A DNA stretch of 64,000 nt from Armatimonadota bacterium (GTDB lineage: Bacteria > Sysuimicrobiota > Sysuimicrobiia > Sysuimicrobiales > Sysuimicrobiaceae), in contig JAVKGX010000001.1 of NCBI GenBank assembly GCA_031432545.1, forward strand, positions 454,411 to 518,410. The letters run 5' to 3'. Positions within the stretch are counted from its first letter, which is position 1. Every line of letters starts with the position of its first letter. The notes below the pieces were generated by a model. The model searched no databases. It was not told the origin of the DNA and saw only the letters and a list, made by a program, of their open reading frames with translations. The position numbers and the translations under genes were made by a program. Positions 1-64,000 of the stretch are shown here, piece by piece.

Positions 1-686
1 GCTTCTGGAGCAAGGACCACATCCTCGCCGCCGCCTACGAGCACGGGTTCGTCGGGCTGTGGCTGGTGGGCGTGGTCACCGCGCTGGTCACCGCCTTCTA
101 CATCACCCGCGCGACGGTGCTGGCGTTCGGCGGCCACCCCTTTGACCCACGCGCCCATCCCCACGAGGCGCCGCCGTCCATGGCGTGGCCGATGGTCGTC
201 CTCGCCGGCTTGTCGGCGGTCGGTGGCCTTTTGGGTGCGAAGTTCGTCGGCGCGCCGTTCGACCGTTACCTCGAGCCGCTGTTCGTGACCGGCATCCCCC
301 ACGCGACCCCACGCGGCGGACTGAGCGAGGCGGCGCTGATCGCGCTCTCCGTGGCCGCTGCGCTGGCCGGGGTCGCCGCGGGCTGGGCGGTCTTCCGGGG
401 AAGGCGGATCGCTGAGTTCGGGGCGGTGGGTGTCCTGCTCGCGCGGCAGTGGATGGTTGAGGAGGCCTACGAGGCCGTCCTCGTCCGTCCGGCCCGGCGG
501 CTCGCGCGGTTTTTGGCGGAGGTGGCCGATCCCGTGTGGATCGACGGCATCGCGAACGGGATCGGTGCGGCGGCTTCGCGGGCCGGTGCGGCGATCCGGA
601 CCTGGCAGACCGGATACGTTCGCCAGTACGCCGCCGGCATCCTGATCGGTGCACTCGTCGTCGCCGGGTATTGGTTGCTGCGATGA
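1..686 (+). CDS. nuoL: NADH-quinone oxidoreductase subunit L, C-terminal part
   Basis: This is the 3' end of nuoL, the largest proton-pumping membrane subunit of complex I. The gene begins before the window. The open frame runs from base 3 with no start and opens with FWSKD, the conserved NuoL segment in 'GFxSKDeil'. About 227 residues are visible: two or more hydrophobic helices, a soluble loop, the lateral-helix region (roughly 120-190) and a final membrane helix ending in GYWLLR. Its TGA overlaps the ATG of nuoM (ATGA), so the two are translationally coupled. The order nuoL-nuoM-nuoN is the usual end of a complex I operon. The assignment is firm; only the N-terminus is missing. Confidence 0.93.
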   Translation, partial: FWSKDHILAAAYEHGFVGLWLVGVVTALVTAFYITRATVLAFGGHPFDPRAHPHEAPPSMAWPMVVLAGLSAVGGLLGAKFVGAPFDRYLEPLFVTGIPHATPRGGLSEAALIALSVAAALAGVAAGWAVFRGRRIAEFGAVGVLLARQWMVEEAYEAVLVRPARRLARFLAEVADPVWIDGIANGIGAAASRAGAAIRTWQTGYVRQYAAGILIGALVVAGYWLLR

Positions 687-2173
687 ACGTGCCGGTGCTC
701 AGCCTTCTCGTCTTCCTGCCCGTCGCCGGGGCGTGCGTCGTGGCGCTGATGCCGCGCCGGGAAGGGGTGCTGCGCGGGACGGCGTTGGTGTTCGTGTTCG
801 CGACGCTGCTGGTCGCTGGCGCGGTGTTCTCGCGGTTTCCGACCGGCGCAGCCGGTTTCGCCTTCGTCGAGCGCGCCCCATGGATCCCGGCCCTGGGGAT
901 CGGGTACCACCTGGGCATCGACGGCATCTCGTTGTTGTTGGTCCTGCTGACGGCACTGCTGTTTTTCGCCGCGCTGGTGGGGACGTGGGACGCCGTGCGC
1001 CACAGGCTCAAGGAGTATTTGGCCCTGCTTCTGTTGCTGGAGGGCGCGATCCTCGGGACGTTTCTGGCGCTGGACCTCGTCTTGTTTTACGTCTTCTGGG
1101 AAGCGGTCCTCATCCCGATGTACTTTCTGATCGGGATCTGGGGCGCCGAGCGCCGCTCGTACGCGGCGATCAAGTTCTTCCTGTTCACGATGGCCGGCAG
1201 CGTCTTCATGCTGCTGGCGATCATCGGTCTGTATCGGGAAACGGGTACCTTCGACCTGGTGCGGCTGTACGAGCTGGGCGTGCCGAGTGCGCGCCAGCCG
1301 CTGCTGTTCGCCGCGTTCGCGCTCGCCTTCGCGATCAAGGTGCCGGTGTTCCCACTGCACACCTGGCTGCCAGACGCGCACACCGAAGCGCCGACGGCGG
1401 GGTCGGTGATCCTCGCCGGCGTGCTGCTGAAGATGGGTACCTATGGTCTGGTGCGGTTCTGCCTGCCGCTGTTCCCCGAGGCTGCGGAGGCGGCGGCGCC
1501 GTGGATGGTGGCGCTGGGACTCGTGGGCATCGTCTACGGGGCCGCCGTCGCCTTCGCGCAGGCGGACGTCAAGCGGCTGGTTGCCTACTCGTCGGTGAGC
1601 CACCTGGGGTTCGTGGTCCTGGGCACGTTTGTGTTCACGCTGCAGGGCCTGCAGGGCGCTTTGCTCCAGATGGTCAACCACGGCCTGTCCACCGGCGCGC
1701 TGTTTTTGATCGTCGGCATCCTCTACGAACGCGCTCACACCCGGAGCATGGAGGGCTATGGCGGGGTGGCCAAGGTCATGCCGACGTTTGCCGCGCTGTC
1801 GTTGATCGTGGTCTTCTCGTCGGCGGCCCTGCCGGGCACCGCCGGGTTCGTCGGCGAGTTTTTGATCCTGCTGGGGGCGCTGCGGGCTGACTGGCGGTTC
1901 GCGGCGGTGGCGGCAGTGGGTGTGGTGTTGTCGGCCGTCTACCTGCTGTGGATGGTGCAGAAGATCTACTTCGGTCCGGTGCGCGTGGAGGCCGCTCGGT
2001 TCGTGACCCTGCGATGGGGGGAAACCCTCGCCCTGGTGGTCCTCGTCGCCGCGATCCTTTGGATCGGGCTGTACCCGGCACCGTTGCTCAACGTCAGCGA
2101 GCCGGCGGCGGCGGGCGTGTTGGAACGGGTCGAGGCGACGACGCGTTCCATGTCGTCGGACGGGTCCCCATGA
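683..2173 (+). CDS. nuoM: NADH-quinone oxidoreductase subunit M
   Basis: This is an antiporter-like proton-pumping membrane subunit of complex I, 496 residues, the usual NuoM length. The ATG at 683 overlaps the nuoL stop. That start gives MNVPVLSLLVFLPVAG, a typical first membrane helix, so longer upstream starts are unlikely. About 14 hydrophobic helices can be read. Conserved family segments include FYVFWEAVLIPMYFLIG with the helix-5 glutamate, the KVPVFPLHTWLPDAHTEAP loop, and VKRLVAYSSVSHLG with the functional lysine. The stop overlaps nuoN (ATGA). The function is conserved from family knowledge and nothing in the protein looks defective. Confidence 0.96.
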   Translation: MNVPVLSLLVFLPVAGACVVALMPRREGVLRGTALVFVFATLLVAGAVFSRFPTGAAGFAFVERAPWIPALGIGYHLGIDGISLLLVLLTALLFFAALVGTWDAVRHRLKEYLALLLLLEGAILGTFLALDLVLFYVFWEAVLIPMYFLIGIWGAERRSYAAIKFFLFTMAGSVFMLLAIIGLYRETGTFDLVRLYELGVPSARQPLLFAAFALAFAIKVPVFPLHTWLPDAHTEAPTAGSVILAGVLLKMGTYGLVRFCLPLFPEAAEAAAPWMVALGLVGIVYGAAVAFAQADVKRLVAYSSVSHLGFVVLGTFVFTLQGLQGALLQMVNHGLSTGALFLIVGILYERAHTRSMEGYGGVAKVMPTFAALSLIVVFSSAALPGTAGFVGEFLILLGALRADWRFAAVAAVGVVLSAVYLLWMVQKIYFGPVRVEAARFVTLRWGETLALVVLVAAILWIGLYPAPLLNVSEPAAAGVLERVEATTRSMSSDGSP

Positions 2174-3594
2174 TCGAGTTGCGGCCGCTGCTCCCGGAGT
2201 TGATCGTCGCCGGCACGGCGATCGTCGTGCTGTTCGCCGACCTGCCGCTGCGCGGCGCGCGCAGCCGGGTGGCGTTGGTGTGGCTCTGCCTGGTCGGGCT
2301 GGGCGCGGCCGGGGTGGCGATCGGCGCGGTGCGGCAGGAAGCCGTCGTGGTGTTCGGTGGCATGTACCTCCGCGACGGCCTGGCCGACCTCGCACAGACC
2401 GTGATCCTGGTCGCCGCGGCCCTGGCGGTCCTGCTGGCTCGCGACTACCTGGTCCGGACAGGACTGGAACGCGGGGAGTACTACGCGCTGGCGCTGTTTG
2501 CGGCGCTGGGCGCGATGCTGATGGCGGCGACGCGGGATCTGTTGATGCTGTTCGTCGCCGTGGAGATCCTGTCCGTCCCGCTGTACATCCTGGCGGCCTT
2601 CGCGCGCCCCCAGCGTCGGTCGCAGGAGGCGGGACTGAAGTATTTCCTGCTCGGATCGTTCGCCGCGGCGCTGTTCCTCTACGGGCTGGCCATGATCTAC
2701 GGCGCGGCGGGTACGACGGATCTGATCGCCCTGGCGGATGTCGCCCCGGGGTGGATGCTGTCGCTGGGGCTGGGGCTCGTGCTGGTCGGGCTCGCCTTCA
2801 AGGTGGCGGCGGTGCCGTTTCACGTCTGGGCGCCGGACGTCTACGAGGGATCCCCCATGCCGGCAGCCGCCTACATGTCCGTCGTCGCCAAGGTGGGGGC
2901 GGTGGCCGCGATGCTGCGAGTGCTCCCGCTTTCGCTGCCGGCGCTGGCCGACCTGTGGCAGCCGCTGACAGCGGCGATCGCGGCGGCGACGATGGCCGTC
3001 GCTAACCTGGCCGCGCTGCGCCAGACCAGCGTCAAGCGCATGCTGGCCTACTCCAGTGTCGCGCACGCCGGCTACGTGCTGATCGGCGTCGCCTCCGGCA
3101 CGCCCGACGGCGGGTGGGCCGCTGTCTACTACCTTCTCGTCTACACCTTCATGCAGCTGGGCGCGTTTGGCGTGCTGCTGCTGCTCGAGCGGGCCGGCGC
3201 CGAAGCCGACGAGATCGCAGACCTGCACGGCCTGGGCGACCGCGCCCCGGCACTGGCCGCCGCCTTCGCACTGTTCATGGCGTCGCTCACCGGGCTGCCG
3301 CCCACGGCCGGGTTCCTTGCGAAGTTCTACCTGTTCGCGGCCGCGATCGACGCGGGATACATGTGGCTGGCGATCGTCGGCGTGGTGACGAGCGTCGTCT
3401 CCGTCGGCTACTACCTGCGCGCAGCCTACGCCGCCTACACCGGCGAGGCGCGTGCGACGGTCCGCACCCTCCGCGGCAGTTGGACGGCGGCGGGTGTGGC
3501 GTTGGCGGCGGGGGCAGTCGTGCTGCTCGGCGTGCTGCCGGGGCCGATGACCGCCTGGGCGGTGCAGCTCACGACCGTCTTCGGCGGCCGGTGA
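2170..3594 (+). CDS. nuoN: NADH-quinone oxidoreductase subunit N
   Basis: This is the third antiporter-like subunit of complex I, 474 residues, starting at the ATG that overlaps the nuoM stop. It is multi-helical, with the family signatures AVEILSVPLYILAAF, KVAAVPFHVWAPDVYEGSP and TSVKRMLAYSSVAHAGY. These hold the membrane glutamate and lysines used in proton translocation. It is the last nuo gene here. A 31-base gap separates it from fixC on the same strand, so both may share one transcript. The length and motifs are ordinary for NuoN. Confidence 0.96.
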   Translation: MIELRPLLPELIVAGTAIVVLFADLPLRGARSRVALVWLCLVGLGAAGVAIGAVRQEAVVVFGGMYLRDGLADLAQTVILVAAALAVLLARDYLVRTGLERGEYYALALFAALGAMLMAATRDLLMLFVAVEILSVPLYILAAFARPQRRSQEAGLKYFLLGSFAAALFLYGLAMIYGAAGTTDLIALADVAPGWMLSLGLGLVLVGLAFKVAAVPFHVWAPDVYEGSPMPAAAYMSVVAKVGAVAAMLRVLPLSLPALADLWQPLTAAIAAATMAVANLAALRQTSVKRMLAYSSVAHAGYVLIGVASGTPDGGWAAVYYLLVYTFMQLGAFGVLLLLERAGAEADEIADLHGLGDRAPALAAAFALFMASLTGLPPTAGFLAKFYLFAAAIDAGYMWLAIVGVVTSVVSVGYYLRAAYAAYTGEARATVRTLRGSWTAAGVALAAGAVVLLGVLPGPMTAWAVQLTTVFGGR

Positions 3595-3625
3595 GGCACC
3601 GACGGCCGGCTTGGCGAGGTGACCG

Positions 3626-4942
3626 ATGGCCGAAGCAGAGAAGTTCGATGCGATCGTGGTGGGCGCCGGACCCGCGGGGGCGGCCGCGGCGGCGACGATG
3701 GCACGGGCGGGGCTCAGCGTCGTGCTGATTGAGCGGGGCGAATACCCGGGCGCCAAGAATGTGATGGGCGGCGTGATGTACGGGCGCATGGTCGCCGACG
3801 TCGTGCCGGAGTTCTGGGCGCAGGATCCTCCGGTCGAGCGCGTGATCGTCGAGGAGCGGGTGTGGCTGGCGACCGACGACGGTGCGGTGAGCATCGGCCA
3901 CAAGAGCCCCCAGATGGCCCACCACGCCGACGGTTGCCCGAACGCGTTCACGGTCCTGCGGGCCCGGTGGGATCGCTGGTTCGCTGCGAGGGCCGAGGAG
4001 GCCGGCGCCTTCCTCGTGCCGGCGACGACCGTCGAGGACGTCATCTGGCGCGACGGACGCGTGGTCGGGGTGCGCACCGGACGCGAAGAAGGCGAACTGT
4101 ACGCCGACGCGGTGGTGATCTGCGACGGCGTCAACTCCTTCTTGGCTCAGCGCGCCCGCCTGCAGGACCGCCCCATCGAGCCGCACCACCTGGCGCTGGG
4201 TGTCAAGGAGGTCATCGGCCTACCCCCCGAGGTCATCGAGGCCCGCTTCAACCTCGAGAGCGGCCAGGGGGCGACGATCGAGATCTACGGCGCGCCGACC
4301 CAGGGCATGTCCGGGTACGGGTTCGTCTACACCAACCGGGAATCCCTGTCCGTGGGCGTAGGCGTGCTGGTCTCCCATTTGATGAAGACACGCCGCACAC
4401 CCTACGACCTGCTCGAACAGATGAAGCGCCACCCGCTCGTCCGACCCCTGATCGCCGGGGGGGAGACCCTGGAGTATTCGGCGCACGCGATCCCCGAGGG
4501 CGGCTACGACGCCATGCCCCGGTTGTACGGGGACGGCGTCCTGATCGCGGGGGATGCCGCGATGATGATCAACGGACTGCACCGCGAGGGCAGCAACCTG
4601 GCGATCGCCGCCGGGCGCATGGCGGGGGAGACCGTGATCGAGGCGAAGGCGCGGGGCGACTTCAGCGCGCGCACCCTCGGCCTGTACGAGACCCGGCTGG
4701 CGGAGTCGTTCGTGCTGCAAGACCTCAAGAAGTACCGCCACCTCCCGGACCTCGCCGACCGCCGGCCGGATCTGTTCCAGATCTACCCGGAGCTGGCGAA
4801 CCTCGCCGCCCACGAGATGCTGACGGTCGACGGGATCCCCAAGCGGGAGAAGCAGCGCCGGATCTGGAAGACGATCACGCGGCACCGGCGTCCCTGGCAG
4901 ATGTTGCAGGACATCTACCAGACCTGGAAGGCCATCCGGTAG
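3626..4942 (+). CDS. fixC: FixC-type electron-transfer flavoprotein:quinone oxidoreductase
   Basis: This is an FAD-dependent oxidoreductase of the FixC/ETF-QO family, 438 residues. It takes electrons from an electron-transfer flavoprotein and passes them to membrane quinone. The N-terminus carries the dinucleotide-binding motif VVGAGPAGAAAA (residues about 11-22) and the ERGEYPGAKN FAD segment. A second FAD motif, GVLIAGDAAMMINGLHREG, lies near residue 305. The ATG at 3626 is the only sensible start. fixX follows after 19 bases, as in fixABCX operons, but fixA and fixB (the ETF) are not in the window. Lying straight after nuoN, it suggests a shared role in feeding the quinone pool. Whether the partner ETF is a bifurcating FixAB or a beta-oxidation ETF cannot be told from here. 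Confidence 0.93.
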   Translation: MAEAEKFDAIVVGAGPAGAAAAATMARAGLSVVLIERGEYPGAKNVMGGVMYGRMVADVVPEFWAQDPPVERVIVEERVWLATDDGAVSIGHKSPQMAHHADGCPNAFTVLRARWDRWFAARAEEAGAFLVPATTVEDVIWRDGRVVGVRTGREEGELYADAVVICDGVNSFLAQRARLQDRPIEPHHLALGVKEVIGLPPEVIEARFNLESGQGATIEIYGAPTQGMSGYGFVYTNRESLSVGVGVLVSHLMKTRRTPYDLLEQMKRHPLVRPLIAGGETLEYSAHAIPEGGYDAMPRLYGDGVLIAGDAAMMINGLHREGSNLAIAAGRMAGETVIEAKARGDFSARTLGLYETRLAESFVLQDLKKYRHLPDLADRRPDLFQIYPELANLAAHEMLTVDGIPKREKQRRIWKTITRHRRPWQMLQDIYQTWKAIR

Positions 4943-4961
4943 ATACGGAGGTCTCCGCGCG

Positions 4962-5279
4962 ATGACGGAGCACTTTGCCGAACAGCCGACAAAGGTCGAG
5001 GACAAGCTCTTCACGCTGCGGTGGAAGCACGACCGGCACAGCCACATCGACATCACCGACCGCACCATCTGCCGGGACCGATGCGGAGACGAGTGGAAGC
5101 GGCCCTGCACGACCTTCTGTCCGGCCAAGGTCTACGAGTGGAACGCCCAGCAGGGCCGGATCGTGATCTACCACGAAAACTGCGTCGAGTGCACCACGTG
5201 CTTGACCGGCTGTCCGTATCGCGTGATCGACTGGCGGTTGCCGCGGGGCGGGTTCGGGATCCAGTACAGGTTCGGTTAG
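4962..5279 (+). CDS. fixX: FixX ferredoxin-like protein
   Basis: This is a 105-residue ferredoxin-like partner of FixC, preceded by an AGGAGG-like site (GGAGG at 4947). It carries eight cysteines in two groups: C37, C41, C49, C53, and C74-x2-C77-x2-C80-x3-C84-P. The second group is the FixX [4Fe-4S] binding pattern (CVECTTCLTGCPY). Family knowledge says FixX supplies the iron-sulfur centre that is built into the single-chain mitochondrial ETF-QO. The typical FixX C-terminus, with a glycine-rich GGFGIQYRFG, is present. The gene ends the nuo-fixCX run. Confidence 0.93.
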   Translation: MTEHFAEQPTKVEDKLFTLRWKHDRHSHIDITDRTICRDRCGDEWKRPCTTFCPAKVYEWNAQQGRIVIYHENCVECTTCLTGCPYRVIDWRLPRGGFGIQYRFG

Positions 5280-5359
5280 CGCCGAGCAGACCGCTGCCCT
5301 CGGCCCAGGACGTCCCGGTCCGAAGAGGATTTCCCACGCGGTGCGAAAAGTGAATATCG

Positions 5360-6262
5360 GTGCCCGAGACCAGAGCGACCGCCATCATCAACCCCGTGGC
5401 TGGCCGCGGCAGAACGCTGCGGTGGTGGCCTGCGGTCCGCGAACGGCTCCATCAGGCAGGCTGGGCCGTCGCGGAGCACGTCTCCGAGAGGCCGGGGCAC
5501 GCCACCGACCTGGCGGCGGCGGCGCGCAACCGCTGCGACGTCGTCGTGGCCGTCGGCGGCGACGGCACGGCCAACGAAGTCGTCAACGGGCTGCTCGAAG
5601 ACGGCGCCGCACCCGTCCCCGTGGGCGTCGTCCCGATGGGGACCGCAAACGACTTCGCCACCTGCCTGGGGATCCCCGCGAAGGTCGAGGAGGCGACGCG
5701 GACGCTGCTCGCCGGGCAACGCCGGCGGATCGACCTGGGGCGCGTGGGAGACCGCTACTTCATCAACGTCGCGGGCGTGGGCTTCGACGCCACCGTCGCC
5801 GAGTGGGTCAACAGCCGCTGGAAGCTGTTCGGCGGCACCGTCATGTACGTGGTCGGCATTTTCCGGACGCTGGCCGTCTTCAACCCGGTGTGGATGCGGC
5901 TCGAACTGGACGGCGCACCCCTCGAGGGCAGGGTGTTCATGGCGGCCGTGGGCAACAACGCCGCCTACGGAGGCGGGCTGCGCATCTGCCCGCACGCCCG
6001 GCCGGACGACGGCTGGCTGGACGTCGTGACGATCGGCGACATCCACAAGACCGAGGTCTTCGCCCTGCTGCCGCGTATCTACTCCGGCGGACACCTCACT
6101 CATCCCAAGGTCGCGACCGCGCGGGCTCGCAGCGTCACCGTGACGACCGACCCCCCTCAGCCGGTCCACGCCGACGGCGAACCGATCGGCCGCACACCGG
6201 CCACGTTCTCCCTGCAGGCCGCGGCCATCGAAGTGCTGACGCCGGCGGTCAGTCGGGCCTGA
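5360..6262 (+). CDS. Diacylglycerol/lipid kinase (YegS/BmrU/DgkB family)
   Basis: This is a 300-residue lipid kinase of the DAGK catalytic family, which transfers phosphate from ATP to diacylglycerol or a related lipid at the membrane. Visible motifs are INPVAGRG near the N-terminus, the nucleotide-binding VAVGGDGTANEVVNG (about residues 63-77), and GTANDFA. The C-terminal lobe has the HADGEPIG segment. The start is GTG at 5360. The gene converges on the alcohol dehydrogenase gene, and their 3' ends overlap by 14 bases. The exact lipid substrate cannot be read from sequence. Confidence 0.9.
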   Translation: MPETRATAIINPVAGRGRTLRWWPAVRERLHQAGWAVAEHVSERPGHATDLAAAARNRCDVVVAVGGDGTANEVVNGLLEDGAAPVPVGVVPMGTANDFATCLGIPAKVEEATRTLLAGQRRRIDLGRVGDRYFINVAGVGFDATVAEWVNSRWKLFGGTVMYVVGIFRTLAVFNPVWMRLELDGAPLEGRVFMAAVGNNAAYGGGLRICPHARPDDGWLDVVTIGDIHKTEVFALLPRIYSGGHLTHPKVATARARSVTVTTDPPQPVHADGEPIGRTPATFSLQAAAIEVLTPAVSRA

Positions 6263-7475
6263 ACGCGACCTTGAAGGCGGAGGTGTCGGATTTGCCGGTG
6301 GCGGTGCGGAAGGCCCGTGCGAAGTCCCGTAGGGCAAACGTGTGCGTCACCAGCGACGAAACGTCGAGGGTGCCGCGGCCCATCCAGTCCAGCACGATCT
6401 CCATCGTCCGCCTGCGCGTGCCGTCCACCGACTCCCAGCCGTAGACGTAGCTGCCGGTCAGGTGCAACTCGTTCAGCCAGACCGGCGTCCAGTCGACGCC
6501 GCGCGGGAGGGCGGCCAGGCCGAGCAGAACGACGCGGCCACCCGAGCGCGTCAGCCTTAGCGCGTCGTCGAGGGCCCGACCCGACCCGACGCATTCCACG
6601 GTCAGGTCCGCCCCTCCGATGACGACGCGCTTGCCCATCAACGGTCGGCGCAGCCGCGCGCCGGTGAGTTCGGCGATCGCGTCGTAGTGCTCGTCCCGGC
6701 GTCCGAGTGCCACGACGGCGTCGGCACCGAAGCGCCGGGCCGCCTCGCCCTGGAACGGGTACTTCACGAGGGCGATCACACGCGCGCGCGAACCCAGCGC
6801 CCGCAGCGAAGCGATCACGCACTGCCCGATCGTACCGCCGCCCACGACGAGCACCGTGTCGCCGTCGTGGGGTCGGTGCCGCAGCAGCGGATGCAAGGCC
6901 ACCGCGCAGGGCTCCACCATCAGGGCGTTGGCGTCGCAGATCGCGTCGGGCACCGGCAGCACCTGGGAACGGTGCGCGACGAACGTCTCGGCCCAGCTGC
7001 CGCCGGTGTCGCGACAGGCGCCGATGATCAGCCCGGGGCTGAGGTGGCCGTCGGTCGTGCGTTCGCATAGGTTGTACTCGCCGGCCGCACAGAACCTGCA
7101 CGGCGGCGAGATCCCGCGGACGGCGCACGGCAGGATGGGGTCGACGACGACACGTTCGCCAGGGCGCAAACCCGAGACCGCGGGTCCTGTCTCTGCGATC
7201 TCGCCCACGTTCTCGTGGCCCGGGACGAACGGGAACGACGTCAGAGCCGACGCGGCGGGACTCGCGTCCAGGTGGAGCATGTGGAGGTCGCTGCCGCAGA
7301 TGCCGCCCAGGCGCACGCGCACGCGCACCCAGTCCGGACGTGGCAGCGGCGGCTCCGGCGTCTGACGGTATGCGAGGGGCGACAGGCGGCTCCAGTAGCC
7401 GTCCCGGTAGACCGCTCCCAGCGCCTTCGCGGCCAGGTAGCGCGGGATCGTGGGGTGGAAGACGAGCGCGCGCAC
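6249..7475 (-). CDS. Zinc-dependent alcohol dehydrogenase family protein
   Basis: This is a 408-residue medium-chain (MDR) dehydrogenase. The catalytic zinc site is indicated by GGICGSDLHMLH (Cys and nearby residues), GHENVGEI (His-Glu) and the later VEPCAVALH. The structural-zinc lobe is reduced: PPCRFCAAGEYNLCE has three cysteines, with the fourth position displaced to PCAVRG. The Rossmann motif VLVVGGGTIGQCV lies near residue 205. The first ~35 residues (RYLAAKALG...) form an extension not seen in the shortest MDRs. The start is GTG with no clear Shine-Dalgarno sequence, 19 bases after the aldolase-like gene, so translation is probably coupled. The substrate is unknown, perhaps an alcohol or sugar linked to the aldolase-like partner. 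Confidence 0.86.
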   Translation of the reverse strand: MRALVFHPTIPRYLAAKALGAVYRDGYWSRLSPLAYRQTPEPPLPRPDWVRVRVRLGGICGSDLHMLHLDASPAASALTSFPFVPGHENVGEIAETGPAVSGLRPGERVVVDPILPCAVRGISPPCRFCAAGEYNLCERTTDGHLSPGLIIGACRDTGGSWAETFVAHRSQVLPVPDAICDANALMVEPCAVALHPLLRHRPHDGDTVLVVGGGTIGQCVIASLRALGSRARVIALVKYPFQGEAARRFGADAVVALGRRDEHYDAIAELTGARLRRPLMGKRVVIGGADLTVECVGSGRALDDALRLTRSGGRVVLLGLAALPRGVDWTPVWLNELHLTGSYVYGWESVDGTRRRTMEIVLDWMGRGTLDVSSLVTHTFALRDFARAFRTATGKSDTSAFKVAFRPD

Positions 7476-7494
7476 GAGACGACCCGACGGGGCT

Positions 7495-8634
7495 TCAGGT
7501 CATCGGTACCTGCCGGATGAACCCCGCCTCCAGGCGATCGAGGATGTCCGAGAGCGTGGGGCCGGTGATCGTCAGGCCGTGGTTCTTGAGCCCGACGACC
7601 GCCCGGCCGGGGTCGGGCGCCCGGCGGACGAGTTCGGCGACGGCCTGTGCGAGCTGCAACGTCCCGCACGGGTAGTTGACCGTCGTCGACCGTACGCCCT
7701 CCATCCACGCGTGCACGTGCACGATCGCATGCACGGAGGGGTGCTCGGCGTAGATCATCCAGTGCTCGATGGCGTCGACGGACACGCGCCGGGGCTTGAC
7801 GTGGGGCGGGACGCTGAGGAGGATCACCTGGCGTTGCGGGTCGTAGCCCTTCACGAGCAGGATGTCACGCCCGATGACCCGCATGTTGGCCTTGTCGACA
7901 CCGCTGGCGCTCATCCAGAACCGGCCGGTGTCCTTGCGCGTGCTGAGGTTCCCGTAGCTCAGACCGCCGATGCCGTACAGCAGCTCGATGTGCCTGAGGT
8001 CGCGCTCTTCCAGCAGCTCGTGGATGGGGAACGGCGCCGGCAACAGCCCGAGTGCATCCAGCCGTCGTCCGGCGGCGGCGAGTTCGCGCGTCCGATCGTC
8101 CCCCTCCCACAGGTCCTCGGGCAGGTCGGGGTGAAACTCGTTGTCGATCACGAGCTGGCTGGAGGCCAGCGGCTGGAGCTTCTCGTAGATCCGCTCGAAC
8201 CGCTCGTCGCCGCGTCCGCCGTCTATGGGGAAATGCCCCTGCTCAAGCGTGACGAAGTACACGCGCAGCCCTTCGTCGCCGCGCACGAGGTAGATGCACA
8301 GGTTGGCGAGCGAACGCACCAGCAGCGGGTAGGCGGCCCGCAACACGTCTGTCGGTGGTTGGGGGGCCAGGGCGACCGCGACGACGAACGTCGCCTTGGC
8401 CTTGCGGCGGAACGCGCGCGGCCGCTGCGGGTCCACGAAGTGGAACACCAGCCGCCAATCGGCCTCGGGCCCTTCTTCGTAGCGGTGTCCGTGGCGTTCG
8501 AAGACCCTGCGCAATCCGCCGGCGAACTCCGCGAGGATCGGCTCGTCGTACGCGCCGACGAGGCCGAACGTCATCGGCTCCGGCTCCTGCGCGGGCGGCG
8601 CCGGTGTCTGCGGCACGGGCTGGCTTGCGCTCAT
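7495..8634 (-). CDS. Class II aldolase/adducin-domain protein with unknown N-terminal domain
   Basis: This is a 379-residue protein. The C-terminal ~200 residues match the class II aldolase/adducin fold: SYGNLSTRK and FWMSASGVDK for substrate phosphate binding, the HVHAW zinc-ligand pair, and KNHGL with the third histidine. The first ~170 residues (FGLVGAYDEP... to ...EDLWEGDD) match no domain I recognise. I chose ATG 8634. A second ATG at 8574 (before TFGLVG) has a better AGGAG site and would remove a Pro-rich stretch of 20 residues, so it may be the real start. The protein could act as a sugar-phosphate aldolase or epimerase, or a dehydratase; the substrate is not evident. It forms a two-gene unit with the downstream alcohol dehydrogenase. 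Confidence 0.75.
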   Translation of the reverse strand: MSASQPVPQTPAPPAQEPEPMTFGLVGAYDEPILAEFAGGLRRVFERHGHRYEEGPEADWRLVFHFVDPQRPRAFRRKAKATFVVAVALAPQPPTDVLRAAYPLLVRSLANLCIYLVRGDEGLRVYFVTLEQGHFPIDGGRGDERFERIYEKLQPLASSQLVIDNEFHPDLPEDLWEGDDRTRELAAAGRRLDALGLLPAPFPIHELLEERDLRHIELLYGIGGLSYGNLSTRKDTGRFWMSASGVDKANMRVIGRDILLVKGYDPQRQVILLSVPPHVKPRRVSVDAIEHWMIYAEHPSVHAIVHVHAWMEGVRSTTVNYPCGTLQLAQAVAELVRRAPDPGRAVVGLKNHGLTITGPTLSDILDRLEAGFIRQVPMT

Positions 8635-8905
8635 GGGAGCATTTCTTCGCGGGCACCGGGCGGATTCCCTACAGGTCCTCCCCCGGCCGACGGTCGGCCC
8701 ACCGGGTGTTGCGCGCTGGCCCGCGGAGGGATCGGCGCGCTGGTCACCGAAACAGTCCGTAGCGAACGGCGCGGTCGTGCACATCCGCGTCTTGGGGTCC
8801 GACGACGGCGAGGGGTGATGCACCGCCACCGGGATCACCGCTAGAATTGCTGCGTACGGATCGCTTCGCTGGGCCTGGTCCCATCACCAACGGAGGTGGA
8901 GCAAG

Positions 8906-10057
8906 ATGCGACTTCTGGCCACGGCCCTGGCCGTGGGGATGGTGCTCGTGGGTACCGCGGGGGTGGCGGGGGCGCCTGCGTTCCGCGGGCTGGCGATTTC
9001 GACCCCCTATCCGTCGCAGACCGTGCGGGGAGGCGAGCCGGTCGTGATCAACCTGACGGTGCGCAACTTCGGCCTGCCCCCGCAGGTGGTCAGCCTGCGG
9101 ATGGCCGCGCTCGCGCCCGGCTGGCGCGCGACGTTTTTGGCTGGAGGTCGGGTGGTCAGCGCGGTGTACGTGCTCCCGGACCAGGAAGCCTCGGTGACGC
9201 TGCGGCTGGATCCCCCCTCGGGGCTGCGCACGGGGACACACACGTTCCGGGTGGTGGCCACCGGCCAGCAGGCGAGCGCGGAGTTGCCGCTGCGGCTCAC
9301 GCTGGGTCAGGTGTTGCCGGTGAGGCTCGCGCTGGAGGCCGAACAGCCCGCGGTGCGCGGGCCGGCGACGGCGACGTTCCGCTATCGCGTCCAGATGCGC
9401 AACGAGTCCGACCAGGACCTTCTCGTCCAGTTGAGCGCGCAGGCCCCGCAGCGGTTTCAGGTGACGTTCACGGCGCTGGGCCAGCAGGTCACGAGTGTGC
9501 CGGTCCGGGCCGGTGAGTCGCGGGACATCGACGTCGAGGTGAGCATGCCACAGGAGACGCCGGCCAACACCTACCACATCGAGGTGCGGGCATCGGCCGG
9601 CGATACGCTGGCCTCGGTACGGCTGGCGGCTGAGGTGACCGGGCGGCCGGACCTGCAGATCACCGCACCGGAGGGCCGGCTGTCCGGGCGGGCGTACGCC
9701 GGCCAGGAGACGCCGCTGAAGATCATCGTGAGGAACAACGGCAGCGCGCCGGTCCGCAACCTGACCCTGACGTCGTCGGCACCGTCGGGATGGGACGTGA
9801 GGTTCGATCCGGAGAGGATCGACGAGGTCGCGCCGCGCCAGGAGGTGGAGGTCACCGCGCGGATGCGGCCGTCGCCCCGCGCGATCTCCGGCGACTACAT
9901 GGTGACGATCACGGCCAGCGGGGGCGAGGCTTCGGCGTCCGCCGACTTCCGCATCACGGTCCTCACCCGGACGGTCTGGGGGATCGTCGGCGTCGTGCTC
10001 ATCGCCGCCGCGTTGCTGGTCGTCGGGCAGGCGGTCGCGCGCTATGGGCGGCGGTAA
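8906..10057 (+). CDS. NEW3-domain exported protein with C-terminal membrane anchor
   Basis: This is a 383-residue exported protein. It has a signal peptide (about residues 1-22, cut near AGA/PAF), three Ig-like beta-rich repeats with the 'xxVRNxGxxxxxVxL' pattern of NEW3 (NPCBM-associated) domains, and a single C-terminal helix (VWGIVGVVLIAAALLVVG) followed by Arg residues. It is therefore a cell-surface protein held by its C-terminus. A strong GGAGGTGGAG site precedes ATG 8906. The ABC ATPase starts 28 bases downstream, so this is probably the extracytoplasmic partner of that transporter. Similar NEW3-ABC operons exist in other bacteria, but their cargo is not established. Confidence 0.8.
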   Translation: MRLLATALAVGMVLVGTAGVAGAPAFRGLAISTPYPSQTVRGGEPVVINLTVRNFGLPPQVVSLRMAALAPGWRATFLAGGRVVSAVYVLPDQEASVTLRLDPPSGLRTGTHTFRVVATGQQASAELPLRLTLGQVLPVRLALEAEQPAVRGPATATFRYRVQMRNESDQDLLVQLSAQAPQRFQVTFTALGQQVTSVPVRAGESRDIDVEVSMPQETPANTYHIEVRASAGDTLASVRLAAEVTGRPDLQITAPEGRLSGRAYAGQETPLKIIVRNNGSAPVRNLTLTSSAPSGWDVRFDPERIDEVAPRQEVEVTARMRPSPRAISGDYMVTITASGGEASASADFRITVLTRTVWGIVGVVLIAAALLVVGQAVARYGRR

Positions 10058-10085
10058 CCTTTAGGATCACGGCCCACAGGGACCC

Positions 10086-11042
10086 ATGGACATCGCCATC
10101 CAGACCGAAGGCCTGACCAAACGCTACGGGGACATCACCGCCGTCGAAGATCTCAACCTGTCGCTGCGGCCCGGCGAGGTCTTCGGGCTGCTCGGTCCCA
10201 ACGGATCGGGCAAGACCACGACGATCCTGATGCTGTTGGGTCTCACCGAGCCGACGGCGGGTTCGGCCCGCGTCTTCGGCCACGATCCCCGCCGCGAGCC
10301 TTTGCGCGTGAAGCGGATCGTCGGGTACCTACCGGACTCCGTCGGCTTCTACGACGAGATGACCGCTTGGGAGAACCTGCGCTACACCGCCACCCTCAAC
10401 GGACTGTCGTCGGCCGAAGCGGCCGGCCGGATCGACGAGGTGCTCGACCGCATGGGGCTGGCCGACGTCGCCCACCGCAAGGTCGGCACGTTCTCGCGCG
10501 GGATGAAGCAGCGGCTCGGGCTCGCGGACGTGCTGCTGAAACGGCCGCGCGGCGCGATCCTCGACGAACCGACGCTGGGGCTGGATCCCGAGGCGGCACT
10601 GGAGTTTTTGCACATGATCCGCGCGTTGCGCAGCGACGGGATGGTTGTCCTGCTGGCGTCGCACCTGCTGCACCAGGTGCAGGCAGTTTGCGACCGGGTC
10701 GGGCTGTTTCACCAGGGGCGCATGGTCCTCGAGGGCCGCGTGGACGAGCTGGCCGAGCGTGTGCTGGGCGGTTCGTACCGAATCCGAGTCGAAGCGCGCG
10801 GCGACGACCTCGTCCCGGCGCTGTCCTCGATCCCCGACGTGGTGCGCGTCTACCCCGACGGCGACGGTGTGCTGCACGTCGAGGCGCGCTCGGACTGCCG
10901 TCCCGAGATCGCCCGGCGCGTGGTGCACCGCGGCAGCCTGCTCGGGCTCGCGCTGGAGCGGCCGGGGCTGGACGAGGTCTACGCGCGGTACTTCGCCCAG
11001 CGTCACGAGGCCGCCGGGCACGCGCAGGAGGTCCAGGCGTGA
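10086..11042 (+). CDS. ABC transporter ATP-binding protein (ABC-2 type)
   Basis: This is a 318-residue ATPase of the CcmA/NatA type. It has Walker [10 protein letters not shown] (residues 38-46), a Q-loop region around [13 protein letters not shown], signature FSRGMKQRL, Walker [15 protein letters not shown] and switch His in LLASHLLHQ. The last ~90 residues form a small regulatory domain after the nucleotide-binding domain, as in antibiotic- and Na+-type exporters. The TGA overlaps the GTG start of the permease. It works with the next gene and the NEW3 protein as one operon; the substrate is unknown. Confidence 0.93.
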
Positions 11043-12031
11043 CGGTCGACGCCCAACCCGTCTCGCAGGCTGCCCCGGCCAGACGGGAGGGATCTCCGTG
11101 GACCGGCCTGTGGGCGGTCGTCTACAAGGAGATGGCCGACCACCTGTCCAGCGCCCGGATGCAGATCCTCGAGACGTTGATGCTGCTGACCGCTGTCGGG
11201 ACGGTGTACGCCGCCAGCCAGAGCATCCGACAGACGGTGGGCGAAGACCCGTTTTTGTTCTTGCGCCTGTTCACGACCGCGCGCGAACCCCTGCCGTCGT
11301 TCCTCGGGTTCTTGAGCTTTTTGGTTCCCCTGGCCGCCATCGCGATGGGCTTTGACGCGATCAACGGTGAGTACAACCGCCGAACGCTCAGCCGCGTGCT
11401 GTCGCAGCCGATCTACCGCGACGCGCTGCTGCTGGGCAAGTTCTTGGGCGCGCTGTTCACGCTGGGGATCACGCTGGCGGGGCTGTGGTTGGTCGTGACG
11501 GGGATGGGGTTGTTCATCCTGGGTGTCCCGCCGGGCGGGGAGGAGGTGGCCCGCGGGCTGCTGTTCCTGCTGGCCACGCTCGCCTACGCGGGGGTGTGGC
11601 TCGCGCTGGCGATGCTGCTGTCCACCGTGTTCCGGCAGACCGCGACGTCGGCGCTCACCGCGATCGCGGTGTGGATGCTGTTCGCGGTGTTCTGGGACAT
11701 GCTCGCCCAGCTGGTGGCCCAGATCGTGCGGCCCGTGGAGTTCGCGGGCACGGCCGACGAACTGGCGCAGGTACAGATCCGCCTGTGGCTGTCCCGCCTG
11801 TCGCCCAACACACTGTACGCCGAGTCGGTGCTGGCGCTGTTGAACCCCGCGGTGCGCGCCCTGGGGCCTGTGCTGATCACGCAACTGGAGGGCGCGATCC
11901 TCGGCACGCCGCTGCCGCTTGTCCAGAGTCTGTTGATCGCCTGGCCGCAGCTGGTGGCGCTGGTCTCCGCGGTGATCCTGCTGTTCGCGGCCAGCTACGT
12001 CGTCTTCCAGCGGCAGGAAGTCCGGGCGTAG
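11039..12031 (+). CDS. ABC-2 type transporter permease
   Basis: This is a 330-residue membrane protein with about six hydrophobic helices and the ABC2_membrane segment [20 protein letters not shown] (about 105-125), in which a coupling helix follows the second membrane span. The start is GTG 11039, overlapping the ATPase stop (GTGA) and preceded by CAGGAGG. A large outside loop (about residues 215-265) separates the last spans. It forms an exporter with the preceding ATPase. Its stop abuts the convergent cupin stop, with no spacer. Confidence 0.9.
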
Positions 12032-12400
12032 CTACTCCAGCCACTCCGTCGGGTAGCTGGGCGTGCGCGGCACCACGCAGAGGAACTCGACTGGCTCGGT
12101 GCCGTGGTTCTCGTACCAGTGCGGGGTCCCGGCAGGGATGAACACCGCGTCACCCGCGGACACCTCGCGCACCTCGCCGCCGATCCCCAGGCGCATCCGA
12201 CCGGAGAGGACGTACTGCTCGTGCTCGATCGTCGGATGGCGGTGCTTGGGGATGCGGCCGCCTGGCTGGATCGTGAACTTCCGCGTGACGAAGTGGGGTG
12301 CGTGGTCGTCGGGTCCGATGAGGACCCGCATCACCGCACCGTCGGCCCGCTCCACCGGGCGCGGGGGGACGTCTTTGGCCGGCCGGATCACGCCGCTCAC
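12032..12400 (-). CDS. Cupin-domain protein
   Basis: This is a small single-domain cupin of 122 residues. The metal-binding motif 1 reads PKHRHPTIEHEQYVLSGR and motif 2 reads GDAVFIPAGTPHWYEN. Together these supply three histidines and a glutamate, so a bound metal is likely. Stand-alone cupins of this size act as isomerases, dioxygenases or sensors, and no specific function is supported. The GTG at 12400 lies six bases after a perfect TATAAT on the minus strand and has no Shine-Dalgarno sequence, suggesting a leaderless transcript. The promoter overlaps the end of the upstream lgt gene. Confidence 0.85.
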   Translation of the reverse strand: MSGVIRPAKDVPPRPVERADGAVMRVLIGPDDHAPHFVTRKFTIQPGGRIPKHRHPTIEHEQYVLSGRMRLGIGGEVREVSAGDAVFIPAGTPHWYENHGTEPVEFLCVVPRTPSYPTEWLE

Positions 12401-12406
12401 ACTTCG

Positions 12407-12412
12407 ATTATA
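12407..12412 (-). promoter_or_regulatory. -10 element of the cupin gene, leaderless arrangement
   Basis: TATAAT on the minus strand, six bases before the GTG start of the cupin gene. No -35 hexamer is obvious. The spacing puts the transcription start at or next to the GTG. Confidence 0.5.
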
Positions 12413-13142
12413 GTTGGTGGCGCCCCCTCCACAGGAACCACGCGCCGACGGCGATCAGCGCAAGCGCCGCGATCTGCCCCAGCGCCAGAAAGCCGACGGT
12501 GCGCTCTTCGGAACGCAGCAGGTCCAGCAGGAAGCGGACGACGGACATCCACACGATCGTCTGCCAGAAGATTTGACCGGAAAAGCGGCGCACGCCCACC
12601 CAGTGCTGTACCACGAAGAACAAAACCGCCGACGTCACCATCTCGTACAGCTGCAGCGGGTGGCGCGGTCCGCCGGGCACGCCCGGGAAGAGCAGACCCC
12701 AGGGCAGAGAGGTGGGATCCCCGTACAGTTCGCCGTTCATCAGGTTGCCGAAGCGCACGAAGACATTGGCCGCGGGGATCCACGTCGCGCACATGTCCGC
12801 CAGCGTCCACGGCGACATCCCACTTTGCCGACCCACCCGCCACAGGTACAGCAGTCCCGCCGCGATCGCTCCGTGCGAGGAGAGGCCGCCCCGGTCCACG
12901 CGGAGGATCTCGAGGGGGTCGGCGACGTATGGCCCGGGATGCGACAGGACGTACCCCAGCCGCGCCCCGACGAACAGCCAGACGATGAGGGGGACGGCGA
13001 TGCGGTCGACGAGATCGGATGGGACGCCGAGGCGCGGGCCCATCCGTTGTGACAGCCAGATGCCTGTGAGGATCGACAGCGCCATCATCAATCCGTACCA
13101 GCGGATGGCGAGCGGCCCGATCTCGACGATCACCGGCTGCAC
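12408..13142 (-). CDS. lgt: Prolipoprotein diacylglyceryl transferase
   Basis: Lgt transfers diacylglycerol from phosphatidylglycerol to the lipobox cysteine of prolipoproteins in the inner membrane. The 244-residue protein has about seven membrane helices and the family motifs: RGGLSSHGAI with the essential His, RFGNLMNGELYG, and RHPLQLYEM. I chose GTG 13142 (QPVIVEIG...), which starts just before the first conserved segment. A GGAG is present but very close, and GTG 13133 is an alternative. A longer ATG start at 13184 would add 14 Arg-rich residues. Lipoproteins such as the one at 45354 would be its clients. Confidence 0.92.
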   Translation of the reverse strand: MQPVIVEIGPLAIRWYGLMMALSILTGIWLSQRMGPRLGVPSDLVDRIAVPLIVWLFVGARLGYVLSHPGPYVADPLEILRVDRGGLSSHGAIAAGLLYLWRVGRQSGMSPWTLADMCATWIPAANVFVRFGNLMNGELYGDPTSLPWGLLFPGVPGGPRHPLQLYEMVTSAVLFFVVQHWVGVRRFSGQIFWQTIVWMSVVRFLLDLLRSEERTVGFLALGQIAALALIAVGAWFLWRGRHQL

Positions 13143-13177
13143 GGCTCCTATCGTACCGCGCCGCGGCCGTCGTGCGC

Positions 13178-13206
13178 TTGACACGCGGTGGGGCAGATGC
13201 TACGTT
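13178..13206 (+). promoter_or_regulatory. Sigma-70-type promoter of the SAM-riboswitch operon
   Basis: A TTGACA at 13178-13183 and TACGTT at 13201-13206 are separated by exactly 17 bases. It lies 23 bases before the riboswitch P1 stem and drives thrB and the downstream genes. Confidence 0.8.
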
Positions 13207-13229
13207 CGGTGTCAACAATCGAATAGCGA

Positions 13230-13339
13230 CCTTATCCAGAGTGGGCGAGGGACGGGCCCGACGACCCCCGGCAACCTGCGGCGCCGCGCTGGCGCGGCAA
13301 GGTGCCAACTCCCGCGGAACGCAATTCCGAGAGATAAGG
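13230..13339 (+). ncRNA. SAM-I (S-box) riboswitch
   Basis: This matches the S-box aptamer in order. The P1 5' strand CCTTATC is at 13230-13236. The AGAGTGGGCGAGGGAC-type P2 start follows. Then come GGGCCCGACGACCCCCGGCAACC (read in pieces: GGCCCGA and CGGCAACC), a P3 hairpin with a GCGCCGCGC arm, GGTGCCAACTCC, and a P1 3' strand GATAAGG at 13333-13339 that pairs with the 5' strand. The class binds S-adenosylmethionine and shuts off transcription. A terminator hairpin follows within 10 bases. The regulated genes are thrB and a threonine-synthase-like gene, which is unusual for this class. Confidence 0.92.
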
Positions 13340-13348
13340 GCGAGGTGG

Positions 13349-13380
13349 AGCCCTCCGAGGAATTGGGGGGCTTTTGTTTT
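13349..13380 (+). terminator. Riboswitch-controlled intrinsic terminator
   Basis: AGCCCTCC (13349-13356) pairs with GGGGGGCT (13365-13372) and is followed by TTTGTTTT. It sits between the SAM aptamer and thrB, as expected for transcriptional attenuation. With SAM bound, P1 and this hairpin form and thrB is not transcribed. Confidence 0.85.
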
Positions 13381-13412
13381 GGGTATGCGCGACGCGGGTT
13401 GGAGGACGGCGG

Positions 13413-14351
13413 GTGAACGACTTCGTGCGCGTGCGGGTTCCTGCGACGGTGGCCAACCTCGGGCCTGGGTTCGACGCCGTAGGTCTAGCGCTTCGCCTGT
13501 ACAACACCGTCGAGGTGTCGGCCGCCGACCGTGCGGAGGTCATCGTCATGGGCGAGGGTTCCGAGCAGCTGCCCACCGACGCCACGAACCTGGTCTACGC
13601 GGCCGCGCAGGAGGTCGCGCGCCGGGCCGGACGCCCGGACGTTCGATTCGCCCTGCGGTGCCGCAACGGCATCCCGCTGAGGCGCGGCCTGGGCAGCAGC
13701 GCCGCCGCCCGGATCGCGGGGATCGTGGGCGCCAACCGCCTGCTGGGCGGGCCGCTGGACGTACGCGGGATCGCACAGCTCGCGTGCGACCTGGAGGGGC
13801 ACCCGGACAACGTCATGGCGGCGATCACGGGCGGGCTGGCGGTCGTCGCGCGACGGGCCGAGGGGCTGCGGTGGATCCGGCTGATCCCGGCCGCGCTCCC
13901 CGGGGTGGTCGTCGCGGTCCCCGATCTGCCGGTCGACACGGCACACGCGCGCGCTTGCCTGCCGTCCGCGGTGGCCCTGCCGGACGCGGTGTTCAACGTG
14001 TCCCGCGCCGCGCTGCTCGTCGCCGCGCTGTCGGCTGGGAGGTGGGATCTGCTGGACGTCGCGATGGAGGACCGCATCCACCAGCCGTATCGCGCGCATC
14101 TCATCCCCGGTCTGGACGAGGTGCTGGAGGCGGCGCGCCAGGCCGGCGCGTTCGGTGCTGCGCTCAGCGGCGCCGGGTCCGCGGTCATCGGGTTGGCACC
14201 GCAGAGCGCAATACGTGCGGTCGGTGACGCGATGGTCGACGTCTTCGTCCGCCACGGGGTGGCGGCCCGCGCCGTCTTCACCGAGATCGACCTGGGCGGC
14301 ACGGCGGTGGAAGCCGACGGCGTCTACCGACCGCTGATCTCCGAAGCTTGA
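13413..14351 (+). CDS. thrB: Homoserine kinase
   Basis: This is a GHMP kinase of 312 residues that phosphorylates L-homoserine to O-phosphohomoserine. It carries VPATVANLGPGFDAVGLAL at the N-terminus (homoserine kinase signature), the ATP-binding IPLRRGLGSSAAA near residue 90, and the C-terminal AALSGAGSAVIGL glycine motif. GTG 13413 has GGAGG eight bases before it. The gene is the first after a SAM riboswitch and terminator. The next gene consumes its product. Regulation by SAM rather than threonine is the odd feature. Confidence 0.92.
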   Translation: MNDFVRVRVPATVANLGPGFDAVGLALRLYNTVEVSAADRAEVIVMGEGSEQLPTDATNLVYAAAQEVARRAGRPDVRFALRCRNGIPLRRGLGSSAAARIAGIVGANRLLGGPLDVRGIAQLACDLEGHPDNVMAAITGGLAVVARRAEGLRWIRLIPAALPGVVVAVPDLPVDTAHARACLPSAVALPDAVFNVSRAALLVAALSAGRWDLLDVAMEDRIHQPYRAHLIPGLDEVLEAARQAGAFGAALSGAGSAVIGLAPQSAIRAVGDAMVDVFVRHGVAARAVFTEIDLGGTAVEADGVYRPLISEA

Positions 14352-14372
14352 TCTTTCACCTGGAGGTAGCCG

Positions 14373-15599
14373 ATGGGGAGCGTCACGCACCTGCGATGTC
14401 GAGCGTGCGGCGCGGGGTACGAAGTGGGTCCGGACTACGTCTGCTCGGAGTGTTTCGGGCCACTGGAGGTCGCCTACGACCCCAGCCGGGTGGCGCGCGA
14501 GGCCACGCGAGAGCGGATTGTGTCGGGCCCTCCGACCCTGTGGCGCTACCGTGCGCTGCTGCCCGCCGAGCCGCCCGACGACGACATCCGTGTGGGCTTC
14601 ACGCCGCTGCTGCCGGCGCGCCGGCTCGGGGAACGTCTGGGGTTGCGGGGCCTGTTCATCAAGAACGACACCATCAACCCGACCTGGTCGTTCAAAGACC
14701 GCGTCGTCGCGCTCGCGGTGGCCGCCGCACGCCGTTTCGGTTTCGGCGTCCTGGCCTGCGCGTCCACGGGCAACCTGGCCAACGCCGTGGCCGCGCACGC
14801 GGCGCGGGCCGGTCTGCGTGCCGTGGTCTTCGTTCCGCAGGGATTGGAGGCGGGCAAGGTGGCGGCCAGCGCGGCGTACGGCGCGACGATCGTCGAGGTG
14901 GAGGGGACCTACGACGACGTCAACCGCCTGTGCACCGAGATCGCGGGAGAGCATCCGTGGGCGTTCGCCAACGTCAACGTCCGCCCGTTCTACTCCGAGG
15001 GGTGCAAGACGCTGGCGTTCGAGGTGGTCGAGCAACTGGGTTGGCGCCTGCCGGATCACGTCGTCGTCCCCGTGGCCTCCGGCAACCTGCTGGTGAAGAC
15101 GGAGAAGGCATTCGGCGAGTGGATCCGCCTTGGCCTCGTCGAGGGGGCGATGCCGCACCTGCATGGTGCCCAGGCGGCCGGGTGCGCGCCGGTGGCGACG
15201 GCGTTTCGCCAGGGCGCAGAACACGTCCGGCCCGTGCGGCCCAACACGATCGCGAAGTCGCTGGCGATCGGCAATCCCGCCGACGGGGCATACGCCCTGC
15301 AGGCCGTTCGCCGCACCGGGGGCGTCGTCGAGTCGGTCACCGACGAGGAGATCGTAGGAGGCATCCGGCTGCTCGCCGAGACGGAGGGGATCTTCGCCGA
15401 GACGGCGGGCGGGGTGACCGTGGCCGTTGTGAAGAGGCTCGCGGAGTCCGGGGTGTTCGCGCCGGACGACACAGTGGTCGCATTCGTCACCGGAGGCGGG
15501 CTGAAGACGGTGGACGCGGTCGCCTCGGGGTTGCCGCCGACAATCCGCGTCCGCGCGTCGCTACGCGAGTTCGAACGGCAGGTGCTGGCGGCCGTCTGA
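14373..15599 (+). CDS. thrC: Threonine synthase-like PLP enzyme
   Basis: This is a 408-residue fold-type II PLP enzyme of the threonine synthase family, which turns O-phosphohomoserine into threonine. An N-terminal zinc-ribbon-like segment has Cys pairs C-x2-C (LRCRACGAGYE) and VCSECFGPLE. The PLP lysine lies in PTWSFKDR (about residue 107). ACASTGNLANAVAAHA and ASGNLLVK bind PLP phosphate and substrate. ATG 14373 follows TGGAGG. Because the operon is under a SAM riboswitch, an alternative is a homologue that makes homocysteine from O-phosphohomoserine, in which case thrC would be the wrong name. Sequence alone does not separate these two options. Confidence 0.82.
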   Translation: MGSVTHLRCRACGAGYEVGPDYVCSECFGPLEVAYDPSRVAREATRERIVSGPPTLWRYRALLPAEPPDDDIRVGFTPLLPARRLGERLGLRGLFIKNDTINPTWSFKDRVVALAVAAARRFGFGVLACASTGNLANAVAAHAARAGLRAVVFVPQGLEAGKVAASAAYGATIVEVEGTYDDVNRLCTEIAGEHPWAFANVNVRPFYSEGCKTLAFEVVEQLGWRLPDHVVVPVASGNLLVKTEKAFGEWIRLGLVEGAMPHLHGAQAAGCAPVATAFRQGAEHVRPVRPNTIAKSLAIGNPADGAYALQAVRRTGGVVESVTDEEIVGGIRLLAETEGIFAETAGGVTVAVVKRLAESGVFAPDDTVVAFVTGGGLKTVDAVASGLPPTIRVRASLREFERQVLAAV

Positions 15600-15682
15600 G
15601 ACGACAGGGAAAGGAAAGCGAACCGAGAAGACACAGCCGGAGGGCGTGCGGGCCGTCCCACGCTGCGGGCAGGGGGTGTCGC

Positions 15683-16141
15683 GTGAGCCTGGTGATCGAA
15701 CCGGCCAAACCCCACGACGAACCGGAGATCCAGCGCCTGATCAGGTCGGTGCTGGCGGAGTTCGGGCTGCCGTACGACACGGCCACCGCGGCCGAGCTCA
15801 CCGGCATCGAGGAGCAGTACCGGCCGCCGCGGTCGGTCTTCTTCGTCGCCCGCATGGACGGTCGGATCATCGGAACCACCGGCGTGAAGGAGGCCGGCGA
15901 GGGCAAGGCGATCCTCAAGCACCAGTACGTGCACGCGGACTACCGGCGCAAGGGCATCGGCGCCAAGCTGCTGGACGCTGCGCTCGTCTACTGCCGCGTT
16001 CTCGGTTACCGGGAAGTCGAACTCGACACCGCGGCGTGGATGCAGCAGGCCCAGCGCCTGTATCGGTCGCGCGGGTTCCGGGAGACCGGCCGCGACGAGT
16101 CGGGCGTCCACTTCCGCCTCGCTCTGGCCCGGTCGCCGTGA
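15683..16141 (+). CDS. GNAT family N-acetyltransferase
   Basis: This is a 152-residue GNAT acetyltransferase. Motif A reads VHADYRRKGIGAKLL (about residues 83-97) with the acetyl-CoA Q/RxxGxG/A loop, and motif B follows in CRVLGYREVELDTA. The acceptor is unknown. The start is GTG 15683 after a G-rich site. A second V codon two residues on could also serve. The TGA overlaps the GTG of the uracil-DNA glycosylase gene. It lies 83 bases after the threonine-synthase-like gene and may be co-transcribed. Confidence 0.83.
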   Translation: MSLVIEPAKPHDEPEIQRLIRSVLAEFGLPYDTATAAELTGIEEQYRPPRSVFFVARMDGRIIGTTGVKEAGEGKAILKHQYVHADYRRKGIGAKLLDAALVYCRVLGYREVELDTAAWMQQAQRLYRSRGFRETGRDESGVHFRLALARSP

Positions 16142-17031
16142 GCGCTGCGCCGTCTCCCGCCGAGGTTCTGGAACGCATCGCCGAACAGATCCGATCCTGT
16201 ACGATCTGTCCTTTGTCTCACAGCCGCTCGCAGGCGGTGCCCGGTGAGGGCCCTCCCGACGCGCCGGTGTTGTTCGTCGGCGAGGGGCCCGGATCGGAAG
16301 AAGACGCCCAGGGGCGGCCGTTCGTGGGTGCTGCGGGTCGCCTGCTCGACAAGCTCCTGTCAGGCATCCGAATGCCGCGCACCAAGGTCTTCATCACGAA
16401 CACCGTGCGCTGCCGGCCGCCGGGCAACCGGACGCCCACGCCCGACGAGGTTGCGGCCTGCCTGCCCTACCTGATCCGCCAGATGGCCGTGCTGCGGCCG
16501 AGGGTCGTCTGCCTGCTGGGGGGCACCGCGACCGCCGCGCTGCTGGGCGCAGACCGGAAGATCGGTCGCATCCGCGGCAGGGCGATCCGCGAGGCCGGCC
16601 GCTGGTTCTTCGCCACCTATCACCCCGCGGCGGCGCTGCGCAGCAGTGGACTGGGGGAGATCCTACAGGACGACTTCCGCCGGTTGCGGCGGCTGGTGGA
16701 CGTAGAGTGGGGGACGGCGGATCCGGCGCGCTGGAACCCGGGCGCGCTGCATAAGATCTTCGCCTCTTTGGAGCCCAGGGAGCCGGTCGAGATCTCCGGC
16801 GACGGAGCCGTGCGGCTGACGTGGGAAGTCGGCGGGGTGCACCCGGTGTTTCGCACCGAATCCGCTCTGGCGGAGCTGGGGCGCAGATTCGTCTTGCGCC
16901 GGCGGAGGCTGCCCGCGCAGACCGAAGTCGAGTGGATCTCCTTCGAGATCGTCGACGCCTCGGGACGCCGTACAAACGCCGACTCCGACGCGGCTGCCCA
17001 CCTGCAGGGGGAGTTGCGGATCCGCGCCTGA
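16138..17031 (+). CDS. Family 4 uracil-DNA glycosylase with C-terminal extension
   Basis: This enzyme removes uracil from DNA and starts base excision repair. The protein is 297 residues. Residues 1-190 match family 4 UDG: the iron-sulfur cysteines C21, C24, C92 and C108 (C-x2-C and C-x15-C spacing), catalytic motif GEGPGSEED (48-56), NTVRCRPPGNR (88-98) and YHPAA (161-165). Family members normally end near residue 200. Here about 100 further residues follow (WGTADPARW... to ...GELRIRA), and I do not recognise this domain. GTG 16138 overlaps the GNAT stop. The glycosylase part is firm; the role of the extension is unknown. Confidence 0.9.
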   Translation: MSAAPSPAEVLERIAEQIRSCTICPLSHSRSQAVPGEGPPDAPVLFVGEGPGSEEDAQGRPFVGAAGRLLDKLLSGIRMPRTKVFITNTVRCRPPGNRTPTPDEVAACLPYLIRQMAVLRPRVVCLLGGTATAALLGADRKIGRIRGRAIREAGRWFFATYHPAAALRSSGLGEILQDDFRRLRRLVDVEWGTADPARWNPGALHKIFASLEPREPVEISGDGAVRLTWEVGGVHPVFRTESALAELGRRFVLRRRRLPAQTEVEWISFEIVDASGRRTNADSDAAAHLQGELRIRA

Positions 17032-17073
17032 TGCGGGCAGGGGACGGCCGAACAAGGATCGAACGTGCAACCC

Positions 17074-17130
17074 GACGGCGACGGAGTCCGCCGCAAGGGC
17101 GCCGCACGTAGACCGACGACTTCTCCTGAC
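17074..17130 (+). ncRNA. Fluoride (crcB-type) riboswitch
   Basis: The core hairpin GGCGACGGAGTCCGCC (17077-17092) is followed by an AA, a second GC-rich arm, and the 3' segment GACGACTTCTCCTG (17115-17128). The GGAGTC loop can pair with GACTTC to make the pseudoknot of the crcB motif. A terminator hairpin and the crcB gene follow directly, which is the classic fluoride-sensing arrangement. The match is by eye. Confidence 0.78.
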
Positions 17131-17162
17131 TGCTCTCGTTGTCGGTGGGAGCTTGCTTTTTT
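17131..17162 (+). terminator. Intrinsic terminator in the crcB leader
   Basis: GCTCTC (17132-17137) pairs with GGGAGC (17147-17152) and is followed by TTGCTTTTTT. It lies between the fluoride aptamer and crcB. It is probably the expression platform: without fluoride transcription stops, and with fluoride it reads through. Confidence 0.78.
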
Positions 17163-17189
17163 GGGGGGACCTATCGCCCGGAGGTCTGC

Positions 17190-17561
17190 ATGCGCATCGT
17201 GCTGGTAGTCGTGGGGGGAGCGATCGGTGCGCTGCTCCGCTACGCGGTCGAGGGCTGGTTTGCCGGGCGGACGGGGATCTCCTTCCCCTACGGCACCCTC
17301 GTCGTGAACGTGACGGGGAGCTTCGCTTTGGGTCTGCTGTCCGTCTTCACCATCGAGCGGCTGCTTTTGAGTCCCGAAGCGCGCCTGTTCGTGGGGGTGG
17401 GTCTGCTTGGGGCCTACACAACCTTCTCCACCTGGCAGTACGAGAGTTGGCGTCTGATCGAATCGGGGAGTTGGCCGCTGGCGGTCGTGAACCTGGGAGG
17501 AAGCTTGGTGTTGGGCTTTGCGGCCCTGGTTGTGGGGGTCCTGATCGGCCGTGCCCTCTAG
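17190..17561 (+). CDS. crcB: Fluoride ion channel CrcB/Fluc
   Basis: This is a 123-residue membrane protein with four helices. It has the Fluc signatures GGAIGALLRY at the N-terminus, PYGTLVVNVTGSFALG (the central Asn and Gly), and GAYTTFSTWQYE with the conserved Phe/Ser/Thr of the fluoride pore. It exports fluoride as a dual-topology dimer. ATG 17190 follows GGAGGTC; an upstream ATG at 17139 would fall inside the terminator and is rejected. It is regulated by the leader fluoride riboswitch. Its stop shares CTAG with the convergent DUF190 gene. Confidence 0.93.
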   Translation: MRIVLVVVGGAIGALLRYAVEGWFAGRTGISFPYGTLVVNVTGSFALGLLSVFTIERLLLSPEARLFVGVGLLGAYTTFSTWQYESWRLIESGSWPLAVVNLGGSLVLGFAALVVGVLIGRAL

Positions 17562-17917
17562 CGGTCTTCGGCGGCGATCGGGACCGGACGGTGCCGGTAC
17601 AGGATCACGCGCACCTTCTCAAGCGTGACCAGTCCCTCGCTCACCATCTCGTCGAGCACGGGGAGAAACGACTCGATCCGCTCGGCGCTGTCGGCGATCT
17701 CGATCACGATGGGGAGGTCTTCGGACAGCCGCAGGATCTTCGCGGTGTGGATGCGGCTGTGGGCCCCGAAACCCGCCAGCCCGCGGACGACGGTTGCCCC
17801 GGCCAGCCCCCTCTCGCGGGCCTTGAGGAGGATCGCTTCGTACAGAGGCTGCCCCTGCCAGCGATCGGATTCGCCGATGAAGACGCGCAGCAGCAGTCCG
17901 TCTTCGGCAAGCCTCAC
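17558..17917 (-). CDS. DUF190 family protein
   Basis: This is a 119-residue protein of the DUF190 family, which has a ferredoxin-like, PII-resembling fold. Typical segments are LLLRVFIGESDRWQGQPLYEAIL, GLAGATVVRGLAGFG and LPIVIEIADSAERI. DUF190 genes are commonly found next to crcB, and here the gene converges on crcB with a shared CTAG. The start is GTG 17917; no good Shine-Dalgarno site is visible and no other start is available nearby. The biochemical role of the family is not established. A regulatory or sensory role in ion stress is inferred from the neighbourhood. Confidence 0.85.
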   Translation of the reverse strand: MRLAEDGLLLRVFIGESDRWQGQPLYEAILLKARERGLAGATVVRGLAGFGAHSRIHTAKILRLSEDLPIVIEIADSAERIESFLPVLDEMVSEGLVTLEKVRVILYRHRPVPIAAEDR

Positions 17918-17992
17918 AGCAGGAGCCTTCGGGCTGGGGACCTGCTGATCCTGCCGATGACGGCTTCCGCGGGGGGAGGGCGCGCGGAGGGG

Positions 17993-19192
17993 ATGGCACA
18001 CGACGGTACGATCTCCGACAGCGCCCGTCGGCTGGGCCCGGGCGTCATCGCCATTGGCCTGGCCAGCCTGTTGAGCGACCTCGGCCACGAGACCGCGACC
18101 GCGGTGCTGCCGTTGTTTCTCATGGCCATCGGCGGCTCGCCGCTGACTCTGGGTCTGGTCGAAGGGGTCGCCGATTTCGCGTCCAGCGCGGCCAAGCTGT
18201 GGGCGGGTCACTTGGGGGGCCGTCTGGCGCGGCGCAAGGTCCCGGCGGCGGGTGCATACTTCCTCACGGCCGTGGCGACCGCATCGATCGGCTTGGCCGC
18301 GCACTGGCTGCACGTCCTGCTGGGGCGGACCGCCGCCTGGCTGGGGCGAGGCTTCCGCGGTCCCCTGCGCGATACCCTCCTCGCCGAACAGACGCACCCG
18401 TCGGGCTACGGACGGGCGTTTGGTTTCGAGCGCGCGATGGACACCGTGGGGGCCATTCTGGGGCCGCTGTTCGCGCTGGCGTTGCTGTCTGTAGCCGCGC
18501 CGCTGCGGACGATCCTGTTGGTGACCCTCGTCCCCGGCGCGCTGGCCGCCGTGCTCTTCTTGACGGTGCGGGAAAGGGGCGGCGTGCGCCCCGGACGGTC
18601 GTTTCGGTCCATGGCCGCCTCCTTGCCCCCCAACTTCCGCCGATTCCTCCTCGCCGTCGGCGTCTTCGGCGCGGGGGACTTCTCCCGGACGTTGCTCATC
18701 CTCTGGGCGTTGGGAGTCGGGGTGCACATAGAGGGCGGGGGAGAACTCACCGTCCCGGTTCTCCTGTACGCGGGCTACAACGCGGTGAGCGCGGCCAGCT
18801 CCTACGTCAGCGGCGACTGGAGCGACCGACTGGGCAGACGGCCCCTGCTGCTGTTCGGGTACGCCGTCGCGGCCGCGGTGGGCCTGCTCATGGCATTCGA
18901 CGTGCGCTCCCTGCCAATCCTCGTCGCGGTCTTCGTCGGATCGGGCATCTATGTCGGCATCGAGGAAGCCCTTGAGCGCTCGACCGCGGCCGACCTGCTT
19001 CCCGACAGCCACCGCGCCTTCGGCTTCGGTGCGCTGGCTGCCGTCAACGGCCTGGGCGACCTGGTGTCCAGCGTCCTGATCGGGCTGCTCTGGCAGACGG
19101 CCGGTGCCTCGGTCGCATTCGGGGCCGCCGCCGCACTCTGCCTGCTGGGCGTGCTGCTCCTCACCCGGGTGGAGTTCGTCGGGCGCCGATGA
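17993..19192 (+). CDS. MFS transporter
   Basis: This is a 399-residue major facilitator protein with 12 hydrophobic helices in two halves. It has the DxxGRR-type loop GDWSDRLGRRPLL in the second half and GHLGGRLARRKV in the first. The LLSDLGHETATAVLPLF start is typical of a drug/tetracycline-type MFS subgroup. I chose ATG 17993, next to a GGAGGGG. ATG 17957 is possible and would add 12 residues. The substrate is unknown. The gene is divergent from DUF190, with 75 bases between the starts. Confidence 0.87.
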   Translation: MAHDGTISDSARRLGPGVIAIGLASLLSDLGHETATAVLPLFLMAIGGSPLTLGLVEGVADFASSAAKLWAGHLGGRLARRKVPAAGAYFLTAVATASIGLAAHWLHVLLGRTAAWLGRGFRGPLRDTLLAEQTHPSGYGRAFGFERAMDTVGAILGPLFALALLSVAAPLRTILLVTLVPGALAAVLFLTVRERGGVRPGRSFRSMAASLPPNFRRFLLAVGVFGAGDFSRTLLILWALGVGVHIEGGGELTVPVLLYAGYNAVSAASSYVSGDWSDRLGRRPLLLFGYAVAAAVGLLMAFDVRSLPILVAVFVGSGIYVGIEEALERSTAADLLPDSHRAFGFGALAAVNGLGDLVSSVLIGLLWQTAGASVAFGAAAALCLLGVLLLTRVEFVGRR

Positions 19193-19247
19193 AGGAGGGA
19201 GCGTCCGGTGAGCCCGCGGCCCCCAAGGGTACGGTCACGCACGCAAA

Positions 19248-19280
19248 CAGAGGGCACCGGCTGGAGCCCGGTGCCCTCTG
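19248..19280 (-). terminator. Strong hairpin ending the cox operon
   Basis: A perfect 13-bp inverted repeat (CAGAGGGCACCGG / CCGGTGCCCTCTG) with a 7-base loop. On the minus strand it is followed by TTTG, so it probably terminates the coxSLM transcript. It may also stop read-through from the MFS gene on the plus strand, although no T tract follows there. Confidence 0.7.
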
Positions 19281-19298
19281 CGGTCCTGCGGCCGACGG

Positions 19299-20165
19299 CT
19301 ACCCGCCGGCGCGCCGTGCGGCCTTGAGGATCGCGCGCTGGACGTACACGGTCGCGAGGTGACGCTTGTACTCGGCCGAGGCGTGCAGGTCGTCCGTCGC
19401 TTCCAGCCCGTCGGCGGCAAGCCTTGCCGCGCCGGCCACCGTGCCGTCGTCCAACGGCTTGCCCGCCAGTGCCTGCTCGACCTTGGCGAGGCGCTGGGCC
19501 TTCGGGCCGACACCGGTGATCGCCAGGCGCGCCTGCCTGCACGTGCTCCCGTCTATCGTCACCAGACACGCCACACCCACCAGGGAGTAGCCAGAGGCCG
19601 GGTGGGGCAGCTTGACGTAGCACGAACCCTGGCCCGGGGTCTGGACCGGAAAGCGCACCCAGCAAAGGATCTCGTCCGGCCGCAGCGCCGTAGTCAGCAT
19701 GTCCACGAACCAGTCGGCGGCCCGGATGGTGCGGGTGCCCGCAGAACCCTCGCATTCCATCTGTGCGTCCAGGGCCAGGACCACCGCGGGGTAGTCGGCC
19801 GCGGGATCGGCGTGCGCGAGCGCGCCGCCGATCGTGCCGCGGTTGCGGACCTGCAGATCCCCGATCTGCTCGGCGGCTTCGGCCAGCAGCGGCACCTTCG
19901 CCCGGACGACCGGACTGGTGGCGATCTCGTCGTGGGTGGTAAGCGCCCCGACCAGCACGGACTGGCCCTCCTCGCGTACGCCGCGCAGCTCGTCGACCCG
20001 GCCGATGTCGACGAGGACTTCGGGCTGACTCAACCGCAGCTTCATCAGCGGCAGCAGGCTGTGGCCGCCAGCCAGCAACTTCGCGCGGTCTCCGTGCCGC
20101 TGCAGCAGCGCGATCGCTTCCCGGACGCTGGCGGCGCGCGCGTACTCGAACGGTGCCGGGATCAC
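19299..20165 (-). CDS. coxM: Molybdenum hydroxylase FAD subunit (CoxM-type)
   Basis: This is the medium FAD-binding subunit of a xanthine dehydrogenase/CO dehydrogenase family enzyme, 288 residues. The FAD motif LLAGGHSLLPLMKLRL lies near residue 33 and the second, RNRGTIGGALAHADPAADYP, near residue 107. The C-terminal CO_deh_flav_C domain follows. GTG 20165 has a strong AAGGAGG and overlaps the stop of the large-subunit gene. It passes electrons from the iron-sulfur subunit to an acceptor. It is third in the coxS-coxL-coxM operon. Confidence 0.9.
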   Translation of the reverse strand: MIPAPFEYARAASVREAIALLQRHGDRAKLLAGGHSLLPLMKLRLSQPEVLVDIGRVDELRGVREEGQSVLVGALTTHDEIATSPVVRAKVPLLAEAAEQIGDLQVRNRGTIGGALAHADPAADYPAVVLALDAQMECEGSAGTRTIRAADWFVDMLTTALRPDEILCWVRFPVQTPGQGSCYVKLPHPASGYSLVGVACLVTIDGSTCRQARLAITGVGPKAQRLAKVEQALAGKPLDDGTVAGAARLAADGLEATDDLHASAEYKRHLATVYVQRAILKAARRAGG

Positions 20166-22525
20166 GGCCTGCCACCTCCTTTCGCCGAGCGCATCGCTCG
20201 CCACACCGTCTCGGGCAGCAGCGGCATGTCGATGTGCCGCACGCCCATCGGCGCGAGCGCGTCCATCACCGCGTTGACCACCGCCGGCGTGCTCGCGATC
20301 GTCCCGGTCTCGCCCACCCCCTTGACGCCCATCGGGTTGACCGGAGTCGGCGTCTCGGTGCGGTCGGTTTCGATCGTAGGGAGCCATCCGGCCCTGGGCA
20401 CCGCGTATTCGGCCATCGAGCCGGTGAGCAGGTTGCCCGCCCCGTCGTAGGCGGCGAACTCCCACAGCGCCTGCGCGATACCCTGGGCGATACCGCCGTG
20501 CACCTGGCCGTCGACGATCAGAGGGTTGATCACCCTGCCGCAGTCGTCCACCGCGACGTAGCGCAGGATCCGGGTGTGGCCGGTGTCCGAGTCGACTTCG
20601 ACGACGCAGATGTGCGTGCCGAACGGGTAGACGAAGTTGGACGGGTCGTAGAACGCGTTCGCCTCCAGCGACGGCTCGAACCCCTCGGGCAGGTTCCAAG
20701 CCAGGTAAGCCTGCAGGGCCACCTCCTGGATGGTCATCCCGCGGTCCGGTGCGCCCTTCACGTGAAAGCGCCCGCCCTCGAACACCAAGTCGTCTACGCT
20801 CACCTCCAGCTGGTGCGCCGCAAGCCTGGCGGCCTTCTCCTTCACGCGCTGCGCCGCCAGGTGCACCGAGGTGCCGCCCACCGCGGTGGTGCGGCTCCCG
20901 TACGTCCCCCAGCCCATCGGGATCGCATCCGTGTCGCCGTGCACGACATCGATGTCGTCCAGCGGGATCCCGAGTTCGTGAGCGACGATCTGCGCGAAGG
21001 TCGTCTCCTCACCCTGACCGTGCGGGGACGCACCCGTGAACACCGTCACCTTGCCCGTGGGGTGCACGCGCACCACCGCGCTCTCCCACAGCCCCCCCTG
21101 GAACCCAACGGCGCCGGCGACCTTGGACGGTCCCAGCCCGCAGATCTCTACGTAGGAGGAAAACCCGATGCCCAGGTGGCGTCCCTGCCTCCGGGCCTGT
21201 TCCTGTTCGGCGCGCGCCTTCGGGTAGTCCAGGATCTCCAGCGCGCGGTCCAGCGCCCGCTCGTAGTCGCCGCTGTCGTAAGTGATCCCGGTGGCGACGG
21301 TGTAGGGGAACTCGTCTCGGCGGATGAAGTTGCGGCGGCGGATGTCGACGGGATCCACGCCCAACTCCCGGGCGACGAGGTCCATCATGCGTTCGAGGAT
21401 GTAGGTGGCCTCCGGACGGCCCGCTCCCCGGTACGCGTCCACCGGCGTGGTGTTGGTGAACAGCCCCACCACCTCGCACGAGATGTTGGGGATCCTGTAG
21501 GGCCCCGACAGCATCAGCCCGTACAGGATCGTCGGGACGCCCGGCGCCGCGGTCGACAGGTAGGCGCCGAGGTTCGCCAGCGTCCTGACCTTGATGCCGA
21601 CGATCGTGCCGTCTGGCCGGAACGCGATCTCGACGTCCTCGATGTGGTCGCGACCATGGGTCGTCGCCTGGTAGTTCTCACGCCGGTCCTCCGTCCACTT
21701 CACGGGTCGGCCCAGCCGCATCGCGAGGTGCCCGACGACGGCCTCCTCCGGGTAGTGCGGGATCTTGCTCCCGAAGCCGCCGCCGACTTCGGGTGCGACG
21801 ACGCGCAGCTTGTGCTCCGGCACGCCCACGGTCCCCGACAGCAGCACGCGGGCGATGTGCGGGTTCTGCGTGGTGCTCCAGATCGTCAGCTCGCCCGAAC
21901 CGGAGTTGTACTGCGCCATCGTCGCCCGCGTCTCCATCGCGTTGGGGATCAGGCGCTGGTTGACCAGCCGCTGGCGCAGCGTGCGCACCTCTGGCTGGCC
22001 AACCGCGGCGTCGTAGTCTCCGCCGTTCACCGCCCACCGAAGGGCGGTGTTGTTGGGCACGTCGTCGTGCACCAGCACCTTGCCGGCGAGGGCCTCCTCG
22101 AGGTCGACGACCGGGGGCAGCGGCTCATAGTCCACCTCGACCAGGGCCGCCGCGTCGTACGCCGCCGCGCGCGTCTGCGCGACCACCACGGCGACGGGGT
22201 CGCCGACGTAACGCACCCGATCTTTGGCGATCGCGGGGTGGGCAGGCGTCTTGAGGTCGGCGTTGGGGACCAGCCAGGCGCAGGGGATCGGGTTGACCTT
22301 GCCTTCGATGTCCGCGCCCGTCAGGATCGAGACGACACCCGGGACCGAAGCCGCCCGGGCGGTGTCCACGCGGCGGATCCGCGCGTGGGCATGTGGGCTG
22401 CGGACGAAGACCGCGTAGCACAGATCCGGCAGCGTCAGGTCGTCGGTGTAACTCGCCGTCCCGGTCACGAGCCGTGGGTCTTCGCGCCGCCGGACCCTCG
22501 CGCCGAACACCTGGGTGACGGCCAT
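20162..22525 (-). CDS. coxL: Molybdenum hydroxylase large subunit (form II CoxL-like)
   Basis: This is the 787-residue molybdopterin subunit of an aerobic CO dehydrogenase/aldehyde oxidase-type enzyme. The active-site loop is DAYRGAGRPEATY (AYRGAGR at 364-370), the form II signature. True CO dehydrogenases of form I carry AYxCSFR instead. GGGFGSK (248-254) and GVGETGT near the C-terminus, with the catalytic glutamate, are present. The enzyme therefore oxidises some hydroxylatable substrate; CO is not supported as the substrate. ATG 22525 lies six bases after the coxS stop. No coxD, coxE or coxF maturation genes are seen nearby. Confidence 0.9.
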   Translation of the reverse strand: MAVTQVFGARVRRREDPRLVTGTASYTDDLTLPDLCYAVFVRSPHAHARIRRVDTARAASVPGVVSILTGADIEGKVNPIPCAWLVPNADLKTPAHPAIAKDRVRYVGDPVAVVVAQTRAAAYDAAALVEVDYEPLPPVVDLEEALAGKVLVHDDVPNNTALRWAVNGGDYDAAVGQPEVRTLRQRLVNQRLIPNAMETRATMAQYNSGSGELTIWSTTQNPHIARVLLSGTVGVPEHKLRVVAPEVGGGFGSKIPHYPEEAVVGHLAMRLGRPVKWTEDRRENYQATTHGRDHIEDVEIAFRPDGTIVGIKVRTLANLGAYLSTAAPGVPTILYGLMLSGPYRIPNISCEVVGLFTNTTPVDAYRGAGRPEATYILERMMDLVARELGVDPVDIRRRNFIRRDEFPYTVATGITYDSGDYERALDRALEILDYPKARAEQEQARRQGRHLGIGFSSYVEICGLGPSKVAGAVGFQGGLWESAVVRVHPTGKVTVFTGASPHGQGEETTFAQIVAHELGIPLDDIDVVHGDTDAIPMGWGTYGSRTTAVGGTSVHLAAQRVKEKAARLAAHQLEVSVDDLVFEGGRFHVKGAPDRGMTIQEVALQAYLAWNLPEGFEPSLEANAFYDPSNFVYPFGTHICVVEVDSDTGHTRILRYVAVDDCGRVINPLIVDGQVHGGIAQGIAQALWEFAAYDGAGNLLTGSMAEYAVPRAGWLPTIETDRTETPTPVNPMGVKGVGETGTIASTPAVVNAVMDALAPMGVRHIDMPLLPETVWRAMRSAKGGGRP

Positions 22526-22531
22526 CGCTAC

Positions 22532-25877
<3,346 letters not shown>

Positions 25878-25973
25878 CCGGCCGGGTGCGCACGGGGTGA
25901 GAATGCGACGGCGCAGCAGGGGGGCGGGCGCGTGAGACCAAGCCGGAGGCAGGGAGAGGAGTCCGGTAGCGCG

Positions 25974-27515
25974 ATGGATCCCATCGACGATCTGCGGGAA
26001 CGACGGGCGCGGCTGCGCCGCATGGGCGGCGAGGCGCGCATTCGCCGCCAGCACGAGGCGGGCAAGCTGACCGCCCGCGAGCGGCTCGACCTACTGCTCG
26101 ACCCCGGGTCGTTCGTCGAGTACGAGCTCCACGTGACGCACCGAGGCCGCGACTTCGGGTTGGACCGCCTGGAAGCACCCGCAGACGGCGTCGTCACCGG
26201 CTACGGGACGATCGACGGGCGCCCGGTGTACGTCTTCTCCCAGGACTTCACGGTGCTGGGCGGATCGTTGGGCGAGGCGCACGCCCAGAAGATCTGCAAG
26301 GTCATGGACCAGGCGATGAAGGTGGGTGCTCCGGTGATCGGCCTCAACGACAGCGGCGGCGCGCGCATCCAGGAAGGCGTGGCGGCGCTGGGAGGGTACG
26401 CGGAGATCTTCCTGCGCAACACGCTGGCCAGCGGCGTGATCCCGCAGATCAGCGCCGTGATGGGGCCGTGCGCGGGAGGCGCGGTGTATTCACCGGCGAT
26501 CACGGACTTCGTGTTGATGGTGCGGGGGACGTCGTACATGTTCGTGACAGGGCCCCAGGTCGTGCGCGCCGTCACGCGCGAGGATGTGTCCTTCGAGGAG
26601 CTGGGTGGGGCTGACGTCCACGCCTCACGCAGCGGCGTCGCACACTTCGTCGCCGAAGACGACGCGCACTGTCTGGACCTCGTCCGCCGGCTGCTGTCCT
26701 ACCTGCCGCAGAACAACATGGAAGACCCCCCGCGGATCGCGCCCCGCGACGACCCTGACCGGATGGACCCCGAGCTGGACCGGATCGTGCCGGAGGATCC
26801 CGTGCGGCCGTACGACATGCACGAGGTGATCCGGCGGGTCGTCGACGAAGGCGAGTTCCTCGAGGTGCACCAGCACTACGCCCCCAACCTGCTCGTCGGG
26901 TTTGCACGCCTCAACGGCCGGTCGGTCGGCGTCGTCGCGCAGCAGCCCTCGGTCCTGGCGGGCGTGCTGGACATCGACGCGTCGGTGAAGGGCGCGCGCT
27001 TCGTGCGGTTCTGCGACTGTTTCAACATCCCCCTGGTGACGTTCGTGGACGTCCCGGGGTTTCTGCCGGGCGTGGCGCAGGAACATGGCGGCATCATCAA
27101 GCACGGCGCGATGCTCCTGTACGCGTACTGTGAGGCGACGGTGCCTAAGCTGACGGTCATCACGCGTAAGGCGTACGGCGGCGCCTACGACGTGATGGCC
27201 AGCAAGCACATCCGCGGGGATCTGAACCTGGCGTGGCCGACGGCGGAGATCGCGGTCATGGGACCGGAAGGCGCGATCGAGGTGATCTTCCGCCGGGAGA
27301 TCGAGCGGGCCGCCGATCCGGAGGCGACCAAGCAGCGGCTGGTTGCCGACTACAGGCAGACGTTCGCAAACCCCTACGTGGCGGCCTCGCGCGGGTATTT
27401 GGACGACGTGATCGAGCCGCGGGAGACGCGGCCACGGCTGATCTCCGCGCTGGAGGTCCTGCGCACCAAGCGCGACGTCAACCCGCGCCGCAAGCACGGG
27501 AACATTCCACTGTAG
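25974..27515 (+). CDS. pccB: Propionyl-CoA/acyl-CoA carboxylase beta (carboxyltransferase) subunit
   Basis: This subunit transfers carboxyl from biotin to propionyl-CoA, giving methylmalonyl-CoA. The protein is 513 residues, the usual PccB length. It carries the N-terminal [21 protein letters not shown] pattern, the acyl-CoA segment [31 protein letters not shown], and [20 protein letters not shown] for biotin-CoA contact. I chose ATG 25974 (MDPIDDL...). GTG 25932 would add 14 residues and is less likely. The genes that follow supply the biotin carboxylase, carrier protein and methylmalonyl-CoA conversion, so propionyl-CoA is the likely substrate. Confidence 0.93.
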
Positions 27516-27577
27516 CCGGCGGCGCGTCGGCCCGTCGGCACGACGACGCGACAGCATCGGCAGACGGGAGGGATGCG

Positions 27578-29080
27578 GTGCCAACCCGTAGGATCGGCAG
27601 GGTTCTGGTCGCCAACCGCGGCGAGATCGCCGTGCGCGTGATCCGCACGTGCCGGGAACTCGGGATCGGGACGGTGGCGATCTACTCCGACGCGGACGCA
27701 CGCGCCCCGCACGTCCACATGGCCGACGCCGCCTGCCGCATCGGACCGCCGCCGGCTGCCGACAGCTACCTGCGGATCGACGCGATCGTCGAGGCCGCCC
27801 GTCGCAGCGGTGCGGACGCGGTGCACCCGGGGTACGGGTTTCTGGCCGAGAACCCGCTGCTGGCGGAGGCCTGCGCCGCGGCCGGGCTGGTCTTCATCGG
27901 TCCCGGCGCGCCGACGTTGCGGTTGTGCGGCGACAAGGCGGCCGCACGCGAGCGCGCACGGGCGGCGGGCGTGCCCCTGCTGGAGGGGACCGACCCCGTC
28001 GGGGACGCCGAGGCGGCCGCGGCCGCCGAACGGCTCGGTTACCCCGTGCTGATCAAGGCGGCCGCCGGCGGGGGCGGCAAGGGGATCCACGTCGTGCGCG
28101 CCCCGGAGGAACTGGCCAGCGCCTTGCGGCTGGCGCGCGGCGAGGCGCTGTCCGCCTTCGGCGACGACCGCGTGTACTTGGAGCGCTGCCTCGAGCGCGC
28201 CCGCCACGTCGAGGTGCAGATCCTCGCCGATGCGCACGGCAATGTGGTGGCGCTGGGCGAGCGCGACTGCTCCATCCAGCGGCGACACCAGAAGGTCATC
28301 GAGGAAACACCCTGTCCGGTGCTCGCACAGCAGACCCGCAGGCGCCTGTTCGATGCGGCGGTGCGCGCGGTGCGCGCGGTCGGCTACACGAACGCCGGTA
28401 CCGTGGAGTTCCTGTACGATCCCTCGCGCGAGGCGTTCTTCTTCCTGGAGATCAACGCCCGCCTCCAGGTCGAACACCCGGTCACCGAGATGGTCACGGG
28501 GCTGGACCTGGTGGCCGAGCAGATCCGCATCGCCGCCGGTGCCCCCATGGGGGTCCAGGCGTCCGAGGAAGGAAGCGTTGCGACGCGCGGTGCGGCGATC
28601 GAGTGCCGCATCGCGGCCGAAGACGTCGAGGCGCACTTCCTGCCCTCCCTCGGCCGGATCACGGCCCTGCGGGAGCCGGCGGGTCCGTGGGTGCGGACCG
28701 ATGCCGGCTGGTACGTCGGGATGGAGGTCACCCGACACTACGACCCGATGCTCGCGAAGGTGGTCGTGTGGGCCCCAGACCGGCCCACGGCGATCGCCCG
28801 CATGACGCGGGCGCTGGCGGAGACGGTCGTATCCGGGGTGCAGACGACGATCCCGTTTCACCTGTGGACCCTGCAGGACGCGTCGTTTCGAAGCGGTCGG
28901 TACGACGTCCGGTTCGTCGAGGAGCGCTGGACCCACCGCCGCCGGCCCGCAGACCACCTCGAAGAGGCGATGCTGGCCGCCGCGGCGTACGCGTTCGCCC
29001 AGCGGCGGCGGACGGGTGTGGCGCGCCACGAACCCAGCACCCTCGATGCCTGGCGTGCCGTCGTGCGGGATCGGTCGTGA
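27578..29080 (+). CDS. accC: Biotin carboxylase subunit of acyl-CoA carboxylase
   Basis: This is an ATP-grasp biotin carboxylase of 500 residues. It carboxylates the biotin on the carrier protein with ATP and bicarbonate. It has RVLVANRGEIAVRVIRTC at the N-terminus, ATP-binding KAAAGGGGKGIHVV, ERDCSIQRRHQKVIEE, and EINARLQVEHPVTEMVTG, all hallmark motifs. GTG 27578 follows GGGAGG by six bases. Its stop overlaps the carrier gene (GTGA). It may also serve an acetyl-CoA carboxylase, but its place in the island favours propionyl-CoA carboxylase. Confidence 0.93.
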   Translation: MPTRRIGRVLVANRGEIAVRVIRTCRELGIGTVAIYSDADARAPHVHMADAACRIGPPPAADSYLRIDAIVEAARRSGADAVHPGYGFLAENPLLAEACAAAGLVFIGPGAPTLRLCGDKAAARERARAAGVPLLEGTDPVGDAEAAAAAERLGYPVLIKAAAGGGGKGIHVVRAPEELASALRLARGEALSAFGDDRVYLERCLERARHVEVQILADAHGNVVALGERDCSIQRRHQKVIEETPCPVLAQQTRRRLFDAAVRAVRAVGYTNAGTVEFLYDPSREAFFFLEINARLQVEHPVTEMVTGLDLVAEQIRIAAGAPMGVQASEEGSVATRGAAIECRIAAEDVEAHFLPSLGRITALREPAGPWVRTDAGWYVGMEVTRHYDPMLAKVVVWAPDRPTAIARMTRALAETVVSGVQTTIPFHLWTLQDASFRSGRYDVRFVEERWTHRRRPADHLEEAMLAAAAYAFAQRRRTGVARHEPSTLDAWRAVVRDRS

Positions 29081-29568
29081 AGTTCGAGGTCCGATCGGGC
29101 GACCACCGGCGGATCATCGAGATCCGTGAGCCGCCCAACGGGTGGGAGGCGACGTGCGACGGGCGATCGGTGCACGTGGACCTCGTCCGGGTGGTGGGCG
29201 ACCGCTACGTGCTCCAACTGGACGACCGCCGCCTGGAGGTCGAACTGTCCGGCGAGACCGAGAGTGTGCGGGTCGTGGTGGGGTCGGAGATCCACGCGGT
29301 GGAGGTCCGACAGCACCTGCCATTCCGGCGCCGCGCGACCGCCGCGCGTGCGGCGGAGACGGTCGCTTCCCCCATGCCGGGCCTGGTGGTAGCCGTCCAC
29401 GTGGCGGCCGGAGATACGATAGAGTCAGACCAGCCCCTGGTCACGCTGGAGGCGATGAAGATGCAGATGGAGATCCGCGCGCCCCACGCCGGAGTCGTCC
29501 GCCGGGTGCACGCCCGTCCGGGCCAGGACGTCGCCGGCGGCCAGGCGCTCGTGGAGATCGCGCGGTGA
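29077..29568 (+). CDS. Biotin carboxyl carrier protein
   Basis: This is a 163-residue carrier. The C-terminal ~70 residues form a biotinyl domain with SPMPGLVVAVHVAAGD and LEAMKMQMEI. Biotin would be attached at Lys128 of EAMKM. The N-terminal ~90 residues are a BT-like domain that contacts the carboxylase subunits in PCC-type enzymes. The start is GTG 29077, overlapping the biotin carboxylase stop. In many organisms this domain is fused to the biotin carboxylase; here it is separate. Confidence 0.93.
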   Translation: MKFEVRSGDHRRIIEIREPPNGWEATCDGRSVHVDLVRVVGDRYVLQLDDRRLEVELSGETESVRVVVGSEIHAVEVRQHLPFRRRATAARAAETVASPMPGLVVAVHVAAGDTIESDQPLVTLEAMKMQMEIRAPHAGVVRRVHARPGQDVAGGQALVEIAR

Positions 29569-29595
29569 ACACCGGGGCGATGAGGACCGGGATCG

Positions 29596-31260
29596 GTGTT
29601 TGACCCCAAGGCGATCGAAAGGATTCGGGAACTGCACCGCCGCTGGCTGGCCGAGCGTGTGACCGGTGAGCGCAAGAGCGCGTTCACGACGGCGGGGGGC
29701 ATCCCGCTGGAGCCGGTGTACACGCCCGAGCACGTCGCGGGAGCGGACTACGAGCGCGACCTGGCGCTTCCCGGCGAGTTCCCGTTCACGCGAGGGATCT
29801 ACCCAACGATGTACCGCGGCCGCCTATGGACGATGCGCCAGTACGCCGGCTACGCGACCGCGGAGGAGTCGAACCGCCGCTACCGCTACCTGCTCTCGCA
29901 GGGCCAGACCGGGCTCAGCGTCGCGTTCGACCTGCCCACGCAGATGGGGTACGACTCCGACCACCCCGTGGCCGCGCCGGAGGTGGGCAAGGTCGGGGTC
30001 GCGATCGACTCGCTTGCCGACATGGAGGTGCTGCTCGAAGGCATCCCGCTGGACCGGGTCTCGATCTCGATGACGATCAACGCCACCGCCAGCATCCTGC
30101 TGGCCATGGTCATGGCGGTGGCCGAACGCCAGGGGGTGCCCTGGGAACGGTTGGACGGCACGACGCAGAACGACATCCTCAAGGAGTACATCGCCCGGGG
30201 GACCTACATCTATCCGCCCGAACCCTCACTGCGGATCGTCACCGACATGTTCGCGTTCTGCGCCGCCCACCTGCCGAAGTGGAACCCGATCTCGATCAGC
30301 GGCTACCACATCCGGGAGGCCGGCAGCACGGCCGCGCAGGAGGTCGCCTTCACGCTGGCGGACGCGATCGCCTACGTGGAGGCCGCGGTCCGCTCCGGGC
30401 TGGACGTCGACCGATTCGCCCCCAACCTGTCGTTCTTCTTCAACGCCCACATCTGCTTCTTCGAGGAAGTCGCCAAGTTCCGGGCGGCGCGGCGACTGTG
30501 GGCGCGCATCATGCGGGATCGTTTCGGTGCGCGCGATCCCCGCTCCCAAATGCTCCGCTTCCACACACAGACCGCCGGGGTGGCTCTGACCGCGCAGCAG
30601 GTGGACAACAACGTCGTGCGCGTCGCCCTGCAGGCCCTTTCGGCGGTGCTGGGGGGGACGCAGTCCCTGCACACCAACGCCAAGGACGAGGCGCTCGCCC
30701 TGCCCACCGAGGAGGCGGCGTTGCTGGCGCTGCGGACCCAGCAGGTGATCGCCTACGAGACCGGTGCGGGCGACGTGGTGGACCCGCTGGGAGGGGCGTA
30801 CTACGTCGAGTGGCTGACCGACCGCATCGAGCAGGAGGCCATGGCCTATCTGGAACGGATCGACGCGATGGGTGGCATGCTGAAGGCGATCGAGAGCGGG
30901 TACGTGCAGCGCGAAATCGCCGACGCCGCCTACCGCGAGCAGATCAAGGTGGAGACCGGCGAGCGGGTGATCGTCGGCGTGAACCGGTTCGTCTCGGACG
31001 CCGACCACGCACCGTCGGAGATCCTCAGGGTCGACCCGGCCGTCCTCGACCACCAGCGAGCCCGGCTCGCGAGGGTCCGGGCTTCCCGCGACGGCGCGGA
31101 GGTATCCGCTGCCCTCGACGCTCTGCGGCGCGCCGCGCAGGGCGGGGACAACCTGATGCCGCACGTGTACCGGTGCGTGCGCGCCTACGCGACGGTGGGC
31201 GAGATCTGCGATGTGCTCCGGGAAGTCTTCGGCGTGTACCGTACGCCGCTGGTGGTGTGA
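29596..31260 (+). CDS. mcmA: Methylmalonyl-CoA mutase large subunit
   Basis: This is the catalytic TIM-barrel chain of methylmalonyl-CoA mutase, 554 residues, which converts (R)-methylmalonyl-CoA to succinyl-CoA. It carries [56 protein letters not shown] and [16 protein letters not shown], all conserved in the family. The C-terminal B12-binding domain (DxHxxG) is absent, so a separate small subunit must supply cobalamin. No such gene is in the window. The start is GTG 29596. The MeaB gene follows after ten bases. Confidence 0.94.
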
Positions 31261-31270
31261 GGGAGCCCGC

Positions 31271-32230
31271 ATGCCGGCCGACAACCTCGACGCCCTCGTC
31301 GAAGCCGTCCTTCGCGGAGACCACCAGGCCGCGGCGCGCCTGATCACGATGGTCGAGAACGGATCGGATGGCGCGCGCGAGGCGCTGCGCCGCCTGCACC
31401 CTCACACCGGCCGGGCGTACGTGGTCGGGGTCACCGGGCCGCCGGGGTCGGGCAAGTCGACTTTGGTGGACGCTCTCACGCGACACCTGCGCCGGCAGGG
31501 CCGCACCGTGGGCATCGTGGCCGTGGACCCCACCAGCCCGTTCACCGGAGGGGCGATCCTCGGCGACCGGATCCGGATGACCGACCACAGCCAGGACCCC
31601 GGGGTCTTCGTACGCTCCATGGCGACCCGCGGGAGCTTGGGGGGGTTGAGCCGCGCGACCGCCGACGCCGTCCGCGTGCTGGATGCGATGGGCTTCGACA
31701 TTGTGTTCGTGGAGACCGTCGGTGCCGGTCAGGCCGAGGTGGACGTGGTCGAGGCCGCCGACAGCGTCGTCGTCGTGACGGTCCCCGGGCTGGGGGACGC
31801 GGTGCAGGCCCTCAAGGCCGGAATCATGGAGATCGCCGACGTCTTCGTGGTCAACAAGGCCGACCGAGCCGACGCCGACCGCGCGGTCACCGAGATCCGT
31901 TCGATGGTGCGCCTATTGCCTTCACGCGGTTGGGAACCACCCGTGGTGAAGACCGTCGCCACCGCCGGCGAGGGGATCTCCGACCTCGCGCAGGCGCTCG
32001 CGCGCCACCGCGCGCACCTGGAGGCCGAAGGCGGGCTGCGGCAGCGCCGCCTGCGCCGCGGCAGAGCCGAGGTCCTCAGACTTCTGGAAGCCCGACTGCG
32101 CGAGGAGGTGCTCGCCAGGCTCGCCGGACGTCTGGACGAACTGGCGGGCAGGGTCGCCGCGGGCGAGATGAGCCCCGACGAAGCCGTCGACGAGATCCTG
32201 TCGGCGGATACATCGGCGGTGGTGCGGTGA
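31271..32230 (+). CDS. meaB: MeaB/ArgK G-protein chaperone of methylmalonyl-CoA mutase
   Basis: This is a G3E-type P-loop GTPase of 319 residues that guards and reloads cobalamin in methylmalonyl-CoA mutase. It has Walker A GPPGSGKST (56-64), the family loop VAVDPTSPFTGGAILGDRIRM, VETVGAGQAEVDV (switch/G3), and NKADRADADR (G4). The first 50 residues are helical, as in MeaB. I chose ATG 31271 with GGGAG before it. The ATG at 31211 would overlap the mutase gene and add non-family residues. Its stop overlaps the epimerase start. Confidence 0.94.
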   Translation: MPADNLDALVEAVLRGDHQAAARLITMVENGSDGAREALRRLHPHTGRAYVVGVTGPPGSGKSTLVDALTRHLRRQGRTVGIVAVDPTSPFTGGAILGDRIRMTDHSQDPGVFVRSMATRGSLGGLSRATADAVRVLDAMGFDIVFVETVGAGQAEVDVVEAADSVVVVTVPGLGDAVQALKAGIMEIADVFVVNKADRADADRAVTEIRSMVRLLPSRGWEPPVVKTVATAGEGISDLAQALARHRAHLEAEGGLRQRRLRRGRAEVLRLLEARLREEVLARLAGRLDELAGRVAAGEMSPDEAVDEILSADTSAVVR

Positions 32231-32646
32231 CTCTGTCTTTCCACCACATCGGGATCGCGGTCCGCAGCCTGGACGACGCTCTGCGGCGCTACGGCGGACT
32301 CGGCCTGGCCGCCGCGTGGATCGAGGAAGTGCCCTCCGAAGGGGTGCGCGTCGCGTTCCTCCCGCTGGCCGCCGGCGCGATCGAACTCCTGGAACCCACC
32401 TCGCCCGACGGGCCGGTCGCGCGGTTCCTCCAGACGCGCGGGGAAGGGGTTCACCACATCGCGTTGCAGGTCCCCGACATCCACCGAGCGTTGGAGCGCG
32501 CCGCCCGAAGCGGGCTGCGTACCGTCGGAAAAGCCCCCCGCCCCGGATCGCACTCGACGCTGGTGGCCTTCCTGCACCCCAAGGACACCGCCGGCGCACT
32601 GATCGAACTCGTCCAGCCGCTGCCCCCAGACGTCTCTGGGCGCTGA
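32227..32646 (+). CDS. mce: Methylmalonyl-CoA epimerase
   Basis: This is a vicinal-oxygen-chelate protein of 139 residues that interconverts (S)- and (R)-methylmalonyl-CoA, the form required by the mutase. It has FHHIGIAV with the first metal His, EGVHHIALQV with the second, and LIELVQP with the C-terminal metal Glu. GTG 32227 overlaps the meaB stop. Its position completes the carboxylase-epimerase-mutase route. A glyoxalase-type activity is possible by sequence, but the context strongly favours the epimerase. Confidence 0.92.
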   Translation: MTLSFHHIGIAVRSLDDALRRYGGLGLAAAWIEEVPSEGVRVAFLPLAAGAIELLEPTSPDGPVARFLQTRGEGVHHIALQVPDIHRALERAARSGLRTVGKAPRPGSHSTLVAFLHPKDTAGALIELVQPLPPDVSGR

Positions 32647-32684
32647 CCGTCTCCAGCACACCGCTTCGGGAAACCGAGCCGGCC

Positions 32685-32714
32685 TTGCATTGATGTCGCT
32701 TTATCTGTTAGCAT
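32685..32714 (+). promoter_or_regulatory. Promoter of the YabE-like gene
   Basis: TTGCAT (32685-32690), an 18-base spacer, then TAGCAT (32709-32714), with TG one base before the -10 box (extended -10). It is 82 bases upstream of the ATG, leaving a leader in which I recognise no riboswitch. Confidence 0.5.
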
Positions 32715-32795
32715 TTCCGCCGTTGGACACGTAAATAGGACGGATCGCAGCCTACCTCCGCGCCCCCGTCCACACCACCACGAGGGAGGAGCCGC

Positions 32796-33782
32796 ATGGT
32801 GATGGTGCGCGCGTGCGGCGCCCGCTGGATCGTCTTGGCGGTCGTCGCACTGCTCGTGGGTGTGCTGGGCGCCCCGCGCGTACAGGCCGAAGAGGGACAT
32901 CAGGTCGAGCTGGTGGACGATGGGCGGGCGGAGTCGCTGATCACCAAGAGTCTCACCGTGCGGGCGCTGCTCGTGGAGCGGGGCATCCTGCTGGCTCCGT
33001 TCGACGAGATCAGTCCTCCTCTGGACACCGAGATCACCCAGGGACTGCGCATCGAGATCCGCCGCGCCATCCCCGTGAGGCTGATCGCCGACGGCCGGGA
33101 GACCGAGATCCACACACCGGCCCGCACGCCGCGCGAGATTCTCGGCCGCCTGGGCATCGAGGTGGGGCCCCGGGACAAGGTCTTCCCGGGCCTGGACGAC
33201 GAGGTGGAGCCCGGTGATCGGGTGCGGGTGATCCGCATCCGCGAACGGATCGTGACCGAACGGCAGACCGTCCCGCCTCCGACGGTCCAGCGACTGAACC
33301 CCTCGGTGTTCCCGGCACGGTACCGGGTCGGGTCCGCGGGCAGCCCGGGTCTGGTCGAACTCGTCTACCGCGTGCGGTTCGCGGACGGTCAGCCCGTGGA
33401 CCGCGTCCGCATCGACCGGAGGGTGCTGCGGCCGTCCAGGCCGCGGATCGTCCACCTTGGCCGCGGCTACGTCCCGTCCCGCGGCGAACTCGCCCGGCGC
33501 CCGACGATGGTCGTCGAGGCCACGGGCTACGCACCCTTCCACGGCCGCGGCGTCGACGGCACGACTGCTACCGGCATGCGGGCCCAGCGGGGCGTCATCG
33601 CCGTCGACCCCCGCGTCATCCCCCTCGGCACGATCGTCTACGTGGAGGGCTATGGGACCGCCATCGCCGCCGACACCGGCGGCGCCATCCGCGGACGGCG
33701 CGTCGACCTGTGTTTCGACACCCCGCGGGAAGCCTACCAGTGGGGTCGGCGGCGGGTGCGCATCTACATCCTCGGTCCCTGA
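32796..33782 (+). CDS. YabE-like exported protein with DUF348, G5 and 3D domains
   Basis: This is a 328-residue secreted cell-wall protein. A signal peptide occupies residues 1-32 (cut near VQA/EEG). Two DUF348 ubiquitin-like repeats follow (about 37-80 and 90-148), then a G5 segment (about 150-215, starting VIRIRERIVTE). The C-terminal 3D domain has ATGYAPF, GVIAVDPRVIPLGT, AADTGG and GRRVDLCFD, whose aspartates form the active site. It is related to B. subtilis YabE and to Rpf/Sps muralytic proteins, so peptidoglycan cleavage is expected. A GGAGGAG site precedes ATG 32796. The gene lies just upstream of rsmA, as in Bacillota. Confidence 0.9.
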   Translation: MVMVRACGARWIVLAVVALLVGVLGAPRVQAEEGHQVELVDDGRAESLITKSLTVRALLVERGILLAPFDEISPPLDTEITQGLRIEIRRAIPVRLIADGRETEIHTPARTPREILGRLGIEVGPRDKVFPGLDDEVEPGDRVRVIRIRERIVTERQTVPPPTVQRLNPSVFPARYRVGSAGSPGLVELVYRVRFADGQPVDRVRIDRRVLRPSRPRIVHLGRGYVPSRGELARRPTMVVEATGYAPFHGRGVDGTTATGMRAQRGVIAVDPRVIPLGTIVYVEGYGTAIAADTGGAIRGRRVDLCFDTPREAYQWGRRRVRIYILGP

Positions 33783-33844
33783 GGACCGACCCCTGACTCC
33801 GATTTCCGGAGGGTCTGACCGAAGGTCGGTGGAAACAGACCCCG

Positions 33845-34594
33845 ATGCAAAGTGCGGTCTACCGCGATCTGCGGGACCGGCGCGTCCTGGTGACCGGGGC
33901 CAGCAGCGGCATCGGGGCCGCCTGCGCACGGGCGTTCCTGCTGCAGGGCAGCCGAGTCGCGCTGCACCACCACACCGGCTCGGTGGCCGAACTCGCGGCG
34001 TCCTTTCCGGACCGCGGCCTCCCCGTGCGGGGCGACCTTTCCGGTGAGGAAGGATGCATCATCGTCGCCGACGCCGCCGCTGCGGCCCTAGGTGGACTCG
34101 ACGTCCTGGTGTGCAGCGCCGGCATCTGGGAGGCGGCGCCGGTGGCGACCATCGGCGCGGACCAGCTCGAGCGGATGTTCCGGATCAACCTGTTCAGCGC
34201 GATTTTTTTGATCCGTGAATCGCTGCCGCACCTGGGCGAGCGCAGCAGCATCGTGCTGGTGGGTTCGACCGCCGGGCAGAGGGGAGAAGCCGGGCATGCG
34301 CACTACGCCGCGAGCAAGGGCGGACTGCACGCGCTGGCGCTGTCGCTGGCCGAAGAGCTCGCCCCGCGCACGCGCGTAAACGTCGTCGCGCCCGGGTGGG
34401 TCCGGACGCCGATGACCCGGACGGCGCTCGCCGAGCGCGGCGCCCGGATCGTCGCCGGGATCCCGCTGCGGCGGATTGCCGAACCGGAGGACGTCGCGCA
34501 GGCAGTCCTGTTCTTGGCCTCTGACGCGTCGCGTCACATCACCGGCGAGATCCTGGGCGTCTCGGGCGGCGCCCTGGTGCCGATGCCGCGATAG
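33845..34594 (+). CDS. SDR family oxidoreductase
   Basis: This is a classical short-chain dehydrogenase of 249 residues. It has cofactor motif VTGASSGIGAACA (16-28), CSAGIWEA (a variant of NNAG), catalytic Ser in VLVGSTAGQRG, and YAASKGG with the Tyr and Lys. The NADP-type ending PGWVRTPM and ITGEILGVSGG is FabG-like. The substrate is unknown. FabG is one option, but the gene is not in a fatty-acid cluster. It sits where rnmV lies in the Bacillota yabE-rnmV-ksgA order. ATG 33845 has a weak ribosome site. Confidence 0.86.
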   Translation: MQSAVYRDLRDRRVLVTGASSGIGAACARAFLLQGSRVALHHHTGSVAELAASFPDRGLPVRGDLSGEEGCIIVADAAAAALGGLDVLVCSAGIWEAAPVATIGADQLERMFRINLFSAIFLIRESLPHLGERSSIVLVGSTAGQRGEAGHAHYAASKGGLHALALSLAEELAPRTRVNVVAPGWVRTPMTRTALAERGARIVAGIPLRRIAEPEDVAQAVLFLASDASRHITGEILGVSGGALVPMPR

Positions 34595-34616
34595 GCGCCG
34601 GCCGCGCGCAGGTCGG

Positions 34617-35537
34617 ATGGCGCCGCGCAGACGCCGCGTGTCCCGCCCAGACGTGGACCCCACGACGCCGCCCAGCCGCGCGACCGAGCCCGGGGAGCGC
34701 TCCAGGATCCTCCAGGTCCTCCGCCGTCACGGCCTGCGCCCGAAGAAGGGGCTGGGCCAGCACTTTTTGGCCGACCCGACGCATCTGGACCGCATCGTGG
34801 GTCTGGCAGACCTGTCCGAGCGCGACGCGGTGTTGGAGGTGGGCGCCGGGATCGGCACGCTCACGGTGCGCCTGGCCGAGCGCGCCGGTGCGGTGACCGC
34901 CGTCGAGGTGGATCCGGCGTTGCTGCCGGCGCTGCGCGAGGCCGTCGCAGGCCACCCCAACGTGCGCGTGGTCGCCACAGATGCGATGACCCTCGATCTG
35001 GCCGCTCAGTTCCCCCAGGGCTTCGCACGCAAGGTCGTCAGCAACCTCCCCTACCAGATCGCCTCGACGCTGATCGTGCGCATGCTGGACGAGGTCTCGG
35101 AACTGGAGCGCCTGGTCCTGACGGTTCAGCGGGAGGTCGCCGAGCGCATCGTCGCCGAACCGGGTACCCGGGCCTACGGGCTGCTGACGCTGCTGGTGGC
35201 CTACCGCGCGCACGCACGGATCGCAGGGCGCATCCCGCCCGGCGCGTTCGTCCCCCCTCCTCGAGTCGAGTCGGCCGTCGTCGTGCTGCGCCCGCGCACC
35301 CCGCCCGCAGTCGCAGACCCTGTGCTTCTGCGCACCCTGATGCGCGCCGCCTTCGCCCAGCGCCGCAAGCAGCTGCGCAACGCCTGGAGGCAGCTCGCGC
35401 CGGCAGAACAGCTCGAGCGGGCCGCCCGGCAGGCCGGCATCGACCTGCGCCGACGCGGCGAGGCCGTTGGGCTGGCGGAGTTCGTGGCTGTCGCGGATGC
35501 GATCGCGCGCATACGGGACACCTGCACGGGAGAGTAG
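34617..35537 (+). CDS. rsmA: 16S rRNA (adenine1518/1519-N6)-dimethyltransferase
   Basis: RsmA/KsgA dimethylates two adenines near the 3' end of 16S rRNA during small-subunit assembly. The protein is about 306 residues. It has LRPKKGLGQHFLADPTHLDRIV, the SAM motif VLEVGAGIGTLT, motif IV VSNLPYQIAST (NLPY), and QREVAERIVAEPGTRAYG. The start is uncertain: I chose ATG 34617, which gives about 30 residues before the first conserved segment. GTG 34638 is another option. An SDR gene lies 22 bases upstream. Confidence 0.94.
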   Translation: MAPRRRRVSRPDVDPTTPPSRATEPGERSRILQVLRRHGLRPKKGLGQHFLADPTHLDRIVGLADLSERDAVLEVGAGIGTLTVRLAERAGAVTAVEVDPALLPALREAVAGHPNVRVVATDAMTLDLAAQFPQGFARKVVSNLPYQIASTLIVRMLDEVSELERLVLTVQREVAERIVAEPGTRAYGLLTLLVAYRAHARIAGRIPPGAFVPPPRVESAVVVLRPRTPPAVADPVLLRTLMRAAFAQRRKQLRNAWRQLAPAEQLERAARQAGIDLRRRGEAVGLAEFVAVADAIARIRDTCTGE

Positions 35538-35625
35538 GTGTGTTGCGCTCGCCGACACGGGGTCCGATGTCCGGTTTGGGGTGCCGGCAAGGATTCGATT
35601 GCGGGATTGCAGAAACCATCCAGGG

Positions 35626-35650
35626 CGCGGCGGAAACCCGCCGCGATGTT
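35626..35650 (+). terminator. Hairpin after rsmA, probable terminator
   Basis: CGCGGCGG (35626-35633), an AAAC loop and CCGCCGCG (35638-35645) form a perfect 8-bp stem, followed by ATGTTGTGT. The tail is only moderately T-rich, so this is a weaker terminator call or part of the leader of the next gene. Confidence 0.5.
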
Positions 35651-35688
35651 GTGTCTGACGACCGACGTCACAGCCGCGGACGGATCCC

Positions 35689-37374
35689 GTGGAGATCACC
35701 GGAAGGCGCGTGCTGGTTCTGGGCGGGGCCGGGTTGGTGGGCCGCGCCGTGTGCCGCGCGCTCCTTGAGCAGGCGCCCTCGGCACTCGTCGTCGCCTCGG
35801 TCGACGAGGCTTCCGCCCGTGAGGCGGTCGCGCAGCTGCGCGAGGAGTTCCCATCCGCGCCGACGGCGCTCGAGCCGGACTGGGGGAACGTCTTCGTGCG
35901 CTGGGAGTTCAAGGACTGGTCGTGGGACCGCATCCTCGACGACGACCGTGCGCGCGAGCTGCTCCTGCACGACCTCTTTGAGGAGATGACCGGTCCCCGC
36001 AAGCAACAGATCCTCCAGGCATCCACGCTCGTTCGCATGCTCGCCCGCCACCGCCCCGACATCGTCGTCGACTGCATCAACACCGCGACCGCCTTCGCCT
36101 ACCGCGACATCTACCAGAGCGCGCGCGAACTGCGCCAGCTCGAACACAGCGGCTCGGCGGAGGCGCTGCGGCGCGGGCTCGAGCAGCACCTGTGCAAGCT
36201 GGACATCCCCCATCTGGTCCGCCACATCCAGATCCTGCACGAGGCGAGCAAACCCGATCCGGCAGGCGGCTACGGCGGCGTGCGCGCCTACGTGAAGGTG
36301 GGCACCAGCGGCACCGGCGGCATGGGGTTGAACATCCCCTATACCCACGGCGAGGAACGGCCCTCGCGCAAGCTGCTGTCGAAATCGGCGGTTGCCGGCG
36401 CGCACACGCTGCTGCTGTTCTTGATGGCGCGGACGCCCGGGGCACCGATGGTCAAGGAGATCAAGCCGACAGCGGCGATCGCTTGGAAGGCCATCGGCTA
36501 CGGCCCCATCCGCCGCGCCGGGCAACCGATCCCGCTGGTCGACTGCCCGCCCGACAGGGCCGTGCCGGTCGCCGACGCCGTGGCGGATCGGGGCGAGTTC
36601 GGCGTCGCCGTCGGGGGCGTTCTGGAGTCGGTGTTCATCGACACCGGCGAGAACGGGCTGTTCTCCGCCGGTGAGTTCGAGACGCTCACGGCGCTGCGGC
36701 AGATGGAGTACGTGACGCCGGAGGAGATCGCGGCGGCGGTCGTGGAGGAGATCCGGGGCGGCAACACAGGCCTGGACGTGATCGCCGCGCTCGACGCGTC
36801 TACGATGGGGCCGACGTACCGTGCCGGCGTGTTGCGGCAGAGGGCCATCGATCGGCTGCGCGCGCTGGAGCGCGAGCACGGCACGGACAGCGTCGCGTTC
36901 GAGCTGCTCGGACCGCCGCGGGTCTCCAAGCTGCTGTACGAGGCGTACCTGCTGCGCCGTTGCTGCGAGACGATCGACTCGATCCTGGCCGCGGGGCCGG
37001 AGGCGCTGTCGGCGCGGCTGTGGCAACACGTCCGCGAAGATGCCGACATGCGCCGCCGGATCCTGTCGATCGGGTTGGCCGTGCTGCTGCCCGACGGAGA
37101 CCGGATGTTGCGCGGCCCGCAACTGAAGGCTCAGACCGCCGACGACGGATGGATCGATCTCACCCCGCGTCACATGGCGCGGTGGCAGAGGTGGCTGGGC
37201 ACGATCCGCGACGAGGCGGCGCGCGAGAGCGCGGCCGACGCCTCGGGGTCCTCCTGGTTCGACCGCCGCTTCGTCGATCCGCGGACCTGGCAGCCCCGCG
37301 ATACGTTCGAGATCGGTGAAGTCGTGGCGTGGATCCTCATCCACGAGGACCAGGGCCCGCGCCTGAAGCGATAA
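35689..37374 (+). CDS. Large NAD(P)-binding Rossmann protein, unknown function
   Basis: This is a 561-residue protein. The N-terminus has a dinucleotide fold (RVLVLGGAGLVGRAVCRALL), like extended SDRs or saccharopine dehydrogenase-type enzymes. After this come VVDCINTATAFAYRDIY, a region with VKVGTSGTGGMGLNIPYTHGEERPS, and AVAGAHTLLLFLMART. A long helical C-terminal part (about 340-540) is unlike ordinary SDRs, which are about half this length. I do not recognise a function. The start is GTG 35689. It stands alone between rsmA and a convergent LCP gene, whose 3' end is 7 bases away. A redox enzyme or a non-catalytic NAD sensor are both possible. Confidence 0.7.
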   Translation: MEITGRRVLVLGGAGLVGRAVCRALLEQAPSALVVASVDEASAREAVAQLREEFPSAPTALEPDWGNVFVRWEFKDWSWDRILDDDRARELLLHDLFEEMTGPRKQQILQASTLVRMLARHRPDIVVDCINTATAFAYRDIYQSARELRQLEHSGSAEALRRGLEQHLCKLDIPHLVRHIQILHEASKPDPAGGYGGVRAYVKVGTSGTGGMGLNIPYTHGEERPSRKLLSKSAVAGAHTLLLFLMARTPGAPMVKEIKPTAAIAWKAIGYGPIRRAGQPIPLVDCPPDRAVPVADAVADRGEFGVAVGGVLESVFIDTGENGLFSAGEFETLTALRQMEYVTPEEIAAAVVEEIRGGNTGLDVIAALDASTMGPTYRAGVLRQRAIDRLRALEREHGTDSVAFELLGPPRVSKLLYEAYLLRRCCETIDSILAAGPEALSARLWQHVREDADMRRRILSIGLAVLLPDGDRMLRGPQLKAQTADDGWIDLTPRHMARWQRWLGTIRDEAARESAADASGSSWFDRRFVDPRTWQPRDTFEIGEVVAWILIHEDQGPRLKR

Positions 37375-37381
37375 AAGGACG

Positions 37382-38659
37382 CTACGGGCCGCCCAGGCGC
37401 GCGGTCCGCCGGTTGGCGTAGTCGCGTGCCACGACGACGGTGAGGCTGGCTTGCGCATGGGGGCGCGGGCGCGTGGCGATGGCGCCCACGCCGATCATCT
37501 CGCGCACCGCCCGGGCGAGTTGCGCGCGACCGTCGTTGGCGATCACGGCGGTCTGGTCCTGGAGTTCGGGTGCGGTGTCCACGCGCACGACGCGGAATCC
37601 GACCTCGCTGAGCCGGGCTGCCACTTCGCGGGCCAACCCGGGGACGCCGCTCCCGTTGAGGACCTCGACCGTCGCCCCGCCCACGGTTTCGGCGTCCAGC
37701 CCGTAGAACATGTCAAGCACGAGCGGGCGGGCCCTGGCCCAGTCGGGCTCCCAGAACAGCGGGGCGAAGCGGCCCGGCAGCGTCGCCATCGCGATGCGGT
37801 CGCCGCCCAAACGCTTGAGGAACCACCCCAGTGTCGCCATGTCGTGGGGCCGGAGGTTCGTCTCGGTGTTCTCGGCCGCCGCCCGCAGGATCTGCGGAGC
37901 CCGCAGCAGCACCTCGGGCTCCTTCAGCCGCGCGAACAGCGCCTGGATGACCTTCTGCTGGCGTTCGGTGCGCCCGATGTCGCCCAGCGCGTCGTGCCGG
38001 AAGCGCACGTAACCCATCGCCTGCTGACCCGCCAGCAGCTGGCGGCCGCGCTTGAGGTCGATGTAGAGGTCGCCCCACCAGTCCTGGTACTTCATGTCCT
38101 GCTCGACGTCGACCCACACGCCGCCGACGGCGTCGATCAGCTTGGCGAACGACTGCGGCCCGAGCTTCACGTAGTAGTGGATCGGTACGTCCAGCAGGTT
38201 CTCCACGGTTCGGATCGTCAGCGCCGGCCCGCCGAAGGCGTACGCGGCGTTGATCTTCCACCAGCCGCCCCGCCCGGGGATGTGGGCGCGCGTGTCGCGT
38301 GGGATCGACAGGAACGCGACCCGTTGGGTGTGGGGGTCGAACGTCGCCAGGATCAGCGTGTCGGCGCGGGCCAGCCCCGTGGGCTGACGGCGGTTGTCCA
38401 GCGTGACGTCGACGCCCATGATCAGCACGTTCACGCGGTCAGCCAGCCTCAGCGGGAAGGCGATGCGCCCGGCAGCCTGCCGGCCGAGCACTGCGTCTTC
38501 GGGATTGTGGGCCATCCCCACCAGCGCGGCGCCGAGGGCTCCGACGAGGAAGCCGGCGAAGACGGCGAACGCCGCGCGCACCGCCCAAGATGCCGCGCGT
38601 GTCCAGCGCGGCGTGGGTGGCGGGGTGGGTCTGGGTGCGTCTTCTGGGGGTACGGTCAC
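37382..38659 (-). CDS. LytR-CpsA-Psr family cell-wall ligase
   Basis: This is a 425-residue LCP protein that attaches polymers such as wall glycans to peptidoglycan from a lipid carrier. A cytoplasmic Pro-rich start is followed by one membrane helix (about 27-50), then the LCP domain with LIMGVDVTLDN, RADTLILATFDP, SIPRDTRAHIPG and INAAYAFGG (Arg and Asp residues for pyrophosphate binding). The last ~100 residues form a LytR_C domain (VEVLNGSGVPGLAREVAARL). I chose GTG 38659, preceded by GGAGG; longer frames have no sensible start. LCP proteins are typical of Gram-positive-type walls, an interesting partner to the Lpt genes here. Confidence 0.88.
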   Translation of the reverse strand: MTVPPEDAPRPTPPPTPRWTRAASWAVRAAFAVFAGFLVGALGAALVGMAHNPEDAVLGRQAAGRIAFPLRLADRVNVLIMGVDVTLDNRRQPTGLARADTLILATFDPHTQRVAFLSIPRDTRAHIPGRGGWWKINAAYAFGGPALTIRTVENLLDVPIHYYVKLGPQSFAKLIDAVGGVWVDVEQDMKYQDWWGDLYIDLKRGRQLLAGQQAMGYVRFRHDALGDIGRTERQQKVIQALFARLKEPEVLLRAPQILRAAAENTETNLRPHDMATLGWFLKRLGGDRIAMATLPGRFAPLFWEPDWARARPLVLDMFYGLDAETVGGATVEVLNGSGVPGLAREVAARLSEVGFRVVRVDTAPELQDQTAVIANDGRAQLARAVREMIGVGAIATRPRPHAQASLTVVVARDYANRRTARLGGP

Positions 38660-38986
38660 CTGTGGTGCCTCCGTGCGGCGCAGGGCCGCAACTTGTAAGC
38701 ATAGCGAAAGCACCCCCGGGGCGCCAGGTCCGGCCGCGACCAACCGTTCGGTAGGAATCGGCGGCGTACCCGTCCAAGTCCTGCTCGGGGGGATCGCGAG
38801 GAGGACAGCGGCTTTGGACGCCGAACCGCCGCGCACCGCGCGGCAGGTCTACGATCGACGGCTTCCCGACGCTCCAACTGCGCGGGAAGCCGTCGTCTTT
38901 GGTACCCTCGCCCCCACCCGCTCCCGGAAGGGGGGCGGCGGTCGGCTGGGGTGGGAGTCGGGGTCGTGCTGTCTTGACCGAAGGGG
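38660..38986. other. Divergent intergenic region between the LCP gene and ispE
   Basis: This is a 327-base spacer. It holds a minus-strand TATGCT (possible LCP -10 box) near 38700 and a strong hairpin with a T-tail at 38857-38900 ahead of ispE. I see no protein-coding gene. Confidence 0.5.
38857..38900 (+). terminator. Terminator-like hairpin upstream of ispE
   Basis: GACGGCTTCCCG (38857-38868) and CGGGAAGCCGTC (38883-38894) form a perfect 12-bp stem with a 14-base loop, followed by GTCTTT. No gene lies upstream on this strand, so it may be an attenuator of ispE rather than a gene end. Confidence 0.6.
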
Positions 38987-39865
38987 GTGGTCGCCTTGAA
39001 GGAGCTGCGGCTCAACGCCTACGCGAAGGTCAATCTCACGCTGGACGTGCTGGGCAGGCGCGACGACGGATACCACGACATCGAGACGGTGCTGCACACG
39101 CTGGAACTGCACGACACCGTCATCCTGCGAGAAGCCGACCGCGGGATCACCGTGCTGTGCGACCACCGCGCCGTGCCGACGGACGTGCAGAACCTCGTCT
39201 TCCGCACTGCCCAACTCCTCCGCGAGACCTACGGCGTTGACCGCGACATCCAGATCGAGATCCAAAAGCGGATCCCGCCGGCTTCCGGCCTGGGCGGCGG
39301 GTCTTCGGACGCGGCCGTCACGCTGCTCGGCCTGGCGCACATGTGGAAGCTGCGACTGGACAACCGGGAGCTGCTGTCGCTGGCCGGCCAGATCGGATCC
39401 GACGTGCCGTTCTTTTTGGTCGGCGGCGCCGCGCTGGCTACCGGGCGCGGGGAGAGGCTTCAGTTCCTGCACACCCTGCCGACCACATGGGTCGTACTGG
39501 CCTGTCCGAGTTTCGAGATCTCGACGGCGTGGGCATACCGGGAACTCGACCTGGCCGGCATCCAGCGGCGGCCCGACACGCAGGCGCTGATCGCCGCGCT
39601 GCGCAGGGAGGACGTCGCGCAGGTCGCCGCGCACCTCGGCAACGTCTTCGAGCCGCTGGTCAGCTCCCGGTATCCGCAGGTCGCGGAGGCGAAGTCGCGC
39701 CTGCTGGCCTCAGGCGCCCTGGGTGCCTCGCTCACGGGCACCGGACCGGTCGTCTTCGGTCTGTTCGCCCGCGAGGGCGACGCCCGCAGGGCGGCCGCAG
39801 AGATCGGGCAAGACTTCGACGGCGACGTCGTCGTGACGCGGACGTTCGCCGAGCTGGAGCGATGA
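38987..39865 (+). CDS. ispE: 4-diphosphocytidyl-2-C-methyl-D-erythritol kinase
   Basis: IspE is the GHMP kinase of the non-mevalonate isoprenoid pathway and phosphorylates CDP-ME at the 2-hydroxyl. The protein is about 292 residues. It has NAYAKVNLTLDVLGRRDDGYH at the N-terminus, the ATP-binding IPPASGLGGGSSDAAVTLL, SDVPFFLVGGAAL, and the C-terminal GASLTGTGPVVFGLF. The start is GTG 38987 or TTG 38996; the G-rich stretch AAGGGGGTGG could serve the TTG as ribosome site. It overlaps the next gene by ATGA. ispE next to purR is a Bacillota-like order. Confidence 0.95.
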   Translation: MVALKELRLNAYAKVNLTLDVLGRRDDGYHDIETVLHTLELHDTVILREADRGITVLCDHRAVPTDVQNLVFRTAQLLRETYGVDRDIQIEIQKRIPPASGLGGGSSDAAVTLLGLAHMWKLRLDNRELLSLAGQIGSDVPFFLVGGAALATGRGERLQFLHTLPTTWVVLACPSFEISTAWAYRELDLAGIQRRPDTQALIAALRREDVAQVAAHLGNVFEPLVSSRYPQVAEAKSRLLASGALGASLTGTGPVVFGLFAREGDARRAAAEIGQDFDGDVVVTRTFAELER

Positions 39866-40674
39866 GCTTCCAGATGCCGCAGCCCCAAGCACAGGACGAA
39901 CGGGCGCTTAGCGCCCTCGACGCCGTGGTGATGGCCGGCGGCGGTCGCGAAGATGCGCTGCCGGAGGGGGTAGCCAACAAGGCGTTCCTGCCGGTGGGCA
40001 GCCGTCCCATGGTGGAGTGGGTGCTGCGCGCGCTGCGCGCGGCACCTGAAGTCCGACGCATCGGGCTGGTGGCGCCGGCGCCGCTCCCGGACGCGGTCGC
40101 CTCCCTGTGCGACCGGTGGATCCCCGAGCGCGGAGAGCTCATCCACAACGTGGTCGAGGGCCTGGCAGCGTTTCCGGAGGCGGAGTGGATCCTGTTGTGC
40201 GGCGGCGACCTGCCGCTGCTGACCCCCGCGGCCGTCTCCGCGTTCGTCGCCGCCGCCCTCGACCGCGGCGGCGACTTCGGCTATGGGATCGTGCGGCGGG
40301 AGGAAGTGGAGTCGAAGTTCCCCGGCGCGCGGAAGACGTTCGTCCGCGTGCGGGAGGGCAGCTTCACCGGGGGCAGCCTCATTGTCGTGCGGCCCTCGGC
40401 GGTGACGCGGATCCGTCCGCTGATCGAGCAGGCGATCGAGGCCCGCAAGAACCCGGCCAAACTGGCGAGCCTGTTCGGCGCGAAGTACGTGATGAAGTAT
40501 GCGATGGGCCAGCTGAGCGTCGCCGACGTCGAACGACGGCTGCACGAGCTGACCGGGTTGCGCGGCCACGCGGTGGTCTGCGCTTACCCCGAGATCGCAC
40601 TCGACGTCGACGTCGGAAAGCCGGACAACCTGGCGGTGGCAGAGAGCGTCCTCGCAGCAGGTGGCAGGGGATAG
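39862..40674 (+). CDS. MobA-like NTP transferase
   Basis: This is a 270-residue GT-A-fold nucleotidyltransferase. After a 20-residue Gln/Pro-rich start comes DAVVMAGGGRED with NKAFLPVGSRPM, the glycine-rich loop and lysine of sugar-1-phosphate or molybdopterin nucleotidyltransferases. LLCGGDLPLLTPA carries the metal-binding Asp. ALDVDVGKPDNLAVAE at the end is the second acidic motif. A MobA-type role in molybdenum cofactor nucleotide attachment is possible, as the window has a molybdenum enzyme. A sugar-nucleotide role is equally open. It is coupled to ispE and followed by purR after 3 bases. Confidence 0.83.
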   Translation: MSFQMPQPQAQDERALSALDAVVMAGGGREDALPEGVANKAFLPVGSRPMVEWVLRALRAAPEVRRIGLVAPAPLPDAVASLCDRWIPERGELIHNVVEGLAAFPEAEWILLCGGDLPLLTPAAVSAFVAAALDRGGDFGYGIVRREEVESKFPGARKTFVRVREGSFTGGSLIVVRPSAVTRIRPLIEQAIEARKNPAKLASLFGAKYVMKYAMGQLSVADVERRLHELTGLRGHAVVCAYPEIALDVDVGKPDNLAVAESVLAAGGRG

Positions 40675-40677
40675 GGG

Positions 40678-41532
40678 ATGGCTAGGATGAGGTCCTCTGT
40701 TGCTCGGACGGGGCGTCTGCGCAGGGGCGAGCGGATGATCGCCATCGCCGACGCGTTGCGTTCGGCGCCCTATCGTGTCCACCCTCTCAGCGCCTTCGCA
40801 CAACTGCTGGGCACCGCGAAGTCGACGGTGAGCGAGGACGTCGCCAGTCTGCGCCGGGCGTTCGACCGCTTCGGCCTGGGGCACATCGAGACGCTGCCGG
40901 GCGCGGCGGGTGGTGTCCGGTTCGTGCCGCGGCGGGACCCGCGGCGGATCCGCGCCGTCGCCGAGGACCTGGCTGCACGGCTGCGGGCCCCCAGCCGCCT
41001 GCTGCCCGGCGGATTCCTGTACACCACGGATCTGCTGTCCACCCCGTCGATCGTGGAGCGGATCGGTGAGGCCTTCGCGACGTACTTCGCCGACCGCCGG
41101 CCGGACGCGGTGCTGGCGATGGAGGTCAAGGGCATCCCGATCGCGTTGATGACCGCCCGCGCGTTCAACGTGCCGTTGGTGACGATCCGCCGCGCCGGTC
41201 GCGTGACCGAGGGGCCGGCGGTGACGGTGAACTACATCTCCGGGTCGTCGCGCCTGGTGCAGCAGATGACCCTGCCGCTTCGGGCCGTCCGGGAGGGACA
41301 GCGGGTACTGTTCGTCGACGACTTCGTGCGAGGCGGGGGCACGGTGCGCGGCATGTACGACCTGATGCGCGAGTTCCGGGCCGAAGTCGTCGGCGTGGGG
41401 ACGTTCATCGTGTCCGGCGAGCCACGGCAGAAGCTCGTCGACGACCTCTTCGCCCTGTTGGTCTTCGACGGCGCCGACGAACGAGGCACGCCGGTCGTTC
41501 GGCTAAGCGACGCCGTGTCGCAAATCCCCTGA
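40678..41532 (+). CDS. purR: Purine operon repressor PurR (PRTase type)
   Basis: This is a 284-residue repressor of the Bacillota type. Residues 10-80 form a winged helix (ERMIAIADALRSAPYRVHPLSAF, then TAKSTVSEDVASLRRAF as the recognition part). Residues 90-280 form a phosphoribosyltransferase-like domain with the PRPP-binding loop VLFVDDFVRGGGTVRGM. PRPP binding normally relieves repression of purine genes. This is not the LacI-type PurR of enterics. Its presence supports a Bacillota-related regulatory lineage. The ATG at 40678 is followed by a second possible start (ATG 40687). Confidence 0.92.
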   Translation: MARMRSSVARTGRLRRGERMIAIADALRSAPYRVHPLSAFAQLLGTAKSTVSEDVASLRRAFDRFGLGHIETLPGAAGGVRFVPRRDPRRIRAVAEDLAARLRAPSRLLPGGFLYTTDLLSTPSIVERIGEAFATYFADRRPDAVLAMEVKGIPIALMTARAFNVPLVTIRRAGRVTEGPAVTVNYISGSSRLVQQMTLPLRAVREGQRVLFVDDFVRGGGTVRGMYDLMREFRAEVVGVGTFIVSGEPRQKLVDDLFALLVFDGADERGTPVVRLSDAVSQIP

Positions 41533-41642
41533 GGGCCGGGGTTTTCTGTCGCCTGCGCAGGATCGATCGTCGGGTCGCGACCGGCGTGCGGTACGATCTT
41601 GTGGGTTCCGGCCCCCTGAACTTCCAGAGGAGGGTTGCCCAG

Positions 41643-42968
41643 ATGCGGCTGTGTGTCGCGTTTTTGGTCGGTGTGCTGATCGGAGGGTCGGTGGTTCCCG
41701 CCGTCGCTTCCCAGCCCGCGCCGCGAAGGCTGTCGTTCGCTGACGCGGCGGCGGCGGCGCTGCGCGCCAACCTGACGCTACGCGCCGCGGCGTTCGACGT
41801 CGCGGTCGCGGAAGTCCAGCTGGCCCAGGCGCGCGCGGCCAAGAACCCGCAGATCTCGCTGTCGGCTTCGTACACGCGGACGCAGGAGCAGCCGGGCCAG
41901 ACGCTCACCTTCCCCAACCCCTTCGGCCCCACGCCTCCTGTGATCACCGTCACCCTGGCCCCTCCCGATCCCAACCTGCTGGCGCTCCGGCTGGCCGCCC
42001 AGTACCCGCTGTACAGCGGCGGGCGGGCGGAGGCGCAGATCGCCCTCGCCGAGGCGAACCTGCGGGGCGCGCGCGCGGTGCTGGAGCGGACCAGACAGCA
42101 GGTGGTCTTCTCGGTGCAGCAGGCGTATCTGCAGGCGCTGCTGGCGCAGGAGAGCCTGACCGCGGCGCGGCATGCCGCAGAACAGGCCGACGAGAACCTG
42201 CGGGTGGCGCAGGCGCGCCTGCGGGCCGGGGTGGCGCCGGCCTTCGACGTCCTTCAGGCGGAGGTGGCGGTGGCCAACGCGCAGCAGGCCGTCGCGCGTG
42301 CCACCTCGCAGGTTCGCAGCACGCACGTGAGCCTCAACGCGCTCGTGGGACTTCCCTTGGATGCCCCACTCCACCTGACGGACAGCCTCGAGCCGCGCCC
42401 GGTCGCGGGGACGATGGCGGATGCGATCGCGCGCGGGCTGCGCGAACGCCCCGAACTCGCGGAGGTGCGGGCGAGGATGGACGCCGCGCAGGCGAGCATC
42501 GAACTGGCGGCCAGCGGGGGGCGTCCCAGCGTCGTGCTGGGCGTGAACTACGACGTCACCGGCGGTGGCAGCCTCAGCGGGCTGTGGTCCGTGACGATCG
42601 CGGTGACGCTTTCGCTGTACGACGGCGGGATCACGCGCGAGCGCATCCGCGAGGCGGAACTCCGTCTGGAACAGCTGAAGGTCGTCGAGGCGCACATCCG
42701 CCAGCGCATCGAACTGGAGGTCCGCCAGGCGTGGTTCGCGCTGGAGCAGTCGGCCGCCGAGCTGGTCGCCGCACAGAAGGCCGCAGACCAGGCGCAGGAA
42801 GCCTCGCGCATCGCGCGCGTGCGCTTCGACGCGGGTGTAGGGACCTCGCTGGAACTCACGTCGGCGCAGGCGGCGGCCGCGCAGGCCGAGCTCGGCCTGG
42901 CCCAGGCACGCTTCGGTCAGAACCTCGCTCGCATCCAGCTCCTCCTTGCGGTCGGCGGGACGCTGTGA
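41643..42968 (+). CDS. TolC-family outer membrane efflux protein
   Basis: This is a 441-residue outer membrane factor. Signal peptide residues 1-24 (RLCVAFLVGVLIGGSVVPAV, cut near ASQ). Two OEP repeats (about 30-225 and 235-435) are rich in long amphipathic Ala/Gln helices, for example LAQARLRAGVAPAFDVLQAEVAVANAQ-type segments with the conserved RxRAGxxxxxDVL pattern, repeated as VRFDAGVGTSLELTSAQA. It forms a trimeric channel through the outer membrane for export systems. ATG 41643 follows GGAGGG. No fusion protein or pump gene is adjacent, so its partner is elsewhere. Confidence 0.9.
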   Translation: MRLCVAFLVGVLIGGSVVPAVASQPAPRRLSFADAAAAALRANLTLRAAAFDVAVAEVQLAQARAAKNPQISLSASYTRTQEQPGQTLTFPNPFGPTPPVITVTLAPPDPNLLALRLAAQYPLYSGGRAEAQIALAEANLRGARAVLERTRQQVVFSVQQAYLQALLAQESLTAARHAAEQADENLRVAQARLRAGVAPAFDVLQAEVAVANAQQAVARATSQVRSTHVSLNALVGLPLDAPLHLTDSLEPRPVAGTMADAIARGLRERPELAEVRARMDAAQASIELAASGGRPSVVLGVNYDVTGGGSLSGLWSVTIAVTLSLYDGGITRERIREAELRLEQLKVVEAHIRQRIELEVRQAWFALEQSAAELVAAQKAADQAQEASRIARVRFDAGVGTSLELTSAQAAAAQAELGLAQARFGQNLARIQLLLAVGGTL

Positions 42969-43068
42969 CGGGCCCCGCATCCGGCCGCTGAGAGGCGCGA
43001 GGGTCTGCGGACTGCGCTCTGGTTGTACCCTAGCGGATGACGCCACACCACGACCGGAGGTGAGGAAC

Positions 43069-43458
43069 GTGGTCCCCGCAGACAAGGAGATCGTCTACAC
43101 CGACGATGCCCCGCAGGCGATCGGTCCCTACTCGCAGGCGATCCGGGCCGGCGGGTTCGTGTTCGTGTCCGGGCAGGTGGCGCTCGACCCGGGCACCGGC
43201 CAACTGATCGTCGGAGATGTCCGGCTGCAGACGCGCAGGGCGCTGCAGAACGTGCAGGCCATTCTCGAGGCGGCCGGCTCTTCGCTGGACAAGGTCGTCA
43301 AGACGACCGTCTACCTCACCGACCTCAACGACTTCGGCGCGATGAACGAGGAGTACACGACGTTCTTCCGCGACGCGCGCCCGGCGCGGGCCACGGTGCA
43401 GGTCGGCCGGTTGCCCCGCGACGCCGCGGTCGAGATCGAGGCGATCGCACTGGCCTGA
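43069..43458 (+). CDS. ridA: RidA family enamine/imine deaminase
   Basis: This is a 129-residue YjgF/YER057c/UK114 protein. RidA hydrolyses 2-aminoacrylate and related enamines and protects PLP enzymes. It has APQAIGPYSQAI at the start, VFVSGQVALDPGTG, and the C-terminal RATVQVGRLPRDAAVEIEAIA, with the substrate-binding arginine of the RATV motif. GTG 43069 follows GGAGGTGAGG. In Bacillus the homologue YabJ lies right after purR; here a TolC gene is inserted between them. Confidence 0.95.
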   Translation: MVPADKEIVYTDDAPQAIGPYSQAIRAGGFVFVSGQVALDPGTGQLIVGDVRLQTRRALQNVQAILEAAGSSLDKVVKTTVYLTDLNDFGAMNEEYTTFFRDARPARATVQVGRLPRDAAVEIEAIALA

Positions 43459-43487
43459 GCGGCTCGGATCGCAGCGCCCAGCTCTAG

Positions 43488-43493
43488 TACAAT
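43488..43493 (+). promoter_or_regulatory. -10 box of tRNA-Gln
   Basis: TACAAT ending ten bases before the tRNA-Gln gene. No clear -35 hexamer is seen. The spacing puts the start just ahead of the mature tRNA. Confidence 0.5.
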
Positions 43494-43503
43494 CCCCTTG
43501 TGC

Positions 43504-43577
43504 TGGGGGGTCGTCCAGCGGTAGGACACCGGACTTTGGATCCGGGAACCCAGGTTCGAATCCTGGCCCCCCAGCCA
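43504..43577 (+). tRNA. trnQ-UUG: tRNA-Gln (anticodon TTG)
   Basis: The acceptor TGGGGGG (43504-43510) pairs with CCCCCCA (43567-43573), followed by a G discriminator and a gene-encoded CCA at 43575-43577. The anticodon arm CCGGA / TCCGG encloses the loop CTTTGGA with anticodon TTG (43536-43538). The T-arm contains GGTTCGAATCC. The D-arm carries TCCAGCGGTAGGA. This gives a complete 74-base tRNA. Confidence 0.97.
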
Positions 43578-43628
43578 GCCGAACGCGCCGCCCGTCGATG
43601 GCTCCCCTCGTCTTGGGCGAGCCGCACT

Positions 43629-44619
43629 TCAGCCGTCTGGGAAGCGCGGCGCGACGTGCGGGCGCAGCACCTCCGGCAGCACTTCTTGGGCTGGGTGGGC
43701 AGGTTCGTATCCGAGTTCGGCGCGGGCGCGCGATGCTGAAGTGGTGGGGGGGCGGCCACCGCGCGCAGGTTGTCCCCGGTCAGCAGATCGCGACCCGGCG
43801 TGCGCAGCAGCCTCGCGATCACACGCAAAGCCGCCGCGAGTTCGCACGACCAATACGGAATCGGGATCGTCCGCACCGCCACGCCCATGGCGCGCGCCCC
43901 AATCTCCACCAGGTCGCGCATCGACCGACGCGCCCCGTCGGTGACGTTGTAGGTGCGGCCGGCTGCATGGGGCACGGTCGCGGCCAGCAGGTGGGCGTGG
44001 GCGACGTCGTCGACGTGGACGACATCCAACGGCGCGCGCCCTCCGTCGACTAGCGGAAACCAGCTGCCGCGGAGGATCGACGCGGCGGTCGGCGTGAAGT
44101 GTCTGTCGCCCGGGCCGTAGACGAAGCAGGGGCGCAGCACGACGACCTAGATCCCGGTGCGGGCGGAACGGTCGAAGCACAAAGACTCGGCGGCCGCTTT
44201 GGACTCCCCGTACGGTCCGCTGGGGCGCTGGGGCGTGTCCTCGTCAGCCCCCTCGGGTGCCTGCTCTCCGTAGACGGCCACCGAACTCGTGTACACGAAC
44301 CGCCGCACCCCCGCGTCCACCGCGGCCTCCAGCACGTGTCCGGCGCCCTCGACGTTCACGCGGAACATCTCTGGGGGCGACCCATCGGGGCCCAGCGCCG
44401 CGGCGACGTGGAAGACCAGGTCGCAGTCCCGGCACGCCTCAGACAGGGCCTGTCGGTCGTCGAGGGTGGCGACGACGGGTTCGGCGCCCAGAGCCACCAG
44501 GCGCGTGGGGTCCCGCCCCGGCTGCACCACCGCCCGGACGTCCCAGCCCCGCTCCCGCAGCACGGACGCAAGGCGCCCCCCCCGATGAATCCGGTGGCAC
44601 CGGTCACGACGGCCCTCAC
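43629..44619 (-). pseudogene. Broken NAD-dependent epimerase/dehydratase gene
   Basis: The pieces add up to one extended SDR of about 330 residues, read from GTG 44619. They are VVTGATGFIG, then in another frame LASVLRERGWDVRAVV, RFVYTSSVAVYGE, GPYGESKAAAE, then FVYGPGD and a C-terminal RARAELGYEP segment. Three lesions break it. The reading frame shifts at a run of eight G (44576-44583, minus strand). There is an in-frame TAG at 44147-44149 between RTGI and VVVLRP. The frame shifts again at a run of seven C (43746-43752). Two lie in homopolymers and could be sequencing errors; the TAG is harder to explain that way. The substrate was probably a nucleotide sugar or 3-beta-hydroxysteroid-like compound; this cannot be decided. 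Confidence 0.78.
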
Positions 44620-44625
44620 GCCACC

Positions 44626-44631
44626 ATTGTA
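44626..44631 (-). promoter_or_regulatory. -10 box of the epimerase pseudogene, leaderless arrangement
   Basis: TACAAT on the minus strand, six bases ahead of the GTG at 44619, the same spacing as in the cupin gene at 12400. Confidence 0.4.
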
Positions 44632-44707
44632 TCGGGCCAACCCGGATACTGGCTGAGACCGGTCCCGGCACGCAGGCGGAACCATCAAAGCGGCGGTCGC
44701 GTTCGTT

Positions 44708-44716
44708 TGGTAGAAT
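44708..44716 (+). promoter_or_regulatory. Extended -10 promoter ahead of the secreted-protein/Lpt run
   Basis: TGG followed by TAGAAT (44711-44716) fits an extended -10 element. Because it overlaps an ATG at 44715, transcription starting downstream would exclude that ATG and favour the one at 44745. Confidence 0.4.
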
Positions 44717-44744
44717 GACGCGGCGGGCGGCGTTTTCGGGGCGC

Positions 44745-45341
44745 ATGCGGTCGACCTGCTTTTTCCTCTGCATCATACTTCTGGCCGTGGCGGTCGGTTC
44801 CGCTGTGGCACAGCCGTCGCGCGTCTTCGTCGTGGGCCTGGCGGTGGCGGGGACGATCCAGCAGGGGCCGGACGCCGGCAACTACTACATCGCGTTCAGT
44901 ACCCAGCCGGGCCTGCTCGTCGGACCGGAGCCGACCGGACGCGGGTGGACACACTACGTCCTGTTCCAGCGGGGCCGGTTCTTCTTCGCGGCCATCCGCA
45001 CGATCGACCAGCCGCCGTTCCTGTTCCGAACCACCCTGCCCCCCCAGCCCTACACGCGGGCGGCGGTCGGGCCCGACCAGAAGACGATCCGGGTGGAGCT
45101 GCCGCTGAACCTCCTGGCCCCGCCGGGCGGGGGGACGCTTGAGCAGATCAAGATCAACGCCGTCACCACCGACCCGACCAACCGGCCCTACGACGCTTTG
45201 GGCCGGGGCCCGGACGATCCTTTCGGATTCGTGACGTTCGACCTTACGCGTGATCTGTTCCGGCGCTGGGAGCAGCCGCGGGGCCGGGCGCCGGCGGACT
45301 ACGATATCGTGGAGTTGACGGCCACCGTGGAGATCCCCTAG
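44745..45341 (+). CDS. Exported protein of unknown function
   Basis: This is a 198-residue secreted protein. The start at ATG 44745 gives a clean signal peptide (MRST, then a hydrophobic CFFLCIILLAVAVGSAVA, cut after AVA-Q). An ATG at 44715 would add ten residues but overlaps a promoter-like TAGAAT. The mature part is beta-rich, with NYYIAFSTQPG, THYVLFQRGRFFFA and VTFDLTRDLFRRW. I do not recognise the family. It lies 12 bases before the lipoprotein gene, so the two are probably one transcript leading into the Lpt genes. Confidence 0.7.
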   Translation: MRSTCFFLCIILLAVAVGSAVAQPSRVFVVGLAVAGTIQQGPDAGNYYIAFSTQPGLLVGPEPTGRGWTHYVLFQRGRFFFAAIRTIDQPPFLFRTTLPPQPYTRAAVGPDQKTIRVELPLNLLAPPGGGTLEQIKINAVTTDPTNRPYDALGRGPDDPFGFVTFDLTRDLFRRWEQPRGRAPADYDIVELTATVEIP

Positions 45342-45353
45342 GAGGCAGCCGCC

Positions 45354-46790
45354 GTGAGCCGCTTTCTGCCCCTGTTGGTCGTGACCGCGCTGCTGGCGGG
45401 GTGCGCGGAGTCCAACCTGGTGCGCACACCGGCGACGGACACGACGCCGCCGACGGTCACCGCGACCGAGCCCGCCAACGGCGCCGAGAACGTCAGCGAC
45501 GCGCGCATCGCGATCACGTTCAGCGAGCCGATGTCGGCGGGTTCGGTCTCGCTGCGGGCCACCCCGACGCTGACGTGGGGTGACCCCACCTGGTCGAACG
45601 GCGACCGCACGCTGACGGTCATCCCCTCGGACATGCGGCCGAACACGAACTACGAGGTCCACATCCTGGGTCGCGACCGCGCCAACAACGTGATGAGCCA
45701 GCCTTTCGTCCTGCGGTTCCGCACCGGGTCGGTGGTCCAGACCGCCGCAGTGATCGAGAACCTGCTGGCCAACCGCTTCGAAACGGCCGCCGACGTGCGC
45801 CTGTACGCGGTCTTCGTGGCCTGGGTGGCGGCGTCCCCTGAACGGATGCTGCAGGGCATGCCCGAAGAGCAACGGCAGCTGCGCGACAGCGTCGGCCGGA
45901 CCGCGCCGGAGGCGGTGCGCAAGGTGCGGGAGTTCCTGGCGGACCGACAGGTGACGAACTTCCGGCTGACGGAGTACGCGCTGCGCCTGAGCCCGGACCT
46001 GCGCGAGGGCAATGGCGCCGCGCCGGCCGCTCAGACGGCCAGCCCCGTGCCCTCACCGACCCCGACGGCCCGAGCCACACCGGCCCCGCGCGCGACACCG
46101 GCACCGCAGGCCAGCCCCGCGGCCGACCTGAGGGGATTCGACGTCCTGGTGCGCGAGCTGTACGAGGCGGCGAACGGGAAGGAGCTGTGGCAGCGGGCAC
46201 AGCAGGAGCATGCGGCGCAGGCCGCGCAGTACCGCAACGCCGTGGAGGACCGCCTCCGTCAGGCGGCGACGTTCTTGCGGTTGAACGCGCTGCCGTTCCA
46301 GAAGTTCGTGGTGATCCCCAACCTGCTGGCCCCGCGCGACTCCGTCGAGGACGTGGCGCTGAACGGAACGATCTACGTCGTCGCCGGCCCGGCGGCGGGG
46401 CCGAACACGCGGGCTGTCGTCCGCTCGTTCGTCCGTGCCGTCGTGCGGCCGGTGCTGGCGAGCTACGGGGACCTGCTGGAGCGCTCCCGGGACCTGTTCG
46501 CGCTGGTGAGGGAACAGGCCGAAGCGCGCGGGTGGGGTACGTGGGATCGCGTGGCGCTGGAGAGCCTGGTGCACGCCGTCGAAGCCCGCCTGATGCTGGG
46601 CAACCCCGAAGAGCGCACGCAGTACCTGGACACGGCCTTCGCCCAGGGACTGATCCTCGTGCGCCACTTCGCCGAGCAGCTGGTGGCGCTGGAACGCGGC
46701 GAGGTCAACCTGGCACGGTTCGTCCAGAACGCGCTCGCCAGCGCCAACGTCGACCAGCTTCGGGCACAGTGGAGCAACCGGCGGCGATGA
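45354..46790 (+). CDS. Lipoprotein with Ig-like (Big_5) domain
   Basis: This is a 478-residue lipoprotein. The lipobox LLAGC puts the lipidated Cys at residue 17. Residues 30-125 form a bacterial Ig-like Big_5/SbsA-type domain (TPPTVTATEPANGAENVS, ITFSEPMSAGSV, LRFRTGSV). A Pro/Ala/Thr linker (about 225-260) follows, then a helical region of about 220 residues with no recognised domain (FVVIPNLLAPRDSVEDVALNG). GTG 45354 has TAGGAGG eight bases upstream. It should be processed by Lgt (12408-13142) and placed in the envelope. Its role beside the Lpt genes is not known. Confidence 0.78.
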   Translation: MSRFLPLLVVTALLAGCAESNLVRTPATDTTPPTVTATEPANGAENVSDARIAITFSEPMSAGSVSLRATPTLTWGDPTWSNGDRTLTVIPSDMRPNTNYEVHILGRDRANNVMSQPFVLRFRTGSVVQTAAVIENLLANRFETAADVRLYAVFVAWVAASPERMLQGMPEEQRQLRDSVGRTAPEAVRKVREFLADRQVTNFRLTEYALRLSPDLREGNGAAPAAQTASPVPSPTPTARATPAPRATPAPQASPAADLRGFDVLVRELYEAANGKELWQRAQQEHAAQAAQYRNAVEDRLRQAATFLRLNALPFQKFVVIPNLLAPRDSVEDVALNGTIYVVAGPAAGPNTRAVVRSFVRAVVRPVLASYGDLLERSRDLFALVREQAEARGWGTWDRVALESLVHAVEARLMLGNPEERTQYLDTAFAQGLILVRHFAEQLVALERGEVNLARFVQNALASANVDQLRAQWSNRRR

Positions 46791-46872
46791 GCGTGGGAGG
46801 GGTCACGGATCGAGAATCGATCCTGGGCCTCGGGTCGAAAACTGTGCGTCCCCGATCACCGGCTGCGGCATC

Positions 46873-48006
46873 ATGATCCGGCTGCTCGACCGCTACATGG
46901 TCCGCGAGCTCGTCCCCCCGTTCCTCATGGGCGTGTCGGGCTTCATCGTCATCCTGATCGGGGACATCCTGTACGTGCTGGCCGACTACCTCGCGCGCGG
47001 CCAGGTGGGGCTGGGCAACCTGCTGCGGCTGCTGTTCTACAAGATGCCGCACATCCTCGTCCTGACCTTCCCGGTGTCGATGCTGTTCGCGTCGCTGCTG
47101 GGCGTCGGGCGGCTGGCCAAGGACAGCGAGATCACCGCGCTGCGCATGGCCGGGCTGTCGCTGACCCGCATCTTCGCACCGATCCTTGTGTTCGCGTTCG
47201 GCGTGACCATGATGTCGTTTGGGGTCAACGAGTACCTCACCCCGTGGGCGAACCAGCAGGCCGACCGCCTGATCCGCGAGACGGTCTTTCGGGAAGTGTT
47301 CCCGAACATCAAGCAGAACGTCTTCTTCCGAGGGCCGAATGACCGCTACTTCTATATCCGGGAGGTGGACTATACGAACCGGGTGCTGCTGGGCGTCATG
47401 GTCTACGAACTCGGAGGGGACTTCCCGCGTCTGATCACCGCCAGGCGCGCGACGTACGGCGACGGGTTCTGGCACCTGGAGGACGGAGTGGTGCGCAGCT
47501 TTGACGCCGATGGGTACACGAACTACGAGGCCGGCTTTCGGCGATTCGACATCCGGGTGGATCCCGACGAACAGGGGTTCTTCCTGCAGCAGAAGACGCC
47601 CGACCAGATGTCGGCGGCGGAACTGCAGACGCACATGGCGCAGCTGCGGCACAGCGGGGTTGACACGCAGCCCATCGCGGTCGACTACTACTTCAAGTTC
47701 GCCGCGCCGATGGCGGCCTTGATCTTCGCGTTCTTCGCCGCGCCGCTGGCCCTGCAGGCCACGCGCGGGGGCCGGTTCACCGGCGTCGCCGCCGCGATCG
47801 TGCTCATCTTCGTCTACTACGTGATCATGTCGACGTCGCGCGCGTGGGGGCGGGCCGGCGCGCTGCATCCGTTCCTCGCGGCCTGGATGGCCAACCTCGT
47901 CTTTCTGGCGGCGGGCGTGCTGCTCTGTCTGCGCGCGGAGGGCATCCTGACGCTGCGCAGGCCCCGCGGCGTCGGGGCCCGGCGCACGCAGCCCGCGGCG
48001 GTGTGA
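46873..48006 (+). CDS. LptF/LptG family lipopolysaccharide export permease
   Basis: This is a 377-residue inner membrane permease of the LptF/G (YjgP/YjgQ) family that extracts lipopolysaccharide-like lipid to the periplasmic bridge. Three N-terminal helices (from MIRLLDRYMVRELVPPFLMG) are followed by ALRMAGLSLTRIFAP, a periplasmic beta-jellyroll (about 135-255), then three C-terminal helices. The family needs two such permeases plus an LptB ATPase; only one is in this window. The start ATG 46873 lies 82 bases after the lipoprotein gene. It is followed directly by LptC-, LptA- and LptD-like genes. Confidence 0.92.
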   Translation: MIRLLDRYMVRELVPPFLMGVSGFIVILIGDILYVLADYLARGQVGLGNLLRLLFYKMPHILVLTFPVSMLFASLLGVGRLAKDSEITALRMAGLSLTRIFAPILVFAFGVTMMSFGVNEYLTPWANQQADRLIRETVFREVFPNIKQNVFFRGPNDRYFYIREVDYTNRVLLGVMVYELGGDFPRLITARRATYGDGFWHLEDGVVRSFDADGYTNYEAGFRRFDIRVDPDEQGFFLQQKTPDQMSAAELQTHMAQLRHSGVDTQPIAVDYYFKFAAPMAALIFAFFAAPLALQATRGGRFTGVAAAIVLIFVYYVIMSTSRAWGRAGALHPFLAAWMANLVFLAAGVLLCLRAEGILTLRRPRGVGARRTQPAAV

Positions 48007-48008
48007 CG

Positions 48009-48578
48009 ATGCCCCGATCGGCCGCCGTTGCCGTCGTCGCTGCTGCGGTCGGCTTGCTCGCAGTCGGCTGGTACTGGGCGTATCGGTCGGCCACGGAACC
48101 GGCCGCACAACCCACGCCGGCCCCTCCGGTGCAGCTGCGGGCCGAGCAGGCGCGGATCGTCATCCGGCACCGCGGCGATCCCCAGGTGGATCTGCGCAGC
48201 CGACAGGTCGAGGTGTCAGCCGACCTGCAGCGTGCGACCTTCGAAGGCGTCGACCGCGCCACGGTCTTCCGCGAGGGGCGCGAGTTCCTCTACATCCGCG
48301 CACAGCGCATCGTGCTGAACCGTCAAAGCCAGAACTTCGTCGCCACCGGCGGGGTCGAAGTCACCTCCCCCGACGGGGACTGGCTGCGCGCCCCGTACAT
48401 GGTGTACATCAACGAGCGAGCCGTACTGGCGTTCCCGAGGGGCGTGGCCTTCCAGTTGGGCAACAACCGCGCGCAGGCGAAGAGTCTGCGCTTTTTCATT
48501 CTGCAGCAGACCGTGGAGATGGAGGGCGGGGTGGACGTCACACTGGACATCCGCTCGCTGCCCACGCCGAGGCCATGA
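48009..48578 (+). CDS. lptC: LptC-like periplasmic bridge protein
   Basis: This is a 189-residue protein with one N-terminal membrane helix (about 5-25) and a beta-jellyroll typical of the LptC family (DUF1239). QVEVSADLQRATFEG, IRAQRIVLNRQSQNFVATGGVEVTSPDGDWLRA and FPRGVAFQLGNNRAQAKS follow the alternating strand pattern. In LPS transport it links LptFG to the LptA bridge. ATG 48009 or GTG 48003, which overlaps the previous stop, may be the start. Identification rests on weak sequence similarity plus strong context. Confidence 0.8.
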   Translation: MPRSAAVAVVAAAVGLLAVGWYWAYRSATEPAAQPTPAPPVQLRAEQARIVIRHRGDPQVDLRSRQVEVSADLQRATFEGVDRATVFREGREFLYIRAQRIVLNRQSQNFVATGGVEVTSPDGDWLRAPYMVYINERAVLAFPRGVAFQLGNNRAQAKSLRFFILQQTVEMEGGVDVTLDIRSLPTPRP

Positions 48579-49717
48579 ACGGACGCTGGTCGAATTTCTC
48601 CGGTGGGTGGCTGGTGGCCGTGGCCGCGGCGCTGGCGCTAGCCGCACCGGCGTTGGGACAGCAGCCGATCGCGCCGCCGCAGGGCGAGCAGGGCCGGCTG
48701 CGCGCTGACCGCATCCGCTACGACGCCAGAAATCGCGTGTTCGAGGCGCGGGGGAACGTGACGCTTCAGATCGGCGACACGACGATCACCTGCCAGGTGC
48801 TCGTCTATCACGAGCGCACGCGCATCGCTTGGGCCGAGGGCGGCGCGAAGGTCGTTCAGCCACACACGACCCTCGCGGCGCCGACAGTCAAGTACGAGGC
48901 GGACCCGCAGGTCGTCCACGCCTCCGGAGGCGTCGTGGTTACCCAACCGAACCTCACGCTGCGCTCGCAGACCCTCAAGTACCGCTCCCGTGAGCAGGTG
49001 GCGTTCGCCGAGGGGCAGGTGGAGCTGGTGACCGAGGGATCGACGCTGGCCGGCCCCTCGCTGTGGGCGGACCTCGCCGCCAAGCGGGCGCGCGTGCCCG
49101 GCCCTGCCCGGCTCGTCCGCAAGGGCGGACCGCCCCCGCGGGGACGGGAAACCGACAGAGTGCTGGCGGCGCTGGCCAAGGAAGACACGACGATCACGGC
49201 CCAGAAGCTGATGACCTTCGAGTGGCAGAAGACCAACGAGGCCACCGCCGAGGGCGACGTCCGCATCGAGCAGGTCGACAAGAAGGCACGCGCGGAAAAG
49301 GCCGTCTACTCAGAAGCCAAGGATCAGATCGAGCTGGTGGGGGGCGTGCGGCTCGACCAGGTCAGCGGCCAGTGGCTGGTGCGCGAGAGGCTCGCCAATC
49401 CCCCCAGGACCGACGAGGAGAGAAAGGCGCTGGAAAGCCCCGCCACGCTCACCTCCGAACGCCTCGTCATCACGATCAGCACGCGCGACAGCGTCGCCAC
49501 TGGAAACGTCAGGGTTACCCAGGCCGGCCGATCCGCAACCGGTGATCGGGGCGAGTACGACGATCTCAACGGCAAGATCGTTCTCACGGGCCGTCGGGTG
49601 CGACTGGAACGTGACGACGGGTCGTGGCTGGAGGCCGAAAAGGTCGTCGTGTCGCTGCGCGAAGACACCTTCGAGGCGTTCGGAACCGTAGACACGGTGT
49701 TCAAGGTCAGGCCGTGA
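48575..49717 (+). CDS. lptA: LptA/OstA-like periplasmic transport protein
   Basis: This is a 380-residue exported protein, signal peptide about 1-29 (cut after ALG-Q). Several OstA/LptA jellyroll segments follow each other: LRADRIRYDARNRVFEARGNVTL, VVHASGGVVVTQPNLTLRSQTLKYRS, TAEGDVRIEQVDKKARAEKAVYS and ATGNVRVTQAGRSATGDRGEYD. It is about twice the length of E. coli LptA, so one chain may span more of the periplasm. It overlaps both LptC (ATGA) and LptD (GTGA) genes. Confidence 0.87.
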   Translation: MNGRWSNFSGGWLVAVAAALALAAPALGQQPIAPPQGEQGRLRADRIRYDARNRVFEARGNVTLQIGDTTITCQVLVYHERTRIAWAEGGAKVVQPHTTLAAPTVKYEADPQVVHASGGVVVTQPNLTLRSQTLKYRSREQVAFAEGQVELVTEGSTLAGPSLWADLAAKRARVPGPARLVRKGGPPPRGRETDRVLAALAKEDTTITAQKLMTFEWQKTNEATAEGDVRIEQVDKKARAEKAVYSEAKDQIELVGGVRLDQVSGQWLVRERLANPPRTDEERKALESPATLTSERLVITISTRDSVATGNVRVTQAGRSATGDRGEYDDLNGKIVLTGRRVRLERDDGSWLEAEKVVVSLREDTFEAFGTVDTVFKVRP

Positions 49718-51843
49718 TCGGCGTGCGTCTCGCGCCGGGCCGGGTCCGAGTCCTGGCGATGCTGGTTGCGGCCCTGCTCGCCACGCCCCTGCTGGGGGCC
49801 TACGCCCAGGAAGAGATCCCGGTCCAGGTGCGCGCCGAGTACGTGCGCTACGACGAGGCGCGGGGGCTCGTGTACGCGCGCGGGGGCGTCGTCATCACCT
49901 ATCAGGACGTGATCCTCCGGGCCGACGAGGTGCTGCTGGACCTCAACGAGCTCGAACTCGTCGCCCGCGGCAACGTGGTGCTCGAGGAGAGCGGCCAGGT
50001 CGTCACCGCCGAGCAGCTGACGTACAACTTCCGCACGCGGTTCGGCAGCATGGACGCAGCAGAGACCCGGTGGCGCGATCCGCTCGTGCTCGACCCCATC
50101 CACATCCGGGCGGGACGCATCGAGGGCAACATCAACCAGCGCATTTGCATCACGAATGCCGAAGTCAGCACCTGCGATCTCGACGACCCGCAGACCCCCT
50201 ACAAGATCACCGCCGACCACGTCGAGCTCATCCCGCAAGACAAACTCGTGCTGCGCGGCGCCTCGCTGCACCTATTCGGCTGGAAGGTGTTCACGCTGCC
50301 GGTGATCGTGATCTTCCTGCGCGAGCCACGCCAGCAGCGGGTCTTCCCGGTGGTCGGGTACAACGAGGCCGAGGGGTGGTTCGTGAAGATGACGACCACC
50401 TACTTCGTCAACGACAGCCACTACGGTTTCATCTACACCGACTGGATGGAGCGGATCGGATTCGGCGCGGGAGTCGAACACATCTGGCGCTACGCGGAGG
50501 GTGACGGAAACTACTTCCTGTACCTGCTGCCGAATCGCCAGACCGGCGGGACGGACCATCGCGCCCGTCTCCAGCACCGGCACAACTTCGGGGGGGGGTT
50601 CGCGGCCGGGATCTTCTTGGACTACTTTCAGCGCAACTTCGGCGGGGGAAGGTCGGCGTCGGCGTTCTTCGGCAGCTTGGACGCTGTCTATGCCGACGCC
50701 GTGCAGACGGCGAACCTGTTCGTTAGCTACGGAGCCGACGACTTCGGCACCGAGCCCAACGAGGCGTTTGCCGCCCGCCTGACCTACGACCGTCAGATCC
50801 TGCCCGGGTTGCGCGGCCGGATCGATGTTCCGTACTCCCAGCTTCGCATTCCCGACAGTCCGGCCGACCAGGAGTCGATCCCGCGGCTGGACCTGGTTTA
50901 CTTCGGCCCCGGGTACACGCTGCGCCTGACGGCGGAGCACCGCTTCGACCTGGACGGCCCCGCCTATGCGGGCGACAACTTCTACTCCCTGTCGCGGCTT
51001 CCAGAGATCGTGTACAGCCCCTTCGCCCAACCCCTGCGTCTGGGCGACGTCAGCCTGCTGGCGCAGTTCAACGCGGGGCTGGGTCTGTTCCAGGAGCACA
51101 ACGTGCCGCTGCCCGGGGGCGCACTCGGCACGGTCTCGGCCGTGCGCCTGGACGGACAGGTCATCGTGGCCGGCACACACCGGATCGCCGACCGCACCAC
51201 CACGGATGTGCGCCTGAACGGACGGCTGTCCTACTACTCCACCGGCGACCTGCGGGGGATCTTCGGCGGGACGGTCGGCGTCTCCCACGGCTTCACCGAC
51301 AGCCTGACCGCCCGCCTGACCTACAACTACCAGGACAACTTCGGCCGGACGCCCTTTCTGTTCGACCGCGACGTCACGCGTCTGCACAACGTGCAGTTCG
51401 GGCTGTCCTACCGCGAGGCGACGCTGGCCGCCGAGCTGACGGGCGGCTACAACTTCCTCGCCGGCCGCGCCGACGCACTGACTCTGCGGGTGGAATGGCT
51501 GCCGCAGCCCAACTGGATCGTGAACTTCGCCAGCTCCGTAGACCCCAACACCTGGACCGTCGGTTCCGTCGAGGGGAGTCTGCGGGCGCGGCTGAGCGAG
51601 CAGTGGGAGGTCGCCTACCGGGCGATCTACGTGCCCACCACCGGCACGCTGCTGCACGACTTCGTGCAGGCCACCTACTACCAGGACTGCTGGGCCGCCA
51701 GCCTGACGTACCTCGGTTCCCGGCAGGAACTGTGGTTGGAGGTCTGGTTGACCGCATTCCCGCGGGCGCGCGGCGCCGTCGGTCTGGGCCAGACCGGGAT
51801 CCTGTTCCAGCAGCCGTTTTTGCCTCCGGGTCCCCTGCGCTGA
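49714..51843 (+). CDS. lptD: LptD-like outer membrane LPS assembly protein
   Basis: This is a 709-residue outer membrane protein. After a signal peptide (about 1-32) come OstA-type repeats (EYVRYDEARGLVYARGGVVITYQDVILRADE, LVARGNVVLEESGQVVTAEQLTYN). A motif with the Cys pair and TPYKI follows (ICITNAEVSTCDLDD), as in LptD N-domains. The rest is a C-terminal beta-barrel of alternating aromatic strands. It inserts lipopolysaccharide into the outer leaflet together with LptE, which is not seen here. The C-terminus ends PGPLR rather than in Phe. The start is GTG 49714, overlapping lptA. Confidence 0.88.
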   Translation: MIGVRLAPGRVRVLAMLVAALLATPLLGAYAQEEIPVQVRAEYVRYDEARGLVYARGGVVITYQDVILRADEVLLDLNELELVARGNVVLEESGQVVTAEQLTYNFRTRFGSMDAAETRWRDPLVLDPIHIRAGRIEGNINQRICITNAEVSTCDLDDPQTPYKITADHVELIPQDKLVLRGASLHLFGWKVFTLPVIVIFLREPRQQRVFPVVGYNEAEGWFVKMTTTYFVNDSHYGFIYTDWMERIGFGAGVEHIWRYAEGDGNYFLYLLPNRQTGGTDHRARLQHRHNFGGGFAAGIFLDYFQRNFGGGRSASAFFGSLDAVYADAVQTANLFVSYGADDFGTEPNEAFAARLTYDRQILPGLRGRIDVPYSQLRIPDSPADQESIPRLDLVYFGPGYTLRLTAEHRFDLDGPAYAGDNFYSLSRLPEIVYSPFAQPLRLGDVSLLAQFNAGLGLFQEHNVPLPGGALGTVSAVRLDGQVIVAGTHRIADRTTTDVRLNGRLSYYSTGDLRGIFGGTVGVSHGFTDSLTARLTYNYQDNFGRTPFLFDRDVTRLHNVQFGLSYREATLAAELTGGYNFLAGRADALTLRVEWLPQPNWIVNFASSVDPNTWTVGSVEGSLRARLSEQWEVAYRAIYVPTTGTLLHDFVQATYYQDCWAASLTYLGSRQELWLEVWLTAFPRARGAVGLGQTGILFQQPFLPPGPLR

Positions 51844-51855
51844 CGCGCAGCGGGC

Positions 51856-54552
51856 TTATGGCCGTTGTCGGCGCTGCAGCTCCTGCAGGATCCGACCGAT
51901 GGCGTCGACTTCGCGCTGATAGGCTCCGAGATCGCCTGCGCGCAGCAACTCCTGCGCGCGCTCGTACCGCCGCGCCGCCTCCGCAACCAGTTCGGCGGAG
52001 CGGGCGTCCGGCGCGGCCGAACTGGGCGGCATGGTGGGGGGAGGTGCGGGCGCGGGGCCGAACACCCGTGCCAGCACCCCCTCCAGCGTCTCCTCCATGG
52101 CGATCCGCGGCCCGTGCGCGGCGATGACGCGCTTGAGCTCCGGCAGCTGGCTGGTGGCGGCCTGCAGGAAGATCGGCTCGATGTACAGCAGCGAGTCCTC
52201 GATCGGTACGACGAGCAGGTTGCCGCGGATGACCCGGGATCCCTGCTGGTTCCACAGCGTGAGTTGCTGGCTGATGAAGGTGTCCTGGTTGATCCGCGAC
52301 TCGACCTGCATCGGCCCGAACACCGTCCTGTCCTTGGGGAACCGGAACACGAGCAGCTCGCCGTAGTGTGGTGGGTCGTTGCGGGCCGCGATCCAGGCGA
52401 CCATGTTGTCGCGGCGCTGCGGGGTCATCGGCAGGATCAGCACGAACTCCGGCGCCCGGCTGCCGGGCAGGCGCATCGTCACGTAGTAGGGTTCCACGCG
52501 CTGCGTCTGGTCGCCGAACAGTTCGTTGGGCCACGACCACACGTCCTCGCGGTTGTAGAACACGCGCGGGTCGCGCATGTGGTAAGTGGCGTAGACGAAC
52601 GCCTGCGTCTCGAACAGATCCACCGGATACCGAAGGTGCGCCCGCAGAGCATCGGGCAGTTCCGAAGCGGGGCGGAACAGGCCCGGGAAGATCCGCGCGT
52701 ACACGCGGGCGAGGGGGTCTTGGGGATCCACTAGGTAGAACGTCGTAGTGCCGTGGTAGGCGTCGACGACGGCCTTTATGGAGTTGCGGATGTAGTTGAG
52801 GCCGCGCAGCGGCTGCGCGTAGGGGTAGCGGTCCGAGGTCGTGTAGGCGTCGACGATCCAGTACAGGCGGCCGTCGGCGATCACCATGTACGGATCGCGG
52901 TCGAAGGCCAGAAACGGGGCCAGGCGGCGCGTGCGCTCCTGAACGGTGCGCGCGAACAGGATGCGGCTGCGGGCGGTGAGGTCGGTCGAGAGCAGGATCT
53001 TGGCGTTGGCGAACCGCGTGGCGAAGGCGGCGCGGCGCAGGGGGTTAGACAGCGCGATCCCCGCACGCCCGGTGTAGCGCGTCGTCACGTTCTCCTCGCC
53101 GCGCGGGTAGTTGAACTCGTCGATCCGTGCGCCGACGATCGCGTAGTTGCGCGTCGCCTCCCCGAAGTAGATCTCCGGTCGGGCGATCTGCAGTTCCGCG
53201 ACGTCGCTGCGTGGGGGGATGTCCCGAACCCACAGGTCGGGCAGGCCCTCTTCGGAGACGCGGTTGACCGGCGAGACGACGGCGCCGTAGCCGTGCGTGA
53301 AGACGAGGTGTTCGTTGACCCAGGTGCGCGCGGGGGCGGGCAGGCGCAAGACGTCCATCTCCCGCGCGGCCAGCATCACCTGCTGCTGCCGCGCGCCGAT
53401 GCGGTATCGGTCGATGTCGACGTCGGCGAACACGTAGTAGGCACGCAACCCCTGCAGCTGGCGGTAGGTTTCCAGCAGCGGCCGGTAGTCCCACAGCCGG
53501 ATGTTGTCCAGCGTCGTGCGATTTCGGTCCAGAGCTTCTCTGCCCAACCGCTCGGTGACCGCAAACGTCTGCTCCCGCGCCCGATCCAGCCCGAACGCGC
53601 GCCGCGTCGCATCGATGTGGTGCTGGATGTACGGCATCTCACGGCTGAGTTCGTTGGGGGCGACGACCAGCTGCTGGACGGCGGCCGGCACGATGCCCAG
53701 CCCCACGATCCACGCCGCGCCCATCAACATCACCACGCCCGCGGCCAGCCGCAGCGTGCGCAGCCACACGTTGGCGAACAGGAGCACCGCGCAAAGCGCA
53801 GCGAGCACGGCGAGTGCGTTCAGGGCGGGCAGGCGCGCGTGCATGTCGGCGTACGTCGGGCCGAAGATCAAACCGCGCTGGGAGGTGAGCAGCTCGTAGG
53901 CGTCCAGGCGGAAGCCCACAGCGCGCACCAACAGGAGCATCCCACCCAGTGCTGACAGGTGCGCCCGGACCGAGGGAGCGATCGACCACACGCCGCGCAT
54001 CGCCAGCGCGGCCGTGTCCATCGCGTAGCCGACGACCACGGCGGCGAGGGCGAACAGCAGCCAGCCCCACAGCAGGTGCTGCAGGAACCGCCAAAAGGGC
54101 AGCCGGAACAGGTAGAACGAGACGTCCAACCCGAACACCGGGTCGGTGGTGCCGGTGGATGCTGCGTGGAGGAACTGCTGGAAGGCGACCCACTGGCCCG
54201 TGTTGGCCACACCCGCCAGCACGGCGACCGCGGCGCAGACCCCCGCGGCGACGAGGGGCAGGCGCCTGCGACGGCCCAGGGGCCGGAAGCCATCGCCTTC
54301 CGCCCGCATCTGAATGACCCGCGCTCGTGGGTGGGCGCGCAGCACCGGGCGCACGTTGGCGTAGAGGATCACGAAGACCACGGCCGCGACAAAGAGGGCG
54401 AGACCGGCGCGGGAGAGCGTGGGGACCCAGAAGACCGAGGGGTACCCGAGTTCGAGGAACCACAGCCAGTCGGTATACCACAGCGCCAGCGTCGGCCAGA
54501 CGACGAGCAGGCCGACGAGCGCGAGCAGCAGGACGGCGCGGACGATGCTCAT
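51856..54552 (-). CDS. UPF0182 family membrane protein
   Basis: This is an 898-residue protein of the UPF0182 (COG1615) family, standard length. About seven membrane helices occupy residues 1-310 (starting SIVRAVLLLALVGLLVVWPT). A large extracytoplasmic domain follows with the family stretches NFVYPRGEENVTTRYTGRAG-type sequence, YMVIADGRLYWIVDAYTTSDRYPYA and NYIRNSIKAVVDAYHG. The C-terminus is a short Ala/Glu-rich helix after a Pro linker. The function of the family is unknown. It is last in a minus-strand run with two small genes. It converges on lptD with 12 bases between the stops. Confidence 0.92.
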   Translation of the reverse strand: MSIVRAVLLLALVGLLVVWPTLALWYTDWLWFLELGYPSVFWVPTLSRAGLALFVAAVVFVILYANVRPVLRAHPRARVIQMRAEGDGFRPLGRRRRLPLVAAGVCAAVAVLAGVANTGQWVAFQQFLHAASTGTTDPVFGLDVSFYLFRLPFWRFLQHLLWGWLLFALAAVVVGYAMDTAALAMRGVWSIAPSVRAHLSALGGMLLLVRAVGFRLDAYELLTSQRGLIFGPTYADMHARLPALNALAVLAALCAVLLFANVWLRTLRLAAGVVMLMGAAWIVGLGIVPAAVQQLVVAPNELSREMPYIQHHIDATRRAFGLDRAREQTFAVTERLGREALDRNRTTLDNIRLWDYRPLLETYRQLQGLRAYYVFADVDIDRYRIGARQQQVMLAAREMDVLRLPAPARTWVNEHLVFTHGYGAVVSPVNRVSEEGLPDLWVRDIPPRSDVAELQIARPEIYFGEATRNYAIVGARIDEFNYPRGEENVTTRYTGRAGIALSNPLRRAAFATRFANAKILLSTDLTARSRILFARTVQERTRRLAPFLAFDRDPYMVIADGRLYWIVDAYTTSDRYPYAQPLRGLNYIRNSIKAVVDAYHGTTTFYLVDPQDPLARVYARIFPGLFRPASELPDALRAHLRYPVDLFETQAFVYATYHMRDPRVFYNREDVWSWPNELFGDQTQRVEPYYVTMRLPGSRAPEFVLILPMTPQRRDNMVAWIAARNDPPHYGELLVFRFPKDRTVFGPMQVESRINQDTFISQQLTLWNQQGSRVIRGNLLVVPIEDSLLYIEPIFLQAATSQLPELKRVIAAHGPRIAMEETLEGVLARVFGPAPAPPPTMPPSSAAPDARSAELVAEAARRYERAQELLRAGDLGAYQREVDAIGRILQELQRRQRP

Positions 54553-54574
54553 CTGCGGATGTCCGCCGCGCCGG

Positions 54575-55153
54575 CTACGGTTCGGGCACGTCCGCTCGCC
54601 CCCATGTTCCGCGCCAGACCCTGCGCACGGGCCCTCCGCGCCGGGCGTCGTAGCCGTGGCCCTCCAGCGGTCGCCACCTGCCGTCGAACGTCGCGGTCAC
54701 GAGCCCCGCTCCGGCGGGCAGGAGCCCCGCTCGGCGGTCGGCGCGGATCCGTTCCGCCAGTGGGGCCAGCTCGCACAGGGCGAGGTCCAGGTCGGCCGGC
54801 GAACGCGGGCAGAAGCGTCCGCGCACGATGAGCCCGTCCCAGTCGTACCGGAACTGGAACTCCACGGGCGCTTGCGCCGCCGCGCGGAAGAGGTCGACGA
54901 GCGCGCATCGGGCCGCTTTCCATTTCTCTGCGGCCACGGCCGCCAGCAAGGCCGACATCGCTTCCTCGTCGGCAAATGTTCCGAACGTGACCAGGACTCC
55001 GGCCGGCGCGCGCGGATCGGCACGCAGAAACGGCATGGTCCGCGCCCGCCCGACGGTTTGCCAGGCCGTGCGGACGGCCGCCACCGCCTCCTTCGGGAAG
55101 GTCTTCTCGTCGTAGCCGATGACGATTTCGTCGGGTCGGTGGAAATGCCGCAT
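54575..55153 (-). CDS. Hypothetical protein
   Basis: This is a 192-residue soluble-looking protein with no signal peptide and no family I recognise. Segments such as VTFGTFADEEAMSALLAAVAAEKWKAARCALVDLFRAA and WDGLIVRGRFCPRSPADLDLALCELAPL suggest an alpha/beta fold. The C-terminus is Arg/Gly-rich. The ATG has a weak ribosome site. It sits 22 bases before the UPF0182 gene and 42 bases after the zinc-ribbon gene, so the three are probably co-transcribed. Confidence 0.6.
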   Translation of the reverse strand: MRHFHRPDEIVIGYDEKTFPKEAVAAVRTAWQTVGRARTMPFLRADPRAPAGVLVTFGTFADEEAMSALLAAVAAEKWKAARCALVDLFRAAAQAPVEFQFRYDWDGLIVRGRFCPRSPADLDLALCELAPLAERIRADRRAGLLPAGAGLVTATFDGRWRPLEGHGYDARRGGPVRRVWRGTWGRADVPEP

Positions 55154-55195
55154 GGGACTCGGCAGGCAGGAAAAGGACGCGCCCCGAATCCGCGC

Positions 55196-55483
55196 TCAAG
55201 GCTGGTGTGCGCCGGAGCGCCTTGCAGCCCACACCAGCAGCAGGACGGACAGGCCGCCCAGCACCGCGAGGACGCCCAGCGGCGACGCGGTCCAGCGCGG
55301 CTGGTCGAAGACTGTGATGCGCAGCTGCGCTCCGCAGTGCCGGCATCGAGGGAAGTAGTCGAGCGCGCCCGGGCGGTCGGAGGGCACGCCCTCGCGGATG
55401 CCGATCGTGAACCGTGTGATCTGGGTGCACTCCGGGCAGCGGAACTCCACGAACTCGGGTCGCGTCATCGCTTCCTTGGTCAT
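55196..55483 (-). CDS. Small zinc-ribbon membrane protein
   Basis: This is a 95-residue protein. FRCPECTQITRF and FPRCRHCGAQLRI give two C-x2-C knuckles (a zinc ribbon), followed by one C-terminal membrane helix (LGVLAVLGGLSVLLLVWA). The ATG at 55483 has a strong GGGGAGGG. A longer frame to 55534 is less likely. It is a membrane-anchored metal-binding adaptor of unknown role, first in the run leading to UPF0182. Confidence 0.65.
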   Translation of the reverse strand: MTKEAMTRPEFVEFRCPECTQITRFTIGIREGVPSDRPGALDYFPRCRHCGAQLRITVFDQPRWTASPLGVLAVLGGLSVLLLVWAARRSGAHQP

Positions 55484-55626
55484 TCGTCCCTCCCCGCGCA
55501 CCACTTGTCTGCAATATACTACGGGAGTTTGCACGGCACGACCGGTGGCTCGTGTATCATCTACTGGTGTGACCCGTTCGCGGGGTGCATTCGGCCCCGG
55601 GGAGAACGCGTTGCGGAGGCGGCGCG

Positions 55627-55938
55627 GTGGCCACGCGCGAAGAGATCATCCAAACGCTGAAGACCTGCTACGATCCCGAGATCCCAGTCAACATCTGGGA
55701 CCTGGGCCTGATCTACGACCTCAGGCAGGACGACGGACAGGTCGCAATCAAGATGACGCTCACTGCGCTGGGCTGCCCAGTCGGTCCGATGCTCGCGGAG
55801 GAGATCAAGAGCAAGGTCGGCCGGCTCAAAGGTGTCACCGGCGTGGACGTGGAGATCGTGTTCACCCCGCCGTGGACACCCGAGCGTCTGACGGAAGAGG
55901 GCCGGCTCGTATTGCAGAGCATGGGGTATCCCGTCTAG
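55627..55938 (+). CDS. MIP18 family (DUF59) protein
   Basis: This is a 103-residue protein of the MIP18/DUF59 family, related to SufT and PaaD, which help iron-sulfur cluster maturation. It has LKTCYDPEIPVNIWDLGLIYDL, VAIKMTLTALGCPVGPML (with the conserved Cys) and VEIVFTPPWTPERLTEEGR. GTG 55627 follows GGAGG by eight bases. A SUF-type role is inferred; no suf genes are adjacent. Confidence 0.9.
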   Translation: MATREEIIQTLKTCYDPEIPVNIWDLGLIYDLRQDDGQVAIKMTLTALGCPVGPMLAEEIKSKVGRLKGVTGVDVEIVFTPPWTPERLTEEGRLVLQSMGYPV

Positions 55939-55946
55939 CGGTGGCG

Positions 55947-56273
55947 ATGCGTGTCCACGTGCTTGACCCGGACCTACTGTCCTCGACCCGTCTCCGGGAC
56001 CAGATCCGGCGGGCCGGGTGGACGCCGGCCGACGATCGCGGGCGCCCGGACGTCGTGATCGTCAACCTGGCGAGGGTGTCACCGGGGGCGGTGGCTTCGG
56101 TGCGCGCACGTTGGGCCGAAGCGGTGGTCGTGGGCTTCTGCGGGCATGCGGACCACCCCCGGCGCGAGGCTGGCTTGGCCGCGGGATGCGACGCGGTGAT
56201 CCCGCACGGCGAGGCGATGAACCGTCTGGTACGGGCCGTCGCACGCCTGGCAAGTGAGGAGAGGGGAGCATGA
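55947..56273 (+). CDS. Receiver-like protein, possibly degenerate
   Basis: This is a 108-residue protein resembling a two-component receiver: MRVHVLDPDLL at the start (acidic site reduced to LDPD), PDVVIVNLARV where a phospho-acceptor Asp would be but Asn occurs, VVVGFCGHAD and a final GCDAVIPHG with an Ala/Arg-rich helix. Loss of the usual Asp suggests it is not phosphorylated. ATG 55947 is eight bases after the MIP18 stop. It overlaps the next gene (ATGA), so it is coupled to it. Confidence 0.6.
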   Translation: MRVHVLDPDLLSSTRLRDQIRRAGWTPADDRGRPDVVIVNLARVSPGAVASVRARWAEAVVVGFCGHADHPRREAGLAAGCDAVIPHGEAMNRLVRAVARLASEERGA

Positions 56274-56767
56274 GCAAGCGCAAGAAGCCCGCTTTGGCCC
56301 GCAAGCACAAAACTCTGTTCGACCGCACGTGGCCGTGGCTGTTCGGTGGGATCGTCGTGCTGGGGCTCGCTGTGGTCACCTACGCCATCCGGTCGCAGCC
56401 GAACTTTCCCCGGGCGGGGGCGCACTGGCACGCGCCGTTCTCGATCGAGATCTGCGGACAGCGCCTGCCGCCTCTGCCGGCCAGCCCGGGCAACGTCCAC
56501 ACGCACGGGGACGACGTCATCCACGTGCACCCGGAGACCAACGAAGAGGGGCGGCAGGCGACGCTGGCGACCTTCTTCCGGTCGGTGCGCATGGAGGTCA
56601 CCCCCGAATCCATTACGCTGCCCGACGGCAAGACCTACAGGAACGGCGATGCCTGCCCCGACGGGCGGCCCGGCAGGGTGCGGATCCTCGTCAACGGACG
56701 GGAGCTGACCAACCCGCTGGGCTACTACCCGCAGGACCGGGACCGGATCCGGATCGCGTTCGAATAG
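56270..56767 (+). CDS. His-rich single-span membrane protein
   Basis: This is a 165-residue protein. A Lys/Arg-rich start is followed by one membrane helix (about 23-42: WPWLFGGIVVLGLAVVTYAI), then an outer domain. The domain has a striking His cluster (AHWHAPFSIEICG and VHTHGDDVIHVHP, about 50-90) that looks like a metal site. Later segments include MEVTPESITLPDGKTY and LGYYPQDRDRIRIAFE. I do not assign a function; copper or zinc binding is an inference from the His residues. The ATG overlaps the receiver-like gene stop. Confidence 0.7.
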   Translation: MSKRKKPALARKHKTLFDRTWPWLFGGIVVLGLAVVTYAIRSQPNFPRAGAHWHAPFSIEICGQRLPPLPASPGNVHTHGDDVIHVHPETNEEGRQATLATFFRSVRMEVTPESITLPDGKTYRNGDACPDGRPGRVRILVNGRELTNPLGYYPQDRDRIRIAFE

Positions 56768-56770
56768 CGC

Positions 56771-58645
56771 TCAGCGTTCCGCGGGCGGCTGCCCGACCAC
56801 CTTCCTCGCCACCGCCCACGCCACGAGTGCGGCCGCCGGTGCGCCAATCAGCGTGATGGGCTGGCCGATGGCCGCCAGCTGCAGCAGGTCCAGGTAGTAC
56901 TTGAAACCCCATCCGAAGTCGGGCAGGTACCAGGGGAACTTCACGTCCCACAGTGCGTAGAAGGCGAGCACCTGCACGAAGATCACGTACGCGGACAGCA
57001 ACAGTGCCTGGGCGGAGGCGAGCACGGCGCCGGCCCAGGAGCGCTCCCGCATCCGCCAGCCCGCGACCGCCGCAGCCAGGAGGGCGACCGCAACCGCGTC
57101 CACGACCCGCGCCCGGAAGAACGGGCCGATGTTGTCCTCGGTGTTGATGACGCTCAAAGACCACGTGTGGCCGCGGATCCCGAAGTAGACGACCGCGTAC
57201 AGGGCGAGGTAGACGGCCGCGCCGGCCAGCCCTGCGCGCCAGGACGCTCGACGCCCGAGCACCGCGATCAGGACCGCCGGCACCGCCGCGAACAAGAGCA
57301 CAAACGGCAGCCGGGCCAACCGTTCCCGTCGGAGCTGGGCGGCGCGCGCGGCGTCGCGCTGTGCGGTCAGCTGGCGGTGCCAAGCGGCGACGTCGTCTGC
57401 GGCGACCGGCGGCGGACCGGCTTGGGCGGCTTGACCGGGCTGGACCCGGTGCAGGTAAAGTTCGTTGAACGCCTGCAACTGGCGGGCCCACCCGGCGAGG
57501 GCCTGCCAGGGCACGTTCCCGATCTCGACCAGCACGCGTCCGGTGTTGTGCGTGGGAGTGGGCAGCCCGAGCCACGCGGCCACCGTCGGCGCGACGTCGG
57601 CCAACGAGACGGTCAGGCTCGCGCGCTGTCGTACGCCCCTGCCAGCAACCACCAGCGGCACGTGCTTGACGACCGGCTCCCAGCCGGCGTGGCCGCCGCG
57701 GTCGGTGTGTCCGTGATCGGCAGTGATGAAGACGACGTCCTCGTCCAGGTCGACCATCGCGAGCAGCGAAGCCAGATGAGCGTCGGCGGCGAGTGCGGCG
57801 TTGCCGTACTGTGCCGAAGCCGCACCGAACGCGTGACCCATGTGGTCCACCGACGCGAAGTGCACGACGACCAGGGGGGCGGAGGCCGAGCGGAGCAGCG
57901 CGCGCGCAGCCTCGGCGATCGCGCGGTCCTGCGCATCGGACCGTGCGGGGTCTGCGTAGGCTTCCGGATCGGGCACGTAGTGGCCGTCGGTGACCCAGGG
58001 GCCCACGAGGTTTTGCCAGCCCGCGCTGCCGGCCAGCGCGGTGCGCATGCCCTGCGCCCGGGCCACCGAGAACAGGTTGCTGGCCCGGATGGGGCCGGTG
58101 AACGCGTTGGTGACGACGCCGCTGATCTCCGGAGGTGCTCCGGTAAGGATCATCGTCCAGCCGGGATACGACAGGGAGGGTTCGCCGGTGACTGCGACGA
58201 GGTCCGCGCCCCTGGCACGCAGCGCGTTCAGCGTCGGCAGCCGGCGGGAGGTGTCCTCGCGCAGGCCGTCGACGACGACGAGCACGACGCGCCGGGCCAT
58301 CGGAGGCGTCGATGGCCCGTGGGGCAGCGGCCGCAGGTATGCGCTGGTGTACCCGACGGCCTGATCCCAGGAGAAGCGTGCCAGCTGCGCGGCCTGGCGG
58401 CCCGCGGCGAACAGCAGCGCCAGCAGCGCGGCGGTCCAGGCGACGGCGACGACCTGGCGCCGCGTCAACCCTCCACCCCCGCCGAGCGGGGTCGTCGCAG
58501 GTGGGTCGCTGGTATGGCCGGCATCAGGAGTCAAGATCGTCGTAGACCCGGCGGGACGATGAGGTTCCCGCGGATCCGCAGTGGCGGTGGGCCGAGCGCG
58601 CTGCGTGCGTCCCGCTTCCGTATCTTTTATGCTCGTTCGAAGCAA
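56771..58645 (-). CDS. Membrane-bound alkaline phosphatase superfamily phosphodiesterase
   Basis: This is a 624-residue protein of the type I phosphodiesterase/nucleotide pyrophosphatase group. After about 60 low-complexity residues comes one membrane helix (about 62-80). The catalytic domain (115-350) has VVLVVVDGLRED (metal Asp), SLSYPGWTMILTG (nucleophile Thr), HFASVDHMGHAFG and ITADHGHTDRGGHAG (metal His/Asp). Helices between about 440 and 620 form a second membrane region. It may process phospho- or sulfo-ester groups of envelope lipids. The start is TTG 58645 with AGGAGG just before it, 15 bases after the pncB stop. Confidence 0.85.
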   Translation of the reverse strand: MLRTSIKDTEAGRTQRARPTATADPREPHRPAGSTTILTPDAGHTSDPPATTPLGGGGGLTRRQVVAVAWTAALLALLFAAGRQAAQLARFSWDQAVGYTSAYLRPLPHGPSTPPMARRVVLVVVDGLREDTSRRLPTLNALRARGADLVAVTGEPSLSYPGWTMILTGAPPEISGVVTNAFTGPIRASNLFSVARAQGMRTALAGSAGWQNLVGPWVTDGHYVPDPEAYADPARSDAQDRAIAEAARALLRSASAPLVVVHFASVDHMGHAFGAASAQYGNAALAADAHLASLLAMVDLDEDVVFITADHGHTDRGGHAGWEPVVKHVPLVVAGRGVRQRASLTVSLADVAPTVAAWLGLPTPTHNTGRVLVEIGNVPWQALAGWARQLQAFNELYLHRVQPGQAAQAGPPPVAADDVAAWHRQLTAQRDAARAAQLRRERLARLPFVLLFAAVPAVLIAVLGRRASWRAGLAGAAVYLALYAVVYFGIRGHTWSLSVINTEDNIGPFFRARVVDAVAVALLAAAVAGWRMRERSWAGAVLASAQALLLSAYVIFVQVLAFYALWDVKFPWYLPDFGWGFKYYLDLLQLAAIGQPITLIGAPAAALVAWAVARKVVGQPPAER

Positions 58646-58660
58646 ACCCCTCCTGGGCGT

Positions 58661-60019
58661 TCAAAGGGAGGCGGCGCTCGCCATGCTGTGGAAGACGGCG
58701 TCCAAACCGGGGCTGCGACGCACGGGGTGGGTGCCGCCGTCCGGGACGAGCAACGGTGCGGGCAACTCGCGTAGGCGCGACAGGCAGCGCTCCCGCGCCT
58801 GCACGAGGGTTTCCGACGCGAGACGGCGCCCGTCGCGCATCACCTCCACCAGCAGGGGCGTGCCGTTGGGGGGTGCGGGCTCTTCGTCCAGTGCGATCAC
58901 GTCCTCGACCCACCGACCGCCGCTCAGCACCCGCCACACCTGCTTGCGGCCGGGGAGCGTAATCTTGCCGGCGCTGCGTTTGATGCGGAAGCCGGATTCG
59001 TCCTCGACAAGCTTGTACACGCCGCCCAGCGTCGGTGCGTCAGAAGGCACCCCGATCTCGGTGCCGACGCCGAACGCATCGATCGGCGCGCCGTCGGCGA
59101 GCAGGGCTCGGATGCGGTGCTCGTTGAGGTCGCCGCTTGCCAGGATCTGGACTTCGGGGAACCCCGCCTCGTCGAGTACGGCGCGCACGCGACGGCTGAG
59201 GTCGGCGATGTCCCCGCTGTCGATGCGCACCGCCCGCAGCCGGTGTCCGCGTTCGCGCAGTTCGCCCGCCACGATCGCGGCCTGCCGCGCGCCCTGCACG
59301 GTGTCGTAGGTGTCGATCAGCAGGACGCAGTTGTCGGGGAAGTGCCGGGCGTAGGTCCGGAACGCGGTGAGCTCGTCGTCGAACGACATCACGTAGGAGT
59401 GCGCCATCGTGCCGTAGATGGGGATCCCGTATGTCATGCCGGCCAGCACGTTGGACGTGCCGGCGCACCCGGCCAGGTACGCCGAGCGCGCGGCCTTCAT
59501 CGCGGCGTCGGTTCCGTGGGTCCGCCGGGGCGACATCTCGATCACCGGCCTCCCCTGCGCCGCCAGCGCCACGCGCGCGGCCTTGCTGGCGACCGTGACC
59601 TGGCAGTTGATCTGGTTGAGCAGGAACGTCTCGACGATCTGCGCCTGGATCCGCGGCGCCGTCACCTCCAGCACCGGCTCGGTGGCGAAGAAGATCTCGC
59701 CTTCGGGGATGGCGCGGACGTTACCCGTGAACCGCAACGCCCGCAGGTGGTCGAGGAACGCGCGGTCGAACAGGCCGAGCCGTTCAAGGTACGCGAGGCC
59801 CTCTTCGGGGAAGCGCATGCGCTCCAGGTACACCAGCACCGACTCCAGCCCGGCGCTCACGAGGAAGTTTCGGGCGGGCAGCGGGCGGATGAACAGGTCG
59901 AAGGTGGCGGTCTCGTTGCGACCCTCGCGGAAGTAGCTCTGCGCCATCGTCAGTTCGTACAGGTCCACCAGCATCGCCATCGTCTGCTCGGATACGAATC
60001 CCATGCCCCGATCGTCCAT
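58661..60019 (-). CDS. pncB: Nicotinate phosphoribosyltransferase
   Basis: This enzyme makes nicotinate mononucleotide from nicotinate and PRPP in the NAD salvage pathway. The protein is 452 residues. It has MAMLVDLYELTMAQSYF at the start, VIEMSPRRTHGTDAAMKAARSAYLAG, VLLIDTYDTVQGAR and RIDSGDIADLSRRVR, which are family signatures. The ATG at 60019 has CAGGAGG seven bases upstream. A longer frame reaches toward the tRNA genes but has no family similarity. It is coupled to the phosphodiesterase gene downstream. Confidence 0.94.
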   Translation of the reverse strand: MDDRGMGFVSEQTMAMLVDLYELTMAQSYFREGRNETATFDLFIRPLPARNFLVSAGLESVLVYLERMRFPEEGLAYLERLGLFDRAFLDHLRALRFTGNVRAIPEGEIFFATEPVLEVTAPRIQAQIVETFLLNQINCQVTVASKAARVALAAQGRPVIEMSPRRTHGTDAAMKAARSAYLAGCAGTSNVLAGMTYGIPIYGTMAHSYVMSFDDELTAFRTYARHFPDNCVLLIDTYDTVQGARQAAIVAGELRERGHRLRAVRIDSGDIADLSRRVRAVLDEAGFPEVQILASGDLNEHRIRALLADGAPIDAFGVGTEIGVPSDAPTLGGVYKLVEDESGFRIKRSAGKITLPGRKQVWRVLSGGRWVEDVIALDEEPAPPNGTPLLVEVMRDGRRLASETLVQARERCLSRLRELPAPLLVPDGGTHPVRRSPGLDAVFHSMASAASL

Positions 60020-60081
60020 CTGCGTGCCTCCTGGGGATCGGACCTCGCCGTGTGCTCCGCAGGAATCGTACCGCGCCGCTT

Positions 60082-60110
60082 TTGACTTTTCGACACGCCG
60101 TCCGTACACT
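60082..60110 (+). promoter_or_regulatory. Near-consensus promoter of the tRNA-Asp/tRNA-Phe pair
   Basis: TTGACT (60082-60087), exactly 17 bases, then TACACT (60105-60110). It lies 31 bases before tRNA-Asp. A housekeeping sigma-70-type promoter is clear. Confidence 0.85.
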
Positions 60111-60141
60111 AGGACTCCGGCGGGAGTGCCGTCCAATCCGT

Positions 60142-60219
60142 GGGGGCGTGGTGTAGCCCGGTCAACACACCTGCCTGTCACGCAGGAGATCGCGGGTTCA
60201 AATCCCGTCGCTCCCGCCA
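60142..60219 (+). tRNA. trnD-GUC: tRNA-Asp (anticodon GTC)
   Basis: The acceptor GGGGGCG pairs with CGCTCCC (one G-T pair), followed by a G discriminator and an encoded CCA (60217-60219). The anticodon arm CTGCC-TGTCACG-style loop carries GTC. The T-arm is CGGGTTCAAATCCCG. This is a complete 78-base gene. Confidence 0.96.
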
Positions 60220-60237
60220 TACAAGGCGGCGCTCGTT

Positions 60238-60313
60238 GCCTGGGTAGCTCAGGTGGTAGAGCAGGGGACTGAAAATCCCCGTGTCGGCGGTTCGACTCCG
60301 TCCCCAGGCACCA
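60238..60313 (+). tRNA. trnF-GAA: tRNA-Phe (anticodon GAA)
   Basis: The acceptor GCCTGGG pairs with CCCAGGC (60303-60309), then an A discriminator and encoded CCA (60311-60313). The anticodon arm GGGGA / TCCCC encloses CTGAAAA with anticodon GAA. The D-arm has AGCTCAGGTGGTAGAGC. It is 18 bases downstream of tRNA-Asp, so both share one promoter. Confidence 0.97.
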
Positions 60314-60335
60314 CACCCTCCGCACCCGGGCCGAT

Positions 60336-61733
60336 TCACGAGGACGCCTGCAGCAGGTGGACGCCGTCCCAGCGGGAGGGGCGGAGCGCGGTGTTCCACA
60401 GCCGCTGCTTGACCTCGGCGGCCGGCAGGCCGGCGCTCAGCCACAGTGCGGCCACACCGGCCACCAGGGGCGCGGCGAACGACGTGCCGGACCACCGCAC
60501 GTAGCGCGACCCGAACAGAATTCTCCCGCAGTCCAGGACCAGATCCTCGCCGGGCGCGGCGACGTGGGATTCGTTGCTGAACCACGCGTACCGGTCGGCA
60601 GCGGCTGAGGAGGCCGCACCCACCGGGATCACCTGCGTGCTGGCGGCCAGCGTGTCACCGAAGTAGCCGTACGCGGCGGGTTCGAGGCAGTTCTCCGGCC
60701 GCCCCTCGGAGAGGTTGCCGGCGGCGCAGACGAGTACGGTGCCCTGGCGCGCGAGCCCGTCGGCGGCGGCGAGCAGGACGCACGACTGGACGGTCTCCGG
60801 CTGCGAGCGGTCCAAGCCCAGGCTGAGGTTGTAGACGAGCGGGCCCGCGACGAGCGGGCGTCCCGTCCGCGGGTTCGTGACCCCCGTACGTCGCAGCCCA
60901 TCCACCCAGCGCATCGCCTCGATCAGCTCGTACGTGAGCGCCCCCAAGGCGCCGTTGAGGACACGGACGAGGATGATGTGGGCGCCCGGTGCCACCTGCC
61001 GTACCAGGCTCGCGATCATGGGCCCGTGGTGTGCGCGGTAGGCGGCCATCTGTCGATCGTCCGCAGCCAGCGCAGACGCGGTGACCAACCGACGCCGCAG
61101 GACCATCCCGCATTCCGGTTCCTCATCGGGTACGTGCACCGGCTCGAGCAGAGGAAACCCCTCTGGGATGCGCGGCCACTCCGCCCACACGTCGATCAGC
61201 GCAGGATCCACCGGCGGTGTCCCGTCTTCTAGGTCCGGCGCGCTGTCGAAGATTGCCACCGTGACGCCCTCTCCGCGCGGGTGGTGTCGGCGCCGCGCGG
61301 TCAGCCCGATGCGCTCGAAGGCTGCCTGGCGCAGGTAGTCTTCGTCTGCGGCCGCCTCCAGGCGGACTGCGCGATCCGGCGTCGGCCCTCCGTGCAGTCC
61401 TTCCCGGAAGTCCTGGCCTCTGACCTCGTAGTCGAGCGCGTAGGCCAGGCTGTCCGCCCGACCGCGCAGGGTGCGCAGGAAGTGTCGCGCGGACGGCCTG
61501 CCCTCGACCACGAAGCGCCGAGCCGCCATCCTTTCCGCGCCGGGCCGCGGCGCGGGCACGCTGATGCGGTCCCAACCGAACGCCGAACCGTGGCGATAGG
61601 AGACGAAGACCTCCCGGGGCGGCGAGGGCACCGGCGCGCAGCGGATGCGGTGTCGCCGTTCGAGCGCATCGAGGACTTCAACCGGACCGCACAGCAACAC
61701 GTGGCCCACCAGACAGTTCTGGGTGGCGTTCAT
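60336..61733 (-). CDS. Subtilisin-like (S8) serine protease with unknown N-terminal domain
   Basis: This is a 465-residue protein. The S8 triad is intact: Asp163 in VAIFDSAPDLEDG, His236 in AHHGPMIASLV, and Ser418 in SGTSFAAPLVAGVAALW. The oxyanion Asn340 is in CAAGNLSEG. There is no signal peptide, so it should act in the cytoplasm. The first ~155 residues (NCLVGHVLLCGPVEVLDAL..., FVSYRHGSAFGWDRI) form a separate domain I do not recognise, possibly a pro-domain or recognition module. ATG 61733 overlaps the stop of the upstream CHAT gene (ATGA), so the two are translationally coupled. A role as partner or substrate of the CHAT protease is inferred. Confidence 0.88.
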   Translation of the reverse strand: MNATQNCLVGHVLLCGPVEVLDALERRHRIRCAPVPSPPREVFVSYRHGSAFGWDRISVPAPRPGAERMAARRFVVEGRPSARHFLRTLRGRADSLAYALDYEVRGQDFREGLHGGPTPDRAVRLEAAADEDYLRQAAFERIGLTARRRHHPRGEGVTVAIFDSAPDLEDGTPPVDPALIDVWAEWPRIPEGFPLLEPVHVPDEEPECGMVLRRRLVTASALAADDRQMAAYRAHHGPMIASLVRQVAPGAHIILVRVLNGALGALTYELIEAMRWVDGLRRTGVTNPRTGRPLVAGPLVYNLSLGLDRSQPETVQSCVLLAAADGLARQGTVLVCAAGNLSEGRPENCLEPAAYGYFGDTLAASTQVIPVGAASSAAADRYAWFSNESHVAAPGEDLVLDCGRILFGSRYVRWSGTSFAAPLVAGVAALWLSAGLPAAEVKQRLWNTALRPSRWDGVHLLQASS

Positions 61734-64000
61734 CGCTCGGCCTCCGGACTTCGGGCTGAGCGGAAGGGCCGTACGTCCGGATCTCCCACGTAGACGAACG
61801 GCGCCCAGTGCAATGGGTGTGCGTAGCCCTCGTCCCGCACCGACAGCGCCGCACCCCGCAACGCCGCCGGCACGGCTTCGCCGGCACGCAGCAGCCGGTA
61901 GAAACTGCGCATCAGCCGCCGCGCGCTCGCGTCGGCCACCGGCCACAGGGAGAGCACGAGCGAACGGGCACCGGCGTGGAACCACGCCCGTGCGAACCCC
62001 ATCAGCTCGTCGCCCGGCAGCACGCGGTGGGCGCCGGTCTCGCAGCCGCTGCAGACGACGAGTGAGGCCGGCGTGCGCGCGTCCAGCAAATCGGCCGCGC
62101 TGACCGGCCCGTCCGTCAGGTGGATGGCCGACAGCAGCGGCACGTCGCGGTCAAACCGGCAGTGCGCCGCCACGTGCACCACCCCCGCGCCGGCGAGCGC
62201 CGCCAGGAACCGATCTCGACCGGGGGACACGAGGACCTCCGCTCCCACGAGGGCCCCGATCTCCTCGGCCTCCGACTGGGCCTCCGGCAGCCTTCCACCG
62301 AGCGTGTCGGCGACGGCCACGGCACGGGCGGGGGTGTGCCGGCGCCGGCTGTGCAACAGTGACAGCACGGCACCGGAAGGCACGTAGCAGACCTGGTGCG
62401 AACTCCACACCGGTTCGCCGCCGACTGTCAGCGCATGGAACGGGACGCCGTGCAGCGCTCCGTGGGGCGCCACGATCAGGCGGGGGCGCTGGGCGATCGC
62501 GTCGCGCAGAGGTTCGAGGAGGGCGGCGCCGAGGTGTTCGAGCGCGCGGTTGGCCGCGCGCTCTGCCTGCCCGGGGACCGACCTCCCGGCGGCGTAGGCC
62601 CGCATCCCCAGGGCCAGGAGCCCGACTCGGGTGTGGATCCGGTCGAGCGAGGCCACCTCTCGGAAGACACACAGGCCGTCGGAGGTCAGTACGAACGCGA
62701 CGACCTCGTCGCCGACGCAGAACCACTCGACGAGCGCGGTGTCCGGGTCGAGGGCGGGCCGCTGGGGCTTCCAGCGGGCGCCCAGCAGCGACGCCTCTTC
62801 TGCGTAGGCGGCGTTGTGCGCCTGCAGCTGCCAGATCCGGTCCTGGAGGACAGCGGCGACGTGCGCCGGGGCATCGTCGGGGCCGTCCGGATGGAACTCC
62901 GACCGGTGGACCGTGCGGCGATGTGCGTCCAGCAGGCGGTTGATCTCCTCCACCAGGGGTTCGTCGGCCGCAGACCGAGCCGACAGCTGCACAGCCGCCG
63001 CCCCGGCTACGATCTCCGCCATGCCGCGGCCCTTCGCGCGCTGGACAGCCTCCCACGCCCGGGCGGTCTCCTTCGCCTCGCACAACGCGGCCACCGCGCC
63101 CTCGAAGAGGGCGCGGGTTTCGGAGAAGTAACCGGACCGCAGATCCGCGGGAATCGCGTCCAGGTTCCTGTCTGCCGCGCGAACCCCGCACAACAGGTGG
63201 CACAGACGACGCCGGCCCGTGCTGAGGTCGGCCATCCGGCGGTGGGCGGCGGCGGCCAGCCAGTCCAAACCCAGCCGCCGCGCCACCCGCCAACCGCGGC
63301 GCGCCGCACGCATGGCCCGATCGGGCACCCCGGCCATCCGGTGCAGATCCGAGGCGATCAGCCAGGCGCGTCCTCCGTCGACGGTGTCCTCCGTCGCTGC
63401 CAGCGCACCCTGTGCCTGAACCAGCAGCCGCTCGGCGACGGTGGGCTGACCGGACCGGACGTGGACCGACACGAGCGCAAGTCGCGCCCGGATCGCCCAG
63501 TCGCGCCGCCCGGACTCCTCGAACCTCTCCAGCGCTTCCTGCAGGCACTCTCTCGCGCAAGCCAGGTCGCCGGCCTGCCGGTGTGCCAGCCCCAACAGGT
63601 AGGTGAGGACGCCGGACTCCGCAGCCGACAGGTGCGGGCCGGCGCGCTCGAGGATCCGTGGCGCTTCGAACTGGACGCGCCGCGCGTGCCCCAGGTACAG
63701 CCAGCACTCCACAGAACACGTCCTGAACACGGCGCCCTCGCCCATCAGACCGGCGCGCTCGAACAGGTCTGCGGCGCGGTCGAAGTGGTGCAGCGCCCGC
63801 GTGTACCGGCCGGTGCGTAGGTAGGCGTGGCCCGCGGCTCCTTCCGCCCGAGCGGCCACCAGCGGTCGGCCGGCGCGCAACGCTGCGTCGCGCGCACCCT
63901 CCAGTACGGCGACGGCCTCGCGGTGGCGCCCGACCGTCGCCAGCAGAAAGCCCTGGTTGGTGAGGACCGTCGCCAGGTCGGCAACACCCGCCTCGCCGAT
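61730..64000 (-). CDS. TPR-CHAT caspase-like protease, N-terminus outside window
   Basis: The open frame runs from the window edge with no start, giving 756 residues of the C-terminal part. Residues 1-300 are TPR-like helical repeats (for example LTNQGFLLATVGRHREAV, GHAYLRTGRYTRALHHFDRAADLFERAGL). A helical middle section follows. The C-terminal ~280 residues form a CHAT domain (caspase HetF-associated with TPRs). APHGALHGVPFHAL, HVAAH with catalytic His613, and CSGCETGAH with catalytic Cys653 (partial numbering) are present. The domain ends APFVYVGDPD. This is the family of Csx29/TPR-CHAT and HetF-like proteases. Its ATGA overlap with the S8 protease gene argues for one functional unit. The upstream part of the operon is out of view. 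Confidence 0.9.
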   Translation of the reverse strand: MGEAGVADLATVLTNQGFLLATVGRHREAVAVLEGARDAALRAGRPLVAARAEGAAGHAYLRTGRYTRALHHFDRAADLFERAGLMGEGAVFRTCSVECWLYLGHARRVQFEAPRILERAGPHLSAAESGVLTYLLGLAHRQAGDLACARECLQEALERFEESGRRDWAIRARLALVSVHVRSGQPTVAERLLVQAQGALAATEDTVDGGRAWLIASDLHRMAGVPDRAMRAARRGWRVARRLGLDWLAAAAHRRMADLSTGRRRLCHLLCGVRAADRNLDAIPADLRSGYFSETRALFEGAVAALCEAKETARAWEAVQRAKGRGMAEIVAGAAAVQLSARSAADEPLVEEINRLLDAHRRTVHRSEFHPDGPDDAPAHVAAVLQDRIWQLQAHNAAYAEEASLLGARWKPQRPALDPDTALVEWFCVGDEVVAFVLTSDGLCVFREVASLDRIHTRVGLLALGMRAYAAGRSVPGQAERAANRALEHLGAALLEPLRDAIAQRPRLIVAPHGALHGVPFHALTVGGEPVWSSHQVCYVPSGAVLSLLHSRRRHTPARAVAVADTLGGRLPEAQSEAEEIGALVGAEVLVSPGRDRFLAALAGAGVVHVAAHCRFDRDVPLLSAIHLTDGPVSAADLLDARTPASLVVCSGCETGAHRVLPGDELMGFARAWFHAGARSLVLSLWPVADASARRLMRSFYRLLRAGEAVPAALRGAALSVRDEGYAHPLHWAPFVYVGDPDVRPFRSARSPEAER

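Follow-up and report, generated by a model that had tools for sequence, protein, structure and literature searches.

Near one end of a 64,000-nucleotide stretch of DNA, referred to here as the window (G000:C1:454411-518410, inside a 2.19 Mb genome), the gene for a TPR-CHAT cysteine protease overlaps the gene for an S8 subtilase. TPR-CHAT proteases are known mainly through the CRISPR-linked Csx29 and the related eukaryotic separase, and the arrangement raises the question of whether the two proteases act as one system and, if so, what such a system would do. In the literature searched, which left out most subscription papers, we found no description of a TPR-CHAT/S8 pair. The features of the locus are:

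60142..60313, plus strand: tRNA-Asp and tRNA-Phe, the boundary downstream of the CHAT-S8 pair
60336..61733, minus strand: S8 subtilase gene, 465 codons, start ATG at 61733
60383..61250, minus strand: S8 catalytic domain (Pfam, alignment)
about 60480-60482, minus strand: S8 Ser418, catalytic
about 60714-60716, minus strand: S8 Asn340, oxyanion Asn
about 61026-61028, minus strand: S8 His236, catalytic
about 61245-61247, minus strand: S8 Asp163, catalytic
61431..61706, minus strand: S8 N-terminal domain, residues 10-101, predicted beta-alpha-beta-beta-beta-alpha-beta
61730..61733, minus strand: ATGA overlap of the S8 start ATG and the CHAT stop TGA
61730..64000 in the window, minus strand: TPR-CHAT gene, with 558 nt more past the window end
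61781..62548, minus strand: CHAT domain, residues 671-926 (Pfam, 1.9e-50)
about 62042-62044, minus strand: CHAT Cys839, catalytic
about 62162-62164, minus strand: CHAT His799, catalytic
63029..64000, minus strand, first part past the window: helical TPR superhelix, residues about 31-510 (Pfam and model)

The ATGA overlap proposed in the original prediction is present, with the S8 start codon placed at the CHAT stop. The same ATG overlap occurs at locus L034 (g2 genome), and the ATGA is kept in some CHAT-S8 pairs but not in all. A GTG at 61985, the mechanical start of the S8 open reading frame, falls within the CHAT gene and is not used. The locus was extended upstream with sequence fetched from beyond the window, and the TPR-CHAT gene was found to begin with a GTG at the equivalent of position 64558, giving a full length of 942 codons. 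The next gene upstream is a divergent transketolase, and the operon therefore consists only of CHAT and S8. Downstream of the pair lie the two tRNA genes and a nicotinate phosphoribosyltransferase-like gene (this name and that of the transketolase come from reading of the sequence). No hydrophobic N-terminal segment resembling a signal peptide was seen in S8 or in CHAT, and the earlier statement to that effect, made for the parts then shown, now extends to the true CHAT N-terminus. Both proteins of the window look cytosolic from their sequences.

The larger protein is a CHAT peptidase (PF12770) with TPR repeats: its CHAT match lies above the cut-off, the catalytic His and Cys are present, and a TPR_12 match (3.2e-10) marks the repeat region. 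Residues His799 and Cys839 are invariant among 12 aligned sequences from two phyla, and the catalytic pair is kept in 38/38 paired sequences. TPR and CHAT were the only domains detected by Pfam; neither the SAVED sensor domain that marks SAVED-CHAT systems nor a DNA-binding domain was found. The structure model is good (mean pLDDT 82), and its best PDB matches in Foldseek are separase, Csx29 and the DdvA anti-sigma factor. Separase gives the best of these (E about 4e-13) and likewise places a caspase-like protease after a helical superstructure; however, it is eukaryotic and lacks a subtilisin partner, and the similarity is at the level of fold only. Csx29 of the type III-E CRISPR Craspase combines TPR and CHAT with a His/Cys pair and belongs to the same fold family (E about 1e-11), although the window protein scores 28.6 bits against the NCBIfam Csx29 model, far below the cut-off of 300, and is not a Csx29 by that measure. 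The third match, between the helical-repeat-rich CHAT protein and the DdvA transmembrane anti-sigma factor (PDB 8rw5, 8rot; E 1.7e-11), points to a sigma-regulation setting, but DdvA itself is a membrane anti-sigma factor.

The smaller protein belongs to peptidase family S8, with a Pfam Peptidase_S8 match above the cut-off (1.5e-22) and the Asp, His, Ser and oxyanion Asn of that family. Asp163, His236, Asn340 and Ser418 are invariant in 12 aligned S8 sequences from two phyla, which together with the conserved CHAT dyad upholds the earlier reading that both catalytic sites look intact. In front of the catalytic domain lies an N-domain that is propeptide-like by its position and by a predicted alpha/beta, ferredoxin-like fold. 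The S8 model is weak (mean pLDDT 47.5 overall) and, as most of it is too poor, only the N-domain, where local values are mostly 55-86, can be used. Foldseek searches with this model gave nothing significant, the best hits being ribosomal proteins (E 0.0036), and despite the alpha/beta prediction no Pfam, I9 or fervidolysin prodomain profile matched the N-domain of the window S8. The general layout, an Asp/His/Ser catalytic domain after an alpha/beta N-domain (predicted in the window S8), is shared with S8 subtilases that carry a fervidolysin-type prodomain (PF22148). The window S8 departs from these in several ways: it lacks a signal peptide, its Asp and His motifs are separated by an insertion, and D-S-A-P stands where they have D-T-G.

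Whether the pairing is more than a local accident was addressed by its recurrence. In 7/7 genomes of the window's family, CHAT and S8 are adjacent and stand beside the same transketolase gene, and the intact copies share 55-58% identity with the window S8 and 43-46% with the window CHAT. Downstream genes vary between genera, and no third gene downstream of S8 is conserved family-wide. An apparent frameshift in the S8 of G001 (L032 9541-10948) and another in the CHAT of G005 (L036 9949-9953) represent either decay or draft-assembly errors. None of the remaining 36 genomes of the phylum, which is probably Candidatus Sysuimicrobiota (CSP1-3), has the pair or its S8 subfamily; one of them gives a CHAT match at 4e-92, and the weaker matches span the TPR part only.

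Relatives were also found outside the phylum. A contig scan with a single protein returned no loci, while the same scan with an alignment returned seven, with bacterium HR32 and Armatimonadota MAGs among the named relatives; three of the seven are Chloroflexota S8 loci at 36-39% identity, each directly downstream of a TPR-CHAT gene. Whole-genome searches added three more Chloroflexota loci. Thirteen members of the S8 subfamily were thus found (7 in the window's family and 6 in Chloroflexota), and all 13 directly follow a TPR-CHAT gene. The pairing occurs in many genomes and no subfamily member without a CHAT neighbour was found; neither outcome that would have told against the original reading was seen. 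A domain-wide sample of 386 genomes yielded no subfamily member outside the window's family, a weak negative with three candidates scored per genome. Strong TPR-CHAT homologues are present in 67/158 genomes of one Chloroflexota class. Among the best 25 relatives outside the window's subfamily, all Chloroflexota, an S8 gene adjoins CHAT in 22 of the 24 that could be assessed, and in a further set at E 1e-162 to 1e-120 in 5/9, in contrast to 0/11 for more distant CHATs (E 1e-112 to 1e-65). Therefore S8 adjacency belongs to one CHAT clade and not to CHATs generally. At locus L113 (3407-6617, plus strand) one TPR-CHAT gene is followed by two tandem S8 open reading frames.

The two proteins have also been inherited together. 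Maximum-likelihood trees of CHAT and S8 (38 pairs) share their main clades and are largely congruent, and the corresponding distance matrices (36 pairs) are correlated with a Mantel r of 0.81, a value reached by 0/5000 permutations and, when permutation was restricted to within groups, by 3/5000. With no species-tree control, part of this signal reflects shared vertical descent, which is still co-inheritance. The S8 lacks a signal peptide in two clades, the window's among them, whereas in a third it has a signal peptide together with a prodomain of the fervidolysin type (PF22148), and the CHAT of that clade looks cytosolic. A profile comparison of the N-domains of cytosolic and exported S8 proteins detected homology only for the linker into the catalytic domain. 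Together, these sequence comparisons indicate that CHAT and S8 form a two-protease module of ancient origin, inherited as a unit, whose S8 is cytosolic in some branches and exported in another. Because the two proteins are inherited together across two bacterial groups and their active sites are intact, they probably form one regulated system. The two-protease module that was originally put forward as a candidate is, as a functional unit, well supported: the pair recurs, the two trees diverge in parallel, and both active sites are intact.

The account of this system that we favour, with a probability somewhat short of even, is that a signal-gated TPR-CHAT protein activates S8 in the cytosolic branch, with a sigma arm in some Chloroflexota and a fixed, stress-type regulator in the window's family. 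The TPR superhelix would hold the CHAT cysteine protease off until a cellular signal or partner binds. In the cytosolic branch, active CHAT would then make a limited cut, most likely in or beside the N-domain of the co-made S8 zymogen, and this cut would free a broad subtilisin activity. Where Chloroflexota copies stand with ECF-sigma-like and anti-sigma-like genes, CHAT or the pair would probably also inactivate the anti-sigma factor and so switch on a set of genes; where such genes are missing from the locus, as in the window's family, the pair alone may serve as a fixed, vertically inherited stress-type regulator. In favour of this account, the nearest fold neighbours of CHAT, separase and Csx29, are both regulated endopeptidases. 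Similarly, the zymogen step is consistent with the predicted propeptide-like N-domain and with the exported relatives, which carry their fervidolysin-type prodomain in that position. A cascade from CHAT to S8 is plausible and direct contact in the window's branch possible. In a large sister branch, however, S8 is exported and CHAT is cytosolic, and direct activation of S8 by CHAT is therefore not a general rule; it is this exported branch that chiefly speaks against direct CHAT-S8 cleavage as a general mechanism. The favoured account is further weakened by the poor S8 model, by the lack of a propeptide profile match for the N-domain, by an ATGA overlap that not every pair shares, and by the usual self-cleavage of subtilisins.

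The main rival to CHAT acting upstream of S8 is cleavage of an anti-sigma factor. CHAT would cut the anti-sigma first and S8 would complete its degradation, freeing an ECF sigma factor, and in the window's family the sigma and anti-sigma genes would sit at some other site in the genome. Four Chloroflexota loci (L050, L051, L052 and L069) have the order ECF-sigma-like, zf-HC2 anti-sigma-like, TPR-CHAT, S8, and a fifth (L065) has zf-HC2-like, CHAT, S8; the zf-HC2 match exceeds its cut-off in L050 and L051, while the evidence for a sigma factor is weak to moderate (L051 matches TIGR02937 at 2.6e-7, under the cut-off). Additionally, distant TPR-CHAT genes without S8 (L114-L122) often have sigma- or zf-like open reading frames directly upstream. 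Csx29 itself cleaves Csx30, the inhibitor of the ECF-like sigma factor CASP-sigma (PMC10028731). Against this reading, the window pair has neither a sigma nor an anti-sigma gene as its neighbour and none was seen at the family loci, searches for such genes elsewhere in three family genomes (the window's included) gave only weak generic zf-HC2 matches, and an exported S8 could not reach a cytosolic anti-sigma factor. On this evidence sequential anti-sigma proteolysis is unlikely without being negligible. Some of the upstream frames at L114-L122 are about 500 residues long, suggesting fusions. The remaining Chloroflexota locus, L064 (585-5341, plus strand, G351), has CHAT-S8 alone, just after parA/parB-like and replication-initiator-like open reading frames on a 2.45 Mb contig that is possibly a second replicon.

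A division of labour with no direct cleavage, in which CHAT with its TPR region senses a signal and sets the expression or timing of an S8 that carries out its own cytosolic or extracellular proteolysis, is in our view decidedly unlikely. It would accommodate the exported S8 branch, which has co-diversified equally well with a cytosolic CHAT. Furthermore, most subtilisins mature by self-cleavage, and S8 may therefore need no activator. The absence of a detectable DNA-binding domain from CHAT speaks against a purely regulatory role, as does the unbroken retention of its active site in the paired sequences, which suggests that cutting matters.

A role in anti-phage defence or cell death, in which infection would trip CHAT and release S8, with death or arrest of the cell as the outcome, is improbable. 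CHAT proteases do act in type III-E CRISPR, and predicted conflict systems include peptidase effectors, with two-peptidase systems that have trypsin, caspase or S8 members (PMC7159879; PMC10907252). However, the pair occupies a fixed, syntenic housekeeping site beside transketolase in all seven family genomes. The recognised neighbours are all housekeeping genes, with neither Cas7-11 nor known defence families recognised among them, and no CRISPR-like direct repeat family of at least 24 nt was found near the pair. PADLOC returned for the window pair only a generic subtilase match and a marginal BovA match (E 0.0034), and for the relatives weak IetS and PDC-S23 matches. A plasmid tblastn search and a scan of viral contigs found no relative of the pair. 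Thus the defence role that had been suggested is not supported, and on the earlier question of whether the pair recurs and lies near defence genes, it recurs, but no defence neighbours were found. That the two are ordinary proteases sharing an operon by chance, with no joint function, is very improbable given the recurrence, which makes the pairing more than chance, together with the clade-specific adjacency and the congruent trees.

The window pair is unlike Csx29 in having no recognised Cas genes or CRISPR-like repeats nearby and in having a second, serine protease as its partner. Like the Csx29/Csx30/CASP-sigma system, the related Chloroflexota loci couple a TPR-CHAT gene with an ECF-sigma-like and an inhibitor-like gene, and this layout echoes that of type III-E, a resemblance and not proof of descent. 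More tentatively still, the pair may represent an undescribed, ancient signalling module: a TPR-CHAT protein akin to separase and Csx29 would gate a dedicated subtilisin, in cytosolic and exported versions, with wiring to ECF sigma and anti-sigma genes in some lineages. Such a module would be a candidate relative of the setting that gave rise to the CRISPR-linked Csx29 pathway. A CHAT-subtilisin pair across Chloroflexota and a second phylum would add a partnership between caspase-like and subtilisin proteases to bacterial signalling. It would also offer a CRISPR-free setting for studying how TPR-CHAT proteins are triggered, and for asking whether type III-E has non-CRISPR relatives that share its sigma/inhibitor/TPR-CHAT logic.

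Two further features of the S8 proteins were observed. Exported Chloroflexota members beside CHAT, at L084, L087, L088, L091, L094, L096 and L099, have long stretches of aspartate within the catalytic domain, which may bind calcium. At L065 (5781-7319, minus strand), the linker behind the S8 N-domain carries tandem NEGNPAP repeats.
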